Below are positions 1 to 57,432 of a stretch of 57,432 nt of DNA, one piece after another. Source of the DNA: a virus. Position 1 is the first letter of the stretch; every line of letters begins with the position of its first letter. Location of the stretch: IMG/VR virus record IMGVR_UViG_3300046787_000804, positions 1-57,432 of that record. The stretch is one strand, 5' to 3'. A model generated the notes under the pieces. That model saw nothing but the letters and a program-made list of their open reading frames with translations, made no database searches and had not been told where the DNA came from. The translations under genes were made by a program, and so were the position numbers.

Positions 1-101
1 AGGCCTGGGCGGAAGCCATGCCGTATTCGCGCAATGGACACAGCGGGTACCAGATTCTCTGGAATCCGACCGTTGCCCAAGAGATGCGGGAGGTGGCGTG
101 A
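1..101 (+). CDS. C-terminal end of a phage gene (partial)
   Basis: An open frame enters from the left edge (codons from base 3) and stops with TGA at 99-101. About 32 residues remain, ending in NPTVAQEMREVA. The stop overlaps the start of the next gene as TGATG, typical of a phage early operon. Too little is left to assign a family. Confidence 0.55.
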   Translation, partial: AWAEAMPYSRNGHSGYQILWNPTVAQEMREVA

Positions 102-919
102 TGGCACTTCCGATCATTACCGCTGATCAACGCATGCGCGAGAAAAAGGGCGTCAAGCTGGTTCTTCTTGGCAAGAGCGGCATTGGAAAAACCACGCAGC
201 TCAAAACCCTGCCAGAGGACAAGACGCTGTTCGTCGATCTTGAGGCTGGTGACCTGGCCGTCAAAGACTGGCGAGGGGACTGCGTTCGCCCAACCACCTG
301 GCCGGAGTTCCGTGACCTTGTCGTGTTCTTGGCAGGACCGAACCCTGCATTGCCTCCGGAAGCTCCCTACTCGCAGGCGCACTACGCGCATGTGTGTGAG
401 CAATACGGTGATCCGAGCCAGTTGACCAAGTACGACTGCTATTTCGTCGACAGCATCACTGTGCTGGCACGCCTGGCACTGATCTGGGCCAAGACTCAGC
501 CGCAGGCGATGTCTGATCGAACAGGCAAACCCGATACCCGTGGTGCCTATGGCCTTTTGGGTAGCGAGATGCTCGGTGCGCTGATGCATCTGCAACACGC
601 TCGCGGCAAGCATGTCGTGTTCGTGGCCATCCTGGACGAGCGCCTCGATGACTTCAACCGCAAGGTGTTCGTCCCGCAAATCGAAGGCTCAAAGACGGCT
701 GCCGAGTTGCCCGGCATCGTCGATGAAGTTGTGACGTTGGCCGAGATCAAGGCCGAAGACGGTGCGCCCTATCGCGCCTTCGTGACGCACACGCTTAACC
801 CCTATGGCTTTCCCGCCAAAGACCGTTCGGGCCAGCTCGAAATGCTCGAACCCCCAAACCTGCGCGCTCTCATCGAAAAGTGCGCAGCAGCAACCCAACC
901 TCAAAACAACAAGGAGTAA
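101..919 (+). CDS. Phage P-loop ATPase (AAA_24 / Sak4-like RecA-fold)
   Basis: A 272-aa nucleotide-binding protein with a clear Walker A, GKSGIGKT, at residues 24-31, and a Walker B-like hydrophobic strand ending in Asp (YFVDS) near residue 110. Size and fold fit the phage AAA_24 group, which includes Sak4 single-strand annealing recombinases; that activity is an inference. The next genes encode an ssDNA-binding-like protein and a Cas4-like nuclease, which suits a recombination/replication module. ATG at 101 is preferred to the in-frame GTG at 98 because it overlaps the upstream stop and lies about 7 nt after GGGAGG. Confidence 0.8.
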   Translation: MALPIITADQRMREKKGVKLVLLGKSGIGKTTQLKTLPEDKTLFVDLEAGDLAVKDWRGDCVRPTTWPEFRDLVVFLAGPNPALPPEAPYSQAHYAHVCEQYGDPSQLTKYDCYFVDSITVLARLALIWAKTQPQAMSDRTGKPDTRGAYGLLGSEMLGALMHLQHARGKHVVFVAILDERLDDFNRKVFVPQIEGSKTAAELPGIVDEVVTLAEIKAEDGAPYRAFVTHTLNPYGFPAKDRSGQLEMLEPPNLRALIEKCAAATQPQNNKE

Positions 920-922
920 ACC

Positions 923-1531
923 ATGTCCGCTTGGAACGATTTCAACGATGCCGAACAACAACAATCATTTGACCTGATCCCCAAGGGCACGGTGGCTCCG
1001 GTGCGAATGACGATCAAGCCGGGTGGCCATGACGATGCCAGTCAAGGCTGGACGGGTGGCTATGCAACCCAGAGCTTTGAGACGGGGAGCATCTTCCTTG
1101 CCTGCGAGTTCGTGATTCTGGACGGTGAATACGCTCGTCGCAAGATGTGGTCGAACGTCGGCTTGCACAGCTCTAAGGGACCTGCCTGGGGAAACATGGG
1201 GCGCACATTCATTCGTGCTGTCCTGAATTCTGCTCGCAATATCCAGCCGCAGGACAACTCTCCCCAAGCGTCAGCCGCACGTCGCATCCAAGGCTTCAAC
1301 GAGCTCGATGGCATTGAGTTCGTGGCTCGCATCGATGTTGAGAAAGACGGACGCGGTGAACTTCGCAATGTGGTGAAGATTGCCGTGGAGCCTGACCAGG
1401 CCGACTATCCGCGTGCGTCAGCGCCTGCCGCTCAACGTTCTGCTGCGACCTATCAAGCACCTCCTGCCAGCAGTGCTCCTGCACAGGCCGGGCGGGCACC
1501 TGTCTCGGGCAAACCGAGCTGGGCTCAGTAA
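923..1531 (+). CDS. Phage ssDNA-binding-like / DUF669-like protein
   Basis: A 202-aa soluble protein starting 3 nt after the ATPase stop with a good AAGGAG site. The first 150 residues look like a compact beta-rich domain. The last 45 residues are Pro/Ala/Ser/Gln-rich and end in a short tail (GKPSWAQ), a layout reminiscent of SSB-like proteins with a flexible tail. Phage ATPases of the Sak4 type are often paired with an SSB or DUF669 protein. The assignment rests on context and composition, not on a diagnostic motif. Confidence 0.55.
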   Translation: MSAWNDFNDAEQQQSFDLIPKGTVAPVRMTIKPGGHDDASQGWTGGYATQSFETGSIFLACEFVILDGEYARRKMWSNVGLHSSKGPAWGNMGRTFIRAVLNSARNIQPQDNSPQASAARRIQGFNELDGIEFVARIDVEKDGRGELRNVVKIAVEPDQADYPRASAPAAQRSAATYQAPPASSAPAQAGRAPVSGKPSWAQ

Positions 1532-1540
1532 GGAGGGTTA

Positions 1541-2026
1541 ATGAAATGCTGGGTCTGCAACAGACAGGCCCGGGGTTTCGGCCACACCGACAACCGTCAC
1601 GGTGTGGGCCATCCCCGGCGCTACCCAATCGACTGGGTTTTTTGCTCGAAAAAATGTCAGGACGTCTTCCATGCGATGTACGGGAACTGGCAGCGCGTGC
1701 TCGATGGGCGAGCCGATATGAAGGAGGTTCCCATGATTGATCCTTCTGATATCGAGCTGGCCTCCATGAAGAAGTGCCTTAAAGCATTCGGTGAGTCCGC
1801 AGGCGAAATTGGCTTTGACAAACCACTGGGGGAATATTCCGAAGAGCAAGCCCTGCGCGTCATCGATGCCATCGTGACATGCTGGACCGATGCCATGCTG
1901 GCACATCACGAACAGACGAAGTTTCCGCCAGTGCATGGGATGAAGGCAACGCCTGATCCTCTGGCACACCCATTCGCCGACATGGAGGATGAATTGCCTT
2001 GGGTGGTGGAAGGAGAGAAGAAATGA
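1541..2026 (+). CDS. Zinc-finger-like phage protein (DUF6511-like)
   Basis: A 161-aa protein with CWVC at residues 3-6 and CSKKC near residues 38-42, a probable four-Cys zinc knuckle at the N-terminus. The remainder is acidic and helical. The start follows a strong AAGGAGGG site. The stop overlaps the next start as ATGA. The arrangement resembles DUF6511 phage proteins of unknown function; a nucleic-acid-binding accessory role is an inference from the zinc knuckle and the replication-gene neighbours. Confidence 0.6.
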   Translation: MKCWVCNRQARGFGHTDNRHGVGHPRRYPIDWVFCSKKCQDVFHAMYGNWQRVLDGRADMKEVPMIDPSDIELASMKKCLKAFGESAGEIGFDKPLGEYSEEQALRVIDAIVTCWTDAMLAHHEQTKFPPVHGMKATPDPLAHPFADMEDELPWVVEGEKK

Positions 2027-2769
2027 TGGACTTCAATTCTTCTTCCAGCATCTCGGGTCAGGTCAGTGCGCTCATCGATGCCGGGCTGCAAAAGCGCCAG
2101 GCCGAACAACGTCCGAGAAGTTATCTCGGTGCATCGCGCTTAGGCGTCTCTTGCGAGCGAGCCTTGCAGTACGAGTTTGCGAAGGCTCCAGTAGATCCTG
2201 GTCGTGAGCATCCTGGTCGATTGCTTCGCATCTTTGAGCGTGGCCATCTCTCAGAGGAAAGCATGATCCAGTGGATGCGGCAAGCAGGCTTTGATCTGCG
2301 CACGACCAAACCCAATGGTGAGCAATTCGGATTTGCGGCACTCGATGGCCGCCTGGCTGGCCACATTGACGGTGTGATCGTTGATGGTCCTGATGGCTTT
2401 AAGTATCCCGCCTTGTGGGAGAACAAATGTCTTGGCTCCAAGTCCTGGCGTGACCTCGAGAAAAACAAGCTGGCGATCTCAAAGCCGATCTATCACGCAC
2501 AGGTGGTGCTGTACCAGGCCTATCTGGAGCTGCATGAAAACCCTGCGGTTTTCACGGCAGTCAATGCCGACAGCATGGAGATCTATACCGAGTTGGTGCC
2601 CTTTGATGCGGCATTGGCGCAGCGCATGTCTGACCGTGCGCTCAAGGTGATCTCTGCGACCGACGCGGGCGAATTGCTCGCTCGCGCTTACCAAGACCCC
2701 ACTCATTTTGAATGCCGGATGTGCGCATGGCAGGACCGGTGCTGGAGACAAATCAATGACGGACGTTAA
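2023..2769 (+). CDS. Cas4/RecB-like PD-(D/E)XK nuclease
   Basis: A 248-aa nuclease of the Cas4/RecB superfamily. Visible motifs are GHIDG with Asp116, E-x-K at Glu133-Lys135, and Q160-x3-Y164, the QxxxY motif. Four cysteines (C44, C231, C234, C240) match the iron-sulfur cluster spacing of Cas4-type nucleases. It probably acts as a DNA exonuclease in phage recombination or replication, together with the upstream ATPase. ATG 2023 is chosen over an upstream TTG (1999): it overlaps the previous stop as ATGA and follows GGAGAGAAG. Confidence 0.85.
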   Translation: MMDFNSSSSISGQVSALIDAGLQKRQAEQRPRSYLGASRLGVSCERALQYEFAKAPVDPGREHPGRLLRIFERGHLSEESMIQWMRQAGFDLRTTKPNGEQFGFAALDGRLAGHIDGVIVDGPDGFKYPALWENKCLGSKSWRDLEKNKLAISKPIYHAQVVLYQAYLELHENPAVFTAVNADSMEIYTELVPFDAALAQRMSDRALKVISATDAGELLARAYQDPTHFECRMCAWQDRCWRQINDGR

Positions 2770-2965
2770 TCAAATTCTCAGCGAAAGGCTGGTCGATGCA
2801 CATGAGGCGGCCTACTGCTTGAAGATGCCTTTGTACCTTTTCACACACCCCAAAGAACGTGAACGTCTTGGGTTGCCGCATTACCGCGTCGGGAAGATGG
2901 TTCGCTTCAAGGTGAGTGAACTGATGGAGTGGATGCAGGTGGGGGGAGAAAAGTCGGATGCTTGA
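2756..2965 (+). CDS. Small HTH (MerR/excisionase-like) protein
   Basis: A 69-aa protein. The pattern of a helix (VDAHEAAYCLKMP), a turn and a basic wing (HYRVGKMVRFKVSELMEWM) is the winged HTH_17/AlpA-excisionase arrangement. It overlaps the nuclease gene by 14 nt and the primase gene by 8 nt, so it is translationally coupled within the replication operon. A DNA-binding role, such as replication initiation or regulation, is likely; the site it binds is unknown. Confidence 0.65.
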   Translation: MTDVNQILSERLVDAHEAAYCLKMPLYLFTHPKERERLGLPHYRVGKMVRFKVSELMEWMQVGGEKSDA

Positions 2966-5228
2966 TTTCAATGACAACGACTCGCCTGCGCACAAAGACA
3001 CGGATGCCACCAGAGAGCAGTTGCGTGCATCGCTGATTGATCGACTCGAATCGGTTCTGACGGGATTGTTCCCTGCTGGCAAGAAGCGACGCGGCAAGTT
3101 CCTGATCGGGGACGTCTTGGGCAGTCCTGGTGACAGCCTCGAGGTTGTCCTTGACGGGGAGAAGGCGGGGCTCTGGACAGATCGAGCCACTGGTGACGGC
3201 GGCGACATCTTTGATCTGATCGCTGCCTACCTTGGCGCTGACGCTCAGGCTGACTTTCCTCGGGTGCTTGACTATGCCGCTGAACTGGTTGGACAGGCTG
3301 CGCCCACCCAAACCCGCAAGGCCAAGAAGGAAGCTCCGGTCGATGAGTTGGGACCAGCTACGGCCAAGTGGGACTACTTTGATCCCACCGGCCACCTGAT
3401 CGCCGTCGTCTACCGCTATGACCCACCCGGAGGCAAGAAGGAGTTCCGTCCCTGGGATGCCAAGCGGCGCAAGATGGCTCCGCCTGATCCTCGTCCGCTT
3501 TACAACCAGCCGGGGATGATTGCTGCCGAACGGGTGATCTTGGTTGAAGGCGAAAAGTGTGCGCAGGCATTGATTGCCGCAGGCATCACGGCCACGACGG
3601 CGATGCACGGAGCCAACGCACCGGTGGACAAGACTGACTGGTCACTTCTGGCGGGCAAGGTCGTCCTGGTCTGGCCTGATCGGGATAAGCCGGGCTGGGA
3701 GTACGCGATGGCAGCGGCGCAGGCGGTATTGGACGCTGGCGCTCTCTCGTGCGATGTGCTCTTGCCGCCGGATGACAAGGCTGATGGATGGGATGCAGCC
3801 GATGCGTTGACCGAGAGCTTTGACGTTGACACGTTCATTGCGTCTGGCCCGCGCATGTGTGTGAAGTCCACCAAGGCCATGACAACGCAGGATGCCACGG
3901 TGTGGGCGACCGACGATGCGCTGACGCTGGCGTTCACCTCCCGATACGCGGATGAGTGGCGATATTGCGCAGCCTGGGGCAAATGGCTGGTATGGACTGG
4001 TTGCCGTTGGCAGCCCGATGAGACATTGATGTCGCATCACCTCATTCGTGCCATCTGTCGTGAGGCTGCGCTCAAGGTGGACTCGCATCGCCTGGCCGCC
4101 AAGTTGCTGGCCAGCAGCACCGTGGGCGGTGTCGATCGCATGGCCAGGTCAGATCGCCGCCATGCCTCTACCACCGAGGAATGGGACGCGGACCTGTTCT
4201 TGCTCAACACCCCTGGCGGTGTGGTCAATCTCAAGGTGGGCGTGACGCGTCCTCACGACCGAGCTGACCGCATGACCAAGATTGCCACGGCCACTCCAAG
4301 GGGTGACTGCCCGCAGTGGAAGGCATTCTTGAACGATGTGACCGGCGGCGACCTTCTCTTGCAGGAGTACTTGCAGCGCATGGCGGGTTACTGCCTGACC
4401 GGGGCAACCAGCGCCCACGCATTGTTCTTCTTGTACGGAACCGGTGCGAACGGCAAGTCGGTGTTCGTGAACACCTTGGCCAGCATCTTGGGCGACTACG
4501 CCACGAGCGCACCCATGGACACGTTCATGGATGCACGGGGAGACCGTCACCCAACCGACCTGGCCGGTCTGCGTGGCGCACGCTTTGTCGCGTCAGTGGA
4601 AACCGAGCAAGGCAGGCGCTGGAACGAATCGAAGGTCAAGGCCATCACTGGTGGCGACAAGGTGTCGGCGCGCTTCATGCGTCAAGACTTCTTTGAGTAC
4701 ATCCCGCAGTTCAAGCTGCTCATTGCGGGCAACCACAAGCCCTCAATCCGAAACGTGGACGAGGCCATGAAGCGGCGTCTGCACTTGATCCCGTTCACGG
4801 TGACGATTCCTCCCGAGAGGCGAGACGGCAAGCTGACCGAGAAACTGTACGCGGAGCGTGACGGTATTTTGGCCTGGGCGGTCGAAGGATGCCTGGCCTG
4901 GCAACGCGATGGCCTGCGTCCACCCGAGTGCGTGGTCTCTGCAACCGAAGAGTATTTCGAAGCGGAAGACGCTTTGGGTCAATGGATTGAAGAGCGCTGC
5001 ATCTTGAGCAAGACCCATCGCGAAGGCGTCTCAGATCTGTTTACCGATTGGCGTGAATGGGCTGAGCGTGCTGGCGAGTACGTGGGCTCGATCAAACGGT
5101 TCTCCGAGTTGATGTCGACCCGCAAGTTCGAGAAGTGCCGACTGCATGGCGGTGCGCGCGCAATCGCGGGCATCAGTCTACGACCTAAGCCTCATATCGG
5201 TGGCGGCTACCCGTACCGAGACGATTGA
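2958..5228 (+). CDS. Phage/plasmid primase-helicase, D5/P4 type
   Basis: A 756-aa replication protein. The N-terminal third carries a primase/TOPRIM-like region: VILVEGEKCAQAL near residue 195, then WPDRDKPG, the acidic TOPRIM signatures. The C-terminal half is a superfamily 3 helicase with Walker A GTGANGKS at residues 494-501, preceded by the D5_N region and followed by a typical P4-type C-terminus (MKRRLHLIPF). It should prime and unwind DNA at the phage origin. The fused layout and length match D5-family primase-helicases. It is followed by a 126-bp gap holding a long inverted repeat, a possible origin or control region. Confidence 0.92.
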   Translation: MLDFNDNDSPAHKDTDATREQLRASLIDRLESVLTGLFPAGKKRRGKFLIGDVLGSPGDSLEVVLDGEKAGLWTDRATGDGGDIFDLIAAYLGADAQADFPRVLDYAAELVGQAAPTQTRKAKKEAPVDELGPATAKWDYFDPTGHLIAVVYRYDPPGGKKEFRPWDAKRRKMAPPDPRPLYNQPGMIAAERVILVEGEKCAQALIAAGITATTAMHGANAPVDKTDWSLLAGKVVLVWPDRDKPGWEYAMAAAQAVLDAGALSCDVLLPPDDKADGWDAADALTESFDVDTFIASGPRMCVKSTKAMTTQDATVWATDDALTLAFTSRYADEWRYCAAWGKWLVWTGCRWQPDETLMSHHLIRAICREAALKVDSHRLAAKLLASSTVGGVDRMARSDRRHASTTEEWDADLFLLNTPGGVVNLKVGVTRPHDRADRMTKIATATPRGDCPQWKAFLNDVTGGDLLLQEYLQRMAGYCLTGATSAHALFFLYGTGANGKSVFVNTLASILGDYATSAPMDTFMDARGDRHPTDLAGLRGARFVASVETEQGRRWNESKVKAITGGDKVSARFMRQDFFEYIPQFKLLIAGNHKPSIRNVDEAMKRRLHLIPFTVTIPPERRDGKLTEKLYAERDGILAWAVEGCLAWQRDGLRPPECVVSATEEYFEAEDALGQWIEERCILSKTHREGVSDLFTDWREWAERAGEYVGSIKRFSELMSTRKFEKCRLHGGARAIAGISLRPKPHIGGGYPYRDD

Positions 5229-5238
5229 ACAAACCCAT

Positions 5239-5333
5239 GGTGACGGATTTGACAGTCTTACTGATTAACCCCTCACGCGTGCGCGTACACACACGATAGA
5301 GAGTTAACCGTGAAACGTGTCAAACCCGTCACC
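5239..5333. repeat. 16-bp inverted repeat between primase and resolvase genes
   Basis: GGTGACGGATTTGACA at 5239-5254 recurs inverted at 5318-5333, where the reverse strand reads GGTGACGGGTTTGACA: 15 of 16 positions match. The 63-bp spacer contains the palindrome CACGCGTG and an alternating purine/pyrimidine stretch. Both arms carry TTGACA, so divergent promoters, a protein-binding pair or an origin element are possible. Confidence 0.6.
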
Positions 5334-5354
5334 CAGCAAAAAACTGGAGACGAA

Positions 5355-5828
5355 ATGAACATGACGATTCTTGCCCTGGACCTGGGCACAACGACTGGCT
5401 GGGCATTGATGCATGCAGACGGTCAGATCACAAGCGGCAGCCAATCCTTCAAGCCTCAACGCTTTGAGGGAGGCGGTATGCGGTTCCTGAAATTCAAACG
5501 CTGGCTCACAGACGTCAAGCAATGCACCTCAGGCATTGACCTGGTTGTGTTTGAGGAAGTGCGTAGACATGCGGGGGTAGATGCCGCACATGCCTACGGT
5601 GGCTTTATGGGTCAACTGACTGCCTGGTGTGAGCATCATCAAATTCCCTACGAAGGCGTGCCAGTCGGAACGATCAAGAAGCACGCAACCGGCAAGGGAA
5701 ACGCTGGCAAGGAGGACATGATCGCGAGCGCACAAGCACGTGGCCACAATCCTGCAGACGACAACGAAGCGGATGCGATTGCACTGGTCTACCTGACCCA
5801 CGATCGCCAGATGCCACAGGAGGTTTGA
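5355..5828 (+). CDS. RuvC-like Holliday junction resolvase
   Basis: A 157-aa RNase H-fold endonuclease. The acidic catalytic positions are visible: Asp9 in LALDLGTTTG, Glu67/68 in VVFEEVRRH, and Asp136/Asp140 in DDNEADAIAL. The order beta1-Asp, Glu, then C-terminal Asp pair is that of RuvC-like phage resolvases. It probably resolves branched DNA before packaging. The chosen ATG follows GGAGACGAA; an in-frame ATG 45 nt upstream lies inside the inverted repeat and is less likely. Confidence 0.8.
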   Translation: MNMTILALDLGTTTGWALMHADGQITSGSQSFKPQRFEGGGMRFLKFKRWLTDVKQCTSGIDLVVFEEVRRHAGVDAAHAYGGFMGQLTAWCEHHQIPYEGVPVGTIKKHATGKGNAGKEDMIASAQARGHNPADDNEADAIALVYLTHDRQMPQEV

Positions 5829-5829
5829 G

Positions 5830-6036
5830 ATGAAAGTCCCAGCACAACCCTATCGCTGCGCTCTTGGAAAGGTGCAGCCTGTCGTGACTGACCTGGATGC
5901 CGTCAAGCGTTCAGGCTGGCGTGAGCAACACATCCTGGTCATCTCCGATCAAGACGAGCGACTTGACTTCCTCGAGCGTGAGTTCATCAAGCGCATTGGC
6001 GAGCGTCTCTATGGAGCAGGAGGCAAGCATGACTAA
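5830..6036 (+). CDS. Small phage protein of unknown function
   Basis: A 68-aa protein starting 1 nt after the resolvase stop with an AGGAGG site, and overlapping the next gene by 8 nt. It is charged, with a probable C-terminal helix (DERLDFLEREFIKRIGERL). I do not recognise a family. Tight coupling and good ribosome binding support it as real. Confidence 0.6.
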   Translation: MKVPAQPYRCALGKVQPVVTDLDAVKRSGWREQHILVISDQDERLDFLEREFIKRIGERLYGAGGKHD

Positions 6037-6433
6037 GACGATCACCATCTGGACTGTTGATGATGTGGCAGCACGTTTTAGTGATGCCGCTTACACGTCC
6101 TGCCGACTTCCTCCCGTGCGTGTCCAGGGATATGTAAGCCCTTGGATGAGCCTTGCCATGCAAGTGCCCAATCGCTACCCAGACCCTGAGCGTGTCTATC
6201 GCCCCATGCCACCCGGTCCTGAGGCGGTCGAACGCATGCTCGAGACGATGCGTTGGGTTCAGTGGCTGGAGGAAGAGCAACGACACCTGGTCTGGATGCG
6301 GGCCAAGCGATACGAGTGGCATCAGATCGGTCGTCGCTTTGCCTGCGATCGAAACACCGCAGCCAGGCGTTGGAAGAAGGCCATTCAACTGGTCACCGAC
6401 AAGCTCAACGATGCAATCAACTCATGCGCGTAA
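6029..6433 (+). CDS. DUF6362-like phage protein with HTH
   Basis: A 134-aa protein. The C-terminal half contains a helix-turn-helix-like stretch (HQIGRRFACDRNTAARRWKKAIQLV), and the N-terminal part is rich in Pro and Tyr (PNRYPDPERVYRPMPPGPEA). This matches the general form of DUF6362 phage proteins. It closes the early operon; 280 bp without a gene follow. A regulatory role is an inference from the HTH. Confidence 0.6.
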   Translation: MTKTITIWTVDDVAARFSDAAYTSCRLPPVRVQGYVSPWMSLAMQVPNRYPDPERVYRPMPPGPEAVERMLETMRWVQWLEEEQRHLVWMRAKRYEWHQIGRRFACDRNTAARRWKKAIQLVTDKLNDAINSCA

Positions 6434-6542
6434 ATTGGCGTGATTTGAACAAGTTGGTGGGCAATGTGGGTGCACGTGAGGCAATGAGCGAATTTACCCA
6501 GTGCAGCATTTCAGTCCAATTGAGCGTACATTTTCAGCTATG

Positions 6543-6576
6543 GTGTGGAAAGGAGTGCAGGCCACTCCCTCCACAC
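6543..6576 (+). repeat. Hairpin-forming inverted repeat upstream of the methyltransferase
   Basis: Within the 280-bp gap 6434-6713, GTGTGGA (6543-6549) pairs with TCCACAC (6570-6576), and GGAGTG (6552-6557) with CACTCC (6563-6568), giving a 13-bp two-part stem with a 5-nt loop. There is no T-run after it, so it is not a classic terminator. It may be an operator or an RNA structure. Nothing else is recognised in this gap except a C-rich stretch just before the next gene. Confidence 0.5.
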
Positions 6577-6713
6577 AAATTTCTGGGTCCTTCCTCGCCA
6601 AATCCCTATGCGGGGGGCAAAGGCCCGAGATTTCGATAGCGACAGATTGGAAAACCGGGTTTGCAGTTCGCACCGGGTTTGCACCTCCCCCTCACCCCCC
6701 CCCCAAGGACTTT

Positions 6714-7979
6714 ATGACTCCCGAGATCAGAATGATCGCGGTGGATTCGCTCATCCCTTATGCGCGAAACGCCCGCACACACAGCGACGGCCAAGTGGCT
6801 CAGATTGCAGCATCCATTGCCGAGTTTGGGTTCACCAACCCGATCCTGTCGGATGGCGAGCGCGGAGTGATTGCTGGGCATGGTCGTTTGATGGCTGCCC
6901 GAAAGTTGGGGCTCACAGAAGTGCCTGTGATCGAGTTGGCGCACCTGACGCCAACCCAGAAAAAGGCCTACATCCTGGCCGACAACCGGATTGCCGAAAA
7001 CGCAGGCTGGGATGAGGAGCTTCTGAAACTGGAGCTGGCTGAGCTGCAGGCTGCTGAGTACGACTTGGACCTGATGGGCTTCAGCGATGAGGAAATCGAC
7101 AAGCTGCTCAATGGCGATGAACAAAGCGATGGTCTGACCGACGAAGATGCAGTACCGGAAACCCCAGTAGAACCGACATCAAAGCCGGGCGACCTGTGGA
7201 TCCTCGGCAACCATCGCTTGCTTTGCGGAGACTCCACGGTCCTGACGGACGTGGAGCGCCTGATGGATGGCCAACTAGCTGACATGGCGTTCACCGATCC
7301 ACCCTACAACGTGGACTATGGCAACAGCGCCAAGGACAAGATGCGAGGCAAAGACCGACGCATCCTTAACGATGCCTTGGGTGACGGCTTCTACCAATTT
7401 CTCTATGACGCTTGCGTCAACCTGCTGGTGGTCACCAAGGGCGCTTGCTACGTGTGCATGAGTTCATCGGAGCTGCACACCTTGCAAAAAGCCTGGCTGG
7501 ATGCGGGCGGCAAGTGGTCGACTTTCGTGATTTGGGCCAAGAACACCTTCACGCTGGGTCGAGCGGATTACCAGCGTCAGTACGAACCGATCTTGTACGG
7601 CTGGAAGCAGGGAACCGATCACTTCTGGTGCGGCGACCGAGACCAGGCAGATGTCTGGTTCTATAACAAGCCGCGTGTCAACGATCTGCATCCGACCATG
7701 AAACCGGTCGAGCTGGTTGAGCGAGCCATTCGCAATTCGTCCAAGAGCCGCGATGTCGTTCTGGATCTATTTGGTGGCTCCGGAACCACCTTGATTGCGT
7801 GTGAGAAGACGGGGCGTCAAGCTCGCTTGATTGAACTGGATCCGAAATTTGTGGACGTGATCGTCAAACGCTGGGAAGACTACACCGGCAAGAAAGCCGT
7901 TCGAGAAAACGGTGGCTCAGAACTGGAGCAGACATTGCAGGCCAATGAGCAAGAGGCGGCGGATCAGCTGCAGTCTTGA
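6714..7979 (+). CDS. ParB-domain DNA methyltransferase (beta class)
   Basis: A 421-aa two-domain protein. Residues 1-100 are a ParB/sulfiredoxin-like domain (LIPYARNARTHSDGQVAQIA, then GVIAGHGRLMAARKLG). Residues 158-400 are an adenine-N6/cytosine-N4 methyltransferase with DPPY at 195-198 before the SAM-binding FGGSGTT motif near 345, the beta-class order. Such fusions occur in many phages and probably protect phage DNA from host restriction. The start follows AAGGAC; the open frame extends upstream but that part is compositionally unlike coding sequence. The target sequence cannot be predicted. Confidence 0.9.
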   Translation: MTPEIRMIAVDSLIPYARNARTHSDGQVAQIAASIAEFGFTNPILSDGERGVIAGHGRLMAARKLGLTEVPVIELAHLTPTQKKAYILADNRIAENAGWDEELLKLELAELQAAEYDLDLMGFSDEEIDKLLNGDEQSDGLTDEDAVPETPVEPTSKPGDLWILGNHRLLCGDSTVLTDVERLMDGQLADMAFTDPPYNVDYGNSAKDKMRGKDRRILNDALGDGFYQFLYDACVNLLVVTKGACYVCMSSSELHTLQKAWLDAGGKWSTFVIWAKNTFTLGRADYQRQYEPILYGWKQGTDHFWCGDRDQADVWFYNKPRVNDLHPTMKPVELVERAIRNSSKSRDVVLDLFGGSGTTLIACEKTGRQARLIELDPKFVDVIVKRWEDYTGKKAVRENGGSELEQTLQANEQEAADQLQS

Positions 7980-8341
7980 GCAATTCCGCTTTGGATCACA
8001 AGCCCAGTGAGATATGGCAGCCCCTTGGGGATTCCGTGGGTTCGCTGGGTCGTGCGTCCAATTTTCCAGCTCATCCATTTCTCGATAGCAAGAGTCACTG
8101 CCTGGTGCATGTCTGGGTGAACCAACAGAGTGTCTTGAACCGCATCAGCAAAGTGACGACCATGGCGGCTATCCAAGAAAATACGGACGGATTCAAGCGG
8201 CTCGCCGGTGGCTTTGAAGATTTCCGTCATGGCCATTGGCCAAGCGACGCTCGCGTAGCCACCCATCGTTCCCCAAAATCCCCAGGACTCGTTTTCGGAG
8301 GCGGGAATTTTGAGCGGGTCTTGTCCTGGTGATGTTTGCAT
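7964..8341 (-). CDS. Conserved phage protein of unknown function
   Basis: A 125-aa protein on the minus strand, last of a four-gene minus-strand group. Its 3' end overlaps the methyltransferase 3' end by 16 bp. The sequence has a coherent helical pattern (ESVRIFLDSRHGRHFADAVQDTLL), consistent with a real gene. No family recognised. It starts 3 nt after the upstream gene stops. Confidence 0.6.
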   Translation of the reverse strand: MQTSPGQDPLKIPASENESWGFWGTMGGYASVAWPMAMTEIFKATGEPLESVRIFLDSRHGRHFADAVQDTLLVHPDMHQAVTLAIEKWMSWKIGRTTQRTHGIPKGLPYLTGLVIQSGIAQDCS

Positions 8342-8344
8342 GGC

Positions 8345-8704
8345 TCACCCCAATCGGGCAACGTAGCGTGGGTAATCCCCGCCAGATGGATCGATGAACA
8401 GATAGGGGCGACCGGGTGCGTGAACTTGGACGCAAAGGCGTCCTTGTCCCAAGTAGCCGCCCTTGCCCTTGAGCCAGTCGCGCGACTTGAAGAGATTCAT
8501 CGCGAATCCGTCGAACTCTTCGGGCTCCATCTCACGGACCTCGGTGACGTAGACGATGTAATCGCCGCTGCCTGCGATGTCGTTGATGTCGCTGGGTTTA
8601 CGTCCGAAAGGCAAGCGGATGCTCAGCTCTTGAACCTCAATCTCCTGGCCGTCGAAATTCACGGTCAAGGGTTTGCATTCGATGTTGAGGATGATGTTTT
8701 TCAT
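8345..8704 (-). CDS. Conserved phage protein of unknown function
   Basis: A 119-aa acidic protein starting MKNIILNIECKPLTVNFDGQ. It is beta-rich at the N-terminus, with a central DYIVYVTEVREMEPEEFDGF stretch. It lies between the DUF3489-like gene and the 125-aa gene, all in one direction with gaps of 3-7 nt. No family recognised. ATG 8704 is preferred because a longer form would overlap the upstream gene and starts with low-complexity residues. Confidence 0.6.
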   Translation of the reverse strand: MKNIILNIECKPLTVNFDGQEIEVQELSIRLPFGRKPSDINDIAGSGDYIVYVTEVREMEPEEFDGFAMNLFKSRDWLKGKGGYLGQGRLCVQVHAPGRPYLFIDPSGGDYPRYVARLG

Positions 8705-8711
8705 GTGAACC

Positions 8712-9158
8712 TCAGGCGATGCGGTAGGTGCGTTGTTGGCCATCGGTTTTCTCGGAAACGATGCTCAAACCGAGCTTCTTTTTCAGGGCTCCGGCCATGC
8801 AGCCCCTGACCGTGTGCTGTTGCCACCCGGTGGCCTGGACCATCTGCTCGAGCGTTGCCCCCTCCGGACGCTGGAGCAATTCGATCAGCGCGGCCTGCTT
8901 GGTGCCCTCTCGTTTGGAGGGTGTTGCCTTGACCTCGATCGCAATGCCAAGGGCGCTGCGCCCTGCGTCGGTGATTGCAAATTGCGTGGTGCCGTCCTCG
9001 GCTTGGCTGTGGGCGGCAATGAGCTTGGCGTTGGCTAGGGATGTCAAAACCTTAAGCCGCGCACCCCCTTTGAGATTGGCCGGGAAGTCGGTCAGCAAGT
9101 GCTCTGGATGCTGGGCCGCTGCGGTGAGCAGATTGGTTTGGGTCTCGGAGAGTTTCAT
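8712..9158 (-). CDS. DUF3489-like winged-helix protein
   Basis: A 148-aa protein. The N-terminal half reads as a winged-helix module (MKLSETQTNLLTAAAQHPE ... LANAKLIAAHS). The C-terminal half has a second helix-turn-helix: KQAALIELLQRPEGATLEQM, then TGWQQHTVRGCMAGALKKKLG, the DUF3489 signature. A transcription regulator or other DNA-binding function is likely. The start is 7 nt after AAAGG. A palindrome, ATGAACGCTTCAT, lies 28 bp upstream of the start and recurs upstream of the next gene. Confidence 0.8.
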   Translation of the reverse strand: MKLSETQTNLLTAAAQHPEHLLTDFPANLKGGARLKVLTSLANAKLIAAHSQAEDGTTQFAITDAGRSALGIAIEVKATPSKREGTKQAALIELLQRPEGATLEQMVQATGWQQHTVRGCMAGALKKKLGLSIVSEKTDGQQRTYRIA

Positions 9159-9186
9159 GGTTTTTCCTTTTAAAAATGGTGATGTG

Positions 9187-9199
9187 ATGAACGCTTCAT
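9187..9199. promoter_or_regulatory. Palindromic site ATGAACGCTTCAT, copy 1
   Basis: ATGAA-CGC-TTCAT has perfect 5-bp arms. It lies between the DUF6900-like and DUF3489-like minus-strand genes, 28 bp upstream of the latter's start. The same 13-mer occurs at 9479-9491, and the two copies also share flanking TT and CCG. It is a candidate operator for this small operon. Confidence 0.5.
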
Positions 9200-9211
9200 T
9201 CCGCTCGCTTA

Positions 9212-9445
9212 TCAAGCGATTTCTGAATCTTTTTTCTTTCCCTGTGGCTTCTTCGTCTGCGCCTTCAGGCCAGCCTGATAAGCCGCTTGCAGAGCAGCCT
9301 CAATTCCCCAAACCGACACGTCGTGAAAATCCAGCCGGTCCGAATGCTGCGTCTGCAGCGTCTGGACAAAAAGGTGCTCGCGTGCGATCAGCTCCAAAAG
9401 GCAAGAAGGCGCGTTGATGGCGTTGGTGGTTTTCTTGTGGTTCAT
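9212..9445 (-). CDS. DUF6900-like small phage protein
   Basis: A 77-aa protein with LELIAREHLFVQTLQTQHSD followed by RLDFHDVSVWGIEAALQAAY, the helical pattern of DUF6900 proteins, often found in phage and plasmid accessory regions. The C-terminus is Lys-rich. It is first in the minus-strand group and divergent from the terminase operon. Function unknown. The internal ATG at 9445 is preferred to one 12 nt upstream. Confidence 0.65.
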   Translation of the reverse strand: MNHKKTTNAINAPSCLLELIAREHLFVQTLQTQHSDRLDFHDVSVWGIEAALQAAYQAGLKAQTKKPQGKKKDSEIA

Positions 9446-9478
9446 GCGGCGCTCCAAAAAACGTTGATTGATGACCGT

Positions 9479-9491
9479 ATGAACGCTTCAT
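9479..9491. promoter_or_regulatory. Palindromic site ATGAACGCTTCAT, copy 2
   Basis: Identical to the 13-mer at 9187-9199. It sits in the 95-bp divergent gap between the minus-strand DUF6900-like gene (start 9445) and the plus-strand terminase small subunit (start 9541), where one regulator could act on both directions. Confidence 0.5.
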
Positions 9492-9540
9492 TTCCGAACA
9501 ACATCAAGTCAATTTCTTAGCCAGACTCTTTCACTTGGGT

Positions 9541-10092
9541 ATGACCGATCGACTCTCAATTCGGGCCTATGCGCGCCACCGAGGGGTGTCCGATACGGCG
9601 GTACGCAAGGCCATCGAGGCCGGGCGGATCACCCCCAACGCTGACGGCACGATCAATGCGGCGCAGGCCGACGCTCAATGGAGCAAAAACACAGATGCCA
9701 CGCAGCAGCGGGGCAAACACAAGCCCGTCTCCAATGAGGCGATTGCGGGAATACGGGAAACGCTGGGTGAATCAGCGGGCGCGTTTGAACCCAAAGGCGG
9801 TGGCACCACCTTGCTGCAGGCCAAGACCGCCAATGAGGTGCTCAAGGCGCAGACCAACAGGGTGCGACTCGCCCGCCTCAAAGGCGAGTTGGTCAATCGT
9901 GACCAGGCCGTTGCACACGTTTTTAAGATGGCACGCGCCGAGCGCGATGCTTGGTTGAATTGGCCTGCGCGAGTAGCTGCGCAGATGGCCGCTGACCTCA
10001 ATGCCGATGGGCATACCTTGCATGTGCTGCTGGAAAAAGCCGTGCGCAATCACTTGATCGAACTGGGCGATTTGGCTGTTCGATTGGACTGA
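9541..10092 (+). CDS. Terminase small subunit-like protein
   Basis: A 183-aa protein with an N-terminal HTH (LSIRAYARHRGVSDTAVRKA) like lambda Nu1-type small terminases, a central linker and a C-terminal helical region (RLARLKGELVNRDQAVAHVF) expected for oligomerisation and large-subunit contact. It directly precedes the GpA-type large terminase. It should recognise the packaging site. ATG 9541 is chosen over TTG 9535. Confidence 0.8.
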   Translation: MTDRLSIRAYARHRGVSDTAVRKAIEAGRITPNADGTINAAQADAQWSKNTDATQQRGKHKPVSNEAIAGIRETLGESAGAFEPKGGGTTLLQAKTANEVLKAQTNRVRLARLKGELVNRDQAVAHVFKMARAERDAWLNWPARVAAQMAADLNADGHTLHVLLEKAVRNHLIELGDLAVRLD

Positions 10093-10131
10093 GCCCTGAT
10101 GGGGGCTTGAGGCTTTACGGAATGCAGGAAT

Positions 10132-12072
10132 GTGTTGGAACACTATGACGGACTTGATGCCATCGCTGAAGCGTGGCGCGAGGGGCTCACCCCCGACCCA
10201 CTGTTGACAGTGTCTGAATGGGCAGATCAGTACCGAGTGCTATCGGGAAAGTCGGCCTCGGAGCCGGGCAAGTGGCGAACCAATCGCACGCCTTATCTCA
10301 AGGAAATCATGGACTGTCTCTCGCCGACGTCACCCGTCGAGCGGGTGGTGTTCATGAAAGGCGCGCAGGTCGGCGGCACGGAGTGCGGCAACAACTGGAT
10401 TGGCTATGTCATCCATTTGGCCCCTGGTCCCATGATGGCTGTTGCGCCGACGGTCGAGATGGCCAAGCGAAACTCCAAACAGCGAATTGATCCACTCATC
10501 GAAGAGAGCCCGACGCTCTCTGGCTTGATCGCCCCCGCAAGGGCGCGCGATTCAGGCAACACCATCCTGGGCAAAGAGTTCCGTGGTGGCGTGCTGGTGA
10601 TGACGGGCGCAAACAGCGCCGTGGGTCTGCGCTCGATGCCGGTGCGCTATTTGTTTCTGGATGAGGTTGATGGCTACCCGGGTGACGTTGAAGGAGAAGG
10701 TGATGCGATTGCATTGGCTGAGGCTCGAACCCGAACCTTTGCACGCAGAAAAATTTTCATCGTCTCGACGCCAACAATTTCTGGATCGTCGCGAATTGAG
10801 CGCGAGTACGAGCAAACAGACCAGCGACAGTTCATGGTCCCGTGCCCGCACTGCGCCCACGAACAAGTCTTGGCTTTCGAACAATTGATCTGGGAAAAAG
10901 GACTGCCCGAGACGGCGCACTACAAGTGCGAATCGTGCGAGCAGCCCATTTACGAATACCAAAAGACCGAGATGCTCGAGCGGGGACGGTGGCAGTCATC
11001 GATTCCGGATTACGTTGGCAAAACAGTGGGGTTTCACCTGTCCAGTCTGTACAGCCCTGTGGGCTGGCGCAGTTGGGCTGACATCGCTGCAGCCTGGGAA
11101 GCGGCGCAAGGATCTGCAACTGCCTTGAAAGCATTCAAAAACACAGAGCTGGGCGAGACCTGGGTCGAGCAAGGCGAAACCCCCGAATGGGAGCGTTTGC
11201 TGGAGCGCCGTGAGGACTACCGAATCGGCACCGTCCCACTGGGGTCGGCTTTGCTGTGCGCCGGGGTGGACGTTCAAAAGGACCGCATCGAGGTTTCGGT
11301 TTGGGCATTCGGTCGGGGCAAAGAGGCGTGGCTGGTTGAGCACCGTGTGCTGGCCGGTGACACCTCCCGCGATACGGTCTGGCAGCGGCTTCGTGAAATG
11401 CTCGATGAGTCCTGGACGCATGCGTCTGGGGTGCAGTTACGTTTGAGTCGCATCGGCCTGGATACAGGATATGCCACCCAAGAGGCCTATGCCTTCGTGC
11501 GCAAGATGCGTGACTCTCGGCTGCTACCCATGAAGGGTGTGGCCCGTGGTGCTGCACTTGTCGGGTTGCCGACCGCTGTGGACATGACTGTGGGCGGCAA
11601 GAAGCTGCGCCGGGGAGTTCGTGTCTATTCAGTTGTGGGTGGCATTGCCAAGCTGGAGTTCTACAACCATCTGCGCAAAACCATGGAAGTGACCGAGGAC
11701 GGTGAGATCCTGTATCCCGCTGGGTATGTCCACTTACCCAAGGTCGATGTCGAATTTGTGCAGCAGTTGTGCTCAGAGCAGTTGGTTACGCGCCGGGATC
11801 GCAATGGTTATCCGGTGCGTGAGTGGCAAAAGATCCGCGAACGCAACGAGGCACTTGATTGCTACGTTTATGCACGGGCAGCAGCGAGCCTCGCTGGTCT
11901 TGACCGATACGAGGAACGTCATTGGCGCGAATTGGAAAAACCGCTAGGTGTTACAGGGCCACCTGAAGACGCCCAATCAACCAAGCAAGAAGCCACCCCC
12001 AGCGGTGGCTTTGTTGTTTCTAAAGGACCACAACGCGGCAGGCGCTTAATTCGCAGCCGGTGGATGAACTGA
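10132..12072 (+). CDS. Phage terminase large subunit, GpA family
   Basis: A 646-aa packaging motor. The N-terminal ATPase has a Walker A-like loop (MKGAQVGGTECGNNW, residues 75-90) and Walker B YLFLDEVDG near residue 180. A zinc-finger-like CPHC...CESC segment lies around residues 240-270. The C-terminal nuclease starts with CAGVDVQKDRIEVSVWAFG, the RNase H-type first Asp. Length and layout match lambda gpA-like terminases. The start is GTG. The stop overlaps the gpW-like start as TGATG. Confidence 0.95.
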   Translation: MLEHYDGLDAIAEAWREGLTPDPLLTVSEWADQYRVLSGKSASEPGKWRTNRTPYLKEIMDCLSPTSPVERVVFMKGAQVGGTECGNNWIGYVIHLAPGPMMAVAPTVEMAKRNSKQRIDPLIEESPTLSGLIAPARARDSGNTILGKEFRGGVLVMTGANSAVGLRSMPVRYLFLDEVDGYPGDVEGEGDAIALAEARTRTFARRKIFIVSTPTISGSSRIEREYEQTDQRQFMVPCPHCAHEQVLAFEQLIWEKGLPETAHYKCESCEQPIYEYQKTEMLERGRWQSSIPDYVGKTVGFHLSSLYSPVGWRSWADIAAAWEAAQGSATALKAFKNTELGETWVEQGETPEWERLLERREDYRIGTVPLGSALLCAGVDVQKDRIEVSVWAFGRGKEAWLVEHRVLAGDTSRDTVWQRLREMLDESWTHASGVQLRLSRIGLDTGYATQEAYAFVRKMRDSRLLPMKGVARGAALVGLPTAVDMTVGGKKLRRGVRVYSVVGGIAKLEFYNHLRKTMEVTEDGEILYPAGYVHLPKVDVEFVQQLCSEQLVTRRDRNGYPVREWQKIRERNEALDCYVYARAAASLAGLDRYEERHWRELEKPLGVTGPPEDAQSTKQEATPSGGFVVSKGPQRGRRLIRSRWMN

Positions 12073-12281
12073 TGACGACCTATACCCAAGAGCATGCACA
12101 AGCGCTGCGAGAAGCCATTGCCAGTGGTGAACATCGGGTGACGTACGACGGTAAAACGATCGAGTACCGAACTGTTTCCGATCTCAAACTGGCCTTGGCA
12201 GAGGTAGAAGCCGCGCTGGCATCCGACAGCGGAAAAACCAAGACGCGTCAAATCCGGGTCACCACAGCCAAAGGGTTCTGA
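12072..12281 (+). CDS. Head completion protein, gpW-like
   Basis: A 69-aa protein whose SGEHRVTYDGKTIEYRTVSD followed by LKLALAEVEAAL closely follows the lambda gpW pattern of a beta hairpin and two helices. gpW-like proteins close the portal vertex after packaging and form the tail attachment site. Its position between terminase and portal is the lambda order. ATG 12072 overlaps the terminase stop. Confidence 0.85.
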   Translation: MTTYTQEHAQALREAIASGEHRVTYDGKTIEYRTVSDLKLALAEVEAALASDSGKTKTRQIRVTTAKGF

Positions 12282-12282
12282 C

Positions 12283-13785
12283 ATGGCCTTTTGGAAAAAA
12301 CTCACGGCCTATGTGGGCTGGAATTCCGTTCACGAGGCTGCTGGCTCAGGTCGCAGGTCTCGTGTTTGGAATCCTGGTGATCCGGGAGCTGTCTCGGCGA
12401 TGCTGGCCACGGGCAACCAACTGCGGGTCAAGTCTCGGGATCTGGTGCGCAGAAACGCCTGGGCGGCCAACGCGGTCGACAGCTTTGTCTCTAATGCCAT
12501 CGGCACGGGGATCAAACCGCAATCCTTGGTGGATGACCCCAAGTTCCGGGAGAAGGTTCATGCGCTGTGGTGGCAGTGGGTGGAGGAAGCAGATAGCAAC
12601 AACCTCACCGATTTCTACGGCCTGCAGTCACTTGCATGTCGGGCGATGGTCGAGGGTGGCGAATGCCTGATCCGCATCCGCAATCGACGGCAGGAAGATG
12701 GCCTGAGTGTGCCGATCCAGTTGCAGATTCTGGAGCCCGAGCACCTGCCTTTGAGCCTGAACACGATCAGTGCATCGGGCAACCCGATCCGTAGCGGCAT
12801 CGAGTTTGATGCCCTTGGGCGTCGGGTTGCCTACCACCTGTACCGCGAGCATCCGGGTGACCCGAGCTTGACGGTCAATGGCAACGATCTGGTGCCGGTC
12901 CCAGCTGAGGAGATCGTCCACCTGTTTCGCCCCCTGCGACCTGGACAGATTCGCGGCGAGCCATGGCTGTCGCGGGCCTTGGTCAAGCTCAATGAGCTCG
13001 ATCAGTACGACGACGCAGAGTTGGTTCGTAAAAAGACGGCGGCCATGTTCGCGGGATTCATCACGCGTCAATCACCCGAAGACCAACTGCTGGGCGAAGG
13101 TGAAGCGGATGAAATGGGCGTGGCCATGACGGGTTTGGAGCCGGGCACCTTGCAAGTTCTGGAGCCTGGTGAGGACGTGAAGTTCTCCGATCCTGCGGAT
13201 GTAGGTGGCTCGTATGCGGAATTCCTGCGGGTGCAGTTTCGCGCAGTCGCTGTGGCCATGGGCATCACCTACGAGCAGTTGACCGGTGATCTGTCGGGCG
13301 TGAATTACTCGTCGATCCGTGCCGGTCTCCTGGAGTTCCGTCGCCGATGTGAAGCCATCCAGCATGGCGTGATCGTGCATCAGATGTGCCGCCCGATCTG
13401 GCGTGCATGGATGGATGCCGCAGTGCTCAGTGGCGCACTGACAGCGACAGGTTATGCCAAGAGCCGTCAGTCCGCCAGAGCGTGGCAGGCGGTGAAGTGG
13501 ATCCCGCAAGGCTGGCAGTGGGTGGATCCCGAGAAGGAGTTCAAAGCCCTGCAGCTGGCCATTCGCTCCGGCTTGATGAGCCGCTCTGAGGCCATCTCGT
13601 CCTTTGGCTACGACGCGGAAACGATCGACAAAGAGATTGCGGCAGATAACGCCAGGGCAGATGCATTGGGGCTCGTTCTTGATACGGACCCAAGGCAAGT
13701 GGCCCGCAATGGTGCAACCAACTCGGCTGCTCCCTCGCTCCCTCCTGACTCACCAAGCGCGTCCTTGGTGGATCAGCAAACCTGA
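12283..13785 (+). CDS. Phage portal protein, lambda gpB family
   Basis: A 500-aa protein with the lambda-type portal features: RRNAWAANAVDSFVSNAIGTG near the N-terminus, IQLQILEPEHLP in the middle, HLFRPLRPGQIRGEPWL, and YEQLTGDLSGVNYSSIRAGL near residue 330. It forms the dodecameric DNA channel at the capsid vertex. It starts 1 nt after gpW. Confidence 0.95.
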   Translation: MAFWKKLTAYVGWNSVHEAAGSGRRSRVWNPGDPGAVSAMLATGNQLRVKSRDLVRRNAWAANAVDSFVSNAIGTGIKPQSLVDDPKFREKVHALWWQWVEEADSNNLTDFYGLQSLACRAMVEGGECLIRIRNRRQEDGLSVPIQLQILEPEHLPLSLNTISASGNPIRSGIEFDALGRRVAYHLYREHPGDPSLTVNGNDLVPVPAEEIVHLFRPLRPGQIRGEPWLSRALVKLNELDQYDDAELVRKKTAAMFAGFITRQSPEDQLLGEGEADEMGVAMTGLEPGTLQVLEPGEDVKFSDPADVGGSYAEFLRVQFRAVAVAMGITYEQLTGDLSGVNYSSIRAGLLEFRRRCEAIQHGVIVHQMCRPIWRAWMDAAVLSGALTATGYAKSRQSARAWQAVKWIPQGWQWVDPEKEFKALQLAIRSGLMSRSEAISSFGYDAETIDKEIAADNARADALGLVLDTDPRQVARNGATNSAAPSLPPDSPSASLVDQQT

Positions 13786-13798
13786 AACCAGAGGACTT

Positions 13799-15193
13799 AT
13801 GAACCACATCTCGTCGATGCCACATTTGGCATCGCGAATCTTTGGCACGCCCCTGCTGATTCACCCCAGAAAACTGGATGTGATTCTCTCGGTGCTTGGC
13901 CCCCGTTTGGGATTGGCCATGTCAGACGATTCGCAACAACTCATCAAGCACTTGGCTGCGCAGGCCCCGCCTGCCGCATCCACATCGCTGTCATCGAACA
14001 TTGCTGTCATTAGCGTGTCCGGCACCTTAGTGCGGCGAGCGGCAGCGGTCGATGCGGCTTCGGGTCTGACCAGTTACGCGGCCATCAGCGCGCAGCTTGC
14101 GCAGGCCGTGCGTGACCCAGCAGTCAATGCGATCTTGCTGGACATCGATTCACCAGGCGGTGAGGCGGGGGGTGCGTTTGATCTGGCCGACCAGATCGTG
14201 GCGGCTCGGCAGATCAAACCCATCTGGGCCGTTGCCAACGACGACGCGTTCTCTGCAGCGTATGCCATCGCCAGCGCAGCCACCCGGGTCTATGTCACCC
14301 GAACCGGTGGTGTGGGCTCTGTTGGCGTGATCGCACTGCATGTGGATCAGTCCCAGCGGGACGCCATGAGCGGGCTTCGCTACACGGCGGTGTATGCCGG
14401 GGACCGCAAGAACGACATGTCGCCCCATGCGCCTTTGTCCACCGATGCGGCGCAAGCCCTGCAGGCCGAAGTGGACCGGCTGTATGGCCTGTTCGTGTCG
14501 ACGGTCGCAGTCAACCGAAACCTCTCAGCGCAAGACGTTCAAGACACCGAAGCCGGGCTGTATTTCGCACAAGACGCGATTGATGCCGGTCTGGCCGATG
14601 TGGTCGGGACGCTTGACGACGCACTGATCGCTCTGAGTGAAGAGCTCCAAATGAAAACGACATCCATCGCGCGAATTCAAGGTTCGGGCCGCGAGATGGG
14701 GATCTCCACGCCCGGGCCGTCCATGAAAAGGAGCGTTTGCATGCAAAACGATGCAACCCAAACTGCCGATGGGCAGACCAACCAAGAAGAGCAACACCAA
14801 CCAGCCGACCAGACAGGTACTGGGCCTGCACAAGATGGCGATGCCGCGCAAAGCACGGGAGATCAACCCGGCGCCCAGGTGCAAGCCAGTGCCGCAGCTC
14901 AAGGCCACGACATCAAGGCGGCCAGTGCACAGGTGCTGGCCATTGCCGAGATGTGTCTTCTGGCGGGCAAGTCCGAGATGACGGCGGGCCTGATCGAGCG
15001 TGGTGTCTCAGTTGACCAAGCACGCAAGGAGCTGTTGGCGGCCAAGGCCTCTGGCTCTCCCGAAATCTCCAGCCGCATCTTGCCCGAGGCAGGAACCCAA
15101 ACCCAAGCCAAGCCCGAAGACAGCCCCGTCGTTCGTGCCGCGCAGCAGCGCGCTCAAAGGCAGCGTGACGCAGCGCAAGTCACCCACCGTTAA
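13799..15193 (+). CDS. Head maturation protease (S49/SppA type) fused to scaffold
   Basis: A 464-aa lambda gpC-like protein. The S49 serine protease domain spans about residues 65-290: DIDSPGGEAGG at 116-125, candidate nucleophile Ser152 in NDDAFSAAYAIAS, then GGVGSVGVIALHVD and a candidate base Lys204. The remaining 150 residues are Gln/Ala-rich and helical, like the scaffold domain that lambda also makes separately as Nu3. An in-frame internal start with its own ribosome binding site lies at 14741. ATG 13799 is preferred to an earlier in-frame start inside the portal gene. Confidence 0.93.
   Translation: MNHISSMPHLASRIFGTPLLIHPRKLDVILSVLGPRLGLAMSDDSQQLIKHLAAQAPPAASTSLSSNIAVISVSGTLVRRAAAVDAASGLTSYAAISAQLAQAVRDPAVNAILLDIDSPGGEAGGAFDLADQIVAARQIKPIWAVANDDAFSAAYAIASAATRVYVTRTGGVGSVGVIALHVDQSQRDAMSGLRYTAVYAGDRKNDMSPHAPLSTDAAQALQAEVDRLYGLFVSTVAVNRNLSAQDVQDTEAGLYFAQDAIDAGLADVVGTLDDALIALSEELQMKTTSIARIQGSGREMGISTPGPSMKRSVCMQNDATQTADGQTNQEEQHQPADQTGTGPAQDGDAAQSTGDQPGAQVQASAAAQGHDIKAASAQVLAIAEMCLLAGKSEMTAGLIERGVSVDQARKELLAAKASGSPEISSRILPEAGTQTQAKPEDSPVVRAAQQRAQRQRDAAQVTHR
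14726..14743 (+). promoter_or_regulatory. Internal ribosome binding site and ATG for the scaffold
   Basis: AAAAGGAG at 14726-14733 is followed after 7 nt by ATG at 14741, in frame with the protease gene (314 codons downstream). Such a strong site inside a coding region indicates a second translation start. Confidence 0.65.
14741..15193 (+). CDS. Scaffold protein, Nu3-like (internal in-frame start)
   Basis: A predicted 150-aa product starting MQNDATQTADGQTNQEEQ and sharing the protease C-terminus. It is Gln- and Ala-rich with predicted helices (AASAQVLAIAEMCLLAGKSEM). In lambda, Nu3 is made in just this way from within gene C and templates the capsid. The internal start is supported only by the ribosome site, frame and analogy. 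Confidence 0.6.
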   Translation: MQNDATQTADGQTNQEEQHQPADQTGTGPAQDGDAAQSTGDQPGAQVQASAAAQGHDIKAASAQVLAIAEMCLLAGKSEMTAGLIERGVSVDQARKELLAAKASGSPEISSRILPEAGTQTQAKPEDSPVVRAAQQRAQRQRDAAQVTHR

Positions 15194-15205
15194 TAGGAGA
15201 ACCTG

Positions 15206-15583
15206 ATGACTGCCATTACCAATGACCTCACCTTGGGCGACCTGCTCAAGTACGAAGAGGAAAACCTGTATTCCCGTGACCAGGTCACGGTGCTTTCTGG
15301 ACAAAACCTCAAGCTCGGTGCCGTGATTGGCCGAGTCAGTGCGACCCAAAAGGTCAAAGCACTCGACCCTTCTGCAACCGACGGTTCCGAGGTTGCCGCT
15401 GGCGTGGTGCTGCAAAGCATCGATGCCAGTGCCGCAGAAAAAACCAACGGCCTGATCGTTTCGCGTCAAGCCATCGTGGCCGATCACGCGCTGATCTGGC
15501 CTGCAGCCATCACCACGGAAGAAAAAACCGCAGCCATCGCTCAGCTCGAAGCGATCGGCGTCCTCGTTCGCCAAGGAGTCTAA
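15206..15583 (+). CDS. Head decoration protein, lambda gpD-like
   Basis: A 125-aa protein with LGDLLKYEEENLYSRDQVTV, then VLSGQNLKLGAVIGRV, the start of the HDPD family. It binds the threefold sites of the expanded capsid. It sits between scaffold and major capsid genes as in lambda, 12 nt after the scaffold stop with an AGGAGA site. Confidence 0.92.
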   Translation: MTAITNDLTLGDLLKYEEENLYSRDQVTVLSGQNLKLGAVIGRVSATQKVKALDPSATDGSEVAAGVVLQSIDASAAEKTNGLIVSRQAIVADHALIWPAAITTEEKTAAIAQLEAIGVLVRQGV

Positions 15584-15586
15584 GCA

Positions 15587-16591
15587 ATGAACAATCCTTT
15601 CCAGTCCCCTGCGTTTTCGATGACGGCGCTCACCGCTGCCATCAACATCCTGCCCAACCAGTTCGGCAAGCTCGATCAGATCAACCTGATGCCTGCTCGT
15701 CCTGTGCGCTTTCGCCAAATTGCGGTGGAAGAGCGCAATGGCGTTCTGAACCTGCTGCCTACGCTGCCTGTCGGTGCCCCTGGCACGGTGGGCAAGCGTG
15801 GTCGCCGCACGCTGCGCTCGTTCATCATCCCGCACATTCCGCACGACGATGTGGTGCTGCCCGAAGAAGTGCAAGGCCTGCGTGCCTTTGGTTCTGAAAC
15901 CGACACCGAAACCATCGCGAACGTGATGGCCGAGCATCTGCAGTCGATGCGCAACAAGCACGCCATCACGCTGGAGCATTTGCGCATGGGCGCACTCAAA
16001 GGCGTGATCCTGGATGCAGACGGTTCGGTTCTCTACAACCTCTTCGATGAGTTCGGAATTGAGCCCAAGGAGTTCAACTTCGCGCTCAACAACGAGAAAA
16101 CCGATGTCAAGAAGAAGTGCCTGGATCTCAAGCGCTACCTTGAGCTCAACCTAAAGGGAGAGTACATGACTGGCGTTCGCGTGCTGGTCTCTCCGGAGTT
16201 CTTTGATCTGCTGACGGCTCACCCCAATGTGGTCAAGGCATATCAGTGGTACCAGGAGAGTCTGGCGCTGCGTGCAGACCAACGCACGGGCTTCACCTTT
16301 GCAGGTGTCACTTTCGAGGAGTATCTGGGCCAAGCGTCCGATGTGGACGGCAATGTGCGCAAGTTCATTGCCTCTGGCGAAGGTCATGCATTCCCCGAGG
16401 GCACAGTGGATACCTTTGCCACGTATTTCGCGCCAGCTGACTTCAATGAAACGGTCAATACGCTGGGCCAGCCCCTGTACGCCAAGCAAGAGCCTCGTGA
16501 GTTTGGTCGCGGCACGGATCTGCACACGCAGAGCAATCCGCTGCCGATGTGCCACCGTCCGGGGCTCCTGGTCAAGCTCCTGGCCAGCTGA
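15587..16591 (+). CDS. Major capsid protein, lambda gpE family
   Basis: A 334-aa protein with the gpE-family hallmarks: FSMTALTAAINILPNQFGKL at the N-terminus, RTLRSFIIPHIPHDDVVLPE, and C-terminal GTDLHTQSNPLPMCHRPGLL. It forms the icosahedral shell. It starts 3 nt after the decoration protein, and the stop overlaps the next start as TGATG. Confidence 0.95.
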   Translation: MNNPFQSPAFSMTALTAAINILPNQFGKLDQINLMPARPVRFRQIAVEERNGVLNLLPTLPVGAPGTVGKRGRRTLRSFIIPHIPHDDVVLPEEVQGLRAFGSETDTETIANVMAEHLQSMRNKHAITLEHLRMGALKGVILDADGSVLYNLFDEFGIEPKEFNFALNNEKTDVKKKCLDLKRYLELNLKGEYMTGVRVLVSPEFFDLLTAHPNVVKAYQWYQESLALRADQRTGFTFAGVTFEEYLGQASDVDGNVRKFIASGEGHAFPEGTVDTFATYFAPADFNETVNTLGQPLYAKQEPREFGRGTDLHTQSNPLPMCHRPGLLVKLLAS

Positions 16592-16926
16592 TGCCGCGCG
16601 ATCCGTTTGCACTGGGTGTCAAACGGCTGTTCGCAAGTTTGGGCTCCCCGGCGCAGTACAGCACTGTGGCCGGGGAGACCATCGAACTCAAAGTCATCAG
16701 CAAGGCACCGGATTCGGTGCAGGAATTCGGCCAGTCACACCTGGCGGTGACCTCGTACCGGTTTGACTTGCAAGCAGCCGATGTTGCCCGTCCTCAAGAG
16801 GGCGATCGCCTGACGTGGCGCGGTGGCATCTATGTCATTCAAGGCGATGCGCTGGTCGACCGTGATCACTTTATCTGGACGGTGAGCGCCTACCCCTTGC
16901 CTGACTATCCAGCGATGGCGAGGTGA
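16591..16926 (+). CDS. Head-tail joining protein, gpFII-like
   Basis: A 111-aa beta-rich protein starting MPRDPFALGVKRLFASLGSP. Position right after the capsid and its size fit the gpFII/head-tail connector family that joins the filled head to the tail. The evidence is mostly positional plus the beta pattern (GDRLTWRGGIYVIQGDALVD). Confidence 0.7.
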   Translation: MPRDPFALGVKRLFASLGSPAQYSTVAGETIELKVISKAPDSVQEFGQSHLAVTSYRFDLQAADVARPQEGDRLTWRGGIYVIQGDALVDRDHFIWTVSAYPLPDYPAMAR

Positions 16927-16928
16927 GC

Positions 16929-17588
16929 ATGAGCGTGCGACTTCTGGCTGCCCTGCAGGGCGATCTCTCCAAAATGATGGCGCAGGAGTTGAACTCGGCG
17001 CGGGTGGCGGTAACCACTGGCGTGCGCGAGGCGACGCAAGGGCTCAAGAGTGAATTGCGCTCGCAAATCGAAGGCTCTGGTCTGGGCTCGCGTCTTGCCA
17101 ATACCTGGCGTGGGGAGGTGTATCCGAAAGGACGCCCCAGCTTGGGTTCGGCGGGGCTTGTTTACAGCCGAGCGCCTGTTGTCGTTGCGGCACACGACCA
17201 AGGCGCGTTGATCCGTTCGAAGAACGGGTTTTGGCTCGCTATCCCGCTCCCTGCAGCAGGCACTGGGCCACGCGGCAAACGCATGACTCCGGGTCTGTGG
17301 GAGCGCATGCGTGGTCAACGACTTCGCTTTGTGTATCGCTCGGGCAAGCCGTCGCTGTTGGTGGCGGACAACCTCCGGGCGAAAGCAGGTAAGCGCGGAG
17401 GCTTCGCGGCTGCATCGGCATCCGCTCAGAAATCAGGACGGGGGCTGACCACAGTCCCCATTTTTTTTCTGGTACCGCAAGCCCAACTCAAGAAGAAATT
17501 CGACATCGCCAGTGCAGCCCAGCGCTGGCAAGACAGGCTGATGGTCTTGGTCACGCAGTCGTGGCCAGAAGAAAGCGCGGACACATGA
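16929..17588 (+). CDS. DUF6441-like minor tail protein (gpZ position)
   Basis: A 219-aa basic protein with the DUF6441 pattern: MSVRLLAALQGDLSKMMAQE, GLGSRLANTWRGEVYPKG, and GALIRSKNGFWLAIPLPAAG. It occupies the place of lambda gpZ, a tail terminator accessory. ATG 16929 lies 2 nt after the preceding stop; an in-frame GTG 6 nt upstream is an alternative. Confidence 0.75.
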   Translation: MSVRLLAALQGDLSKMMAQELNSARVAVTTGVREATQGLKSELRSQIEGSGLGSRLANTWRGEVYPKGRPSLGSAGLVYSRAPVVVAAHDQGALIRSKNGFWLAIPLPAAGTGPRGKRMTPGLWERMRGQRLRFVYRSGKPSLLVADNLRAKAGKRGGFAAASASAQKSGRGLTTVPIFFLVPQAQLKKKFDIASAAQRWQDRLMVLVTQSWPEESADT

Positions 17589-17589
17589 A

Positions 17590-18036
17590 ATGACGATCAA
17601 AACCAGCCAACGAGAAGCGGCGCTGGGGGCTTTGTTCACGCTGTTGGACGGCCTTCCTCTGCAGCCTAGTGCCATACGCAGAAATTCATCTTTGCCTGAG
17701 CGTCTCAGCGAGCACGCCATGGTGTTCCTGCGAGATGGAGACATGACTCAGGTCGATGTCACCTTGTCGCCTGTGACCTATTTGTGGGAGCACGCGGCAA
17801 GCATCGAAATCTATGTTGCACACCCCGAGGCATCTGCCAGAGATGCGCGCATGGATGAATTGCTTCAGGCGCTGGGCACCCTAGTCTTGACCGATCCTAC
17901 CTTGTCTGGACAGATCGATCACACCGAAGTGATGCCACCCAAATTTGAAGACGTCACACCTGAAGGGTCTGTGGGCATCAAGGCCTGCACGCTTGACGTG
18001 GTGATGCATTACGCGAGCAGCCATCCCTTGGCCTGA
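17590..18036 (+). CDS. Tail terminator-like protein (gpU position)
   Basis: A 148-aa protein following the DUF6441-like gene by 1 nt. The alternating pattern MTQVDVTLSPVTYLWEHAASIEIYV, followed by a helix (ARDARMDELLQALGTLV), is consistent with the gpU-like tail terminator fold, and its position before the tube gene fits. The family is inferred from position and pattern. Confidence 0.65.
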   Translation: MTIKTSQREAALGALFTLLDGLPLQPSAIRRNSSLPERLSEHAMVFLRDGDMTQVDVTLSPVTYLWEHAASIEIYVAHPEASARDARMDELLQALGTLVLTDPTLSGQIDHTEVMPPKFEDVTPEGSVGIKACTLDVVMHYASSHPLA

Positions 18037-18070
18037 TCGCCCACAAACCTTAACTACTTGGAGATTCACC

Positions 18071-19009
18071 ATGGCTCGTGCATATGGCGCGAACGCCAGC
18101 CTATTGGCTGCGTTTGAACCCACCTACGGAACCACACCGACTGGAGACTTTGGAAAGATTCCCTTTGTCTCCACCACCTTGGGCTCAGAACAGGGCTTGA
18201 TTGCCAACGATCTGATTGGCCTGGGACGAGACCCGAGTGCGCCCATCCGTGACGTAATCAAAGTAGAGGGTGACATCGTCATTCCCATCGACCTGCGCAA
18301 CATCGGTATGTGGCTTAAAGCTCTCCTGGGCAGTCCAGTGAGCCTTGGAGACACTGCGCACACCCACACCTTCGTTTCTGGCAACTCAGGTCTGCCGAGC
18401 TTGTCACTGGAGACGGGACTGCCGGACATCCCAGCGTACTTTTTGGCCTCTGGTGTGATGGCCAACTCGCTGCAGGTGAAGTTCGCCCGATCTGGCGCAG
18501 CGGATGCCACCTTGGGCCTCATTGCCCAAGGGGAGGTCAAGCGCACCGCCAGCGCAGACGTGACGCCCACCACTTTGCCGATCACCCGCTTCAATCAGTT
18601 CCAGGGTTCGATCAAGAAGAACGGTCAGGCCCTGGGTAACGTGGTCGCAGCGCAGTTGACCTATTCGAATAACCTGGCGCGTATTGAAACGATTCGCTCT
18701 GACGGAAAGATCGAAGGGGCCGATCCCACGGTGGCCAGCTTGACGGGCAACTTGGAAGTGCGCTTTGCGGACACGGAATTGATCGACGCCGCGACCAACA
18801 ACACCCCGCTGGAGTTGACCTTCAGCTATGTCATTGACGCCACCAAGAGTCTGACCTTCATTGCGCATGAGGTCTACCTGCCGAAGCCCAAGCTCTCGAT
18901 CTCTGGCCCCGGTGGCATTCAGGCCACCTTTGACTGGCAGGCTGCCAAGAACACCGCAGCCGGTCACATGCTGACTGTGCAACTCGTCAATGACGTGGTT
19001 GCGTACTGA
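18071..19009 (+). CDS. Major tail tube protein
   Basis: A 312-aa beta-rich protein: MARAYGANASLLAAFEPTYG, EGDIVIPIDLRNIGMWLKAL, and a C-terminal Ig-like or beta domain (SFTYVIDATKSLTF region). It matches siphophage tail tube proteins of the gpV-like type. A GGAGATTCACC ribosome site precedes it. It would stack as hexamers around the tape measure. Confidence 0.88.
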   Translation: MARAYGANASLLAAFEPTYGTTPTGDFGKIPFVSTTLGSEQGLIANDLIGLGRDPSAPIRDVIKVEGDIVIPIDLRNIGMWLKALLGSPVSLGDTAHTHTFVSGNSGLPSLSLETGLPDIPAYFLASGVMANSLQVKFARSGAADATLGLIAQGEVKRTASADVTPTTLPITRFNQFQGSIKKNGQALGNVVAAQLTYSNNLARIETIRSDGKIEGADPTVASLTGNLEVRFADTELIDAATNNTPLELTFSYVIDATKSLTFIAHEVYLPKPKLSISGPGGIQATFDWQAAKNTAAGHMLTVQLVNDVVAY

Positions 19010-19024
19010 AACTAAGAGGCAAAC

Positions 19025-19375
19025 ATGCTCAAACTCAATCTGAAACGTGAGCCGTATTGGCTCGACCTGGTCCAAGGCGTGCGCATCAAAGTCAAGCCTG
19101 CGACCACCGCACTGGTCATGGCAGCTCGCCATGCGGCAGCCCTGATCGATGGCAAAGACCACGCGGCAGCCGGTGCGCGAACCGCCACCCTGATTACCGA
19201 GTTGGCCAAGGCTGCCATCTTGGCCTGGGAGGGCGTGGGTGATGACAAAGGCAAAGCCGCAGCCGTCACGCCTGACGGGATTGCTGCGCTCATGGAACTG
19301 TGGCCAGTGGCTGATGCCTTCGAGCGTGAATACCTGGCGGCACTCTATCTCTTGGATGCTGAAAAAAACGGCTGA
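19025..19375 (+). CDS. Tail assembly chaperone, gpG-like
   Basis: A 116-aa helical protein starting MLKLNLKREPYWLDLVQGV. It is the zero-frame product of the tail chaperone gene between tube and tape measure. Its last codons GAA AAA AAC GGC TGA hold the slippery heptamer AAAAAAC at 19363-19369, where some ribosomes should slip -1 to make the longer GT-type protein. Confidence 0.88.
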   Translation: MLKLNLKREPYWLDLVQGVRIKVKPATTALVMAARHAAALIDGKDHAAAGARTATLITELAKAAILAWEGVGDDKGKAAAVTPDGIAALMELWPVADAFEREYLAALYLLDAEKNG

Positions 19376-19692
19376 AGGCCCGCACCGAATGGCACTTCGG
19401 TGGCGGCGCTACGTACTGCGGGGCATGCGAGACGACCTGTCCTGAGTGTCCGTATCAGGTGAACTCACCGCAGACCGAAGAGGGCTGGCAGGCCCTCGCT
19501 GTGCTGGATGTCTGTTCATCCCAAGTGCGCGCAGTTCAGGGCGCAGTGCTGGGTATGGACTTCAACGCGTGGATGTCTGCCAGCCAGGCACTGGATGCAG
19601 AGCCCGCTGCCATGACCCATTTATTCCCTGCCATCGAGGCGGGCCTGACGCAAGCATTGAACAAACCCTCTCCGGACAACCCACATGGCTGA
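19025..19692 (+). CDS. Tail assembly chaperone GT fusion made by -1 frameshift
   Basis: Slipping back one base at AAAAAAC (19363-19369) fuses the first 115 residues to a 107-residue extension read from CGG at 19369 to the stop at 19692, 222 aa in all. The extension has a coherent sequence (RLKARTEWHFGGGATYC, then GACETTCPECPY) with four Cys spaced C-x2-C-x3-C-x2-C, a likely zinc site, and ends 1 codon into the tape-measure start. Lambda G/GT and other long-tailed phages use the same strategy; the GT form binds the tape measure during tail assembly. Confidence 0.85.
19363..19369 (+). promoter_or_regulatory. Programmed -1 frameshift site AAAAAAC
   Basis: The heptamer fits X XXY YYZ with zero-frame codons AAA AAC, four codons before the zero-frame stop. 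The -1 frame then stays open for 324 bases up to the tape-measure gene. Confidence 0.82.
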
Positions 19693-22312
19693 ACGTAACC
19701 TATCGATTCGACTGGCTGTCATTGACGGCGGCAAAGTCAAAGCCGAACTGGCAGACGTAGGCGAAGCCGGAGAGCGATCGCTAAAAAAGATCGAGTCGGC
19801 ATCGCAGCCTGCCTCTGCTGGTCTGAACCTGCTGTCCAAGGCGGCCAACGATGCCTTCGTGCGCATGGAAGACGCCACATCCCGCCTTGGGATGTTGGGC
19901 AGTGTGCTCGGTCGTCTTGGCCCTGCCGGGATGATCGTGGGGGCATCCGTTGCTGTGCTCGGCTATGGCATGCATCAGCTGGTTGTTCCGGTTGCTGAGG
20001 TGGGCGAAGAGCTCAACAAGCTCTCCCAGAAAACCGCTGTTTCGGTCGAGGCCTTGTCGGCACTGTTGTATGCCTCCGAGCTGTCGGACGTGAGTGCCGA
20101 GAGTTTGACCAAGGCGCTCAAATTCCTCTCGACTGCCATGTTCGATGCCAAGGTCAAGGGTGGCGAAGGCAGTGCTGCGCTCAAAGCGTTCGGGGTGTCG
20201 GCGCTGGATGCGCAAGGGCAGATTCGTCCAACTGAGCAGGTGCTGCTGGACCTGGCGGAGAAATTCGCGGCCATGCCCGACAGCGCAGAAAAGGCAGCGC
20301 TGGCCGTCAAGCTGTTCGGCAAGAACGGACTGGACATGATCCCCATGCTCAACCAGGGGCGAGATGGGCTGAACGAGATGATGGAAGAGGCCAAGCGCCT
20401 CGGGCTGGTCATGTCCGCCGATGCAGCGCGTGCTGCAGAGGAGTTCAATGACAACATGAAGCGTCTGCACGCGGTCAACGAAGGCGTGCAGCGCCAAATC
20501 GGATCCGCGTTGCTGCCGATCCTGGCCGATTTGACGGAGCAGATGTTTCTGGCCAAAACCGATGCCGGTGGTTTCACAAGCGAGTTGCAAGCCATCACGC
20601 ACAACCGGCAACAGGTTCTGTCCTTTCTCGAGGAGGTCGCGACAGGGCTGGGATTCATTGCCGAGTCGGCAGTGCTTGCCAAGCGTGTGATCAGTCAGCC
20701 GTTTGATAGTCTGCAGGTGGTCGCCAAGGACGTGGAGACCTGGATCAAGACGGACATGCTGCGCTCCATGAAGTCCATGGGATATGACGAGACGCAGATC
20801 AATGCCGAAATCGCCAAGTTGCAGGCGGCGCGCGATCGGTTTGTCGAGGCGGCCAACGACCGTTTGACGCATCTGACGGATAACCCCGGCTACGTCAACA
20901 AGATCGAAAAGTTCTTCGATGAGCAACGTCGTACGGTGCGCGTCATGGGGCAGAAATTTGTCCTGGAAACAGCAGAGCAAGCTGCACAGGTTCAGAAGAT
21001 CTATGACGAGTTCTTGCCCAAGATGCCTCGCAAACGACCCAGTGGGTTAGATCTGTCTGGCTTTGAAAAGAACAACGAAGGCTTGCAATTCCTGAAGCAG
21101 TTGGAGCAGCGTGCGTTGCGCGTGACCCAAGGCGAAGGTGCTGAGTTGCGCGCACGGGCTTTGGAGCTGGAACGCAAGGGCTATGCAGGTGTTGTCAAGG
21201 AAGCAGAGAAGTACATCGAAGCCATCGAGCGGATGGAAAAGCAGAAGGAAGCTGACAAGAAGTTTGAAGAATACGAGAAGGAGCTGCAAAAGGTCCATCA
21301 GATCACCGAGAACTACATCGGCAACAACCGCCTAAAGCAGGAAGAGTTGCAGTTGAAGCGCCAGCTTATGGATGTCGGCGAAGCCGAGCGCGCAGCTTTG
21401 CAGACCCGCTTCGAAATGGAAAAGGCGGCTGTCATGGCGTTGCGCCAGGCCGAGCAAATCAACGACCCTGGCCTCAAAGCCGAGGCTATCGCTGCGATCA
21501 ACGATGCTTTGGCGCGGCAGTTGCCGATCGTTGAAGAGCTTGCTCGGGCCAATGTGGAATATCAACGCAGCTTTGACTATGGCCTTCGCAGTTCCCTGCG
21601 CACCTACATCGAGGACGCGACCAATGCGGCCAAGCAGGCTGAACGTGCCGTAACCGGTGCCTTCAAGGGCATGGAAGACGCAATGGTTCAGTTTGTGACG
21701 ACCGGCAAGGTGGACTTCAACAGCCTAGCCAACTCGATCATTGCGGACCTGGTTCGCATCCAGATCCAAAAAATGATCACCTTGCCTTTGGCTGGGTGGA
21801 TTAGCGGACTGAACCTGTTTGGAGGTTCAGGAGGCAACGGATTGGGCGGAGCATTCCCAGCTGGAGCTACGGACCTGATGTCAGGCGGCACGATGGTGGC
21901 GCACACCGGTGGCCTGATTGGCAGCGATGTGCTGGCTACACGCGCTGTCGGACTGCAGCACTTCGATGGCGCTCAGCGGTTTCATACCGGAGGCTTGGTG
22001 GCGGGTGAGGTGCCCATCATCGCGCAGCCGGGTGAGGCGGTTTTCACGCAGGGGCAGTTGCGTGCACTCGGTGGCGCTTTGGCAAAAAACAATCCGTCGC
22101 CGGTCAAGGTGCTGGTGAATGTGACCAACCATGCCCCGGGCGTCGATGCGAGAGTTCAAACCACTCAGCAACCCGACGGTAGCACTCGGCTGGATGTGAT
22201 CGTCGAGCAGATTGAGGCGCGCATGAATCGTTCTATCAACCAAGGTGTGGGTATTGCCCCCACGCTTGAGCGTCGCTATGGGCTCAATCCAGCGGTAGGA
22301 GCTTTGCGATGA
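19685..22312 (+). CDS. Tail tape measure protein
   Basis: An 875-aa protein, long, helical and Ala/Lys/Glu-rich, with a hydrophobic segment near residues 75-105 (LGSVLGRLGPAGMIVGASVA) and a central coiled-coil region. The C-terminus has Gly-rich motifs with VAGEVPIIAQPGEAVFTQGQ, typical of lambda-type tape measures. It sets tail length and enters the host envelope during DNA delivery. Start overlaps the frameshift extension stop by 8 nt; the stop overlaps the next gene by 4 nt. Confidence 0.93.
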   Translation: MAERNLSIRLAVIDGGKVKAELADVGEAGERSLKKIESASQPASAGLNLLSKAANDAFVRMEDATSRLGMLGSVLGRLGPAGMIVGASVAVLGYGMHQLVVPVAEVGEELNKLSQKTAVSVEALSALLYASELSDVSAESLTKALKFLSTAMFDAKVKGGEGSAALKAFGVSALDAQGQIRPTEQVLLDLAEKFAAMPDSAEKAALAVKLFGKNGLDMIPMLNQGRDGLNEMMEEAKRLGLVMSADAARAAEEFNDNMKRLHAVNEGVQRQIGSALLPILADLTEQMFLAKTDAGGFTSELQAITHNRQQVLSFLEEVATGLGFIAESAVLAKRVISQPFDSLQVVAKDVETWIKTDMLRSMKSMGYDETQINAEIAKLQAARDRFVEAANDRLTHLTDNPGYVNKIEKFFDEQRRTVRVMGQKFVLETAEQAAQVQKIYDEFLPKMPRKRPSGLDLSGFEKNNEGLQFLKQLEQRALRVTQGEGAELRARALELERKGYAGVVKEAEKYIEAIERMEKQKEADKKFEEYEKELQKVHQITENYIGNNRLKQEELQLKRQLMDVGEAERAALQTRFEMEKAAVMALRQAEQINDPGLKAEAIAAINDALARQLPIVEELARANVEYQRSFDYGLRSSLRTYIEDATNAAKQAERAVTGAFKGMEDAMVQFVTTGKVDFNSLANSIIADLVRIQIQKMITLPLAGWISGLNLFGGSGGNGLGGAFPAGATDLMSGGTMVAHTGGLIGSDVLATRAVGLQHFDGAQRFHTGGLVAGEVPIIAQPGEAVFTQGQLRALGGALAKNNPSPVKVLVNVTNHAPGVDARVQTTQQPDGSTRLDVIVEQIEARMNRSINQGVGIAPTLERRYGLNPAVGALR

Positions 22313-22809
22313 GTGATGTGACCTTGCCTGCTGGCATCCCTGTTTGGCCGGACACCTTGCCGCTGCCGCGCATCGAGGGCTATGGGCTGGCCCCGCAATC
22401 GAATGCGGTGCGAACGGACATCGATGCCGGAGCGGCTCGGATGCGCTTGCGCTCCACGAGCACGCTTTATCGGGTGCGCGCGGAGTGGCGTTTCTCGCAG
22501 GAGGCGTTTGCTGTTTTTGATGCCTGGTGGATGCATATCCTCAACCAAGGCGTTCTCTGGTTTGCGATGCCCTTGGCGGGTGGCTTGGGTGTTCAGGCGG
22601 TGCAGTCCCGATTCATCGCACCGTGGGACACCGAGCTGTTGCCCGGCAGCCGATGGCAAGTCAAAGCGCAATTGGAAGTGCAGGAATTTCCACGGCTCAC
22701 TGCCGATGAGACCCAAGTTGCTGCGGTGCTGGGGCCGGATGCCATTGCGCTGGGTCAACGCCTGCACACCTGGCTCAACCAATCCATGGCTGCCGCTGAT
22801 TACTGGTAG
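22309..22809 (+). CDS. Minor tail protein (gpM position)
   Basis: A 166-aa beta-rich protein starting MSDVTLPAGIPVWPDTLPLP, overlapping the tape-measure stop by ATGA. Trp/Phe-rich core segments (YRVRAEWRFSQEAFAVFDAW) resemble distal-tail/gpM-type proteins that begin the tail tip. The precise family is not certain; position supports a tail-tip role. Confidence 0.65.
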   Translation: MSDVTLPAGIPVWPDTLPLPRIEGYGLAPQSNAVRTDIDAGAARMRLRSTSTLYRVRAEWRFSQEAFAVFDAWWMHILNQGVLWFAMPLAGGLGVQAVQSRFIAPWDTELLPGSRWQVKAQLEVQEFPRLTADETQVAAVLGPDAIALGQRLHTWLNQSMAAADYW

Positions 22810-22830
22810 ATCAATTAAAGGAACCCAATC

Positions 22831-24657
22831 ATGACCCTCAAGACCCGGCTGGATGAAGCTGTGGGAACGATCGAGGGGGATGCCCAACTGCTCCATGAGA
22901 TCGTCCACGGGGATGATCAGACGACCGTAACCACGGAAGGTGGCCAGGTCAAGAGCGTGGCCAACGTCATTCATGGGGTTCAAACCCAACTTGATGCGTC
23001 CCGCCAAGAACTGACCAATCAGGTGGCCACGGCCACTCAACTAGCGAGCAATGCTGCGCAATCAGCCAGCAGTGCATCGACATCGGCCACGACAGCCAGC
23101 ACCAAGGCTAGTGCGGCCAGTGATTCTGCAACCAGTGCGGCAAGTTCCGCGACGACTGCGGCGACTTCGGCAACCACTGCCAGTACCAAGGCCAGTGATG
23201 CCAGCAGCAGCAAAACGGCGGCGGCCACCTCGGCAACCAATGCGGCCACCAGTGCCACCAATGCAGCGAGCTCGGCAACAGCGGCGGCAGCTTCGTCCAC
23301 CACCGCGACGCAAAAGGCCAGCGATGCGGCTAACAGTGCCAGTTCGGCGGCAGCCTCCGCCACCACGGCCAGCAGCAAGGCAACCGATGCACAGACCGCT
23401 TTAGCATCTGCGCAGTCCCAGGCTTCATTGGCTTCCGACTGGGCGCAGAAAACCGCTGCAACGGTCGACGGCACCGGGTATTCGGCGAAGTATTGGGCGG
23501 ACCGGGCGGCCAATTCGGCGGCAGTGGTCACCACCAATACGGTGATTCCGGCAGATGTGTTTGCTGGGGATAGCGTCAAGACGGATTTCACCCTCAGCCA
23601 TCCCGTGGCTTATCCGGGTGCTGTGTTGGTGACTGTGGCCGGAGTTCCTCAAGCACCAATAGATTCGTACTCGGTCCCCGCCATTACAACCCTGCGCTTT
23701 GTGTCCGCACCGGCGACAGGTGTGGGCATCAGTGTTCGATATCTCGACAAGGAAGCTCAATCTGGCGCAGCGTCTGCACAGGAGTGGGCCACCAAAACCG
23801 GCGGTGTGGTCTCCGGCTCGACGGAGTATTCGGCCAAGTACCACGCCCAGGCAGCTGCTGCGAGTGCCACTTCGGCATCGTCGTCTGCGACGGCGGCATC
23901 TGGTAGTGCGACATCGGCTGCAGGATCTGCAACCACGGCTGCGACCAAGGCTGCCGATGCAGGGACATCGGCCACCAATGCGGCAACTTCAGCAACCACA
24001 GCCAGCACCAAAGCCAGCGAAGCTGCGACATCGGCGACCAATGCTGCGAACAGTGCCAGCGGTGCATCTGCCTCTGCAACAACAGCAACGGCTAAGGCCA
24101 CCAATGCAAACAGCAGCGCAACAGCTGCAGCAAGTTCGGCCAGCAGTGCATCTGGTAGTGCCATTCTGGCGCAGGATTGGGCGACCAAAACGACAGCCCC
24201 GCCCAGTCGATCTCTGCTTCAGCATCAACCGCCACGCAAAAGGCAACGGATGCGGCGGCCAGTGCGACGGCTGCGGCTGGTTCAGCAAGTACCGCCTCGA
24301 CCAAAGCCTCGGATGCCGCAACGTCGGCGACCAATGCAGCGACTTCTGCCAGTACCGCCAGTACGCAGGCGACTGCAGCGGCAACCTCAGCCACGAATGC
24401 GGCGAGCTCCGCTACTGCAGCGGCAGGTTCGGCCACCACCGCAAGTGGCAAAGCGACGGACGCAGCCAACAGTGCCACGGCGGCAGCAACCTCGGCCAGC
24501 AACGCGAGCACGAGTGCCGCCAACGCGGCAACTTCGGCAGCTGGGTCAGCCACAACGGCAACGACTAAAGCTGGGGATGCAACGGCGAGTGCTACTGCAG
24601 CGGCCAATTCGGCGACTGCGGCGGCAGGCAGTGCCACAAGCGCAGCAGGGTCGTTGA
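22831..24657 (+). CDS. Tail fibre, N-terminal part (frame lost near 24200)
   Basis: The first ~450 residues are a genuine fibre: an N-terminal attachment region (MTLKTRLDEAVGTIEGDAQL), then long Ala/Ser/Thr repeats of the form SATxAxTKAxDA expected to form a trimeric coil. These are interrupted by a 140-residue globular module (ASDWAQKT to EYSAKYHAQ). After about base 24195 this frame becomes Pro/Arg-rich and no longer fibre-like, while the -1 frame resumes the repeat. The stop at 24657 is therefore probably not the true end. One added C in the CCCC run at 24197-24200 would restore an 888-aa gene ending at 25496. Confidence 0.8.
   Translation: MTLKTRLDEAVGTIEGDAQLLHEIVHGDDQTTVTTEGGQVKSVANVIHGVQTQLDASRQELTNQVATATQLASNAAQSASSASTSATTASTKASAASDSATSAASSATTAATSATTASTKASDASSSKTAAATSATNAATSATNAASSATAAAASSTTATQKASDAANSASSAAASATTASSKATDAQTALASAQSQASLASDWAQKTAATVDGTGYSAKYWADRAANSAAVVTTNTVIPADVFAGDSVKTDFTLSHPVAYPGAVLVTVAGVPQAPIDSYSVPAITTLRFVSAPATGVGISVRYLDKEAQSGAASAQEWATKTGGVVSGSTEYSAKYHAQAAAASATSASSSATAASGSATSAAGSATTAATKAADAGTSATNAATSATTASTKASEAATSATNAANSASGASASATTATAKATNANSSATAAASSASSASGSAILAQDWATKTTAPPSRSLLQHQPPRKRQRMRRPVRRLRLVQQVPPRPKPRMPQRRRPMQRLLPVPPVRRRLQRQPQPRMRRAPLLQRQVRPPPQVAKRRTQPTVPRRQQPRPATRARVPPTRQLRQLGQPQRQRLKLGMQRRVLLQRPIRRLRRQAVPQAQQGR
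23431..23850 (+). repeat. Fibre module repeat, copy 1
   Basis: A 420-bp block encoding DWAQKT, then VIPADVFAGDSVKTDFTLS, VTVAGVPQAP and SVRYLDKEAQSG to EYSAKYHAQ. It aligns without gaps to 24684-25103 (offset 1253 bp), though many bases differ. Each copy is flanked by Ala/Ser/Thr coil. Confidence 0.8.
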
Positions 24658-25496
24658 CGGCATCACAGGCGCAAGCCGCTCTGGCTTCTGATTGGGCACA
24701 AAAGACCACCGGTACGGTCGACGGCAGCGGTTACTCAGCCAAATACTGGGCAGGGCAAGCGGCAGGATCGGCAGCAGCGGTGACGGCCAATACGGTCATT
24801 CCCGCCGATGTGTTCACCGGCGATGGCGTGAAGACGGATTTCACAATCAGTCGGCCAGTCGGTTATCCCGGTGCATTGATGGTGACAGTTGCCGGGGTGC
24901 CTCAAGCGCCCTTGGATGCCTACACCACACCAGCCACGACGACGCTCAGATTCAGCTCGGCTCCTACCAGTGGCGTCGTGATCAGCGTGCGCTACCTGGA
25001 CAAGGAAGCGCAGTCTGGCGCAGCCGCAGCCGAGGAATGGGCGAACAAGACGTCGGGACCTGTTTCTGGCTCGACCGAGTATTCGGCCAAGTACTACGCA
25101 CAGTCCATTGCCGCCAATGCGGCGACTGCCAGTCAGCAAGCAACCAGTGCTGCGAATTCGGCTACGGCGGCGGCTGGCAGTGCCACCGCATCGGCGAACT
25201 CTGCGACGGCTTCAGCAGCATCGGCCACCCAAGCGCAGAGCTACATGAGTCAGGCGCAGGGGTATGCCGCTGCAGCGGGTGGCTCTAACGTCGCTCCACA
25301 GACCTTTACCGGAAATGGTTCGGCTACTGACTTCAGTTTGAGCACTGCAGCGTCCAGCGTCCATAAATTGATCGTGACGGTCAACTACGTGGTGCAGGAC
25401 TCACTCGATGCCTACGTCCTGGTCAATTCCGGGGCGACTTTGCGATTCACATCGGCACCAACCGCCAGCGCGCGGATTGTGGTGCGTTACATCTAA
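24177..25496 (+). CDS. Tail fibre, C-terminal part (after the frameshift)
   Basis: The fibre continues in this frame from about 24195: Ala/Ser/Thr coil, then a second copy of the 140-residue module (ASDWAQKTTGTVDGSGYSAK onward), another short coil, and a final beta domain ending RFTSAPTASARIVVRYI. It gives about 433 residues that belong to the same polypeptide as the upstream part. No ribosome site or credible start is seen at the frame's beginning (TTG 24177), so separate translation is unlikely. The Phe/Val-rich end domain resembles the half-modules inside the fibre. Confidence 0.8.
   Translation: MGDQNDSPAQSISASASTATQKATDAAASATAAAGSASTASTKASDAATSATNAATSASTASTQATAAATSATNAASSATAAAGSATTASGKATDAANSATAAATSASNASTSAANAATSAAGSATTATTKAGDATASATAAANSATAAAGSATSAAGSLTASQAQAALASDWAQKTTGTVDGSGYSAKYWAGQAAGSAAAVTANTVIPADVFTGDGVKTDFTISRPVGYPGALMVTVAGVPQAPLDAYTTPATTTLRFSSAPTSGVVISVRYLDKEAQSGAAAAEEWANKTSGPVSGSTEYSAKYYAQSIAANAATASQQATSAANSATAAAGSATASANSATASAASATQAQSYMSQAQGYAAAAGGSNVAPQTFTGNGSATDFSLSTAASSVHKLIVTVNYVVQDSLDAYVLVNSGATLRFTSAPTASARIVVRYI
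24684..25103 (+). repeat. Fibre module repeat, copy 2
   Basis: The second, diverged copy of the 420-bp fibre module (gapless against 23431-23850). A shorter relative of the module ends the fibre (DFSLSTAASSVHKLIVTVNY to VVRYI). Confidence 0.8.
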
Positions 25497-25508
25497 CTAG
25501 GAGAAATC

Positions 25509-26063
25509 ATGGCGATTACGCGCATCCCCAAAGCGGGGCTGGATGATGCCTTGCAGAACGAAATCAATGGCAAGTTGGACAAGGTCGGTGGAACGATGAC
25601 GGGCTCCATCACGATGACCAATGGAGCCTTGTTCAAGAGCAGCGTCACAAGTGATGACGCTCGAAATACGGGCTACAAGATGGCCGACGGGCAGGACATC
25701 GGAGAGATGAATCGCTCGAGTCAGTACTACGACGATCGGGCCACCAATTGCAATGGATATCTGCCTAATGGCAACTGCGCCAGTAACGGGTACTGGAACC
25801 CCCCCAATGGCAACTGGTGGACCTGGGGCGTCAGTGGCGTGCCGACAGGAAACTGTGCCAACTGGGGCAGCTATGACGGTGCAGGCGGCACCTCTCAGGT
25901 CTTCAACGCGGTGTCGGTCGGATTCAACTACGACGGGTACTACGAAGCCGCCAATGAGATCGGTGGTTCTGAATACCACCGTTGGTACCGCAACTGCAAC
26001 TGTGGATCGTTCAACTGCCGCACCAATTGCAATTGCAACTGCGCTTGTTGCGGCTGCTGCTGA
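25509..26063 (+). CDS. Short fibre-tip protein with Asn/Cys-rich C-terminus
   Basis: A 184-aa protein, 12 nt after the fibre gene with an AGGAGA site. Residues 1-45 look like a fibre attachment and repeat start (KLDKVGGTMTGSITMTNGAL). Residues 75-125 are Asn/Gly/Trp-rich with Cys81, Cys90 and Cys116 in N-C pairs (NCNGYLPNGNC, TGNCANW). The last 22 residues hold ten Cys (163, 165, 170, 174, 176, 178, 180, 181, 183, 184), most following Asn. I recognise no family. I infer a virion tip protein and a substrate for the modifying enzymes encoded next; a metal-binding or disulfide-bonded tip is the main alternative. Confidence 0.75.
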   Translation: MAITRIPKAGLDDALQNEINGKLDKVGGTMTGSITMTNGALFKSSVTSDDARNTGYKMADGQDIGEMNRSSQYYDDRATNCNGYLPNGNCASNGYWNPPNGNWWTWGVSGVPTGNCANWGSYDGAGGTSQVFNAVSVGFNYDGYYEAANEIGGSEYHRWYRNCNCGSFNCRTNCNCNCACCGCC

Positions 26064-26072
26064 GGAGACGCG

Positions 26073-26906
26073 ATGAAGGTCTATATCACCCGTCCCCCGG
26101 CCTATGCGAGCTCGCCAGATCACGTGGTTCGTGTCCTGGTCGATGCGCCAAAGCAACGCGTAGGCGTGGAGATGTGCATTGTTTTTTCACCCAACCCCAG
26201 CGAGCCAGTGTCAGATGATGAGAGTGTTGTGCAAAGCGGTGACAAGTTCTACAAGGTCATCGCTGCCAGCGAGTTTGACTATGAGCTGCTCAAAAGAAGT
26301 ACGGGGTGGGCGGATCGTCAAGCCTGGCATCTGACATTCCGTTGGGATGTCAGATCGTTCACTGATCCGATCCCGCTCTACACCTATTCCATGGCGACCA
26401 AGATGTCGGCTCCGGAATTGTCACGTACGACTTACCAAAACAATCTGTCAGTGGGCTTTGTGGTCCCGTTCTCGGACTCGGCCTTTGAAGACTGTGCTGT
26501 GACCGTGAACATCAACCCTGATGTGAACAAAGGCGATTGTGTGGTGCAGGGTGTCGACGCTTCGGAAATCGTACGTACCGATTATTCGGCGAGTGCCCAG
26601 GTACGGGAGTTGATCCTTTTGCCTGGTGTCCAGATATCAGCGCCAACGAGCTGTACACCTGACGGCCAGGTCAACGTCCAAGTGCAAGTGCTCGATGCGA
26701 ATGACATGCCTATTGAGCACGATGCTGAAATCTTTCTTGAGGCGGTCAATGGCTACCTTCCAAAGACCCGCATCAAAACAGTCAACGGCCAGGCAAGTGT
26801 CCCTTTCATGGCCTTGGGCCTTGTGGCAGGAGATTCAGCACGGGTCAAAGCCGGTTTCAAATACTTCAGTGGTGCTTCTGATGTCTCCATCCAGATCCAT
26901 GACTAA
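26073..26906 (+). CDS. Fibre-associated protein with C-terminal Ig-like domain
   Basis: A 277-aa protein of unknown family. The N-terminal two thirds are mixed alpha/beta with several aromatic residues. The final ~85 residues (ISAPTSCTPDGQVNVQVQVL, then DANDMPIEHDAEIFLEAVNG) look like a bacterial Ig-like (Big_1-type) domain. It starts 9 nt after the Cys-rich tip gene and overlaps the first oxygenase-like gene by 8 nt. Ig-like domains are common on phage surface proteins, so it may be a virion component or a scaffold for modification. Confidence 0.6.
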   Translation: MKVYITRPPAYASSPDHVVRVLVDAPKQRVGVEMCIVFSPNPSEPVSDDESVVQSGDKFYKVIAASEFDYELLKRSTGWADRQAWHLTFRWDVRSFTDPIPLYTYSMATKMSAPELSRTTYQNNLSVGFVVPFSDSAFEDCAVTVNINPDVNKGDCVVQGVDASEIVRTDYSASAQVRELILLPGVQISAPTSCTPDGQVNVQVQVLDANDMPIEHDAEIFLEAVNGYLPKTRIKTVNGQASVPFMALGLVAGDSARVKAGFKYFSGASDVSIQIHD

Positions 26907-27507
26907 GGAGCTGTTTGGAGCAAGGGTATATGCGGGTCTCCATCCATTTCCAGATGACGTGATGCTGGAGATGCGCAAACGGGCGCTGGCCATACACCAG
27001 AGCATTAATCCTCATGGCATGCCATGGTCTCGATGCACACGGGAGAGTTTGCATGTCGCCGAACCATTTCAGCAGGTTTCGGAATTGATCGAGCAGGTGG
27101 TCGAGACTGAGTACGGATGCAGTGTGAGCCACCTGACTGGACGAGAAGTGGTGATACAGAGCGGGCAATGCCTGCCGCTGCACTGTGAGGACACCGATCT
27201 GTCAGCGGTATTCGTGCTGAGTAATGAAGCCAGGGCGAATCCTGAGCGCAGTGATTACTCCGGCGCATTCGTTTTGGTCAATCCGAGTGGAGCGTTTGGA
27301 TTCAAGCGCCTGCCATGGGAGGGGCTGAGATCGGAGCTGATTTATCCGACAGCAGGAATGTTGTTGATTTTCCCGAGCTACCTGGCTCACCACACTCACC
27401 CCTACAACGCACAGGAGCCAGCGGTTGAGTTGCACTTTGAACTCAACGTGGTCGATAACCATGCCCATCAACGTTTACGACAACCCAGTTTCCCCCGAAC
27501 TCTGTGA
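26899..27507 (+). CDS. 2OG-Fe(II) oxygenase-like protein A
   Basis: A 202-aa protein with a double-stranded beta-helix pattern. Candidate iron ligands are His95 and Glu97 in LPLHCEDTDLSAVFVLS and His164 in LIFPSYLAHHTHPYN; the surrounding IYPTAGMLLIFPSYLAH strongly resembles TIGR02466-type oxygenases. The usual Arg that binds 2-oxoglutarate after the distal His is not obvious, so activity is less certain than for the next gene. The start overlaps the previous stop by 8 nt; no strong ribosome site is visible, suggesting translational coupling. Confidence 0.65.
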   Translation: MTKELFGARVYAGLHPFPDDVMLEMRKRALAIHQSINPHGMPWSRCTRESLHVAEPFQQVSELIEQVVETEYGCSVSHLTGREVVIQSGQCLPLHCEDTDLSAVFVLSNEARANPERSDYSGAFVLVNPSGAFGFKRLPWEGLRSELIYPTAGMLLIFPSYLAHHTHPYNAQEPAVELHFELNVVDNHAHQRLRQPSFPRTL

Positions 27508-28048
27508 AGCAACGCGAGCTTGGCTTTTGTCGCAAAGTCCCATCTTCGGGTGGCGCGCACATGCAAACGCACCCGGTGTTTTCTGGCATCGCAATTTCGT
27601 GTTACCTGGAACGCATCAACACCACTATGACGATATCGCTTGGAATTCTGAGCTGAGTTACGAGGCCTTTTGTGCCTTTGAGAGTCCCTTAGCGCGGGTT
27701 GCCGAGATCGTTCGCCAGCAGTTCTTTGATGGCGAGGCCTTCACTCGGATCTGGGCCAACTTTCAGTCATTTGGTGACGAGTCGGCATTTCACAGAGACT
27801 TCCCTGTTCAGTACGCACGGACTGCCCGTACAGCCGTTTGGTATCCAGTGATGAACTGGGAGAGGGATTGGGGTGGTGATTTCATCACCCTCTCCGATGA
27901 TGGAGAGGTCGATGCCTGCACATTGATTAAGCCCAATCGACTGGTGGTGTTTAACGGGACGCAAACGCATGCGGCTCGTCCGATTTCCCGCTACTGCAGC
28001 GAACTGCGCATTGCAGTTTCATTCGGATGTGAGGTGATCAATGCTTGA
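27461..28048 (+). CDS. 2OG-Fe(II) oxygenase B (prolyl-hydroxylase-like)
   Basis: A 195-aa protein with the complete facial triad of the 2-oxoglutarate/Fe(II) family: His111-x-Asp113 in SAFHRDFPV, His170 in GTQTHAARP, and Arg183 in SELRIAVSFG for the 2OG carboxylate. The beta-helix strands (TAVWYPVMNWERDWGGDFIT, NRLVVFNG) are plain. Such enzymes hydroxylate Pro, Asn, Asp or other side chains. It overlaps the preceding gene by 47 nt and the next by 8 nt. The substrate is unknown; the adjacent Asn-rich tip protein is the obvious candidate. Confidence 0.82.
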   Translation: MPINVYDNPVSPELCEATRAWLLSQSPIFGWRAHANAPGVFWHRNFVLPGTHQHHYDDIAWNSELSYEAFCAFESPLARVAEIVRQQFFDGEAFTRIWANFQSFGDESAFHRDFPVQYARTARTAVWYPVMNWERDWGGDFITLSDDGEVDACTLIKPNRLVVFNGTQTHAARPISRYCSELRIAVSFGCEVINA

Positions 28049-28706
28049 GCATCTATGGAGCACTCCGGTTCTTCATGAGCAATCGCCCTTCACCATGGGC
28101 CAGCTTGAGGAGTTAAAGAAATTCACCACTGAGCGATTTCGCAATCACAAAGCCCATCCGCCTCGGCATGCATTGCCTGATGTGCCCGTGAAGTTACGAA
28201 CCCAGCTGAATCTGTTCTTGCCTGATCATGAGATGCATGCTCCGGCAGTCTGGTTTGAATTCAAACGCTGGGTGGATAGAACCTACCGCGCCTATCTGAA
28301 TGAGGCCCATGGAGTTAGGAATGTGAATGAGCTTGAAGTGCTCGCTCGATGCATCCCTGTTTGCTACCAAAAGGGCATGCGTGCGCAGCCTCATTACCAC
28401 CACACGGGCGATCATGTGCTGTGTCTGTATTTGGATTGCGGCAACGACCGAATACCTCCTGAGGACCGTGATTGGACGGTCGGAGATGGTGAATTGCTTC
28501 TACAAGATCCCCGCCCCATGGCGGGGTTTCCTTTTTGGGAGAAGGTTCGCTACATCGAAACATTCCCCGGTCTGGTCGTATTGCACCCATCGCGGGTATG
28601 GCATGAGACCAACCCCTTCAATGCCCCAAGCGGTCAACGGACCTTATTGGTCGTGACCCTGCGTGTGGCGTCCCATAACTACACCGAGCTGTACACCCGG
28701 CTATGA
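28041..28706 (+). CDS. 2OG-Fe(II) oxygenase-like protein C
   Basis: A 221-aa protein with a metal-ligand cluster (QPHYHHTGDHVLCLYLDC; His118, His120/121, Asp124), distal His188 in LHPSRVWHETNPF, and Arg200 (GQRTLLVVTLRV). The segment FPGLVVLHPSRVWHE corresponds to the distal-His strand of the 2OG oxygenase fold. Which of His118-His121 and Asp124 bind iron cannot be decided by eye. It is the third oxygenase-like gene in a row and overlaps the previous one by 8 nt. Confidence 0.65.
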   Translation: MLEHLWSTPVLHEQSPFTMGQLEELKKFTTERFRNHKAHPPRHALPDVPVKLRTQLNLFLPDHEMHAPAVWFEFKRWVDRTYRAYLNEAHGVRNVNELEVLARCIPVCYQKGMRAQPHYHHTGDHVLCLYLDCGNDRIPPEDRDWTVGDGELLLQDPRPMAGFPFWEKVRYIETFPGLVVLHPSRVWHETNPFNAPSGQRTLLVVTLRVASHNYTELYTRL

Positions 28707-28718
28707 GCCGATTCGGAG

Positions 28719-28922
28719 ATGACGATGATTGAGAAAACCATAGACCTCGTTGATGACGAGCATGTTTTGTTCACTGTGACGGTAGTCGAAGGCGAGCGTA
28801 TCCGCTCCCGTCGTGAGTATCACTTGGCCAAGTTCGCCCACCAAGACGCCGAAGAGGTCTGCCGACAGGCTTGCCCCGAGGCTTTCGCACAAGAGCCGTC
28901 GGTTCAGAGTGGAGGCGTGTGA
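28719..28922 (+). CDS. 67-aa protein of unknown family before the radical SAM gene
   Basis: A small acidic protein (MTMIEKTIDLVDDEHVLFTV) with a beta strand followed by an amphipathic helix (YHLAKFAHQDAEEVCRQACP). It starts 12 nt after oxygenase C and its stop overlaps the radical SAM start as TGATG. Small proteins beside RiPP radical SAM enzymes are often precursor peptides or recognition (RRE) proteins; no such motif is clear here. Confidence 0.55.
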   Translation: MTMIEKTIDLVDDEHVLFTVTVVEGERIRSRREYHLAKFAHQDAEEVCRQACPEAFAQEPSVQSGGV

Positions 28923-30283
28923 TGGCCAAGTTCACATTGCTGGCACGCGATCGTGCCAATTCACCCATTACGCTGACCTACGATAACCAGACCAGTGAAC
29001 TGCTCGATGGGGATCTGATGCCTTGGCCTCTACCGTATGTGGAGAAAACCTGGTCTGTTGGCCACATTGAGGCGATCAGTCAGACGATCCCAGGGCGCAA
29101 AGAGAGTCCAAAAGTTCTGAAAATTCAGCTCGGGCTTTCGTGCAACTATTCGTGTGACTACTGCAGCCAGCGATTCGTTCCTCATGCTGAAGAAACAACG
29201 CAGGCAGATGTGCCGCAGTTCTTGCATCTGCTCGAATCAAGTCTTGAGAGGGCTCCAGAGCGCATTGAGTTCTGGGGTGGAGAGCCGCTGGTCTACATCA
29301 AGACCTTGCGTCCATTGGCCGAAGCCCTGCGACAGCGATACCCGGCTGCTTCGTTCAGCATCGTTACCAACGGCTCTTTACTCAACCCGGAGGTCAACAC
29401 CTGGCTTGATGTGATGGGATTTGGGGTAGGCGTTAGTCATGACGGACCAGGACAACCCGCTCGCGGCCCAGATCCGTTGAATGATGAGACGAGTCGCGAA
29501 GGAATCATGGATTTGTATCAACGACTTGCACCGAAGGGGCGCATTTCGTTCAATGCGATGGTCCATCGAACCAACACCAGCCGGGAAGAAATCGCAAAAT
29601 TCTTCCTGCAGCTGACTGGTGACCCATCGTTGTCAATCGGCGAAGGTGCTTTTGTTGATCCTTACGATGCTGGTGGCTTGGCCAATTCGATCCAGTCTGA
29701 TCAGGAGGCGTTTGCATTCCGACGTCAATCGCTTGATGAGATCCGTCGTGGTCGTATCGTTCATTTGGACGTGGCTCGATCCCGCATGCAGGAATGGGCG
29801 CGCAGTATCTTGGAGCGTCGTCCTGCCAGCGTATTGGGCCAAAAGTGCGGGATGGATACCGCGAATCAAGTCGCCGTCGACCTTATGGGTAATGTGCTCA
29901 CCTGTCAGAACGTGAGCGCGGTTTCTGTTGCACCCAATGGGCAATCACATCACATTGGCCATCTCTCCAATCTCAAAGCAGTAGCACTCAACACATCGAC
30001 ACACTGGTCAAAGCGTACTGAATGCCTGAATTGCCCAGTGCTTCAGGCTTGTAAGGGCGCTTGCATGTTCTTAGAGGGGCCGTTGTGGACAGCCGCCTGC
30101 GATAACGCGTACTCGGACCATGTGCCATTCTTTGTGGCCGCCATTGAACACCTAACCGGGTGTGCCGTTTATCGCATCGAAGGCGATTTGCCAGAGGATC
30201 GAGCTGACGTTTTTGGGCTGAAGTCGCAGGACCAAAGATCACCGCGACGCAAGTTCATCCCGATCGAGGTCTCAAATGCCTGA
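28922..30283 (+). CDS. Radical SAM/SPASM peptide-modifying enzyme
   Basis: A 453-aa enzyme. The radical SAM CxxxCxxC is C74-C78-C81 (LSCNYSCDYCSQRF), followed by GGEP at 119-122. The C-terminus has the full SPASM pattern: C309, then G323-x4-C328, then C368-x2-C371-x5-C377-x3-C381, and C393, enough for two auxiliary 4Fe-4S clusters. SPASM enzymes modify peptides or proteins, making thioether or C-C crosslinks, epimers or oxidised residues. The gene lies between three oxygenase-like genes and the gpL-like tail gene, overlapping the latter by 8 nt, so it is expressed with the tail. The substrate is inferred to be the Cys-rich tip protein. Confidence 0.88.
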   Translation: MAKFTLLARDRANSPITLTYDNQTSELLDGDLMPWPLPYVEKTWSVGHIEAISQTIPGRKESPKVLKIQLGLSCNYSCDYCSQRFVPHAEETTQADVPQFLHLLESSLERAPERIEFWGGEPLVYIKTLRPLAEALRQRYPAASFSIVTNGSLLNPEVNTWLDVMGFGVGVSHDGPGQPARGPDPLNDETSREGIMDLYQRLAPKGRISFNAMVHRTNTSREEIAKFFLQLTGDPSLSIGEGAFVDPYDAGGLANSIQSDQEAFAFRRQSLDEIRRGRIVHLDVARSRMQEWARSILERRPASVLGQKCGMDTANQVAVDLMGNVLTCQNVSAVSVAPNGQSHHIGHLSNLKAVALNTSTHWSKRTECLNCPVLQACKGACMFLEGPLWTAACDNAYSDHVPFFVAAIEHLTGCAVYRIEGDLPEDRADVFGLKSQDQRSPRRKFIPIEVSNA

Positions 30284-30818
30284 TGCAGCACTTTCTGAGG
30301 CGCTTCGGGAGGCTTATGCAAGCGCTCCATGCAACGTGATCATCCTGCATACCCTGGAGATCCGGCATCCGGACTTCAGGGACGACGCGGGTAACTCGAC
30401 GGCGATCCGGGTGGTGCGTGATCAGCAAGACTTACTTGCGAGGCTTGAGGCATCAGCCCCAATCAATGCGGGCCAGCAAGTCCAGTTCGTGGCTATGGGC
30501 TTTGAGCTGGATCTGCCGCCGGTGGATATCGCGCCGGTTCCCGAAATCGCGATCACTCTGGATAACGTCACCCGAGAGATCGTGAAGCATTTGGACGAGG
30601 CTTCGGTTTCCGAGTCGCCCATTGAAGTGACCTACCGTCCGTACCTATCTAACGATTTAACCGGACCACAGATGGATTCGCCCATCACGTTGGTGATCAC
30701 CGAAGTGGAGGCCGACGTGCAGAGGGTGACGGCCAAGGCGCGGATGGCGGACATTGGCAACAAGACATTCCCGTCACGCCTGTACACCGCAACCGAATTT
30801 CCAGGATTGGCCCGATGA
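30276..30818 (+). CDS. Minor tail protein, DUF1833 family (gpL position)
   Basis: A 180-aa protein starting MPDAALSEALREAYASAPCN, with HTLEIRHPDF and AMGFELDLPPVD, the DUF1833 pattern. It corresponds in position to lambda gpL, a tail-tip protein. It overlaps the radical SAM gene by 8 nt and the gpK-like gene by 4 nt, showing the cargo genes are inserted within the tail-tip operon. Confidence 0.8.
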   Translation: MPDAALSEALREAYASAPCNVIILHTLEIRHPDFRDDAGNSTAIRVVRDQQDLLARLEASAPINAGQQVQFVAMGFELDLPPVDIAPVPEIAITLDNVTREIVKHLDEASVSESPIEVTYRPYLSNDLTGPQMDSPITLVITEVEADVQRVTAKARMADIGNKTFPSRLYTATEFPGLAR

Positions 30819-31237
30819 CAGTTGAAGATTCACCGAGTTGGGCGATCCAGTACATCGGTCGTCCGTGGATTGCAGGTGAGAGAGGCCCCGAGTCATTTGA
30901 CTGCTGGGGCCTTTTTCTTTGGGTCCAGAAGGTGCACTTCGGTCGTGATCTGCCGATGATTCCTGTCGACGCACTGAATCTGCGCACGGTCCTCCACACA
31001 TTCAAAAGCCACCCGGAGAGACAACGCTGGGCGGCAGTTGAAGTGCCCAAGCAAGGCGATGCAGTGCTGATGCGTCAGTCACGATACCCCGTACATGTGG
31101 GCGTTTGGATCGATGCGGACGGCGGTGGTGTCTTGCACTGTGCCCAGCAAATTGGGGTGGTGTTTCAGCAATTGAGCTCTCTGGCTAGTCACGGCTGGCA
31201 GGTGGAGGGGTATTACCGATGGAAGGAATTGCCATGA
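30815..31237 (+). CDS. NlpC/P60 tail-tip protein, gpK-like
   Basis: A 140-aa cysteine peptidase-like protein: nucleophile Cys30 in SFDCWGLFLW and His94 in YPVHVGVWID, the NlpC/P60 catalytic pair. Lambda gpK has the same domain and acts in tail-tip assembly, possibly in peptidoglycan cleavage on entry. Overlaps its neighbours by 4 nt on both sides. Confidence 0.85.
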   Translation: MTVEDSPSWAIQYIGRPWIAGERGPESFDCWGLFLWVQKVHFGRDLPMIPVDALNLRTVLHTFKSHPERQRWAAVEVPKQGDAVLMRQSRYPVHVGVWIDADGGGVLHCAQQIGVVFQQLSSLASHGWQVEGYYRWKELP

Positions 31238-33528
31238 CAAGCGTTTGCATGTCAGGCCTACCCAGTCCTGGACTGGTCATTTGGATGCGAAATCCGTTCG
31301 AGCCCAGTGATCGGCAGGTAAGCCATGTGTTTGGTTCGCCCACGATCGCTCAATGGATGAGTCGTGATGGCATCGAGCTCGATCAGCCCACCTTGATCCT
31401 CAAAAACGGCCAGCCGGTGCTGATGGCCCATAGGGCTGTGACGCCAATCGATGCGGGTGACGTTGTTGCCTTGGTCACTCTACCGCAAGGTGGTGGAGGT
31501 GGGGGCAAGAACCCGCTGAGAACTGTGCTCATGATCGCCGTCCTGGTGGTTGCCAATGCATATGGCGGCGCTCTGGCTGCTTCGATGGGGTATTCAGGCA
31601 CGCTGGCCACGGCGGTGGCGTCCACTGCGATCGCAGTCACGGGTTCTGTTTTGGTCAATGCACTGGTGCCATTGCCAAATCAGTCTTTGCCTTCGGCATC
31701 GGCCAACACTACATCCCCCAGCCCGACTTACTCATTGCAGGCGCGCGGTAACTATGGACGTCTGTCGCAACCCGTGCCCGTGATTTATGGCCATCATTTG
31801 GTGTACCCGGACCTGGCCACCATGCCCTATACCGAGTATGAGAACAACGAGGAGTATCTTCATCAATTGCACGTCATTGGTGTGGGCCATTTTCAGTTTG
31901 AGGAGCTGTCCATCGATGACAGCCCGATCAGCTCGTTTGCCGAGGTGCAGGCACAGGTCATTGAGCCTGGCGGACAGAACACGTTGTTCAATCCCGATGT
32001 GGTCACTGCCCCAGAGGTGTCCGGACAGGAGTTGATTGCAGTCAGCGATGCCGGTTCTATTGTTGGCCCCTTTGCCCTGAACCCCGTGGGCACACAGATC
32101 AATCAGGTTGGTGTCGATGTGGTGATGCTGCGGGGCCTTTATTACGCCAATGACAGCGGTGCATTGGAGAGCCGGTCGGTGCAATGGCGCGTCGAAGTGC
32201 GAAGCATCAACGACGATGGAGATGCCACCTCGGGCTGGCTCCATGTGGCAGATGAAACCTTTTCAGCCGCCACGAATACCGCGCAACGCTTGTCGTTCAA
32301 GTATTCGGTGTCACCTGGGCGTTATGAGATTCGCCTGCAGCGTCTTGATGCGCGGGACACCAGCAACCGAGTCGGTCACGAGCTGCGCTGGGGGCAGGCC
32401 AAGGGCTATTTGGCAGGATCGAATTTGCCCACTGATCTGACCTACTTGGCACTCAGGATGCGTGCCACTGACAACTTGTCTCAGCGCTCCTCGCGGCTGG
32501 TCAATTGTCTGGTGACGCGCAAGCTCCCTATCTGGAATCCGAGCACTGGATGGTCTGCGCTGCAACCCACTCGCTCGATTGCGTGGGCCTTCGCGGATGC
32601 GGTCAAGTCCAGCTATGGCGCAGGGTTGCCTGACCGGCAATTGGACCTGGCGGCCTTAGCACGGTTGGATGCGGTGTGGTCGGCACGAGGGGACACCTTC
32701 AATGCCGTGTTCGATCAAAACCAGACGGTGTGGGACGCCTTGGGGCAGATTGCCAGGACGGGGCGTGCTGTGCCGTTCTTGCAAGGCGGGATTGTTCGTC
32801 TCGTTCGCGATGAGCCTAAGACCATCCCGGTGGCGCTTTTTTCTGCAAGAAACATCGTGCGCAACAGCTTGAAGATCCAGTACCTGATGCCAGGCGATGC
32901 CACGGCGGATGCAGTCACGATCGAATACGTCAACCCCAAGAGCTGGAAGCCTGATGAATTCACGGTGTCTTTGTCTGGATCTCAGGCTGCCAAGCCCGCG
33001 CGTGTGAGGTTGTTTGGCTGTACCGATAAGGCCCAGGGCGTTCGCGAGGGGAAATACATCGCAGCGGCCAATCGGTATCGCCGACGAATCGTGACCTTTC
33101 GCACTGAGCTGGAAGGTTTGATCCCGACCTATGGGGATCTGATTGCCCTGAGCCATGACATTCCCCGTTGGGGTGTGAGTGGTGAGGTCTTGAGCTGGGA
33201 CAGCCAGTCGAGAACAGTGCGGTGCTCTGAGCCGCTGGGTTGGCAGTCAGGAGCCGTTCACTACCTTGTTTTGCGAAAGCCAGATGGCTCGGTCTCCGAT
33301 GCCATCGAGGTCACGCCGGGCGCAACTGCCACCCACGCCATCCTGAAAACCCAACCCGGCTTTGAGCCACTGGTGGGTGCTGACCGAGAGCGAACGCACT
33401 TTGCTTTTGGTGTGGGCCAGTCCTGGTCCCAGTTGGCACGCGTCATGAGCGTCAAGCCCAGGGCTGAGCAGGTTGAACTGACTTGCGTGACCGAGAACGC
33501 GTTGGTGCATACCGCTGATCAATCCTGA
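31234..33528 (+). CDS. Host specificity protein, TipJ/gpJ-like tail tip
   Basis: A 764-aa central tip protein. The N-terminus has a gpI-like domain (LVIWMRNPFEPSDRQVSHVF) and a hydrophobic Gly/Ala segment, AVLVVANAYGGALAASMGYS, near residues 105-125. It is followed by the TipJ core (QPVPVIYGHHLVYPDL, LHQLHVIGVGHFQFEELSID) and fibronectin-like domains. It forms the hub that contacts the receptor in lambda-like phages. ATG 31234 overlaps the upstream stop as ATGA and follows GGAAGGA; an ATG 15 nt upstream is less likely. Confidence 0.9.
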   Translation: MTSVCMSGLPSPGLVIWMRNPFEPSDRQVSHVFGSPTIAQWMSRDGIELDQPTLILKNGQPVLMAHRAVTPIDAGDVVALVTLPQGGGGGGKNPLRTVLMIAVLVVANAYGGALAASMGYSGTLATAVASTAIAVTGSVLVNALVPLPNQSLPSASANTTSPSPTYSLQARGNYGRLSQPVPVIYGHHLVYPDLATMPYTEYENNEEYLHQLHVIGVGHFQFEELSIDDSPISSFAEVQAQVIEPGGQNTLFNPDVVTAPEVSGQELIAVSDAGSIVGPFALNPVGTQINQVGVDVVMLRGLYYANDSGALESRSVQWRVEVRSINDDGDATSGWLHVADETFSAATNTAQRLSFKYSVSPGRYEIRLQRLDARDTSNRVGHELRWGQAKGYLAGSNLPTDLTYLALRMRATDNLSQRSSRLVNCLVTRKLPIWNPSTGWSALQPTRSIAWAFADAVKSSYGAGLPDRQLDLAALARLDAVWSARGDTFNAVFDQNQTVWDALGQIARTGRAVPFLQGGIVRLVRDEPKTIPVALFSARNIVRNSLKIQYLMPGDATADAVTIEYVNPKSWKPDEFTVSLSGSQAAKPARVRLFGCTDKAQGVREGKYIAAANRYRRRIVTFRTELEGLIPTYGDLIALSHDIPRWGVSGEVLSWDSQSRTVRCSEPLGWQSGAVHYLVLRKPDGSVSDAIEVTPGATATHAILKTQPGFEPLVGADRERTHFAFGVGQSWSQLARVMSVKPRAEQVELTCVTENALVHTADQS

Positions 33529-33551
33529 TCTGAACTTGTTTTTTGTAACCA

Positions 33552-33585
33552 CCCGCCGAGGAGCCATCCCGGCGGGTTTCTTTTT
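33552..33585 (+). terminator. Rho-independent terminator after the tail operon
   Basis: CCCGCCG (33552-33558) pairs with CGGCGGG (33570-33576) across an 11-nt loop, followed by TTTCTTTTT. It lies 23 bp after the gpJ-like stop and just before the lysis genes, so it should end or attenuate the tail transcript. Confidence 0.85.
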
Positions 33586-33595
33586 GGAGAAATGA

Positions 33596-33979
33596 ATGCC
33601 AGAACCGACAAGTAGTGGGGTTGCCGGAGCAGCGGTGGCCTACAAGGCGCTGGGAGGGACGGCAGCCGCTGTCGCAAGCGGGGCCACTTTGGCAGCCGTG
33701 GTGGTCATGCTGATGACCCCGCCTCGAAATAAGCGGGAGTGGGCTGTGGGCTTGATCAGCACGGTGGTGTCCAGCATCGGTGGCGGTGCATTCACCGTCG
33801 AACACTTCGATCTGCATCACTGGGCGTTTTCAACCATGGGGCTGTGTGCCATGGGCGGATTGATCTTTGCCTGTGGTCTGCCGGGGTGGGCGATGGTGCG
33901 TTGGACCTTTGCCTTCATCGACAAGCGCCGGGATGACTCGCTGTATTCGGTGGCCAAAGATGTGAAGGAGCTGCTATGA
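33596..33979 (+). CDS. Putative holin
   Basis: A 127-aa protein with at least three hydrophobic segments (AAVASGATLAAVVVMLM; WAVGLISTVVSSIGGGAF; FSTMGLCAMGGLIFACGL) and a charged C-terminus (KRRDDSLYSVAKDVKELL). Position before an endolysin and Rz gene supports a membrane-hole-forming holin. It starts 10 nt after the terminator T-run and overlaps the endolysin start as ATGA. Confidence 0.8.
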   Translation: MPEPTSSGVAGAAVAYKALGGTAAAVASGATLAAVVVMLMTPPRNKREWAVGLISTVVSSIGGGAFTVEHFDLHHWAFSTMGLCAMGGLIFACGLPGWAMVRWTFAFIDKRRDDSLYSVAKDVKELL

Positions 33980-34440
33980 AGCCGATTGAGTTCATCGCAA
34001 TGATCGGATCTTCCGCGCAGGCTACAGCCAAGCGCACGGGCGTATTCGCCAGCATCACGATCGCGCAAGCGGCGCTGGAGTCAGGGTGGGGTGAGTCGGG
34101 TCTGGCCAAGGTGGGCAAGAACCTCTTTGGCATCAAGGCAGACAGCCGCTGGCGGGGGGAGACCTTGATTTTGCAGACCAAGGAATTCATCCGTGGCCAG
34201 TGGGTCGTGGTGCCTGCTAAGTGGCGCAAGTACGCAAGCTGGCAAGAAAGTATTGACGACCACGCTGCATTTCTTAAGCAGAACCCACGCTATCAGCCGT
34301 GCTTCCAATGCCTCAAGGCAGAGGCATTTGCACAAGCACTGGCCAAGGCCGGGTATGCCACTGATCCAGGCTATGCCGACAAGGTGATCGGTCTCATGAA
34401 CCAGCACAAGCTGCAAGCTTTGGACGGAGGTAAGCCATGA
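33976..34440 (+). CDS. Endolysin (glucosaminidase, FlgJ-like)
   Basis: A 154-aa peptidoglycan hydrolase. The N-terminal ASITIAQAALESGWGESGLA with Glu35 as candidate catalytic acid, and NLFGIKADSRWRGETL, are the glucosaminidase/FlgJ signature. No signal peptide is seen, so export depends on the holin. Overlaps neighbours by 4 nt on both sides. Confidence 0.9.
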   Translation: MKPIEFIAMIGSSAQATAKRTGVFASITIAQAALESGWGESGLAKVGKNLFGIKADSRWRGETLILQTKEFIRGQWVVVPAKWRKYASWQESIDDHAAFLKQNPRYQPCFQCLKAEAFAQALAKAGYATDPGYADKVIGLMNQHKLQALDGGKP

Positions 34441-34934
34441 GCTTGGTTTCCAGATTCGTCTACGCCAACTGGAATTACCTGATGGGCGGTCTCGTGCTGC
34501 TGATGGTTTTCATCTGCGGAGTTCAGATCGGGGAGTCCCGGATTCAACGGGAGTGGAATTCCGAGAAGTTACGCGTGGCGTTGGTCACGGCCAAGCAAGA
34601 GCAACGCGCCGCTGATGTGCAGCAATCTCAAACTCAAATCAATCGGGAAATCTCAAATGAATACGCCAAAAACTCAAAGGCGCTGGGCAGTCGCTTGCCT
34701 AGTCTTCGTCCTGTCGGGGTGTGCAGCAGCACCCCAATCAGTGCCGGGAGTGTGCCCACAGTTTCCGAAGCTCCCGCAGGAGCTGCAAGCCCCCCCGCCG
34801 ACGCTCTATCTCTTACCGTTGGAGATGCGGGAGCGGTGAGTTGCGCTCAGTTGAGCAAGGATGCTGCCCAAACCACCCTGATGCTCCTCGAGGTGCAGCG
34901 GTGGTACCAAAAACAATCAGCGATTGAACCTTAA
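34437..34934 (+). CDS. i-spanin, Rz-like
   Basis: A 165-aa protein with one N-terminal transmembrane segment (LMGGLVLLMVFICGVQIG, residues 15-32) and a coiled-coil periplasmic region rich in Gln and Ala. It follows the endolysin, as in lambda-type lysis cassettes, and contains the Rz1 gene in another frame. With Rz1 it would fuse the inner and outer membranes in the last step of lysis. Confidence 0.85.
   Translation: MSLVSRFVYANWNYLMGGLVLLMVFICGVQIGESRIQREWNSEKLRVALVTAKQEQRAADVQQSQTQINREISNEYAKNSKALGSRLPSLRPVGVCSSTPISAGSVPTVSEAPAGAASPPADALSLTVGDAGAVSCAQLSKDAAQTTLMLLEVQRWYQKQSAIEP
34657..34839 (+). CDS. o-spanin, Rz1-like lipoprotein, nested in Rz
   Basis: A 60-aa lipoprotein precursor fully inside the Rz-like gene in a different frame. 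A basic start (MNTPKTQRRW) and hydrophobic stretch (AVACLVFVLS) lead to lipobox LSGC with Cys22, then a Pro-rich mature part (CPQFPKLPQELQAPPP). These are the classic Rz1 features; it should sit in the outer membrane and bind Rz. Confidence 0.85.
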   Translation: MNTPKTQRRWAVACLVFVLSGCAAAPQSVPGVCPQFPKLPQELQAPPPTLYLLPLEMRER

Positions 34935-35116
34935 ATAGAAGCCTGGCTTGGCATAGAACAGGTTTGTGGGGGCGTTTTTAGGTTTGGAAGCTATATACGG
35001 CAACGGACATTATTTTGATGCACAAGTGATCGTGCCAAGAGTATGGTCAAGTCCAGAAGCGCAAGGTGCTCAAGAGTAGGACTGTTCATGGTCAACAATG
35101 AGCGACCTTCTATTAG
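34935..35116. other. Non-coding gap at the probable prophage right edge
   Basis: Between the last lysis gene and the convergent PIN-like gene there are 182 bp without a gene. No terminator, tRNA or clear repeat is seen. The change from phage to non-phage genes suggests the right attachment site could lie here, but its partner is outside the window. Confidence 0.35.
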
Positions 35117-35755
35117 TTAGGAAACCCAGTCGAATGGAGTTGCCGCCAGAAGAGATCCGCAGTCGGTGGTGAGTTCGGCAACCTTTGCGCGTAACGAGAG
35201 TTGAGTCATGACCTGTGCGCCATGCGCGAAGCAACTATTTACAGATGCGTCAGCTTTCATTTGACTTGTAACTGCTGTATGCACGGTTTCGAAGGACCAT
35301 CGGTCGACGAGATAATCCATAGTCTGCTCAAGGCAGGCGAGCTTGCCGTTAAGGCTGGTCAGCGATGGGCAAGTCTGGAGTGCTTTGCCAACGGCACGCA
35401 GAGCCTTCTTATCGCCGGTATCGACGATGGCTGCATCGAACTCGGCTGCTGCTGCGAACAGTGCGGCCTCACCAGCGTCGATCAATGGGATTTCCGACAA
35501 GGCATCTGCTAACTGGATGTTGTGGCCCTTGGCTACCCCGCACGCGGCAACAAAGCTCGTGAGCTGTTGCACGGCTGCCATTGAGCCCACGATCGCAGCG
35601 GCTTTATCTGGAGTTGATAGCCTGAACTTGAACTTCAAAGTGCCGACTGTAAACAGGTCAGCACGCCCCTGTTTCTGAAGATGAAGCACGAATCGGTTGA
35701 GCAAACCCCACTGTGCCAGCTTCACAGCGATGTCGCAATCAATGAAGACCTTCAT
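35117..35755 (-). CDS. PIN-like nuclease domain protein
   Basis: A 212-aa protein starting MKVFIDCDIAVKLAQWGLLN with Asp6/Asp8, followed by an acidic position in DAGEAALFAAAAE and by IVDTGDKKALRAVG. This is the spacing of PIN-domain acidic residues that bind Mg2+ for RNA cleavage. It overlaps the ImmA/IrrE gene by ATGA and is the third gene of the HTH-protease-PIN operon. A toxin role is plausible from the family. ATG 35755 is preferred to a longer frame that would run into the protease gene. Confidence 0.75.
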   Translation of the reverse strand: MKVFIDCDIAVKLAQWGLLNRFVLHLQKQGRADLFTVGTLKFKFRLSTPDKAAAIVGSMAAVQQLTSFVAACGVAKGHNIQLADALSEIPLIDAGEAALFAAAAEFDAAIVDTGDKKALRAVGKALQTCPSLTSLNGKLACLEQTMDYLVDRWSFETVHTAVTSQMKADASVNSCFAHGAQVMTQLSLRAKVAELTTDCGSLLAATPFDWVS

Positions 35756-36780
35756 ACGCTGCGCTGGTCCATTCCGGTCAGCTTGAAGATGTGGTCCAGG
35801 CCATCGCTGGGGAGCATTTCGCAATCCAGGTGGTGCTTGGCAACATCGTTAATGACAATTGGAGCAATTTCCGTCGTTTTGAGAAATCGGAGAGCTAAAT
35901 TGGCTAGCTTCCAGTCTCCGGTGGATCGTGCCCAGCTCAGAATGATTTGTCCCGGCTCGAGCTTTGCATTGAGCGCTTCGTCTAAAGCAGCAGCAGCTAA
36001 ACTCATTTCAGAGTATGAAGGACCGATCAACCTCTTGCTGCTGGCTAGCAAGGCGCTGCCACCGAGTAGTGTCATAGCGTAGGCGTCCGCCTGCTTTTCG
36101 TCCTGATCGAAGAAGCTACGCTGGTTGTCCACCGGAAGCATGTCATCTACCAGTACCGCGTTTTCGTCGCTGCTCAGGTGACCGCTCATAATATGTCCGA
36201 TTTCGTGAGCTATCAGGTATTCGAGCTTGGCGAGCGCAGTCTCTTTTCGAACGACCATGACTACTGGTCGGCCACTAGCGCGAACGCACATGGCGTCTGG
36301 ACGCCGTAATCCATCGGGCCATCCGGTCACGTGTATTACCGGAATACCAGCAGTCCACAGCCACTCGCAGAGCGCGTCAAGAGCGACTGCCTCATGGTTT
36401 TTCAAAAGCTCCTGACGAAGCACGTCTGCGTCAATCGATGGCCGTAAAGGCTTAGCGGCACAAGTGCTTGCTAATAGTTGCGCAAGGCCATGGCCAATAC
36501 TAGCCGCAACGGCAAGTTGCGAAGAGCCTTCGGGATGAACCGTTTTGAAGCGCTGAGTTGTTGAGCGAAAGGCGGGTTGAGGATTCAGTGACTGCAGACT
36601 AACAAGCGATACGTTTAGTCGTCGAGCCAGCAAGATTTGCAGTTCCAAAAGGCCGCTTTCATCGGTTGCCGCTTCATCTTCCCACCAATCCGGCATTAAT
36701 GCTCGGACCTGAGGCGCACTCAAGCCCAACGCCTTGAAGGAGCTGAATAGCTTGCGTGCGGGATTAGTGGCGGTGGCCAT
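35752..36780 (-). CDS. ImmA/IrrE-type metallopeptidase
   Basis: A 342-aa protein with zinc motif HEIGH at residues 192-196 (LIAHEIGHIMSGHLSSDE) and a later acidic helix (FDQDEKQADAYAMTLLGG) for the third ligand, the ImmA/IrrE arrangement. The N-terminal ~190 residues contain helical segments that may recognise a regulator. ImmA-type proteases cleave HTH repressors; the upstream gene encodes one, so it may be the target, releasing the downstream PIN protein. Overlaps the HTH gene by 17 nt. Confidence 0.85.
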   Translation of the reverse strand: MATATNPARKLFSSFKALGLSAPQVRALMPDWWEDEAATDESGLLELQILLARRLNVSLVSLQSLNPQPAFRSTTQRFKTVHPEGSSQLAVAASIGHGLAQLLASTCAAKPLRPSIDADVLRQELLKNHEAVALDALCEWLWTAGIPVIHVTGWPDGLRRPDAMCVRASGRPVVMVVRKETALAKLEYLIAHEIGHIMSGHLSSDENAVLVDDMLPVDNQRSFFDQDEKQADAYAMTLLGGSALLASSKRLIGPSYSEMSLAAAALDEALNAKLEPGQIILSWARSTGDWKLANLALRFLKTTEIAPIVINDVAKHHLDCEMLPSDGLDHIFKLTGMDQRSV

Positions 36781-37126
36781 TGGAATTCTTTGTCTTGAAG
36801 GAACGCCGAGCTCCGTAGGCCTCGAGCGTAGCGCCGACTTTGAGCAGTCTAACAATGTATTGCGCGTGCTCGTCAGTGCCGTCCCAGACTTCCATAAGGG
36901 TCTTCACGAGTTCGTCGCGTCGCGGCGTGGTTGATTCATCTGGGCTTAATGCAATTCCTGCAAAATTGCATAAATGAATATGAGTCTTTGTGAGCCGCCG
37001 AGGGTTACGAAGTGCGCGATGCAATGTGGGCTGCGGTACACATGATTCCTTTGAAAGGCGACTCTCGCTATATGAGTTCTCGCGCATGAATTCACGCAAC
37101 AGTGAAACTACAGAGCTCACATTCAT
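36764..37126 (-). CDS. HTH regulator of the ImmA/PIN operon
   Basis: A 120-aa protein with an N-terminal HTH: LLREFMRENSYSESRLSKES, then CVPQPTLHRALRNPRRLTK. The C-terminus is a helical region. It is first in the minus-strand operon and divergent from the sce7726-like gene over an 80-bp AT-rich gap. It is probably the repressor and a candidate substrate of the adjacent protease. Confidence 0.75.
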   Translation of the reverse strand: MNVSSVVSLLREFMRENSYSESRLSKESCVPQPTLHRALRNPRRLTKTHIHLCNFAGIALSPDESTTPRRDELVKTLMEVWDGTDEHAQYIVRLLKVGATLEAYGARRSFKTKNSNGHRH

Positions 37127-37206
37127 GCAAAAATTCTAGCATAATGCATAACCAGTTAAACTGTCTTCTGCGCGCTGTCTCGCAACCTTCTTATTTCTCA
37201 ACCGAT
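37127..37206. promoter_or_regulatory. Divergent control region with ATGCA...TGCAT dyad
   Basis: The 80-bp gap between the HTH regulator and the sce7726-like gene is AT-rich (TTCTAGCATAATGCATAACC) and contains ATGCA and TGCAT half-sites facing each other around 37123-37147. It is a likely operator and divergent promoter; exact -35/-10 boxes are not certain. Confidence 0.4.
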
Positions 37207-37827
37207 ATGTCCACTATCGCCCATGACTATCAACTGCGTGCTTTGCTCAAGGCGCACTTGAGTACTCGCATTGACGCGAACGACAAACTGTTAGATGAGT
37301 TTGGTTTGGCATACGGTGCAGCGCGTGCAGACGTTGCCTTAGTAAACGGGCACTTGGAAGGCTTTGAGATCAAGGCAGGGCGTGACACCCTCAAGAGACT
37401 GCCGGCACAAGTTGAGGCCTACAACCAAGTTTTCGAATTTTCTTGGGTGGTGACCACGCAAAGTCACCTGCCTGGTGTCCGTGAGGTTGTGCCGAGAAAG
37501 TGGGGGCTGCTGGTGGCAAAGGCTGACGAGCAAGGTGGTCAACTCGTCCAAGTGCGACGTGCACAGAGGAATCCTAGGCGTAATACTGAGCATCTGGCGC
37601 GGCTGCTTTGGCGCGAAGAGGCGCTTGCTCAACTCGAGATACTCGGGATGAGCAAGGGACTAAAGTCAAAGCCAAAAATTGCGTTATTCTCGGCCCTGGC
37701 CGAGGCCATGACTCCGGATGCTCTGTCTAACTACGTTCGAGCGTGCCTCAAGTCAAGGGCAAACTGGCGACTTGATGCAGAACCACGTGTATGTGGTGAT
37801 TCGTTGCGTCCCTTCGCCAGTGCGTAG
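37207..37827 (+). CDS. sce7726 family protein (PD-(D/E)XK-like)
   Basis: A 206-aa protein with EFGLAYGAARADVALVNGHL, then EGFEIKAGRDTLKRL and QVEAYNQVFEFSWVV. The D...E-x-K pattern and the QxxxY-like helix are those of a restriction-endonuclease-like fold. sce7726 proteins often accompany Beta-family proteins in defence regions. The 3' end overlaps the convergent Beta-family gene by 80 bp. An in-frame ATG at 37144 would add 21 residues, but conserved-looking sequence begins at MSTIAHDYQLRALLKAHL. Confidence 0.8.
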   Translation: MSTIAHDYQLRALLKAHLSTRIDANDKLLDEFGLAYGAARADVALVNGHLEGFEIKAGRDTLKRLPAQVEAYNQVFEFSWVVTTQSHLPGVREVVPRKWGLLVAKADEQGGQLVQVRRAQRNPRRNTEHLARLLWREEALAQLEILGMSKGLKSKPKIALFSALAEAMTPDALSNYVRACLKSRANWRLDAEPRVCGDSLRPFASA

Positions 37828-38866
37828 CGTTCCCGGGCCCGGTTGATGGATTTACAGCGATGGCTGAATAATTTTGATCTCCGTGACTGAATGTCGCTTT
37901 CAAGTAGATCGGAAGCAGCACAAGAACTTTGCAGATGTCTCGATACTGATCGAACCCAAAGTCTTTTACACTCTTTCCCTTGATGACAAACCATTTGTCC
38001 CAGTGTGTGTAGCGTAAATTGGCACTCATCTTGAGTAGACGTGGATCTTCGTCGAAAGCGGTGACATGGCTAATGCCGTAATCTCCGTATATAAGGTTCT
38101 TGCCTTCCAGCGCTGAATCCAAGCGTGTCGCGAGGAATAATGCCCAGTCAGTACGTGGTATCTGATGCGTTCCCTTGGGGACACCGGCCAGATTGACGGG
38201 AAATGCGCCTGCAGCTAGAACGACGTTTCTCCAAGAATTCACGCCAAAGATGGCTTGCATAATCGCTGCATTGCGAGTTACTTGGACGGCCAGTTCAGCG
38301 TCGGTTACGAACGCAACGTCAATAACTACGTCAATTTCTGTTGGCTGAGCCTTGATCGAGGTGGCCGTGCTTAGGAGCCACTGGACTACTTCTGCAGGAT
38401 CGGGAGTCGGGTTATCTACGTCGATCACATAGCGCAGTACCCATCGTCTACGATTGGCTGCCGTCGAGGCGGCTATTAATGCAGCGATCTCTTGGGTACT
38501 AGCGTACGACGAAATGACAGGGACAGCTTGGACGTTGGCTGACCAGAGTTCTGCGAAGAGAAATTCCCAGACCGTAACCGCCGACTCAACTAGTTCGTCG
38601 GTTGATGTCAGGGGCTGGTCGAAAGCAATTTCGTGTTGAGTACCCCAGTGTTTGACGGTCGCTTTGACGACGTCGCGGATGTGCTTATCCCAGGTCTTTG
38701 TATATTTGTCCTTCGCCCAGTCGAATGGGCGATCCTGTAGTTCTGCGATGGGAAGAATCGATCCCTTTTGGGCGACAGAAAGAGGCTGAACAGCGGACTG
38801 CTCTCCAAGTTTCCATTTAAGGACAGGTACGTATGTGATTTGATTTTCTGGATCTACCAAGGCCAT
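37748..38866 (-). CDS. Beta-family protein (T4 beta-like)
   Basis: A 372-aa protein starting MALVDPENQITYVPVLKWKL, with a long alpha/beta region (RWVLRYVIDVDNPTPDPAEV; EIDVVIDVAFVTDAELAVQV) as in the Beta_protein family found in T4 and bacterial defence regions. It is the last gene of the restriction operon, 17 nt after Res, and converges with the sce7726-like gene. The biochemical function is unknown. Confidence 0.78.
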   Translation of the reverse strand: MALVDPENQITYVPVLKWKLGEQSAVQPLSVAQKGSILPIAELQDRPFDWAKDKYTKTWDKHIRDVVKATVKHWGTQHEIAFDQPLTSTDELVESAVTVWEFLFAELWSANVQAVPVISSYASTQEIAALIAASTAANRRRWVLRYVIDVDNPTPDPAEVVQWLLSTATSIKAQPTEIDVVIDVAFVTDAELAVQVTRNAAIMQAIFGVNSWRNVVLAAGAFPVNLAGVPKGTHQIPRTDWALFLATRLDSALEGKNLIYGDYGISHVTAFDEDPRLLKMSANLRYTHWDKWFVIKGKSVKDFGFDQYRDICKVLVLLPIYLKATFSHGDQNYSAIAVNPSTGPGNATHWRRDATNHHIHVVLHQVASLPLT

Positions 38867-38883
38867 CTCTCCATTTGTACTCT

Positions 38884-41568
38884 TTAAAGCAGCACCCTAA
38901 AGTTTCTCTTGTCGGCGTCGGACGATTTAAGAATTCGGTACTCCATCCCACTAGCCACAGCGATCTGCTGGGCGAAGTCTTTCTTGGCCTGCACCACAGC
39001 GTCCTCAATCTGGTTATCAGCCTTCACTTCGACAATTACGTACTTGAAGCTGCCATCTGGCTCTTCGCGCTGAAAGATGAAGTCGGGGTAGTAGCTGCGC
39101 ACGGTGTGCGAGTCTGGGTCAATGTACTGGATGAAGAAATCGGACTGGCCGTGGGTCAGCATCCCGGTGAAGTAGATCTTCCTCACCCGCTGCTCACGCA
39201 GCAGATCCCAGAACAGCCAGTTCTCCGAGCCAGAGTCGAAGCAGTAGGTGTCGAGATGGAAGCTCTTGGCCCGCTCCTCGTTATTGATCTGCGTATCGCT
39301 CATCCTGACGATCTTGTCCTTCGCCGCCGATACCTCGTAGTAGCCGTTCGGGGGCAACTTGATTAGATCGACCTCGTGCTCCTCGGTTTGCTGGGACTCG
39401 TCTAGGTCGTAGAGCTGGCGAAACAGGCGCGGGATGATCTCGTCGTACAGCAGCTCGTTGAACTCATTGGTGATGGCCACAAGTTCGTCGGGACCTTCCT
39501 TTGTCGCGTCGAGCAGTTCCTCGATCTCCAGCGGGCTTCGGTTCAGATAGCGGGACACCTCGGCAACCAGCGATAGCTGTGAGAAGGCTCGCTTTTCCCG
39601 GCGCGAGGTCAGGTCAAAGGTGCGACTACCGGAAGCGTGAGCCGCGTCGGTAGCGGTAAGTCCGTCCTGCTGCGTTTCAATCAGCCGGTACTTCTCGACC
39701 AGTTCACCCCACTTCTGCGCGTCAGCCCGTTCAGGCATCAATCCTTGTCCGGTCACCAACTGCTTCTCGCGCATCTGGTACTGCTTGCGCACGCGAACCA
39801 GCTTGATCTTGACCGGGGGCTCGACCACGCGAATTTCAACGCGCTCCTTGTCCTTGCCAGTCTTCTGCAGCTCGTCGGCGCTGATGCGGAAGTTTTGCTG
39901 CAATTCGTCGTTCAGCGTGTTGAGGTTATCGTCCGAAAGGAAGACGTGCCCGGTGTGCTGAGCCTGCCCGATGGCGCGTAGGCATCGCATCGTGGCCTGC
40001 AGCACGAACACCTTGGACTTGGGCTCGCGGAACAATCCCACTCCGAAAAGTGAGCGGCAGTTCCAGCCTTCGCGGCCTTTGTTGACCAACAGGATGAACT
40101 GCTTTTCCGACCCCTCAGTGTCCAGGCGGTTGAATTCTCGAATGTCGTCGTTGGTGGTGAGCTTTTCGTCGCCCACGTTGACCAGGATGCGCGATGTCGG
40201 GATACCGTGCTTAAGCAACGCACGTTCCACCGCTGGTCGCAGTTCACCAGTCAGCTCGTCGATGGTGGCCGCAAAGAAGGCCAGCTTGGGCAGTAACCCC
40301 TCTGGTCGCAATTCGCCAGATTCCTTTAGGAAATTCTCAATGGCGATGTCGACAAACTCATCTGTGCGAGTGTTGGAGTACCCGTGCAATGTCACCTTTT
40401 TGAGAAAGCCCTTGTCGATGGCCTCCTTCAGACCGTAGGCGTAGACCACTTCCGGCAAAACCTCGCGCCCCACATAGGGCGTGCCAGTGTAGTTGTAGCA
40501 AGCTACAACTCGAGTTCCCGCCGCGTTCAGGCTGGCGGCCAAGATGTCGATTGTCGTGCGCAGGCTGGTGTCGGTTTCCTTTGCCCCGACACCCATGTCC
40601 TTGGCTAGCGCCTTCCCGAAGGCGTGGTGAGCCTCGTCGACGAAGATGCCCAACTGCTCCAGGCGGCGCAGCTTTTCGAAGCGTTGATTGGTGGTGAGTT
40701 CGCCTTCTTCCTCGGGCTGATCGAAGTTGTAGAGATCGACGGCATCGGCATAGACACCGTTAGCAGCGATGGTTTCGCTGGGCGCACCGAACAGTTTGTC
40801 GACGGAGGTTTTTTCCTTGTGCTGGCGCTTGAGGATGATCTTCTGCGTATTGGAGACAATGATGTTGAAACGCGATCGATCCAGCGTATCCAGCGAGGTA
40901 CCTGCTTCTTCGAGGTAGTGGAAGCGCAGGTGCGTGGTCAGGAAGTTGACGTACTCCGGCGGCACGACACGGGTCATGTCGAAGGACTCGATTTCCTTCA
41001 GTGACTGCAACACCGTCTTGTCAGGAGCGAACACTAACGCGTTGTGGCAGTAGCGTGCGTCCTTCTCGAACTTATTACCCAGCAGGAACTCGTAGAAGAT
41101 GCAGGTCGCCATCAAGATGGTTTTGCCCGTGCCCATCGTCAGCGCGAAGATGTAATTCGGGTAGGCACGCGAGTTCTTGCGCATTGCTGCAAACACGGAC
41201 TTGTACTGATCCTGCGTGATCTTGTCGAACAGACCAACTTGTCCCGCTTTGCCAGAAACCACGCCACCCTCAGTACGTTCTGCGAAGCGACCTTGCTTTT
41301 CGAACCACTGTTGGAAGATTTCCTCAACCTTGGCGTTGCCGAGGAACTCCTTGAGAAAGATATAGGTTTCCAATGCTTCGAACTGTGGCTGGCGTAGGAA
41401 GGCCTTGGGGTTCTTCTCTGGGTTATTGAAGTCGAGGAACTTACGCGTTAGCTCCTTGTAGTGCGTGCGGATCGTGCCCCGGTTGGTTTGATAGAACTGC
41501 CAGAGAAACTGGAAGAAGGCAAAGTCGAGCGACGCGCTCACCGCCTTTGATGCGCGTTTAGTTGCCAT
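38884..41568 (-). CDS. res: Type III restriction endonuclease, Res subunit
   Basis: An 894-aa SF2 helicase-nuclease. Walker A is MGTGKT at 145-150 and the DEAH-type motif is FVDEAHHAFG. The C-terminal nuclease reads YYPDFIF then YVIVEVKADN, the PD...ExK core. With Mod it should translocate and cut unmethylated DNA between inversely oriented sites. It overlaps the Mod gene by 11 nt. Length and motifs match complete Res proteins; no damage is seen. Confidence 0.9.
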   Translation of the reverse strand: MATKRASKAVSASLDFAFFQFLWQFYQTNRGTIRTHYKELTRKFLDFNNPEKNPKAFLRQPQFEALETYIFLKEFLGNAKVEEIFQQWFEKQGRFAERTEGGVVSGKAGQVGLFDKITQDQYKSVFAAMRKNSRAYPNYIFALTMGTGKTILMATCIFYEFLLGNKFEKDARYCHNALVFAPDKTVLQSLKEIESFDMTRVVPPEYVNFLTTHLRFHYLEEAGTSLDTLDRSRFNIIVSNTQKIILKRQHKEKTSVDKLFGAPSETIAANGVYADAVDLYNFDQPEEEGELTTNQRFEKLRRLEQLGIFVDEAHHAFGKALAKDMGVGAKETDTSLRTTIDILAASLNAAGTRVVACYNYTGTPYVGREVLPEVVYAYGLKEAIDKGFLKKVTLHGYSNTRTDEFVDIAIENFLKESGELRPEGLLPKLAFFAATIDELTGELRPAVERALLKHGIPTSRILVNVGDEKLTTNDDIREFNRLDTEGSEKQFILLVNKGREGWNCRSLFGVGLFREPKSKVFVLQATMRCLRAIGQAQHTGHVFLSDDNLNTLNDELQQNFRISADELQKTGKDKERVEIRVVEPPVKIKLVRVRKQYQMREKQLVTGQGLMPERADAQKWGELVEKYRLIETQQDGLTATDAAHASGSRTFDLTSRREKRAFSQLSLVAEVSRYLNRSPLEIEELLDATKEGPDELVAITNEFNELLYDEIIPRLFRQLYDLDESQQTEEHEVDLIKLPPNGYYEVSAAKDKIVRMSDTQINNEERAKSFHLDTYCFDSGSENWLFWDLLREQRVRKIYFTGMLTHGQSDFFIQYIDPDSHTVRSYYPDFIFQREEPDGSFKYVIVEVKADNQIEDAVVQAKKDFAQQIAVASGMEYRILKSSDADKRNFRVLL

Positions 41569-43345
41569 TAGCTACGCTCTCTTCCCACGACTCCGATAGC
41601 AGGTCGGTGATCTTCACGCGGATCGTGCCTACGTCGCCTGGTACCTTGTACACGCCTTTGACTATCTCATTTTTGCCAGGGATGTCCACCACTGCCGGTT
41701 GCAGCACCGCGCCATCGTAATTCCAGTCGATCAGGATTGATTCGACGAGCTCCTTCCAGTCCTCGACCGACTCTTTCTGCAGCGAAAGTTTCTGCAACAG
41801 ATTCATCGGGTAGAACTTCTCAATGGCCAGCTCGCCGTTCTTGATGGAAATCTTGGCCTGCGAGTCGCGCTTGAACTCCAGATTGGCCTTGTCGCGCAGA
41901 ATGTCCACAACCTCTACGTCTATTTTGAAGGGTTTGGCGGCCAGCTCTAGTTGCGCGGCCAAGTCTGGCTCATGGCCCATGCAGACTAGCGTGATTTTCT
42001 CGACCGGGCGATTTGGATTTTCGTTATGGCGGTTTTGCCACGCTTTCTGGTCGAAGTTGTGAGTCAGTTCATTCAGATCGGCTCGGGTGGCAATACGATT
42101 GACAGGCATGATCTTGACCATGCGCCCGTCCTTCTCGCCGTCGAAAACGGTACTGAATTCAAGCTTTTGCACTTCCAGGGCCTCGATTAACAGTTCTTTG
42201 GCTTGAACAGGGTTGCGGAAGATGTCGTAGTGATTAACGTTGTGTAGCTCCAAGCCAGTAAATGTTCTTTGCTCGGAAATTTCCGGTTGCAAAGCGAGCT
42301 GCTTGGCAAGTGTCATTAGACGCTTCGTTGATATCTGAATTGCGCCGAGATTTATATCGGCACCAATAAACCGACGACCAAGCTTCATCGCAGCAGCCTG
42401 AAGGACGCCAGACCCCATGAAGCAATCGAATACTAATCCTCCAGGTCTCGAACTGGCAGATACGATTCTTTCTAATAGCGGTAGAGGCTTTTCTGTTGGA
42501 TACCCAACCCGTTTTATTCCATCAAGTGGGTAACGACCAGCAATTGCAAAAATCCAGTGACTCTCCGGAATTTTTCCCTCGGGTATCTCATACTCGCCAG
42601 CAATAAAGCCAGATCCTTTCAGTCCATCTTTGAAGTTGCCCAGCGTCTTGTCGTCGTGCGGAACCCTAACAGAGTCGGCATTAAATATCCATTCAGACGG
42701 ACTCTTCGAGTACCAAAGGATCGTGTCATGCTTTCGGTTGAACTGTCTCATGCCTGGCGATCCGGGCCCGTAATAACACCATGCGATTTCATTGCGAAAG
42801 CAGGTTGCGCCAAATATCTCGTCAAGCATGCATCTCAAATGATGGGATTTGTGCCAATCACAGTGCAGGTATATAGATCCCTCCGGTGAGAGTAGCTCTC
42901 GGATCAGAACTAATCGTTCGTACATGAACTGCAGATATTCATCATTTGTCCAAATGTCGGAATATTGCTTTTCTTCAAAGGTGCTTTGATCGCCGCTAAC
43001 GTTGCTCCCTTTCAAAGAAATCGTCTTTTTGTATTCCGCCTTGGAATCAAATGGGGGATCAATGTACACAAGATCAAATTGCCCACGGAAATTCTTTAGT
43101 AGATGACTCATCACCTGAAGGTTGTCGCCCCAGAAGATCTTGTTTCGCCAGCCATCCACCTCTTCGCCGTGCACCTCCTTCAACTGTGCTGGGTAATATT
43201 GCGTCGAGCTAAACGGGCGCTTGCCGCGCCAATTGAGCATTGGGTAGCCTTTGATCGGCTCGAATTCGTATTTCTCAACGTTGGTACTGCTGCCATCGGG
43301 CGTGGCCAGTTGCAGGCTTTCCTGCGCGGGAGTGTTTTTGCTCAT
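41558..43345 (-). CDS. mod: Type III DNA methyltransferase, Mod subunit
   Basis: A 595-aa beta-class adenine methyltransferase: DPPF at 96-99 (LVYIDPPFDSKAEYKKT) precedes the SAM motif FDCFMGSGV near residue 310, and a C-terminal region suited to target recognition and Res binding follows. It methylates one strand of an asymmetric site that cannot be predicted here. Start overlaps the helicase stop as ATGA; end overlaps Res by 11 nt. Confidence 0.9.
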   Translation of the reverse strand: MSKNTPAQESLQLATPDGSSTNVEKYEFEPIKGYPMLNWRGKRPFSSTQYYPAQLKEVHGEEVDGWRNKIFWGDNLQVMSHLLKNFRGQFDLVYIDPPFDSKAEYKKTISLKGSNVSGDQSTFEEKQYSDIWTNDEYLQFMYERLVLIRELLSPEGSIYLHCDWHKSHHLRCMLDEIFGATCFRNEIAWCYYGPGSPGMRQFNRKHDTILWYSKSPSEWIFNADSVRVPHDDKTLGNFKDGLKGSGFIAGEYEIPEGKIPESHWIFAIAGRYPLDGIKRVGYPTEKPLPLLERIVSASSRPGGLVFDCFMGSGVLQAAAMKLGRRFIGADINLGAIQISTKRLMTLAKQLALQPEISEQRTFTGLELHNVNHYDIFRNPVQAKELLIEALEVQKLEFSTVFDGEKDGRMVKIMPVNRIATRADLNELTHNFDQKAWQNRHNENPNRPVEKITLVCMGHEPDLAAQLELAAKPFKIDVEVVDILRDKANLEFKRDSQAKISIKNGELAIEKFYPMNLLQKLSLQKESVEDWKELVESILIDWNYDGAVLQPAVVDIPGKNEIVKGVYKVPGDVGTIRVKITDLLSESWEESVANGN

Positions 43346-46260
43346 CAGTTGTTTTTCCTAAATTTCCAATTCTTATTGTCACAGTAAGCGCGCATGTCAC
43401 AGTTCTGACATTGCTTGACTGGGCGCGCCGCGATTTGATAGTCTTGCCGCTCGATACGCGCCACGATATCGTCGAAGCGCGCGATAGTTTTGCCGATGGC
43501 GCGGTCGTCCTTGGTAAACGACACGTAGGGATTACCGCCGTCCTCGCCGGTGTAGTACAGGTGCATCCGACTGACCTTCTGGCCGGTGCGCTCTTCGACG
43601 AGGTGGGCGTACACCTCCAACTGGTGCTGGTATTGACGTAGACGATCCCGGTCCTTTTCCATGTCGGGCTTCTTTTCAGACTTGAAGTCGATGATCTCGA
43701 CGGTGTCGTGCTCACCTCGAATCAGGTCGACGCTGCCCTTGAGAATGTACTGATCTTTGATGAGCGAGATCTCGACCTCGGCCTCCTTGATTCGATCCCA
43801 GTCATCTTTTTCACGCTCGTAGTAGCCTAAGACGTGTTTCTCTACCGCCTTGAGCGTTTGGGGTGCGAGGTATTGCCGTTCTCGTTTGGAGAGGTACTGG
43901 TAGTTGATGTTCAACCACGCCTGAATCTGATCGAGTGTGACCGTGGATTCTTCTCCTCGCAAGACGGCCTTGTGAATGTCTTCAATGGTTTGATGTACCA
44001 AGGTACCGAACAACTGAGCGCCAGCACGGATAGGATTGAATTCCAGTTCTTTGAAAAATCGGTATTGTTCGGCGCAATTTTCGAACACCGTGATGTGCGA
44101 GGTGAACGAGTACTCGCGCTTGAGATTGATCTGCTTGACGGCCTCGAGGGTCAACGCCGACAGATCAACGTCACGCCAACTAGGTAGTTCGTAAAACAGG
44201 CGCTCGAAGTATTTGGACGGCGATTTGCCGCGTCCCTGTTTTTCTTGGGCAGCCAGTACCAACAGATTTTGGGCGCGGGAGAAGGCTGTGTAGAACAGTC
44301 GCCAGAAATCGAAGTTCTTGATGTGGTCAAGCGGTTCGAAGCGTTCCTTGGACAAGTAGCCGCCGTCTTCCAACAGTACATCAAGCGCGCCGTACTGCTT
44401 GCGTGGCACCGCTTCCAGCGAACCGCACATCACGACCGGAAACTCCAGCCCCTTGGACTGGTGAATGGTCAGGAACGAGACGCAGCCCTTGGGCGCGTAC
44501 TCGGCCTCATCCTCGTACTCGCCGATGCCACCATCCTGCAAGAAGCGCAGGAACTGGTTGAACAAGTCGCGCAGATTTTTTTCCAGCCATTCCGGATTGA
44601 GCACGCTGACAAAGTGTAGGTACTCGAACTTGGTGAGCAACTTGGAGAAAGTGCCAAGGTTGCGCGCGGCACGCCCCTTATCCACGCCTTGCACGGCCTC
44701 CTCAGTGAGGAAGCGCGAGAACAGCGGGAACTGCAGCAACTGATAGAACAGGCCGGAGAAGGAGTAGTCGGTGTTTTGCGTCAACACGGCGTGGCGTTTG
44801 GCCAGCGGGCGTGCCCAGTCCAGCAGCGGCTTGTTTTCCGGCTTGCGCAGTTCATCGATGAAGGGTTTGAAGCACTGGTGATCGTAGTAGTCCCAGATGG
44901 GCAGCGAGACGCCTTCGGCCCATGCCCGCACTTTGGGAAACTGAGGGAACAGGAAGATCAGTGCGCCGATCATTAGGCGAATTTCCTCGCGATCGAAAAA
45001 CATGTTCGAGCGGGGCGAGAAGACGGGGACGCCCTGCTCTTCGAGGAAGCATGCCAGCGCCACGACCTTGTCGTTCTTGACCGAGCGGAACAAGAAGGCC
45101 ACCTGATTCCAGTCCGCGAGCTGGCCCGAGGACTTCAGGCCATTGAGGAAGGCCAACACCTCGGCGTGCCAATTGGTGGTGTCATCCTTGTCATCACTGG
45201 CCGCCAGTCGCACCGCCGTCGGTAGATCAGGAAAATCATCTTCGCGTGGGACGATCTGCTTGGCAAAGCGAAACACACGCGTGCCGTCGTCCCATACCTG
45301 CTCCTTCATCCACTCGTTGTAGAGGCGGATGATGTCCGGGTGTGAGCGATAGTTGACGGTCAGTTTGACCTGCTTACATTGCCCGTCGTTGAACAGTGCC
45401 GGGAACTCCAAAATGTTGCGAATAGTGGCCCCGCGAAAACGGTACAAGCCCTGGTCGTCGTCGCCCACCACGCACAGATTGCGGTGCTCGCCCGCCAGCA
45501 GCAGAAGAATCCGTTCCTGAATGGTGTTGGTGTCCTGGTACTCGTCCACCATCAGGTGCGTGAGTTTTTCGCGCAGTTGCGCCAAAACCTCGGGGCGCTT
45601 TTCCAGCAACTGCAGGGCCTCGTATTGGATGCCAGAAAAATCCAGAGAGTTGTGCTCGTTCAACAGTTCTTGATACTTAGCGAAGCAAGTGGCCAGTGCG
45701 CGGATTTCTGGCTCGGGAGCAGCCACCAGCGTGGCTGCGTCAAGCGCTTCTTCGCTGACCTTGTTGAGCCACTTGAGCAAGTTCTCCGACTGGGTCCAGC
45801 GGCCTGTCTGGTCGTCGCCCATGACTAGCTCGGCGTCCGGCAATCCACGGAAGTCTTTGATGTGTTGGTACAGGAAGTACTGCTGATCGAATTGGTCAAA
45901 CAGCGTGAAGCTGCGTTTGAGCCGGGTGAATTCGCGGTAGTCTTCCAGCAGCCGCAGGCAGATGGAATGGAACGTGCCGAGATACATCTCGTTCAGGTTG
46001 AACTGGATGTTCAACTCGGCGAGCCGGTTAGAGATGCGGGTTGTGAGCTCGCGCGCAGCTTTGTCGGTGAAGGTGACGACCAGCAGTGATTCGGGGGCGA
46101 CTCCCTTGTGTGTGATGAGATAGACGATCCGCTCGACCAGCGTGAAGGTTTTTCCCGATCCGGGCCCCGCGATGATGAGCACTGGGCCATCGGTGGCCAG
46201 AATGGCCTCAAGCTGCTGAGGATTGGCCTTGGACTGGAGTGCGGTTGCGTTCGCGCTCAT
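43345..46260 (-). CDS. UvrD/PcrA-type helicase with C-terminal Cas4-like nuclease
   Basis: A 971-aa SF1 helicase. Walker A is GPGSGKT at 32-38, with DEYQDTN (motif II) and VTFTDKAARELTTRI. The C-terminal ~250 residues are a RecB/Cas4-type nuclease: FENCAEQYRF, VEIIDFKSEKK with the D-x-K core, QLEVYAHLV, and CQNCDMRAYC, giving four Cys for an Fe-S cluster. It belongs to the same operon as the type III system, overlapping both neighbours by 4 nt. It may process DNA ends made by restriction; this is an inference. Confidence 0.88.
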   Translation of the reverse strand: MSANATALQSKANPQQLEAILATDGPVLIIAGPGSGKTFTLVERIVYLITHKGVAPESLLVVTFTDKAARELTTRISNRLAELNIQFNLNEMYLGTFHSICLRLLEDYREFTRLKRSFTLFDQFDQQYFLYQHIKDFRGLPDAELVMGDDQTGRWTQSENLLKWLNKVSEEALDAATLVAAPEPEIRALATCFAKYQELLNEHNSLDFSGIQYEALQLLEKRPEVLAQLREKLTHLMVDEYQDTNTIQERILLLLAGEHRNLCVVGDDDQGLYRFRGATIRNILEFPALFNDGQCKQVKLTVNYRSHPDIIRLYNEWMKEQVWDDGTRVFRFAKQIVPREDDFPDLPTAVRLAASDDKDDTTNWHAEVLAFLNGLKSSGQLADWNQVAFLFRSVKNDKVVALACFLEEQGVPVFSPRSNMFFDREEIRLMIGALIFLFPQFPKVRAWAEGVSLPIWDYYDHQCFKPFIDELRKPENKPLLDWARPLAKRHAVLTQNTDYSFSGLFYQLLQFPLFSRFLTEEAVQGVDKGRAARNLGTFSKLLTKFEYLHFVSVLNPEWLEKNLRDLFNQFLRFLQDGGIGEYEDEAEYAPKGCVSFLTIHQSKGLEFPVVMCGSLEAVPRKQYGALDVLLEDGGYLSKERFEPLDHIKNFDFWRLFYTAFSRAQNLLVLAAQEKQGRGKSPSKYFERLFYELPSWRDVDLSALTLEAVKQINLKREYSFTSHITVFENCAEQYRFFKELEFNPIRAGAQLFGTLVHQTIEDIHKAVLRGEESTVTLDQIQAWLNINYQYLSKRERQYLAPQTLKAVEKHVLGYYEREKDDWDRIKEAEVEISLIKDQYILKGSVDLIRGEHDTVEIIDFKSEKKPDMEKDRDRLRQYQHQLEVYAHLVEERTGQKVSRMHLYYTGEDGGNPYVSFTKDDRAIGKTIARFDDIVARIERQDYQIAARPVKQCQNCDMRAYCDNKNWKFRKNN

Positions 46261-46481
46261 TCCACCCCCTCGTTGCCATCCACAGTCGTCTTGCTGATGC
46301 TGCTGGCGATCCACTGCTTCAGATCGCTCTGCCTGAAGCGCCATGTCCCTCCGAGCTTAAAGGCAGGGAGTTTGCCACTGGCGGTCAGACGATAGACCGT
46401 GCGTTTGCTTGCCTTCAGATAAGCAGCAACCTCATCAATCGTGAGGATCTCGTCCGGTTGGTCGCTCATCAGCCTTCCCAT
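46257..46481 (-). CDS. HTH (AlpA/excisionase-like) regulator
   Basis: A 74-aa protein with ILTIDEVAAYLKASKRTVYR and SGKLPAFKLGGTWRFRQSDL, the HTH_17 excisionase-type winged helix. It is first in the restriction operon and overlaps the helicase start as ATGA. It may regulate the operon; an alternative start is 12 nt downstream (MSDQPDEIL). Confidence 0.78.
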   Translation of the reverse strand: MGRLMSDQPDEILTIDEVAAYLKASKRTVYRLTASGKLPAFKLGGTWRFRQSDLKQWIASSISKTTVDGNEGVE

Positions 46482-46538
46482 GTCATTTGCACCGATCTTG
46501 GTTCGTTCTATATCTTGTCATAATATTCTGAAATTGAG

Positions 46539-46557
46539 CAAGCTTGGGCAAACTTGG
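46539..46557. promoter_or_regulatory. Tandem CAAGCTTGG / CAAACTTGG sites in a divergent promoter
   Basis: In the 86-bp gap between the divergent HTH gene and the sacsin-like gene, CAAGCTTGG (46539-46547) and CAAACTTGG (46549-46557) are direct repeats exactly one helical turn (10 bp) apart. This suggests a cooperative binding site, perhaps for the HTH protein. The nearby TTGTCATAATATT is AT-rich and promoter-like. Confidence 0.45.
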
Positions 46558-46567
46558 CATTAATTAG

Positions 46568-49500
46568 ATGCCGGACCGTGAGGGGGCGATGGTGGCATCG
46601 AACTACGAGGCGATCTGCGAAGAAAATCAGCGGCGCTATGGCACTGACATCGGTCGGATTGGCCCGATGCTGCTCGCCGACCGCTACGACGATAGGACGC
46701 ACTTCATTTTTGAACTGCTTCAGAATGCGGAGGATGCGCTCAGTCGACGGGGTGATGCGTCCGGGCCGCGCAAGGTCACTTTCGAATTGGCCCCGACCCG
46801 GTTGTCTCTTTCCCACTTCGGCAGGCCGTTCGACGAGGCCGATGTGCGAGGCGTGTGTGGCATTGCCGAAAGCACCAAGGACAAGTTCTCCATTGGTCGG
46901 TTCGGTATCGGTTTCAAGTCCGTCTATACATTCACCGACTGTCCTGAGATTCATTCCGGCGAAGAGGATTTCGCCATCAAGGACTACGTGCAGCCACGGC
47001 GGGCAGCTCGAACGGAACGCGAGGCGGGTGAAACGCAAATTGTCCTCCCGCTCAAGGCTGGCGACGACACCGCGCAGGAGGAAATAACGGCAGGGTTCCG
47101 ACATCTGGGCCCCGGCGCACTATTGTTCTTGAGGCACATCGAAGAGATCAACTGGAGCGTCAAGGGTGGTGCGTCCGGGTTTTACCTGCGCAATAGCCCT
47201 GAAGCGTTCGGAAACAACGTCCATCGCATCACGGTGATCGGCCAAGAGAGTGGAAAAACCGAAGTTGATCAGAACTGGCTGGTGTTTCACCGCGAAATGT
47301 TCTCGGATACGCAAGATGCTGTCGGTCGCGTTGAGATAGCGTTTTCGCTGGTCGCGGTCAAAGACCAACCAGGTCGCTGGGTGGTTCAGCCAGTGGCTTC
47401 GTCGCCTCTGGTGGTGTTCTTCCCGACAGTCGTGCAGACCAATCTCGGCTTTCTTGTGCAGGGGCCGTATCGCACGACACCCAGTCGCGACAATATTCCA
47501 CGCGGAGAGCCTTGGAATCAGCATCTGGTCAAGGAAACATCCAGCCTGCTGGTGGATGCACTGCGTTGGTTGCGAGACAACGCGATGCTGGACACCTCAG
47601 CTTTGCGTTGTTTGCCTCTTGATCGAGACAAATTTCCCGCAGATGCGATGTTCGCTCCCATTTTCGAGGGCGTTCGGCAGGCCCTGTTGAGTGAGCCGCT
47701 ACTGCCGCGCTTTGACGGTGGTTTTGTGCCAGCCTCCCAAGCGAAACTGGCGCGTACGCAGGAGTTGCGTGATCTGCTTAATCCGGGGCAGATTGAGGCG
47801 GTGTTCGGCTCCAAGGCCTCGGCGTGGCTGACTGGTGCCATTACCCCGGACAGGCAGCCGGAGATTCGCTCCTACCTGATGCAGGAACTGAACGTTGTCG
47901 AGGTGACGCCAGCCACGCTTGTTCCGCGTTTGACCAAGTCCTTTCTCGAAGCCCAATCCGACGATTGGGTGGGGCGACTCTACGAGTTTTTGAATGGCCA
48001 AGAAGCCGCCTTGCGCCGCAGTCTTGACAAGATTCCCTTGGTCCGCCTCGAAGATGGAACTCACGTCGTTGCTCGCGAGAATGGGGTGGCCAAAGCCTTC
48101 CTGCCAAGCGCCATCAAAACCGGCTTTCCAACGATTCGCCCTGCAGTGTGCGCGTCGGAAGACGCGGAAAACTTTCTCCGTGCACTCGGCATCACTGCTC
48201 CCGATCAAGTCGATGACGTGGTGTTGAACCTGTTGCCGAAGTACCGACAAGAGACGGTCTCGGTCAACGAAAAGGACTACGCAGCTGACATTGAGCGCAT
48301 TCGTAAAGCGTTCAACACCGACTCGAAAACCCAACGAGAAAGACTGATTGCCGCGTTGCGCACCACACCTTTCGTAATGGTGGTCGACGCCAGCGACGGC
48401 AAGGGATACATCGCCAAACCAGGAGAAATTTACCTTGCCACAGATCGTCTGAAGCAGCTTTTTGCAGGCGTTCCGGACGTTCTCATCGTTGATGACACGT
48501 ACGATTGCCTGCGCGGCGAGAGCTTGCGCGAGTTGCTGGAAGCGTGCGGTGCCGTCCGATACCCGCGCCCCGAGGAGGACCCGCATGCGCTCACACGAGA
48601 CGAGCGCGCTGAGCTCCGGCGACAGACGGGCCACGTAGAGACGTCAGGCATCAATGATCGTGTTGTGGATTGGGTGCTTCAAGGTTTTAGTGAGCTGATT
48701 GCCATGTTGCCAAAGCTCGCACCCGAGAAACGTGCCGAGCGCGCTCGCTTAATTTGGGAAAGTCTGGGCGATCTTGAGGAACGTCGAGGGCGCGGTATTT
48801 TTGAAGGCTCATACAGCTGGTCGCACTACGGTGACCGCAGGACGCCTCCTTTTCCGGCTGCTTTCCTTCGTCAGTTGAACAAGGAGGCTTGGGTGCCGGA
48901 TGTCAATGGCGATCTCGTTTCGCCGAATCTTCTGGTGTTCGACACTCTTGATTGGAAGCCCAACCTCTTCTTGCTGTCCAAGCTCGCATTTAAGCCACCA
49001 ATCATCGACCAGCTGGCCAAAGAAGCTGGTATCGATCCTGCTGCCCTTGATTTGCTTCGAAAGCTCGGCATTACCAGTGTGGCTGATCTGACCTCTCGGC
49101 TTGGTATCACTGGCGGATCTCCAGAGGATGAAACTTCTACAGAGGATGCGCCGTCTGATGACGTGTTGGTTGAAGATGATGCGGACGACGCCAAGCCAAC
49201 TGGTGAGGATGTCTACGACGACGCGAAGGAGCTGTATGGCGAGGGCATGCCAGACATTCCTCAGGGTACGCACGACCCGGACGGCGGCGACGGCATAACG
49301 ACTGGTTCAGGTCGTAGTGGCCACGGCGGTACTGGTACTGGAACGCCACGTGGTGGCGGTCAGGGCAACGGCGGGGTGCGCGGCGGTGGCTCTGGCGGTC
49401 ACACTGATGGTGGTGGCAAGAGCAACGAAGCCAGCAGCGGAAGACATGGACAGCGAACGCCAGGCTCGGCGGGTGGGAGACCGTTCATTTCCTATCTTGG

Positions 49501-49933
49501 CACTCATTCCGACGACGAGGAAATCGATCCAGATGGACTTGATCAGGCAACACGTATGAAGATTGAGGATCAGGCCATCTCCCTGATCATTTCGCTCGAA
49601 TCATCACTGCAACGCACGCCGGACGGCAACCCCGGTTTTGATCTCTTTGAAGCCAACCGCAATGGACAGGCTGTTCGATGGGTCGAGGTCAAGTCGATGA
49701 CGGGCAGTTTGGCTACTCGCCCCGTGGGGATATCACGCGCGCAGTTCGATTTTGCTCGCACGAAAGGGGACGCCTTCTGGCTTTACATCGTCGAGCACGC
49801 GACTTCCCCTGAAAAGGCTCGGGTGCTCAGGATTCGGAACCCCGTCGCCCATGCACGTACGTTCACTTTCGATAACGGTTGGAGCCAAATCGCCCAAACG
49901 GAACCACCAGAATCGTCTCAACCGAAAGCTTGA
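46568..49933 (+). CDS. Sacsin-like ATPase with C-terminal DUF3883
   Basis: An 1121-aa protein. The N-terminus is a GHKL (Hsp90-like) ATPase: N-box HFIFELLQNAEDA with Glu49, Asn53 and Asp56, and the glycine loop GRFGIGFKSVYTF near 115. A Gly/Asp-rich linker lies around residues 860-970 (GGQGNGGVRGGGSGGHTDGG). The C-terminus is a DUF3883 domain (GFDLFEANRNGQAVRWVEVK), a PD-(D/E)XK-like fold. Such sacsin/DUF3883 proteins occur in defence islands. It pairs with the HEPN gene 3 nt downstream. ATG 46589 (MVASNYEAICEEN) is an alternative start. Confidence 0.82.
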   Translation: MPDREGAMVASNYEAICEENQRRYGTDIGRIGPMLLADRYDDRTHFIFELLQNAEDALSRRGDASGPRKVTFELAPTRLSLSHFGRPFDEADVRGVCGIAESTKDKFSIGRFGIGFKSVYTFTDCPEIHSGEEDFAIKDYVQPRRAARTEREAGETQIVLPLKAGDDTAQEEITAGFRHLGPGALLFLRHIEEINWSVKGGASGFYLRNSPEAFGNNVHRITVIGQESGKTEVDQNWLVFHREMFSDTQDAVGRVEIAFSLVAVKDQPGRWVVQPVASSPLVVFFPTVVQTNLGFLVQGPYRTTPSRDNIPRGEPWNQHLVKETSSLLVDALRWLRDNAMLDTSALRCLPLDRDKFPADAMFAPIFEGVRQALLSEPLLPRFDGGFVPASQAKLARTQELRDLLNPGQIEAVFGSKASAWLTGAITPDRQPEIRSYLMQELNVVEVTPATLVPRLTKSFLEAQSDDWVGRLYEFLNGQEAALRRSLDKIPLVRLEDGTHVVARENGVAKAFLPSAIKTGFPTIRPAVCASEDAENFLRALGITAPDQVDDVVLNLLPKYRQETVSVNEKDYAADIERIRKAFNTDSKTQRERLIAALRTTPFVMVVDASDGKGYIAKPGEIYLATDRLKQLFAGVPDVLIVDDTYDCLRGESLRELLEACGAVRYPRPEEDPHALTRDERAELRRQTGHVETSGINDRVVDWVLQGFSELIAMLPKLAPEKRAERARLIWESLGDLEERRGRGIFEGSYSWSHYGDRRTPPFPAAFLRQLNKEAWVPDVNGDLVSPNLLVFDTLDWKPNLFLLSKLAFKPPIIDQLAKEAGIDPAALDLLRKLGITSVADLTSRLGITGGSPEDETSTEDAPSDDVLVEDDADDAKPTGEDVYDDAKELYGEGMPDIPQGTHDPDGGDGITTGSGRSGHGGTGTGTPRGGGQGNGGVRGGGSGGHTDGGGKSNEASSGRHGQRTPGSAGGRPFISYLGTHSDDEEIDPDGLDQATRMKIEDQAISLIISLESSLQRTPDGNPGFDLFEANRNGQAVRWVEVKSMTGSLATRPVGISRAQFDFARTKGDAFWLYIVEHATSPEKARVLRIRNPVAHARTFTFDNGWSQIAQTEPPESSQPKA

Positions 49934-49936
49934 TCC

Positions 49937-50626
49937 ATGTCCTCACTTAAATCCATGCCAGAAATTTCGCTGGGACACCCTGCACTCAAGCAGCGTCACC
50001 GCTTGGTGCGCGACGGCCATCCGACCAATTTGAGCCTGCGCATTCACAGAGCATTGAGCTGGCTCAATCGCGCCGAGCAGTCGGAGGACATGGATGGAAA
50101 ATTTATCTTCCTGTGGATTGCTTTCAATGCTGCCTATGCGCAGGAACTCGACGACAGCGATCGCACGTCTGACAAAGCCACCTTTACGGCTTTTCTTCAA
50201 AAGCTTTGTGACCTCGATACCAATAAGCATATCGATGGCCTGATCTGGAAAGAGTTCTCCGGCAGCATCCGTACGTTGCTCGACAACCCCTACGTTTTCC
50301 ATTTTTTCTGGGAATTCCAGCGTGGTCGGATCGGTGAGGTCGAATGGAAAGAGCGGTTCGCCAGTGCGAAGAAATCGGCACAGGTTGCCCTGACCAGCGG
50401 CAATACCCCCATGCTGCTTTCGGTCATGTTCAACCGCCTCTACACGCTACGCAATCAGTTGTTCCACGGTGGTGCGACCTGGGATGGAAAAGTCAATCGA
50501 GAACAGTTGCGTGATTGCACTCGTCTGCTGGGCAAACTCGTTCCCCTGATCATTGTGCTGATGATGGACAACCCAAACGCGCTGTGGGGTGACGCTGTCT
50601 ATCCCGTCGTCGATCAGAATACCTAA
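49937..50626 (+). CDS. HEPN-domain protein
   Basis: A 229-aa helical protein with the HEPN RNase motif R-x4-H at Arg172-His177 (YTLRNQLFHGGATW) and a large N-terminal helical bundle (LSWLNRAEQSEDMDGKFIFL). It starts 3 nt after the sacsin-like ATPase. HEPN proteins in such pairs are commonly RNases or effectors; the direct pairing here suggests a two-gene system, but function is not shown. Confidence 0.75.
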   Translation: MSSLKSMPEISLGHPALKQRHRLVRDGHPTNLSLRIHRALSWLNRAEQSEDMDGKFIFLWIAFNAAYAQELDDSDRTSDKATFTAFLQKLCDLDTNKHIDGLIWKEFSGSIRTLLDNPYVFHFFWEFQRGRIGEVEWKERFASAKKSAQVALTSGNTPMLLSVMFNRLYTLRNQLFHGGATWDGKVNREQLRDCTRLLGKLVPLIIVLMMDNPNALWGDAVYPVVDQNT

Positions 50627-50705
50627 CTGGGATATTTTCATCTTTGGGCTTCGATTGCCCGGCATGCCCTTGATGTGCCCCATGCTGTTTATGTACAAGG
50701 TTGCG

Positions 50706-50776
50706 GCGAAATTAGCGAAATTAGCGAAATTAGTGTGCTGACAAGCACTTACGACCGATTCATCTCCGCGAAATTA
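50706..50776. repeat. GCGAAATTA iteron-like repeats
   Basis: Three perfect tandem copies of the 9-mer GCGAAATTA at 50706-50732, and a fourth at 50768-50776 followed by a degenerate GCGAAAAAA. They lie in the 168-bp gap between the HEPN gene and the 3' end of the DUF3987 gene. They could be iterons or partition sites for the adjacent ParB/RepB proteins. Confidence 0.7.
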
Positions 50777-50794
50777 GCGAAAAAATCCCCCGCC

Positions 50795-52192
50795 TTACTC
50801 TGTGGCCAGTCGGTACACCCGCTGTGGCGCACCCGGTGCACCGTCGGCGCGTTCACCCCACTGCACTGTGATCTTGGGTGGCGAACTGGCCAGCAGGTGC
50901 TCAAGGCTGGCATCAATCCGTGCCTTTGGCACCTTACCCCGGAAACATTCCGAGCTGATTTGGCTGCGTGTGGCCTGCCCGTGCCCGTGCTCGTGCAGGA
51001 AGGTCAACACACGGTTTGCCAGTTCCTGCACTTGCGTCAGTTTTGTATCTTCAGCGGCGCTGCTGAACACGAAGCGCACAGACGCCGTTGCGTGCTGAAT
51101 CCAAGCCATCGCGGCGTCGATGTGCGGGACATCAATGCGGGTTTGCAGGTCAGTCAGTGCCATCAGCATGGCCAGCCGGAGCAGCATAGGCGCGCGACGC
51201 TCCAACATTGCACCAATTGCACCATCGTCGACGCCATCGTGCAGTTCACCCCGGTAGAGCTGGGCGTAGCGCCACTGCGCCTGCGGCGTCAGTTCCATCT
51301 TCAGGTGTTCACGTTCGTCGTGCCGGGCAGCGCGGACGAAGGCCAGCACCTCCAGCGTTCGACTCGCCAGATGCTCGACCACCGCTTGCGGCGTTTCCTT
51401 CGGAAACGGCAACATCCGCGACCGCTCGGCCCAGATCATGAGAAACCGGTTGGCAAAACCGTTGCTCATTTCGCGGGCGCTCATCAAGCCCCTCAGTTCG
51501 CTGGGCGAGATCGCACCGCTCAGGCAGACATGCGGATCGCTGGCGTAGACCCGGTTGGATTTCGTGGCAGGTTTCAGGTCGATACCGTCCCAGCAATCAC
51601 GCAGCGCCGCCGACAGTGTGTTGCCATCGCGCCGTCCCTGATGCAGCACGTTAGCGAATTCGGATTCAACCACCCACAGTCGCTTGTCCTCAATGGCGGG
51701 GACGTCATGCCGACCTTGCCGGTAGCCGTCGTGGATCAGCGCCGCCAGACCTTCGCGCGTGGACAATCCGCCTCGGTGGACTTGAGGCGCGAACACATCA
51801 TCGGTTGCCCGCAAAGCCGCGTCGATGCGTAGCACCAGCGACACCGCGTCGCCCTTGCGCCCACGACCGGAACGCCCGATGTGCAGGCAGAATAACCGAG
51901 TGTGGTGCCGGGTGTTGCCGATGGGCAGGTACACGCCACGCCCGACCGCGCAAGACAGATACGCCATGAAGTTCGCCGCTATGGCGTGGGCATTCGTCTC
52001 TGTCCCTTCACTGCCCGCTCGGGCCACATCGCCAACCAGGCCATACAGGCAGATGGGGTCAGGTTGTGGTGCATTGCGATGGGTGTGGGGTGAATCGTCA
52101 TCCATCTGCTCGTCACCGGAAGATGAGTTGACTTTGGCTCCGTCAAGTAGACCTTGCGCTGTCGGTGGGGGCAAAAAATCGCTGCTGTGCAT
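50795..52192 (-). CDS. DUF3987 (replication-associated ATPase-like) protein
   Basis: A 465-aa protein. The central part (FCLHIGRSGRGRKGDAVSLV) is a degenerate Walker A-like loop near residue 105. LWVVESEFANVLHQGRRDGN and SDPHVCLSGAISPSELRGLM are typical of DUF3987 proteins, found on plasmids and mobile elements and related to primase/helicases. It ends the recombinase-ParB-RepB operon, 4 nt after the RepB-like gene. Confidence 0.8.
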   Translation of the reverse strand: MHSSDFLPPPTAQGLLDGAKVNSSSGDEQMDDDSPHTHRNAPQPDPICLYGLVGDVARAGSEGTETNAHAIAANFMAYLSCAVGRGVYLPIGNTRHHTRLFCLHIGRSGRGRKGDAVSLVLRIDAALRATDDVFAPQVHRGGLSTREGLAALIHDGYRQGRHDVPAIEDKRLWVVESEFANVLHQGRRDGNTLSAALRDCWDGIDLKPATKSNRVYASDPHVCLSGAISPSELRGLMSAREMSNGFANRFLMIWAERSRMLPFPKETPQAVVEHLASRTLEVLAFVRAARHDEREHLKMELTPQAQWRYAQLYRGELHDGVDDGAIGAMLERRAPMLLRLAMLMALTDLQTRIDVPHIDAAMAWIQHATASVRFVFSSAAEDTKLTQVQELANRVLTFLHEHGHGQATRSQISSECFRGKVPKARIDASLEHLLASSPPKITVQWGERADGAPGAPQRVYRLATE

Positions 52193-52196
52193 TCAT

Positions 52197-53078
52197 CTAT
52201 GCGTCGAGTGATTCGCATTCCACGATGAATTTGAACTCCGTCAGAATCTCTGGGTAGTGCTGTTGCAAGTACCGCTCAATCTCGGCGTTTTCCAGCCATT
52301 TGGCTAGGAGCTTGCTGGCCAGCAGTAAATTGAAAACATCCTGGCTGAAGGTTTGTTCCGCAAGTTTGTATTGCTCTTGCAGATTGCTCATCTCGCGCTC
52401 CATGTTGGCCATCTGTGTCGGACTCACACCGGCGACTTTTTTGGCGACGACCGCATCCACCAGCTGGTTCGGAGGTGTCGCCGCATACAGTGCATTGGCA
52501 TAGGCCAGGGTGACACAGTTGGCGTCCACCATCAATTCAACGCACTCGACTTGGCGCATCGGCTTCATTCTTTTCAAAATGGTGCCAAGGTCGGCTGCAA
52601 ATTGCTGATCTTTCAGGAGTGCCACGGCCTCTGCGCAGATGCCGTCGAGCAGATTGAGCTTGCGGGTGATGGTGGAGACGTCCAGGTCCAGTGCATCGGC
52701 CAGACGTTGCGCCGTGACGCCTTTTTCAACTGCCCTGCGAAGCATCACATGTTCTTGAATGGATGACAGCCGATTGATCCGGGTGTTGTAGGTGTAGCTT
52801 TCGTCATCCGTGGACTCCAGACACAACGCTTCGGTGTGCTCCAGCGATCGGAGTGCCAGCAACCGCAGATGACCGTCAAGCAGGATGCGGTGCCCCGTCT
52901 TCTTATCCGCAGGCCCGACCGTCAATGGCTCGATGAGTCCGACTGCCTTGATGGAGGCTTGGATTTGCATGAATTTTCGGGTGGTCAATATTCTGGAAAG
53001 CGCTTTGCGTGACGGCAGAATCAGGTCCAGAGGAATGGAGAGCGGATTGAGCAGGAAGGCAAGGGACAGTTGCGCCAT
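52197..53078 (-). CDS. RepB-type ParB partition protein 2
   Basis: A 293-aa protein with a ParB N-terminal part (KFMQIQASIKAVGLIEPLTV, then HRILLDGHLRLLALRSL), a central HTH (VEKGVTAQRLADALDLDVST) and a C-terminal helical RepB region. It binds DNA presumably at a parS-like site. No ParA ATPase is encoded nearby. ATG 53078 is chosen because a longer frame overlaps the other ParB gene. Confidence 0.82.
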   Translation of the reverse strand: MAQLSLAFLLNPLSIPLDLILPSRKALSRILTTRKFMQIQASIKAVGLIEPLTVGPADKKTGHRILLDGHLRLLALRSLEHTEALCLESTDDESYTYNTRINRLSSIQEHVMLRRAVEKGVTAQRLADALDLDVSTITRKLNLLDGICAEAVALLKDQQFAADLGTILKRMKPMRQVECVELMVDANCVTLAYANALYAATPPNQLVDAVVAKKVAGVSPTQMANMEREMSNLQEQYKLAEQTFSQDVFNLLLASKLLAKWLENAEIERYLQQHYPEILTEFKFIVECESLDA

Positions 53079-53079
53079 T

Positions 53080-53976
53080 TCATGCTCCTTTCGGCCATAC
53101 ACGTTCGGCCAGGTACGTTGGCAAGGTGTCCAATCCCTCCGCCCGAAGCAGGGTTGTGAAGTGTTCATTCACCAGGAGTTGTCCCAAGGCGCCGATCACG
53201 AACAAGAGGCGTTGCTGGGCAGCCCCCGCTTTTTTGACCATCAGCTTTTGGCGATCTACTTCCTTCTGATAAGTTCTGACCAGGCTTGATGCCGTGATGT
53301 CCACCGCCACACGCTGTGTGCCTCGACCCAATGCGCGCCCAAAGGTCTGGCGCTTTTCGATGACTCGACGGGCTTGGATCAACTGCTTTCCACGCAGCAA
53401 TCCGGACTCGTAGGCTTCTTGCAGTGCGGCCTGCACCGCCTCATTGTTGTTGCCAGCGCCCACAATGGCCAAAGCCGCATTCAGCGGTATACGGCCGCTC
53501 TCTACCGCCACCATCAGGCGCTCCTCTCCATTCTTGATGAGGAGCATGATCCCCTGCACGTAGTCAACGCTCAGGCCGGTTTTCTTGGCGATGGTTCTCT
53601 TGTCATAACCCTTGGCCACCAGTTGCTGGATGCCCGCCAGCAGTTCGAGGGGGCTGGACTTGCGACGGGCGATGTTTTCCACCATGCTCATGATGAAGGC
53701 GTCTTCATCACTGACATCCACCACCAGTGCTGCAATGGCGGTCTCGCTCAGGGCCATGAACGCTTTGAGTCTGCCCTCTCCACAAACGAGTACGTATTTT
53801 TCAGCGCCATTGTCCCCAGGGCGTGGGGTCACGGTGATGGGTTTTTTGAGTCCGACGGATTTGATGTTCTCGACAATACCCTCGAAAACCTGCTTATTGC
53901 GTTCACGCGGATTGAGCACCTCGATCCGGTCGACAGGGATCATGCGCAGATCGCCCACAGGCTGCTTTTTGGTCAT
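53080..53976 (-). CDS. ParB/RepB/Spo0J-like protein 1
   Basis: A 298-aa protein: IPVDRIEVLNPRERNKQVFE, CGEGRLKAFMALSETAIAAL, MVENIARRKSSPLELLAGIQ (ParB box II), HTH KGYDKRTIAKKTGLSVDYVQ, and a RepB-type C-terminus (AERVWPKGA end). It overlaps the recombinase gene as ATGA and is 1 nt before the second ParB-like gene. Two different ParB-like proteins without ParA is unusual for a partition system. Confidence 0.82.
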   Translation of the reverse strand: MTKKQPVGDLRMIPVDRIEVLNPRERNKQVFEGIVENIKSVGLKKPITVTPRPGDNGAEKYVLVCGEGRLKAFMALSETAIAALVVDVSDEDAFIMSMVENIARRKSSPLELLAGIQQLVAKGYDKRTIAKKTGLSVDYVQGIMLLIKNGEERLMVAVESGRIPLNAALAIVGAGNNNEAVQAALQEAYESGLLRGKQLIQARRVIEKRQTFGRALGRGTQRVAVDITASSLVRTYQKEVDRQKLMVKKAGAAQQRLLFVIGALGQLLVNEHFTTLLRAEGLDTLPTYLAERVWPKGA

Positions 53977-55538
53977 GCTGCCCTCCGCAGGCGTGTGCGC
54001 TGGGCCATGCCATAGAAATATTCCAAGGTGTCAAAACGGTAGCTTTCAATTTCGATGGCATTGTGATCGGCCAGACTGATGCGCGGCTGCCCGAAATCCA
54101 GGCGAGGAAGAAGGTAGTAGTCCATGGGCGCATCGTTGGTATGGTTCAGCCGCACGGCCACCGTGATGTCAGGCGCCAGGCTGGTGTCAAAGCGCACCTT
54201 CCAGCGGTTGCGCCCGTTGTCATGGGTTTGGCAGCGCGCCAGCACCAGGGACGCTGTGAATTCCCTGTTGACCAGTAGCAGGTCTGTGGCGGGATCTCTT
54301 TCAATAGTGCCACCCAACTCGCCGATGGCTTGTTCTGTCTGCGCGACGATTTGTGGGTGTAGTCGTCGCAGGAACTGATTGGCTTCCAGGTACCGGTAAT
54401 CCCGATCGGGTGTGAACCCCACTGTCTGGTAGGCGCGAATCAGGCTTCCGAATTTGTGGATGTAGGCCGAGGAGGAGGGCATTCCCTCGGTTTCGTCAAT
54501 GATCAGTCCCGACAGATACCCCCGGTGTTCATAGAGATTGCGCAGCTTTTCGATCAACTCTTCCATGCTGTAGCGGTGCGTGCGTCCGCGAATGATCCCT
54601 TGTGCCATGTAGAACGTTTCTGGCGGCACGATGGCTGCGAAGGCACCTTCCTTTCTGACCCACTTGTCCGGCTGATTGACGGTGCGCAGCATCTTGAGCT
54701 TGAACGAGACGCGGTTGAACACGTTGTTGCCGATGTACTTTTCGTTGGTCAACACCTCGTGTACCGTGGCACGTGTCCAGTTGCGACCCAGGTCGCTGCA
54801 GATGCCTTGCTCGTTGAGACGGGCTGCAATTTCAGACTCGGACAAACCATCCTCTGTGAACCAGCGATAGATCTGGAGCACGTTTTGAACCTCGACGTCA
54901 GGCCCCGGCATCAAGATGACACGGTCGGTTTGTAGGCTTTTGTGCTCCCCGCGCGCCAGTTCTGCCTTCACAGATCCAGACTGGTCCAGTAGCACGCGCC
55001 GCAGTCCATAACCGGCAGGGCCGCCCTGGCGGTAGCCCAGTTCGATGAGTCGACACTGACCGGCAAACACCTTGACCGAGAGTTCCCGGCTGTATTCACC
55101 GGCCATGGCGCGCTTGACGCCTTTGACGATCGTGGAAACCGGGGACCCGTCGTTGTCGAATTGTTCAGCGACGTACCGGACGTGAACGCCTTTGCGCTTG
55201 AGAAGGTGTTCGTAGTACGCCGCTTCGTCAGGGTCCTGAAACCGTCCCCAGCGGCTGACGTCGTACACCAAGACTAATTTGAAGTCGATGGCCCCGGCGT
55301 CCACGTCTCCGAGTAGCTGCTGCAGGGATTTGCGCCCGCCGATGTTCAGACCGCTTTTGCCATCATCGGCGTAGGTGCGAACAATTTCAATGCCTTGAAC
55401 GCGGGCGTACTCGCGGATTTTGTCGGCCTGGTTTTCGGTGGAGTACTGCTGGTGCTCCGTTGACATGCGCACGTATTCAGCGGCGCGAATGCGTTTGGAC
55501 GGTTCTGGCTGATCTTCTGTGACCTCATTGTTTTGCAT
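53973..55538 (-). CDS. Large serine recombinase
   Basis: A 521-aa resolvase/invertase-family recombinase with catalytic Ser26 in the motif YVRMSTEHQ, then LVLVYDVSRWGRFQDPDE and YVAEQFDNDG, the N-terminal catalytic domain. A recombinase DNA-binding region follows (GYRQGGPAGYGLRRVLLDQS; NEKYIGNNVFNR). It should integrate or excise the element. ATG 55538 is preferred over TTG 55547. It leads an operon with two ParB-like genes. Confidence 0.9.
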   Translation of the reverse strand: MQNNEVTEDQPEPSKRIRAAEYVRMSTEHQQYSTENQADKIREYARVQGIEIVRTYADDGKSGLNIGGRKSLQQLLGDVDAGAIDFKLVLVYDVSRWGRFQDPDEAAYYEHLLKRKGVHVRYVAEQFDNDGSPVSTIVKGVKRAMAGEYSRELSVKVFAGQCRLIELGYRQGGPAGYGLRRVLLDQSGSVKAELARGEHKSLQTDRVILMPGPDVEVQNVLQIYRWFTEDGLSESEIAARLNEQGICSDLGRNWTRATVHEVLTNEKYIGNNVFNRVSFKLKMLRTVNQPDKWVRKEGAFAAIVPPETFYMAQGIIRGRTHRYSMEELIEKLRNLYEHRGYLSGLIIDETEGMPSSSAYIHKFGSLIRAYQTVGFTPDRDYRYLEANQFLRRLHPQIVAQTEQAIGELGGTIERDPATDLLLVNREFTASLVLARCQTHDNGRNRWKVRFDTSLAPDITVAVRLNHTNDAPMDYYLLPRLDFGQPRISLADHNAIEIESYRFDTLEYFYGMAQRTRLRRAA

Positions 55539-55698
55539 AGCACCCAATCGTTCAACGTTTGTAATGGGGGCTCTCGAGCCTGCGTTTCACTACGCCGCAA
55601 GCCATGGTGCTGACGGTTGTCAGCGCCGACGTACCGGTGAAGCGGTTGCCATGCAGGTGTTCGGGAGCCTATTTGGACGCAACGGTAATGCCAGCGGG

Positions 55699-56118
55699 TC
55701 AATTCGTCGAACGAGTTATATCTTTGCACTCGTTCTCTTTGCACGGGCACTCCGTGCATACGAGGGAGATTTCAGCAATCCACTCGTCGCTCTTAGCAGC
55801 GCCCAAGTTGGGGATGAACTGGATTCGGTACAACCCAGACAGCGGAGCCGAAATTATTTCGGAATTGGTGAGCTGCTTTTTTCTGGCATCTTTTCCGTTA
55901 CTCCGGTAGTTGCGCCAATAATCCGGATTGCGATCCAGCCAAGCTCTTTGGGCGCGGGCTTTGTTGTCGAGGTATACCTCTCCGGTGCGTGGCCGGGTTT
56001 GCCGCCAGCGTTTGCGCCGTTCTGCCTGGCAGGTCGGTGTGGAGCAGTAGGTTTGTTTTTTGACCCGTGGGTCAGGCTGGAAGGACTGGCCGCAGCAGGC
56101 GCAGACTATTGGGTGCAT
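55699..56118 (-). CDS. Zinc-finger-like protein preceding the recombinase
   Basis: A 139-aa basic protein. The N-terminus has CACCGQSFQPDPRVKKQTYC followed by STPTCQAERRKRW, a four-Cys finger (C-x2-C ... C-x4-C) before Arg-rich helices. The C-terminus has CTECPCKENEC. Probably a small DNA-binding regulator of the mobile element. It is 160 bp upstream of the recombinase and preceded by a perfect palindrome. Confidence 0.7.
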   Translation of the reverse strand: MHPIVCACCGQSFQPDPRVKKQTYCSTPTCQAERRKRWRQTRPRTGEVYLDNKARAQRAWLDRNPDYWRNYRSNGKDARKKQLTNSEIISAPLSGLYRIQFIPNLGAAKSDEWIAEISLVCTECPCKENECKDITRSTN

Positions 56119-56127
56119 CAGATTTCT

Positions 56128-56146
56128 CCATACGAAATTCGTATGG
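56128..56146. promoter_or_regulatory. Perfect palindrome CCATACGAAATTCGTATGG
   Basis: Two 9-bp arms around one central A, ending 9 bp upstream of the zinc-finger gene start and overlapping its ribosome site (GGAGA on the minus strand). The half-site ATTCGTATGG recurs exactly at 56726-56735, on the start codon of the HTH gene. Likely an operator, perhaps shared. Confidence 0.6.
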
Positions 56147-56207
56147 GAACCGCCAAATTACTTGATGCTGGGCGCGGTGGCGCCTTTCGTTGCCGTGGAT
56201 GTTGTGC

Positions 56208-56354
56208 TCAGCGCAAGGCGTTGAGCATTTTTTCGGCTTCTGGCCAGGGCAAACGGCGCTTGCCAAGCTTCATTCTGTCGAGGGCCTTGAAGGCGTCGTC
56301 GACCGTCAGCAACTGGTTTTCAATCATGGCGCACAACAGCCCAATGGTGCCCAT
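56208..56354 (-). pseudogene. C-terminal fragment of a gene on the minus strand
   Basis: The minus strand reads MGTIGLLCAMIENQLLTVDD to MLNALR and stops at 56208. The frame extends upstream only to about 56399, where it hits a stop. About 50-60 residues remain. The MGTIGLL and FKALDRMKLGKRRLP pattern is reminiscent of a PIN/DUF3368 C-terminus, but that is uncertain. It abuts the NERD fragment, so it looks like a truncated gene. Confidence 0.5.
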
Positions 56355-56384
56355 GACGTTGACCTGCTTCTCGACTTTTTGCCA

Positions 56385-56630
56385 CCAGAGGCAATCAAGT
56401 CAGCAGTGGTTTTCACTGGCAGCGCAGAGTTCAAGACCGATATGCCCTCCGGCGTTTACACGCTTTCAGGACTCATTGATCACCTGAAGTCAGCCACTGA
56501 AGAAGTCATGTCCCTGAATCGAGTTCATTTCTGCGTCGGTCGTTTGGAGACAGCTCGACTTGCCATTACCGGGCAGACGGATGTCGAGCATGTGAAAAGC
56601 TTGCAACGCAAGCATGGTCGTCCGAGGTAG
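56385..56630 (+). pseudogene. C-terminal fragment of a NERD-domain gene
   Basis: From about 56385 the plus strand encodes EAIKSAVVFTGSAEFKTDMP, then SGVYTLSGLIDHLKS, and ends EHVKSLQRKHGRPR. The VVFTG...AEFKTDMP...V pattern matches the C-terminal end of NERD nuclease-related proteins. The open frame upstream of 56385 is antisense to another gene remnant, so the N-terminal part of this gene is missing. Confidence 0.55.
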
Positions 56631-56692
56631 TCCCCTCATTTCCGCACAAACAAGTTACGCCCACAGGCTTGATCCCTAGGATTTGACGTGAA

Positions 56693-56712
56693 CTTGAGAG
56701 ACGGCTCTCAAG
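56693..56712. promoter_or_regulatory. Inverted repeat CTTGAGAG-ACGG-CTCTCAAG before the HTH gene
   Basis: Perfect 8-bp arms with a 4-bp centre, 4 bp downstream of a -35-like TTGACG (56683-56688) and 19 bp before the HTH start. Either an operator or a short hairpin in the leader; there is no following T-run for a terminator. Confidence 0.5.
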
Positions 56713-56731
56713 AAGCTTTCAGGGGATTCGT

Positions 56732-56995
56732 ATGGAAAAACTGGTGCTCGATGAGCACGATCTGTCTGCGCGTTGGGGTGTGAATGTCAAAACGCTAAAG
56801 CGTTGGCGAAACGAAGGGCGCGGACCGCGTTACATAAAAATTGGAAGATCCGTCACCTATCTTCCGAAAGACATTGAACACTTCGAGACCCATGCTCTAT
56901 ACATAAAGGGCAGTAGTGCTGGCGCTGTTGAGCCTTTGTCGCTGGGCACGACTACCCCAGTGCATAGCCGCGCGGTGATTCCGGCTGGTCCTTAG
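56732..56995 (+). CDS. AlpA-like HTH protein
   Basis: An 87-aa protein: DEHDLSARWGVNVKTLKRWR and GRGPRYIKIGRSVTYLPKDI form the HTH_17 winged helix of AlpA/excisionase proteins. The last 25 residues are Ser/Thr/Pro-rich and poorly conserved-looking. It follows AGGGGA. It is likely to regulate or assist excision of the element. Confidence 0.75.
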   Translation: MEKLVLDEHDLSARWGVNVKTLKRWRNEGRGPRYIKIGRSVTYLPKDIEHFETHALYIKGSSAGAVEPLSLGTTTPVHSRAVIPAGP

Positions 56996-57022
56996 TCTCC
57001 CCAGCAAGAAATCGTTGACTTG

Positions 57023-57172
57023 ATGGCCACAGCGTTGTTGCGTTTGCGCGCAGCTGGACCGCCACCCAGTCATCCATCACAAACTCCCACTGTCAATGAA
57101 GTTGGCAGAGAGGTGCTTGAACGTCGTCGGTTTGGCGTGCGTGTGTTGAGCCGAATGACGGATGAGGGTTGA
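57023..57172 (+). CDS. Possible 49-aa protein
   Basis: MATALLRLRAAGPPPSHPSQ, ending FGVRVLSRMTDEG. The frame is the same as the HTH gene's, from which it is separated by one TAG, so it could be a readthrough part or a small independent gene. No family recognised and no strong ribosome site seen. Confidence 0.3.
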   Translation: MATALLRLRAAGPPPSHPSQTPTVNEVGREVLERRRFGVRVLSRMTDEG

Positions 57173-57290
57173 CGGGGGAAAACCGAGGCGTGTGCGTAAA
57201 TGAGGGTAGTGGCTACCAAGCGCCACGAACCTCTCATGAGCTGCAAACTGAGCTACTGACCTCACATGAGTGCGGGATGAGGGTTCGTGG
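57162..57290. repeat. ATGAGGGT repeats and inverted repeat CCACGAACC
   Basis: ATGAGGGT occurs at 57162, 57200 and 57277, with related inverted copies (ACCTCTCAT 57229-57237; ACCTCACAT near 57259-57267). CCACGAACCTCTCAT (57223-57237) and ATGAGGGTTCGTGG (57277-57290) form an inverted repeat with one unpaired base. No gene is visible in 57173-57432 apart from this and the terminator. Confidence 0.5.
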
Positions 57291-57315
57291 TGATGGGGAA
57301 CTTGACCACCAATTT

Positions 57316-57355
57316 AAACCCTAGCAATAGAAATGTTGCTAGGGTTTTCTGTTTT
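57316..57355. terminator. Strong rho-independent terminator
   Basis: AAACCCTAGCAA (57316-57327) pairs perfectly with TTGCTAGGGTTT (57336-57347) over an 8-nt loop, followed by TCTGTTTT. A-rich sequence is scarce on the left, so it works best on the plus strand but may act both ways. Confidence 0.85.
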
Positions 57356-57432
57356 AAGACTACGGTTGAGGACTTGTTCTAATGAATGAGTCCAATACTC
57401 AAACCATACAGGCAAAGCACCTCCGCAGGTTG

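Follow-up and report, generated by a model that had tools for sequence, protein, structure and literature searches.

The DNA analysed here, a phage record from IMG/VR, is 57,432 bp long and is referred to as the window. We found in it a tail module whose genes run in the order fibre shaft, fibre tip, orf2, three oxygenase-like genes, a 67-aa ORF, a radical SAM/SPASM gene and a DUF1833 minor tail gene (Table 1). From orf2 onwards, neighbouring genes share 1 to 47 bases or are separated by only a few, in an operon-like manner.

Table 1 Features of the fibre-tip region in the window.
Feature	Position	Strand	Remarks
Fibre shaft gene, Ala/Ser/Thr-rich repeats	22831..25496	+	PHROG tail fiber matches; two frames: 22831-24657, 24177-25496
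Fibre-tip protein, 184 aa	25509..26063	+	Proposed maturation substrate
Stretch with three upstream Asn-Cys dipeptides (Cys 81, 90, 116)	25746..25856	+	
C-terminal Asn-Cys array, residues 162-184	25992..26060	+	N173, C174, N175, C176 and C178 invariant in 50 homologues
orf2, 277 aa, C-terminal Ig/intimin-like domain	26073..26906	+	Between tip and radical SAM gene in 78/110 dereplicated loci
2-oxoglutarate/Fe(II) oxygenase-like protein 1	26899..27507	+	PF13759-like, below curated cut-off
2-oxoglutarate/Fe(II) oxygenase-like protein 2	27461..28048	+	PF13640-like; weak NCBIfam FlmC similarity
2-oxoglutarate/Fe(II) oxygenase-like protein 3	28041..28706	+	PF13759-like, below curated cut-off
orf6, 67 aa	28719..28922	+	Stop codon overlaps radical SAM start by one base
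Radical SAM/SPASM enzyme, 453 aa	28922..30283	+	CxxxCxxC 74/78/81, GGEP, seven-Cys SPASM (309, 328, 368, 371, 377, 381, 393)

The C-terminus of the fibre-tip protein, translated from 25509-26063, reads RNCNCGSFNCRTNCNCNCACCGCC. Cysteines occur at positions 81, 90, 116, 163, 165, 170, 174, 176, 178, 180, 181, 183 and 184, with 10 of them in the final 22 residues. Asn precedes Cys 163, 165, 170, 174, 176 and 178 (the Asn before Cys 163 lies just outside the last 22 residues) and also Cys 81, 90 and 116. With Cys making up 0.95% of the window's other proteins, the binomial probability of at least 10 Cys in 22 residues is approximately 3.5e−15. The translation thus reproduces the Cys and Asn-Cys counts of the initial annotation, and the probability agrees with its view that the pattern is too regular for chance; the span that it gave, 25989-26063, does hold the array, with the start now corrected to Asn162 (25992-26060, and to 26063 with the stop codon). 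In an AlphaFold prediction made with 50 homologues the tip protein had a mean pLDDT of 64 and the tail 35-38, the unmodified tail being predicted as disordered. A sequence search of the PDB with the tip profile gave no match, and tblastn searches of INPHARED phages, with the tip and with orf2 as queries, gave none either.

The naming of this protein as a fibre tip, also taken from the initial annotation, is upheld by locus L115, in which one polypeptide begins like the N-terminus of the window shaft (41% identity over 123 aa) and ends like the window tip (51% over 158 aa). This fusion of shaft N-terminus and NC tip places the tip at the far end of the fibre. The intact shaft is a single ORF of 908-909 aa in near relatives (L082-L084). 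It should be noted that the window shaft is split over overlapping frames near 24,180-24,660, where the alignment with L082-L084 has a break of approximately 33 bases; this frameshift is either an assembly error or a natural mutation in the repeat. In another locus (L314) the NC tail is carried on a collagen-like (PQG/PTG) shaft.

We found at least 70 homologous tips in IMG/VR; the counts from our IMG/VR scans are samples, and the figures hold among the matches listed. An alignment of 50 tips, the means by which the earlier reading had proposed to judge the N-C spacing, had a mean column identity of 27%. Against this background, N173, C174, N175, C176 and C178 are the same in all 50 tips, with almost no variation at N162-C165, N169-C170 and C180. 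Of the upstream Asn-Cys dipeptides, the first two (Cys 81 and 90) are retained in many homologues and the third (Cys 116) is more often lost. The stretch NCNCGxxNCxxNCNCNC is encoded by at least 53 distinct DNA versions, in which AAC/AAT and TGC/TGT are freely exchanged; as a pairwise mean, 6 of the 13 fixed codons differ synonymously, with both amino acids retained and third codon positions varying freely. Such codon drift with the amino acids kept rules out an origin of the array as a DNA microsatellite. These data show that the Asn-Cys tail is under selection at the protein level. The end of a fibre is normally its most variable part, whereas in the NC tips it is the most constant. Over dereplicated loci among the matches listed, the 90 residues that precede the array fall into ten families with no mutual BLAST similarity, and the Asn-Cys tail is therefore borne by about ten dissimilar protein bodies.

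The enzyme encoded downstream has the hallmarks of a radical SAM/SPASM protein. Among 34 diverse members of its family, C74, C78, C81 and G119-P122 (GGEP) are invariant, as are C309, G323, C328, C368, C371, C377, C381 and C393, which satisfy the SPASM pattern Cx(9-15)Gx4C - Cx2Cx5Cx3C - C; the SPASM model TIGR04085 scored 32.9 bits, above its cut-off of 27. No conserved Cys lies between 309 and 328 in these members, and the residue after Cys328 is a nearly invariant Gln. By profile, the nearest solved structures were 8vpo, anSME (4k36-4k39) and CteB. The best NCBIfam equivalog was the ranthipeptide maturase PapB (60.5 bits vs a cut-off of 340), the SCIFF maturase model gave 30 bits vs 425, and the enzyme fell below the cut-off of every NCBIfam equivalog; it matched PHROG 1802 with E 3e−59. 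No Pfam match to an RRE-type leader-binding domain was found at the locus. The auxiliary clusters of anSME are fully ligated, via C255, C261, C276 and C330; in CteB, auxiliary cluster I has an open site, as has been suggested for AlbA from its seven Cys (PMC6231123). The SPASM enzymes of this broad group catalyse many reactions, and function cannot be read from similarity networks (PMC6231123). With its seven SPASM Cys, the window enzyme could have an open site on its auxiliary cluster I. Since its scores lie below the equivalog cut-offs with PapB as the best, we favour an enzyme that would work like a ranthipeptide maturase, without filing it as one.

We examined the link between array and enzyme from both sides, calling radical SAM genes with a profile built in this analysis. 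An enzyme-blind scan took IMG/VR DNA coding for NCNCNCxC and required an ORF of at least 90 aa, a C-terminal array and 3.5 kb of downstream DNA. Among the matches listed, 51 out of 51 C-terminal NC ORFs had a member of one radical SAM/SPASM family within 3 kb on the same strand, and the exceptions among the remaining NCNCNCxC pattern matches were short or repeat-derived reading frames. The control pattern NSNSNSxS gave a radical SAM match at 0 of 86 loci (IMG/VR, among the matches listed). In the reverse, enzyme-first direction, limited to radical SAM relatives with enough upstream DNA, an NC ORF, often with a tip body unlike that of the window, lay within 5 kb upstream in 55 of 56 loci, and at 5.3 kb in the 56th (IMG/VR, among the matches listed). 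When strong radical SAM loci were dereplicated, an array was present within 6 kb upstream in the sense direction in 90/96 loci vs 6/96 in antisense (among the matches listed). A scan of bacterial genomes made the array visible in 58 of 79 radical SAM loci, with the pair found in Limnohabitans, Burkholderia, Paraburkholderia, Polynucleobacter, Thalassobacter, Magnetospirillum, Bradyrhizobium and others.

Because the array and one radical SAM/SPASM family co-occur almost without exception, a reading of the tail as an enzymatic peptide core, one of those offered by the initial annotation, is strongly favoured, and the enzyme very probably acts on the array. Homologues that keep the enzymes and lose the tail were named there as counter-evidence; close relatives retain the tail, and only more diverged radical SAM loci were without an NC array, several of these having another Cys repeat. 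Two individual loci should also be mentioned. On the chromosome of Polynucleobacter necessarius (L341) the radical SAM gene lies in pieces over several reading frames, in what looks like a decaying prophage copy, and a contig of a MAG filed under Bacteroidetes (L268) has nearly the tip and enzyme of the window (83% radical SAM identity); it may be mis-binned, as the hosts of near relatives are Comamonadaceae.

The genes between tip and enzyme vary, as judged from 110 dereplicated loci among the matches listed. In seven of the 110 there is no gene between the NC protein and the radical SAM gene, which makes array and enzyme the core and the remainder accessory. The predicted structure of orf2 had a pLDDT of 92, and Foldseek identified the Ig/intimin-like C-terminal domain, with the whole fold matched only in unnamed phage proteins; orf2 is probably a structural or assembly protein. 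Oxygenases of several unrelated 2-oxoglutarate families lie between tip and radical SAM gene in 64 of the 110 loci (about 60%). Those of the window reach 24-27 bits with PF13759/PF13640 (cut-off 27), two His are invariant in 25 members, and the second matches the FlmC family at E 2.5e−12 (47 bits vs a cut-off of 240). The residue x in xC was Asn at a frequency of 0.72 in loci with oxygenases vs 0.65 in those without, giving no clear link. A few loci have a fatty-acid-desaturase-like membrane protein (PF00487) in this interval (L091 13609-14367 and relatives, L032 and L059), some with extra 2-oxoglutarate oxygenases, and in L125 an ORF at 11516-12547 looks ATP-grasp-like by eye and had no Pfam match.

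The array protein ends within 10 residues of the array in 94 of the 110 loci. A long extension follows in fifteen (about 14%), often a Hint domain whose first Cys comes directly after the array, and in thirteen of the fifteen cases the locus has no oxygenase. The Hint model PF05203 matched above its cut-off in gp28, the tip protein of the cultured Achromobacter phage JWF (E 3e−12), and in L135 (E 3.8e−11); no Hint domain was found in the window tip protein. In JWF (NCNCDCNCNCSC|FPAGTMVLMADG) and in the likewise cultured Achromobacter phage 2-1 the Hint Cys directly follows the array, and the annotation of their enzymes reads sulfatase maturase or radical SAM protein (in JWF, an anaerobic sulfatase-maturating enzyme). 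Extensions of another kind, starting with ICTKL/ICTEL and not Hint, were found in L096 (9992-10735), L140 (3321-4391) and L169; that of L096 had no Pfam match.

We therefore propose, as on balance probable, that the array is the core substrate of a phage radical SAM/SPASM maturase and becomes a cross-linked fibre tip. The enzyme encoded a few genes downstream would act on the array after translation, abstracting hydrogen from its residues, most likely at the beta-carbon of Asn (or Asp). These residues would then form non-alpha thioethers with the sulphur of Cys close by, and the flexible tail would become a stable, cross-linked knot at the fibre end. The accessory 2-oxoglutarate oxygenases may hydroxylate residues of the same tip, and in other phages the Hint domain may cut itself off after the tail and so expose the array. 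Once finished, the tip would make the virion's first contact with the host surface and may serve in adsorption.

That the product on the array is a thioether we regard as an evenly balanced question. It is favoured by the seven-Cys SPASM domain and by the N-x-x-C spacing: in N-C-N-C, all Cys but the first have an x residue (Asn) at −3. Known examples are the Cbeta thioether from Asn20 to Cys23 in NxxcA and the six Cys-Asp thioethers of freyrasin (PMC8326336). In 103 distinct tails among the matches listed, Asn or Asp occupied x1, x2 and x3 in 98, 94 and 90% and the last x in 57%. Other residues, Arg, Tyr, Ser, Thr, Gly and Cys among them, stood at the last x in 29 tails vs one at the position before; Asn, Asp or Ala are retained at every array position but the last, and it is the last x that has no Cys three residues on. 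This looser last x would fit an acceptor N-terminal to Cys at a spacing of three, but it could also be plain C-terminal fraying, and some of the odd residues merely precede the Hint Cys. The isolated Cys 81, 116, 170 and 174 have Asn at −1 and none at −3, so N-x-x-C is not a general rule, and many arrays have Ala where Asn would be expected, which leaves some of their Cys without a possible Asn partner. In distant relatives there are Cys-x-x-Cys or Ser/Gly-Cys repeats without Asn.

Compared with known systems, the pair resembles the ranthipeptides (SCIFF/CteA-CteB, freyrasin PapA-PapB and NxxcA-NxxcB), in which a SPASM radical SAM enzyme with a seven-Cys SPASM lies beside a substrate with a C-terminal Cys repeat; in NxxcA the bond joins Asn to the Cys three residues on, the same spacing as in N-C-N-C. 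However, the phage substrate is a virion protein of 70-600 aa and not a small secreted peptide, Cys occupies every second residue, no RRE was found, the partners are oxygenases and Hint domains, and the enzyme scores far below the equivalog cut-offs. QhpD, among the better NCBIfam matches of the window enzyme (E 7e−14), is a radical SAM/SPASM enzyme that puts Cys-Asp/Glu thioethers into quinohemoprotein amine dehydrogenase, likewise a structural protein and not a peptide product; its target, however, is one bacterial enzyme subunit with no repeat array and outside any virion. The Cys-every-fifth (CefA/CefB; NF038107) and CXXX-repeat (TIGR04115) RiPPs also pair a maturase with a fixed-spacing Cys repeat, but these are bacterial peptides of different spacing, and the window enzyme and its relatives reached 25-122 bits with the two models (cut-offs 350-600). 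General RiPP traits (a short precursor peptide with a leader, RRE, protease and export genes) are not seen here, the substrate being a virion protein and the intervening genes orf2, oxygenases and tail genes. PHROG 1802, a radical SAM domain-containing protein, has no assigned function, and a link to Cys arrays is not noted there. Tips of the phage T4 gp37 type are C-terminal fibre tips with a regular side-chain repeat, HxH and iron; the NC tip differs in having Cys and a dedicated enzyme, and no sequence relation between the two was found.

Several other explanations were weighed. The enzyme might act on the array by another reaction, such as a C-C or C-O cross-link, dehydrogenation of Asn or inter-chain cross-links in a trimer. 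The reactions of the SPASM group are varied (PMC6231123) and in jumbo-phage loci tandem radical SAM genes lie beside one NC protein, but the constant Cys and the seven-Cys SPASM suggest sulphur chemistry, and we consider this unlikely. Epimerisation of every second array residue, giving an alternating D/L strand and possibly a membrane-inserting beta-helix as in polytheonamide, appears improbable: it would suit the strict period of two, the Asn-rich tail, the 1,3 pattern in which PoyD acts (PMC8326336) and a weak profile match to the EpeE/YydG epimerase structures, but the constant residue is Cys, and the period of three or four in diverged systems is incompatible with a D/L helix. Furthermore, proteusin epimerases of the PoyD type have the radical SAM cluster only, without SPASM, plus a C-terminal RRE (PMC8326336), whereas the window enzyme has a SPASM domain. 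It is very improbable that the Cys are oxidised to formylglycine, which would give an aldehyde-rich tip able to bond covalently with host amines. The anSME structures among the nearest (4k36-4k39) and the annotation of the JWF enzyme point that way; against this, the eighth SPASM Cys of anSME (C261) is unmatched in the window enzyme, with no Cys between 309 and 328, and there is no sulfatase CxPxR motif. Cys328 is moreover followed by Gln, where anSME has an Asp after C276 (Asp277, which we take to be catalytic).

The remaining explanations take the enzyme away from the array. Fe or Zn is bound through HxH motifs in other phage tips, and from this analogy the initial annotation had considered metal binding; the Cys of the array would then bind metal or form disulfides at the tip (in a trimer, as Cys3 layers stacked on one another and holding Zn, Fe or Fe-S), with the radical SAM enzyme acting elsewhere on the tip protein or on orf2. 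Alternating residues of a beta-strand do face one side, and Cys repeats can bind metal. However, the Asn-Cys tail contains no HxH motif, neither kind of bonding by itself needs a radical SAM enzyme in every locus, and the enzyme tracks the Cys array and neither the bodies, which are dissimilar, nor orf2, which is missing in about 30% of loci; we hold this to be unlikely. That NC protein and enzyme adjoin merely as members of the tail module, by genome hitch-hiking, would agree with the finding of all loci in tail regions, but the association holds across dissimilar tip bodies, jumbo phages and prophages of several proteobacterial classes and survives dereplication, and the control repeats of the same collection show no association (0/86, among the matches listed), which leaves it a highly improbable account.

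Cys repeats with other spacings were also found next to more distantly related radical SAM genes of phages and prophages; we give these as leads. A CSYCSYCTYC repeat was found near a radical SAM gene in Parasutterella loci and a CSYCSYCTCACSDCSC repeat in Paramagnetospirillum loci. In Erwinia phage Asesino and Salmonella phage SPAsTU (L347 2441-3161, L350 2100-3130), small proteins with ends of the CSGGCSG/CSGGCSGSC type are encoded shortly upstream of two radical SAM genes, and in L164, L225 and L238 (minus strand) several different radical SAM genes in a row come after the gene of a 67-79-aa NC protein whose end reads THIFYDDYSTACNCNCNCNC. In Campylobacter phage CP220 the tail-region protein gp140 (L355 2161-3765) has six 21-nt repeats coding for NYCTCDC; its gene precedes a radical SAM gene by about 2 kb and adjoins a T4 gp63-like tail-fibre attachment gene. 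Campylobacter phages of the CP220 kind have up to six unexplained radical SAM genes; for the six of phage IBB_35, called very rare in phages, guesses such as DNA methylation have been made (PMC3322345). Records named Bacteriophage sp. from the human gut (L351, L352 and L353), with SCIFF-like peptides (TSCQSACKTSC) near a radical SAM gene, were rejected as phage cases, as they resemble ordinary bacterial SCIFF loci and are probably bacterial DNA.

It is possible, though we would stop short of calling it probable, that there is a general class of virus maturation in which phage radical SAM enzymes, oxygenases and self-cleaving domains convert Cys-repeat fibre ends into adhesive tips that are covalently cross-linked and may also be hydroxylated or chelate metal. 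The class would, with the same reservation, span the NC tips of siphoviruses and prophages, the NYCTCDC repeats of Campylobacter phages, the CSGG repeats of Erwinia and Salmonella jumbo phages and the multi-enzyme versions of jumbo phages. A tip of hydroxy-Asn and Cys might imitate a siderophore and so dock on iron receptors. A literature search gave no report of radical SAM action on phage tails, within a coverage of non-subscription papers and few preprints, so that absence is not proof. We know of no earlier case of a virus using radical enzymes to modify chemically the tip with which it contacts its host.

If the proposal is true, this would be the first virus known to do so, and judging from the loci compared here many phages probably rebuild their fibre tips chemically after synthesis. 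Phage radical SAM genes, an acknowledged puzzle of which the six in IBB_35 are an example, would gain a testable function, for which the cultured Achromobacter phages JWF and 2-1 are available test systems, and the loci would supply peptide engineering with many repeat substrates together with their matching enzymes. A cross-linked tip would also explain why the end of the fibre is here its most conserved part instead of its most variable.
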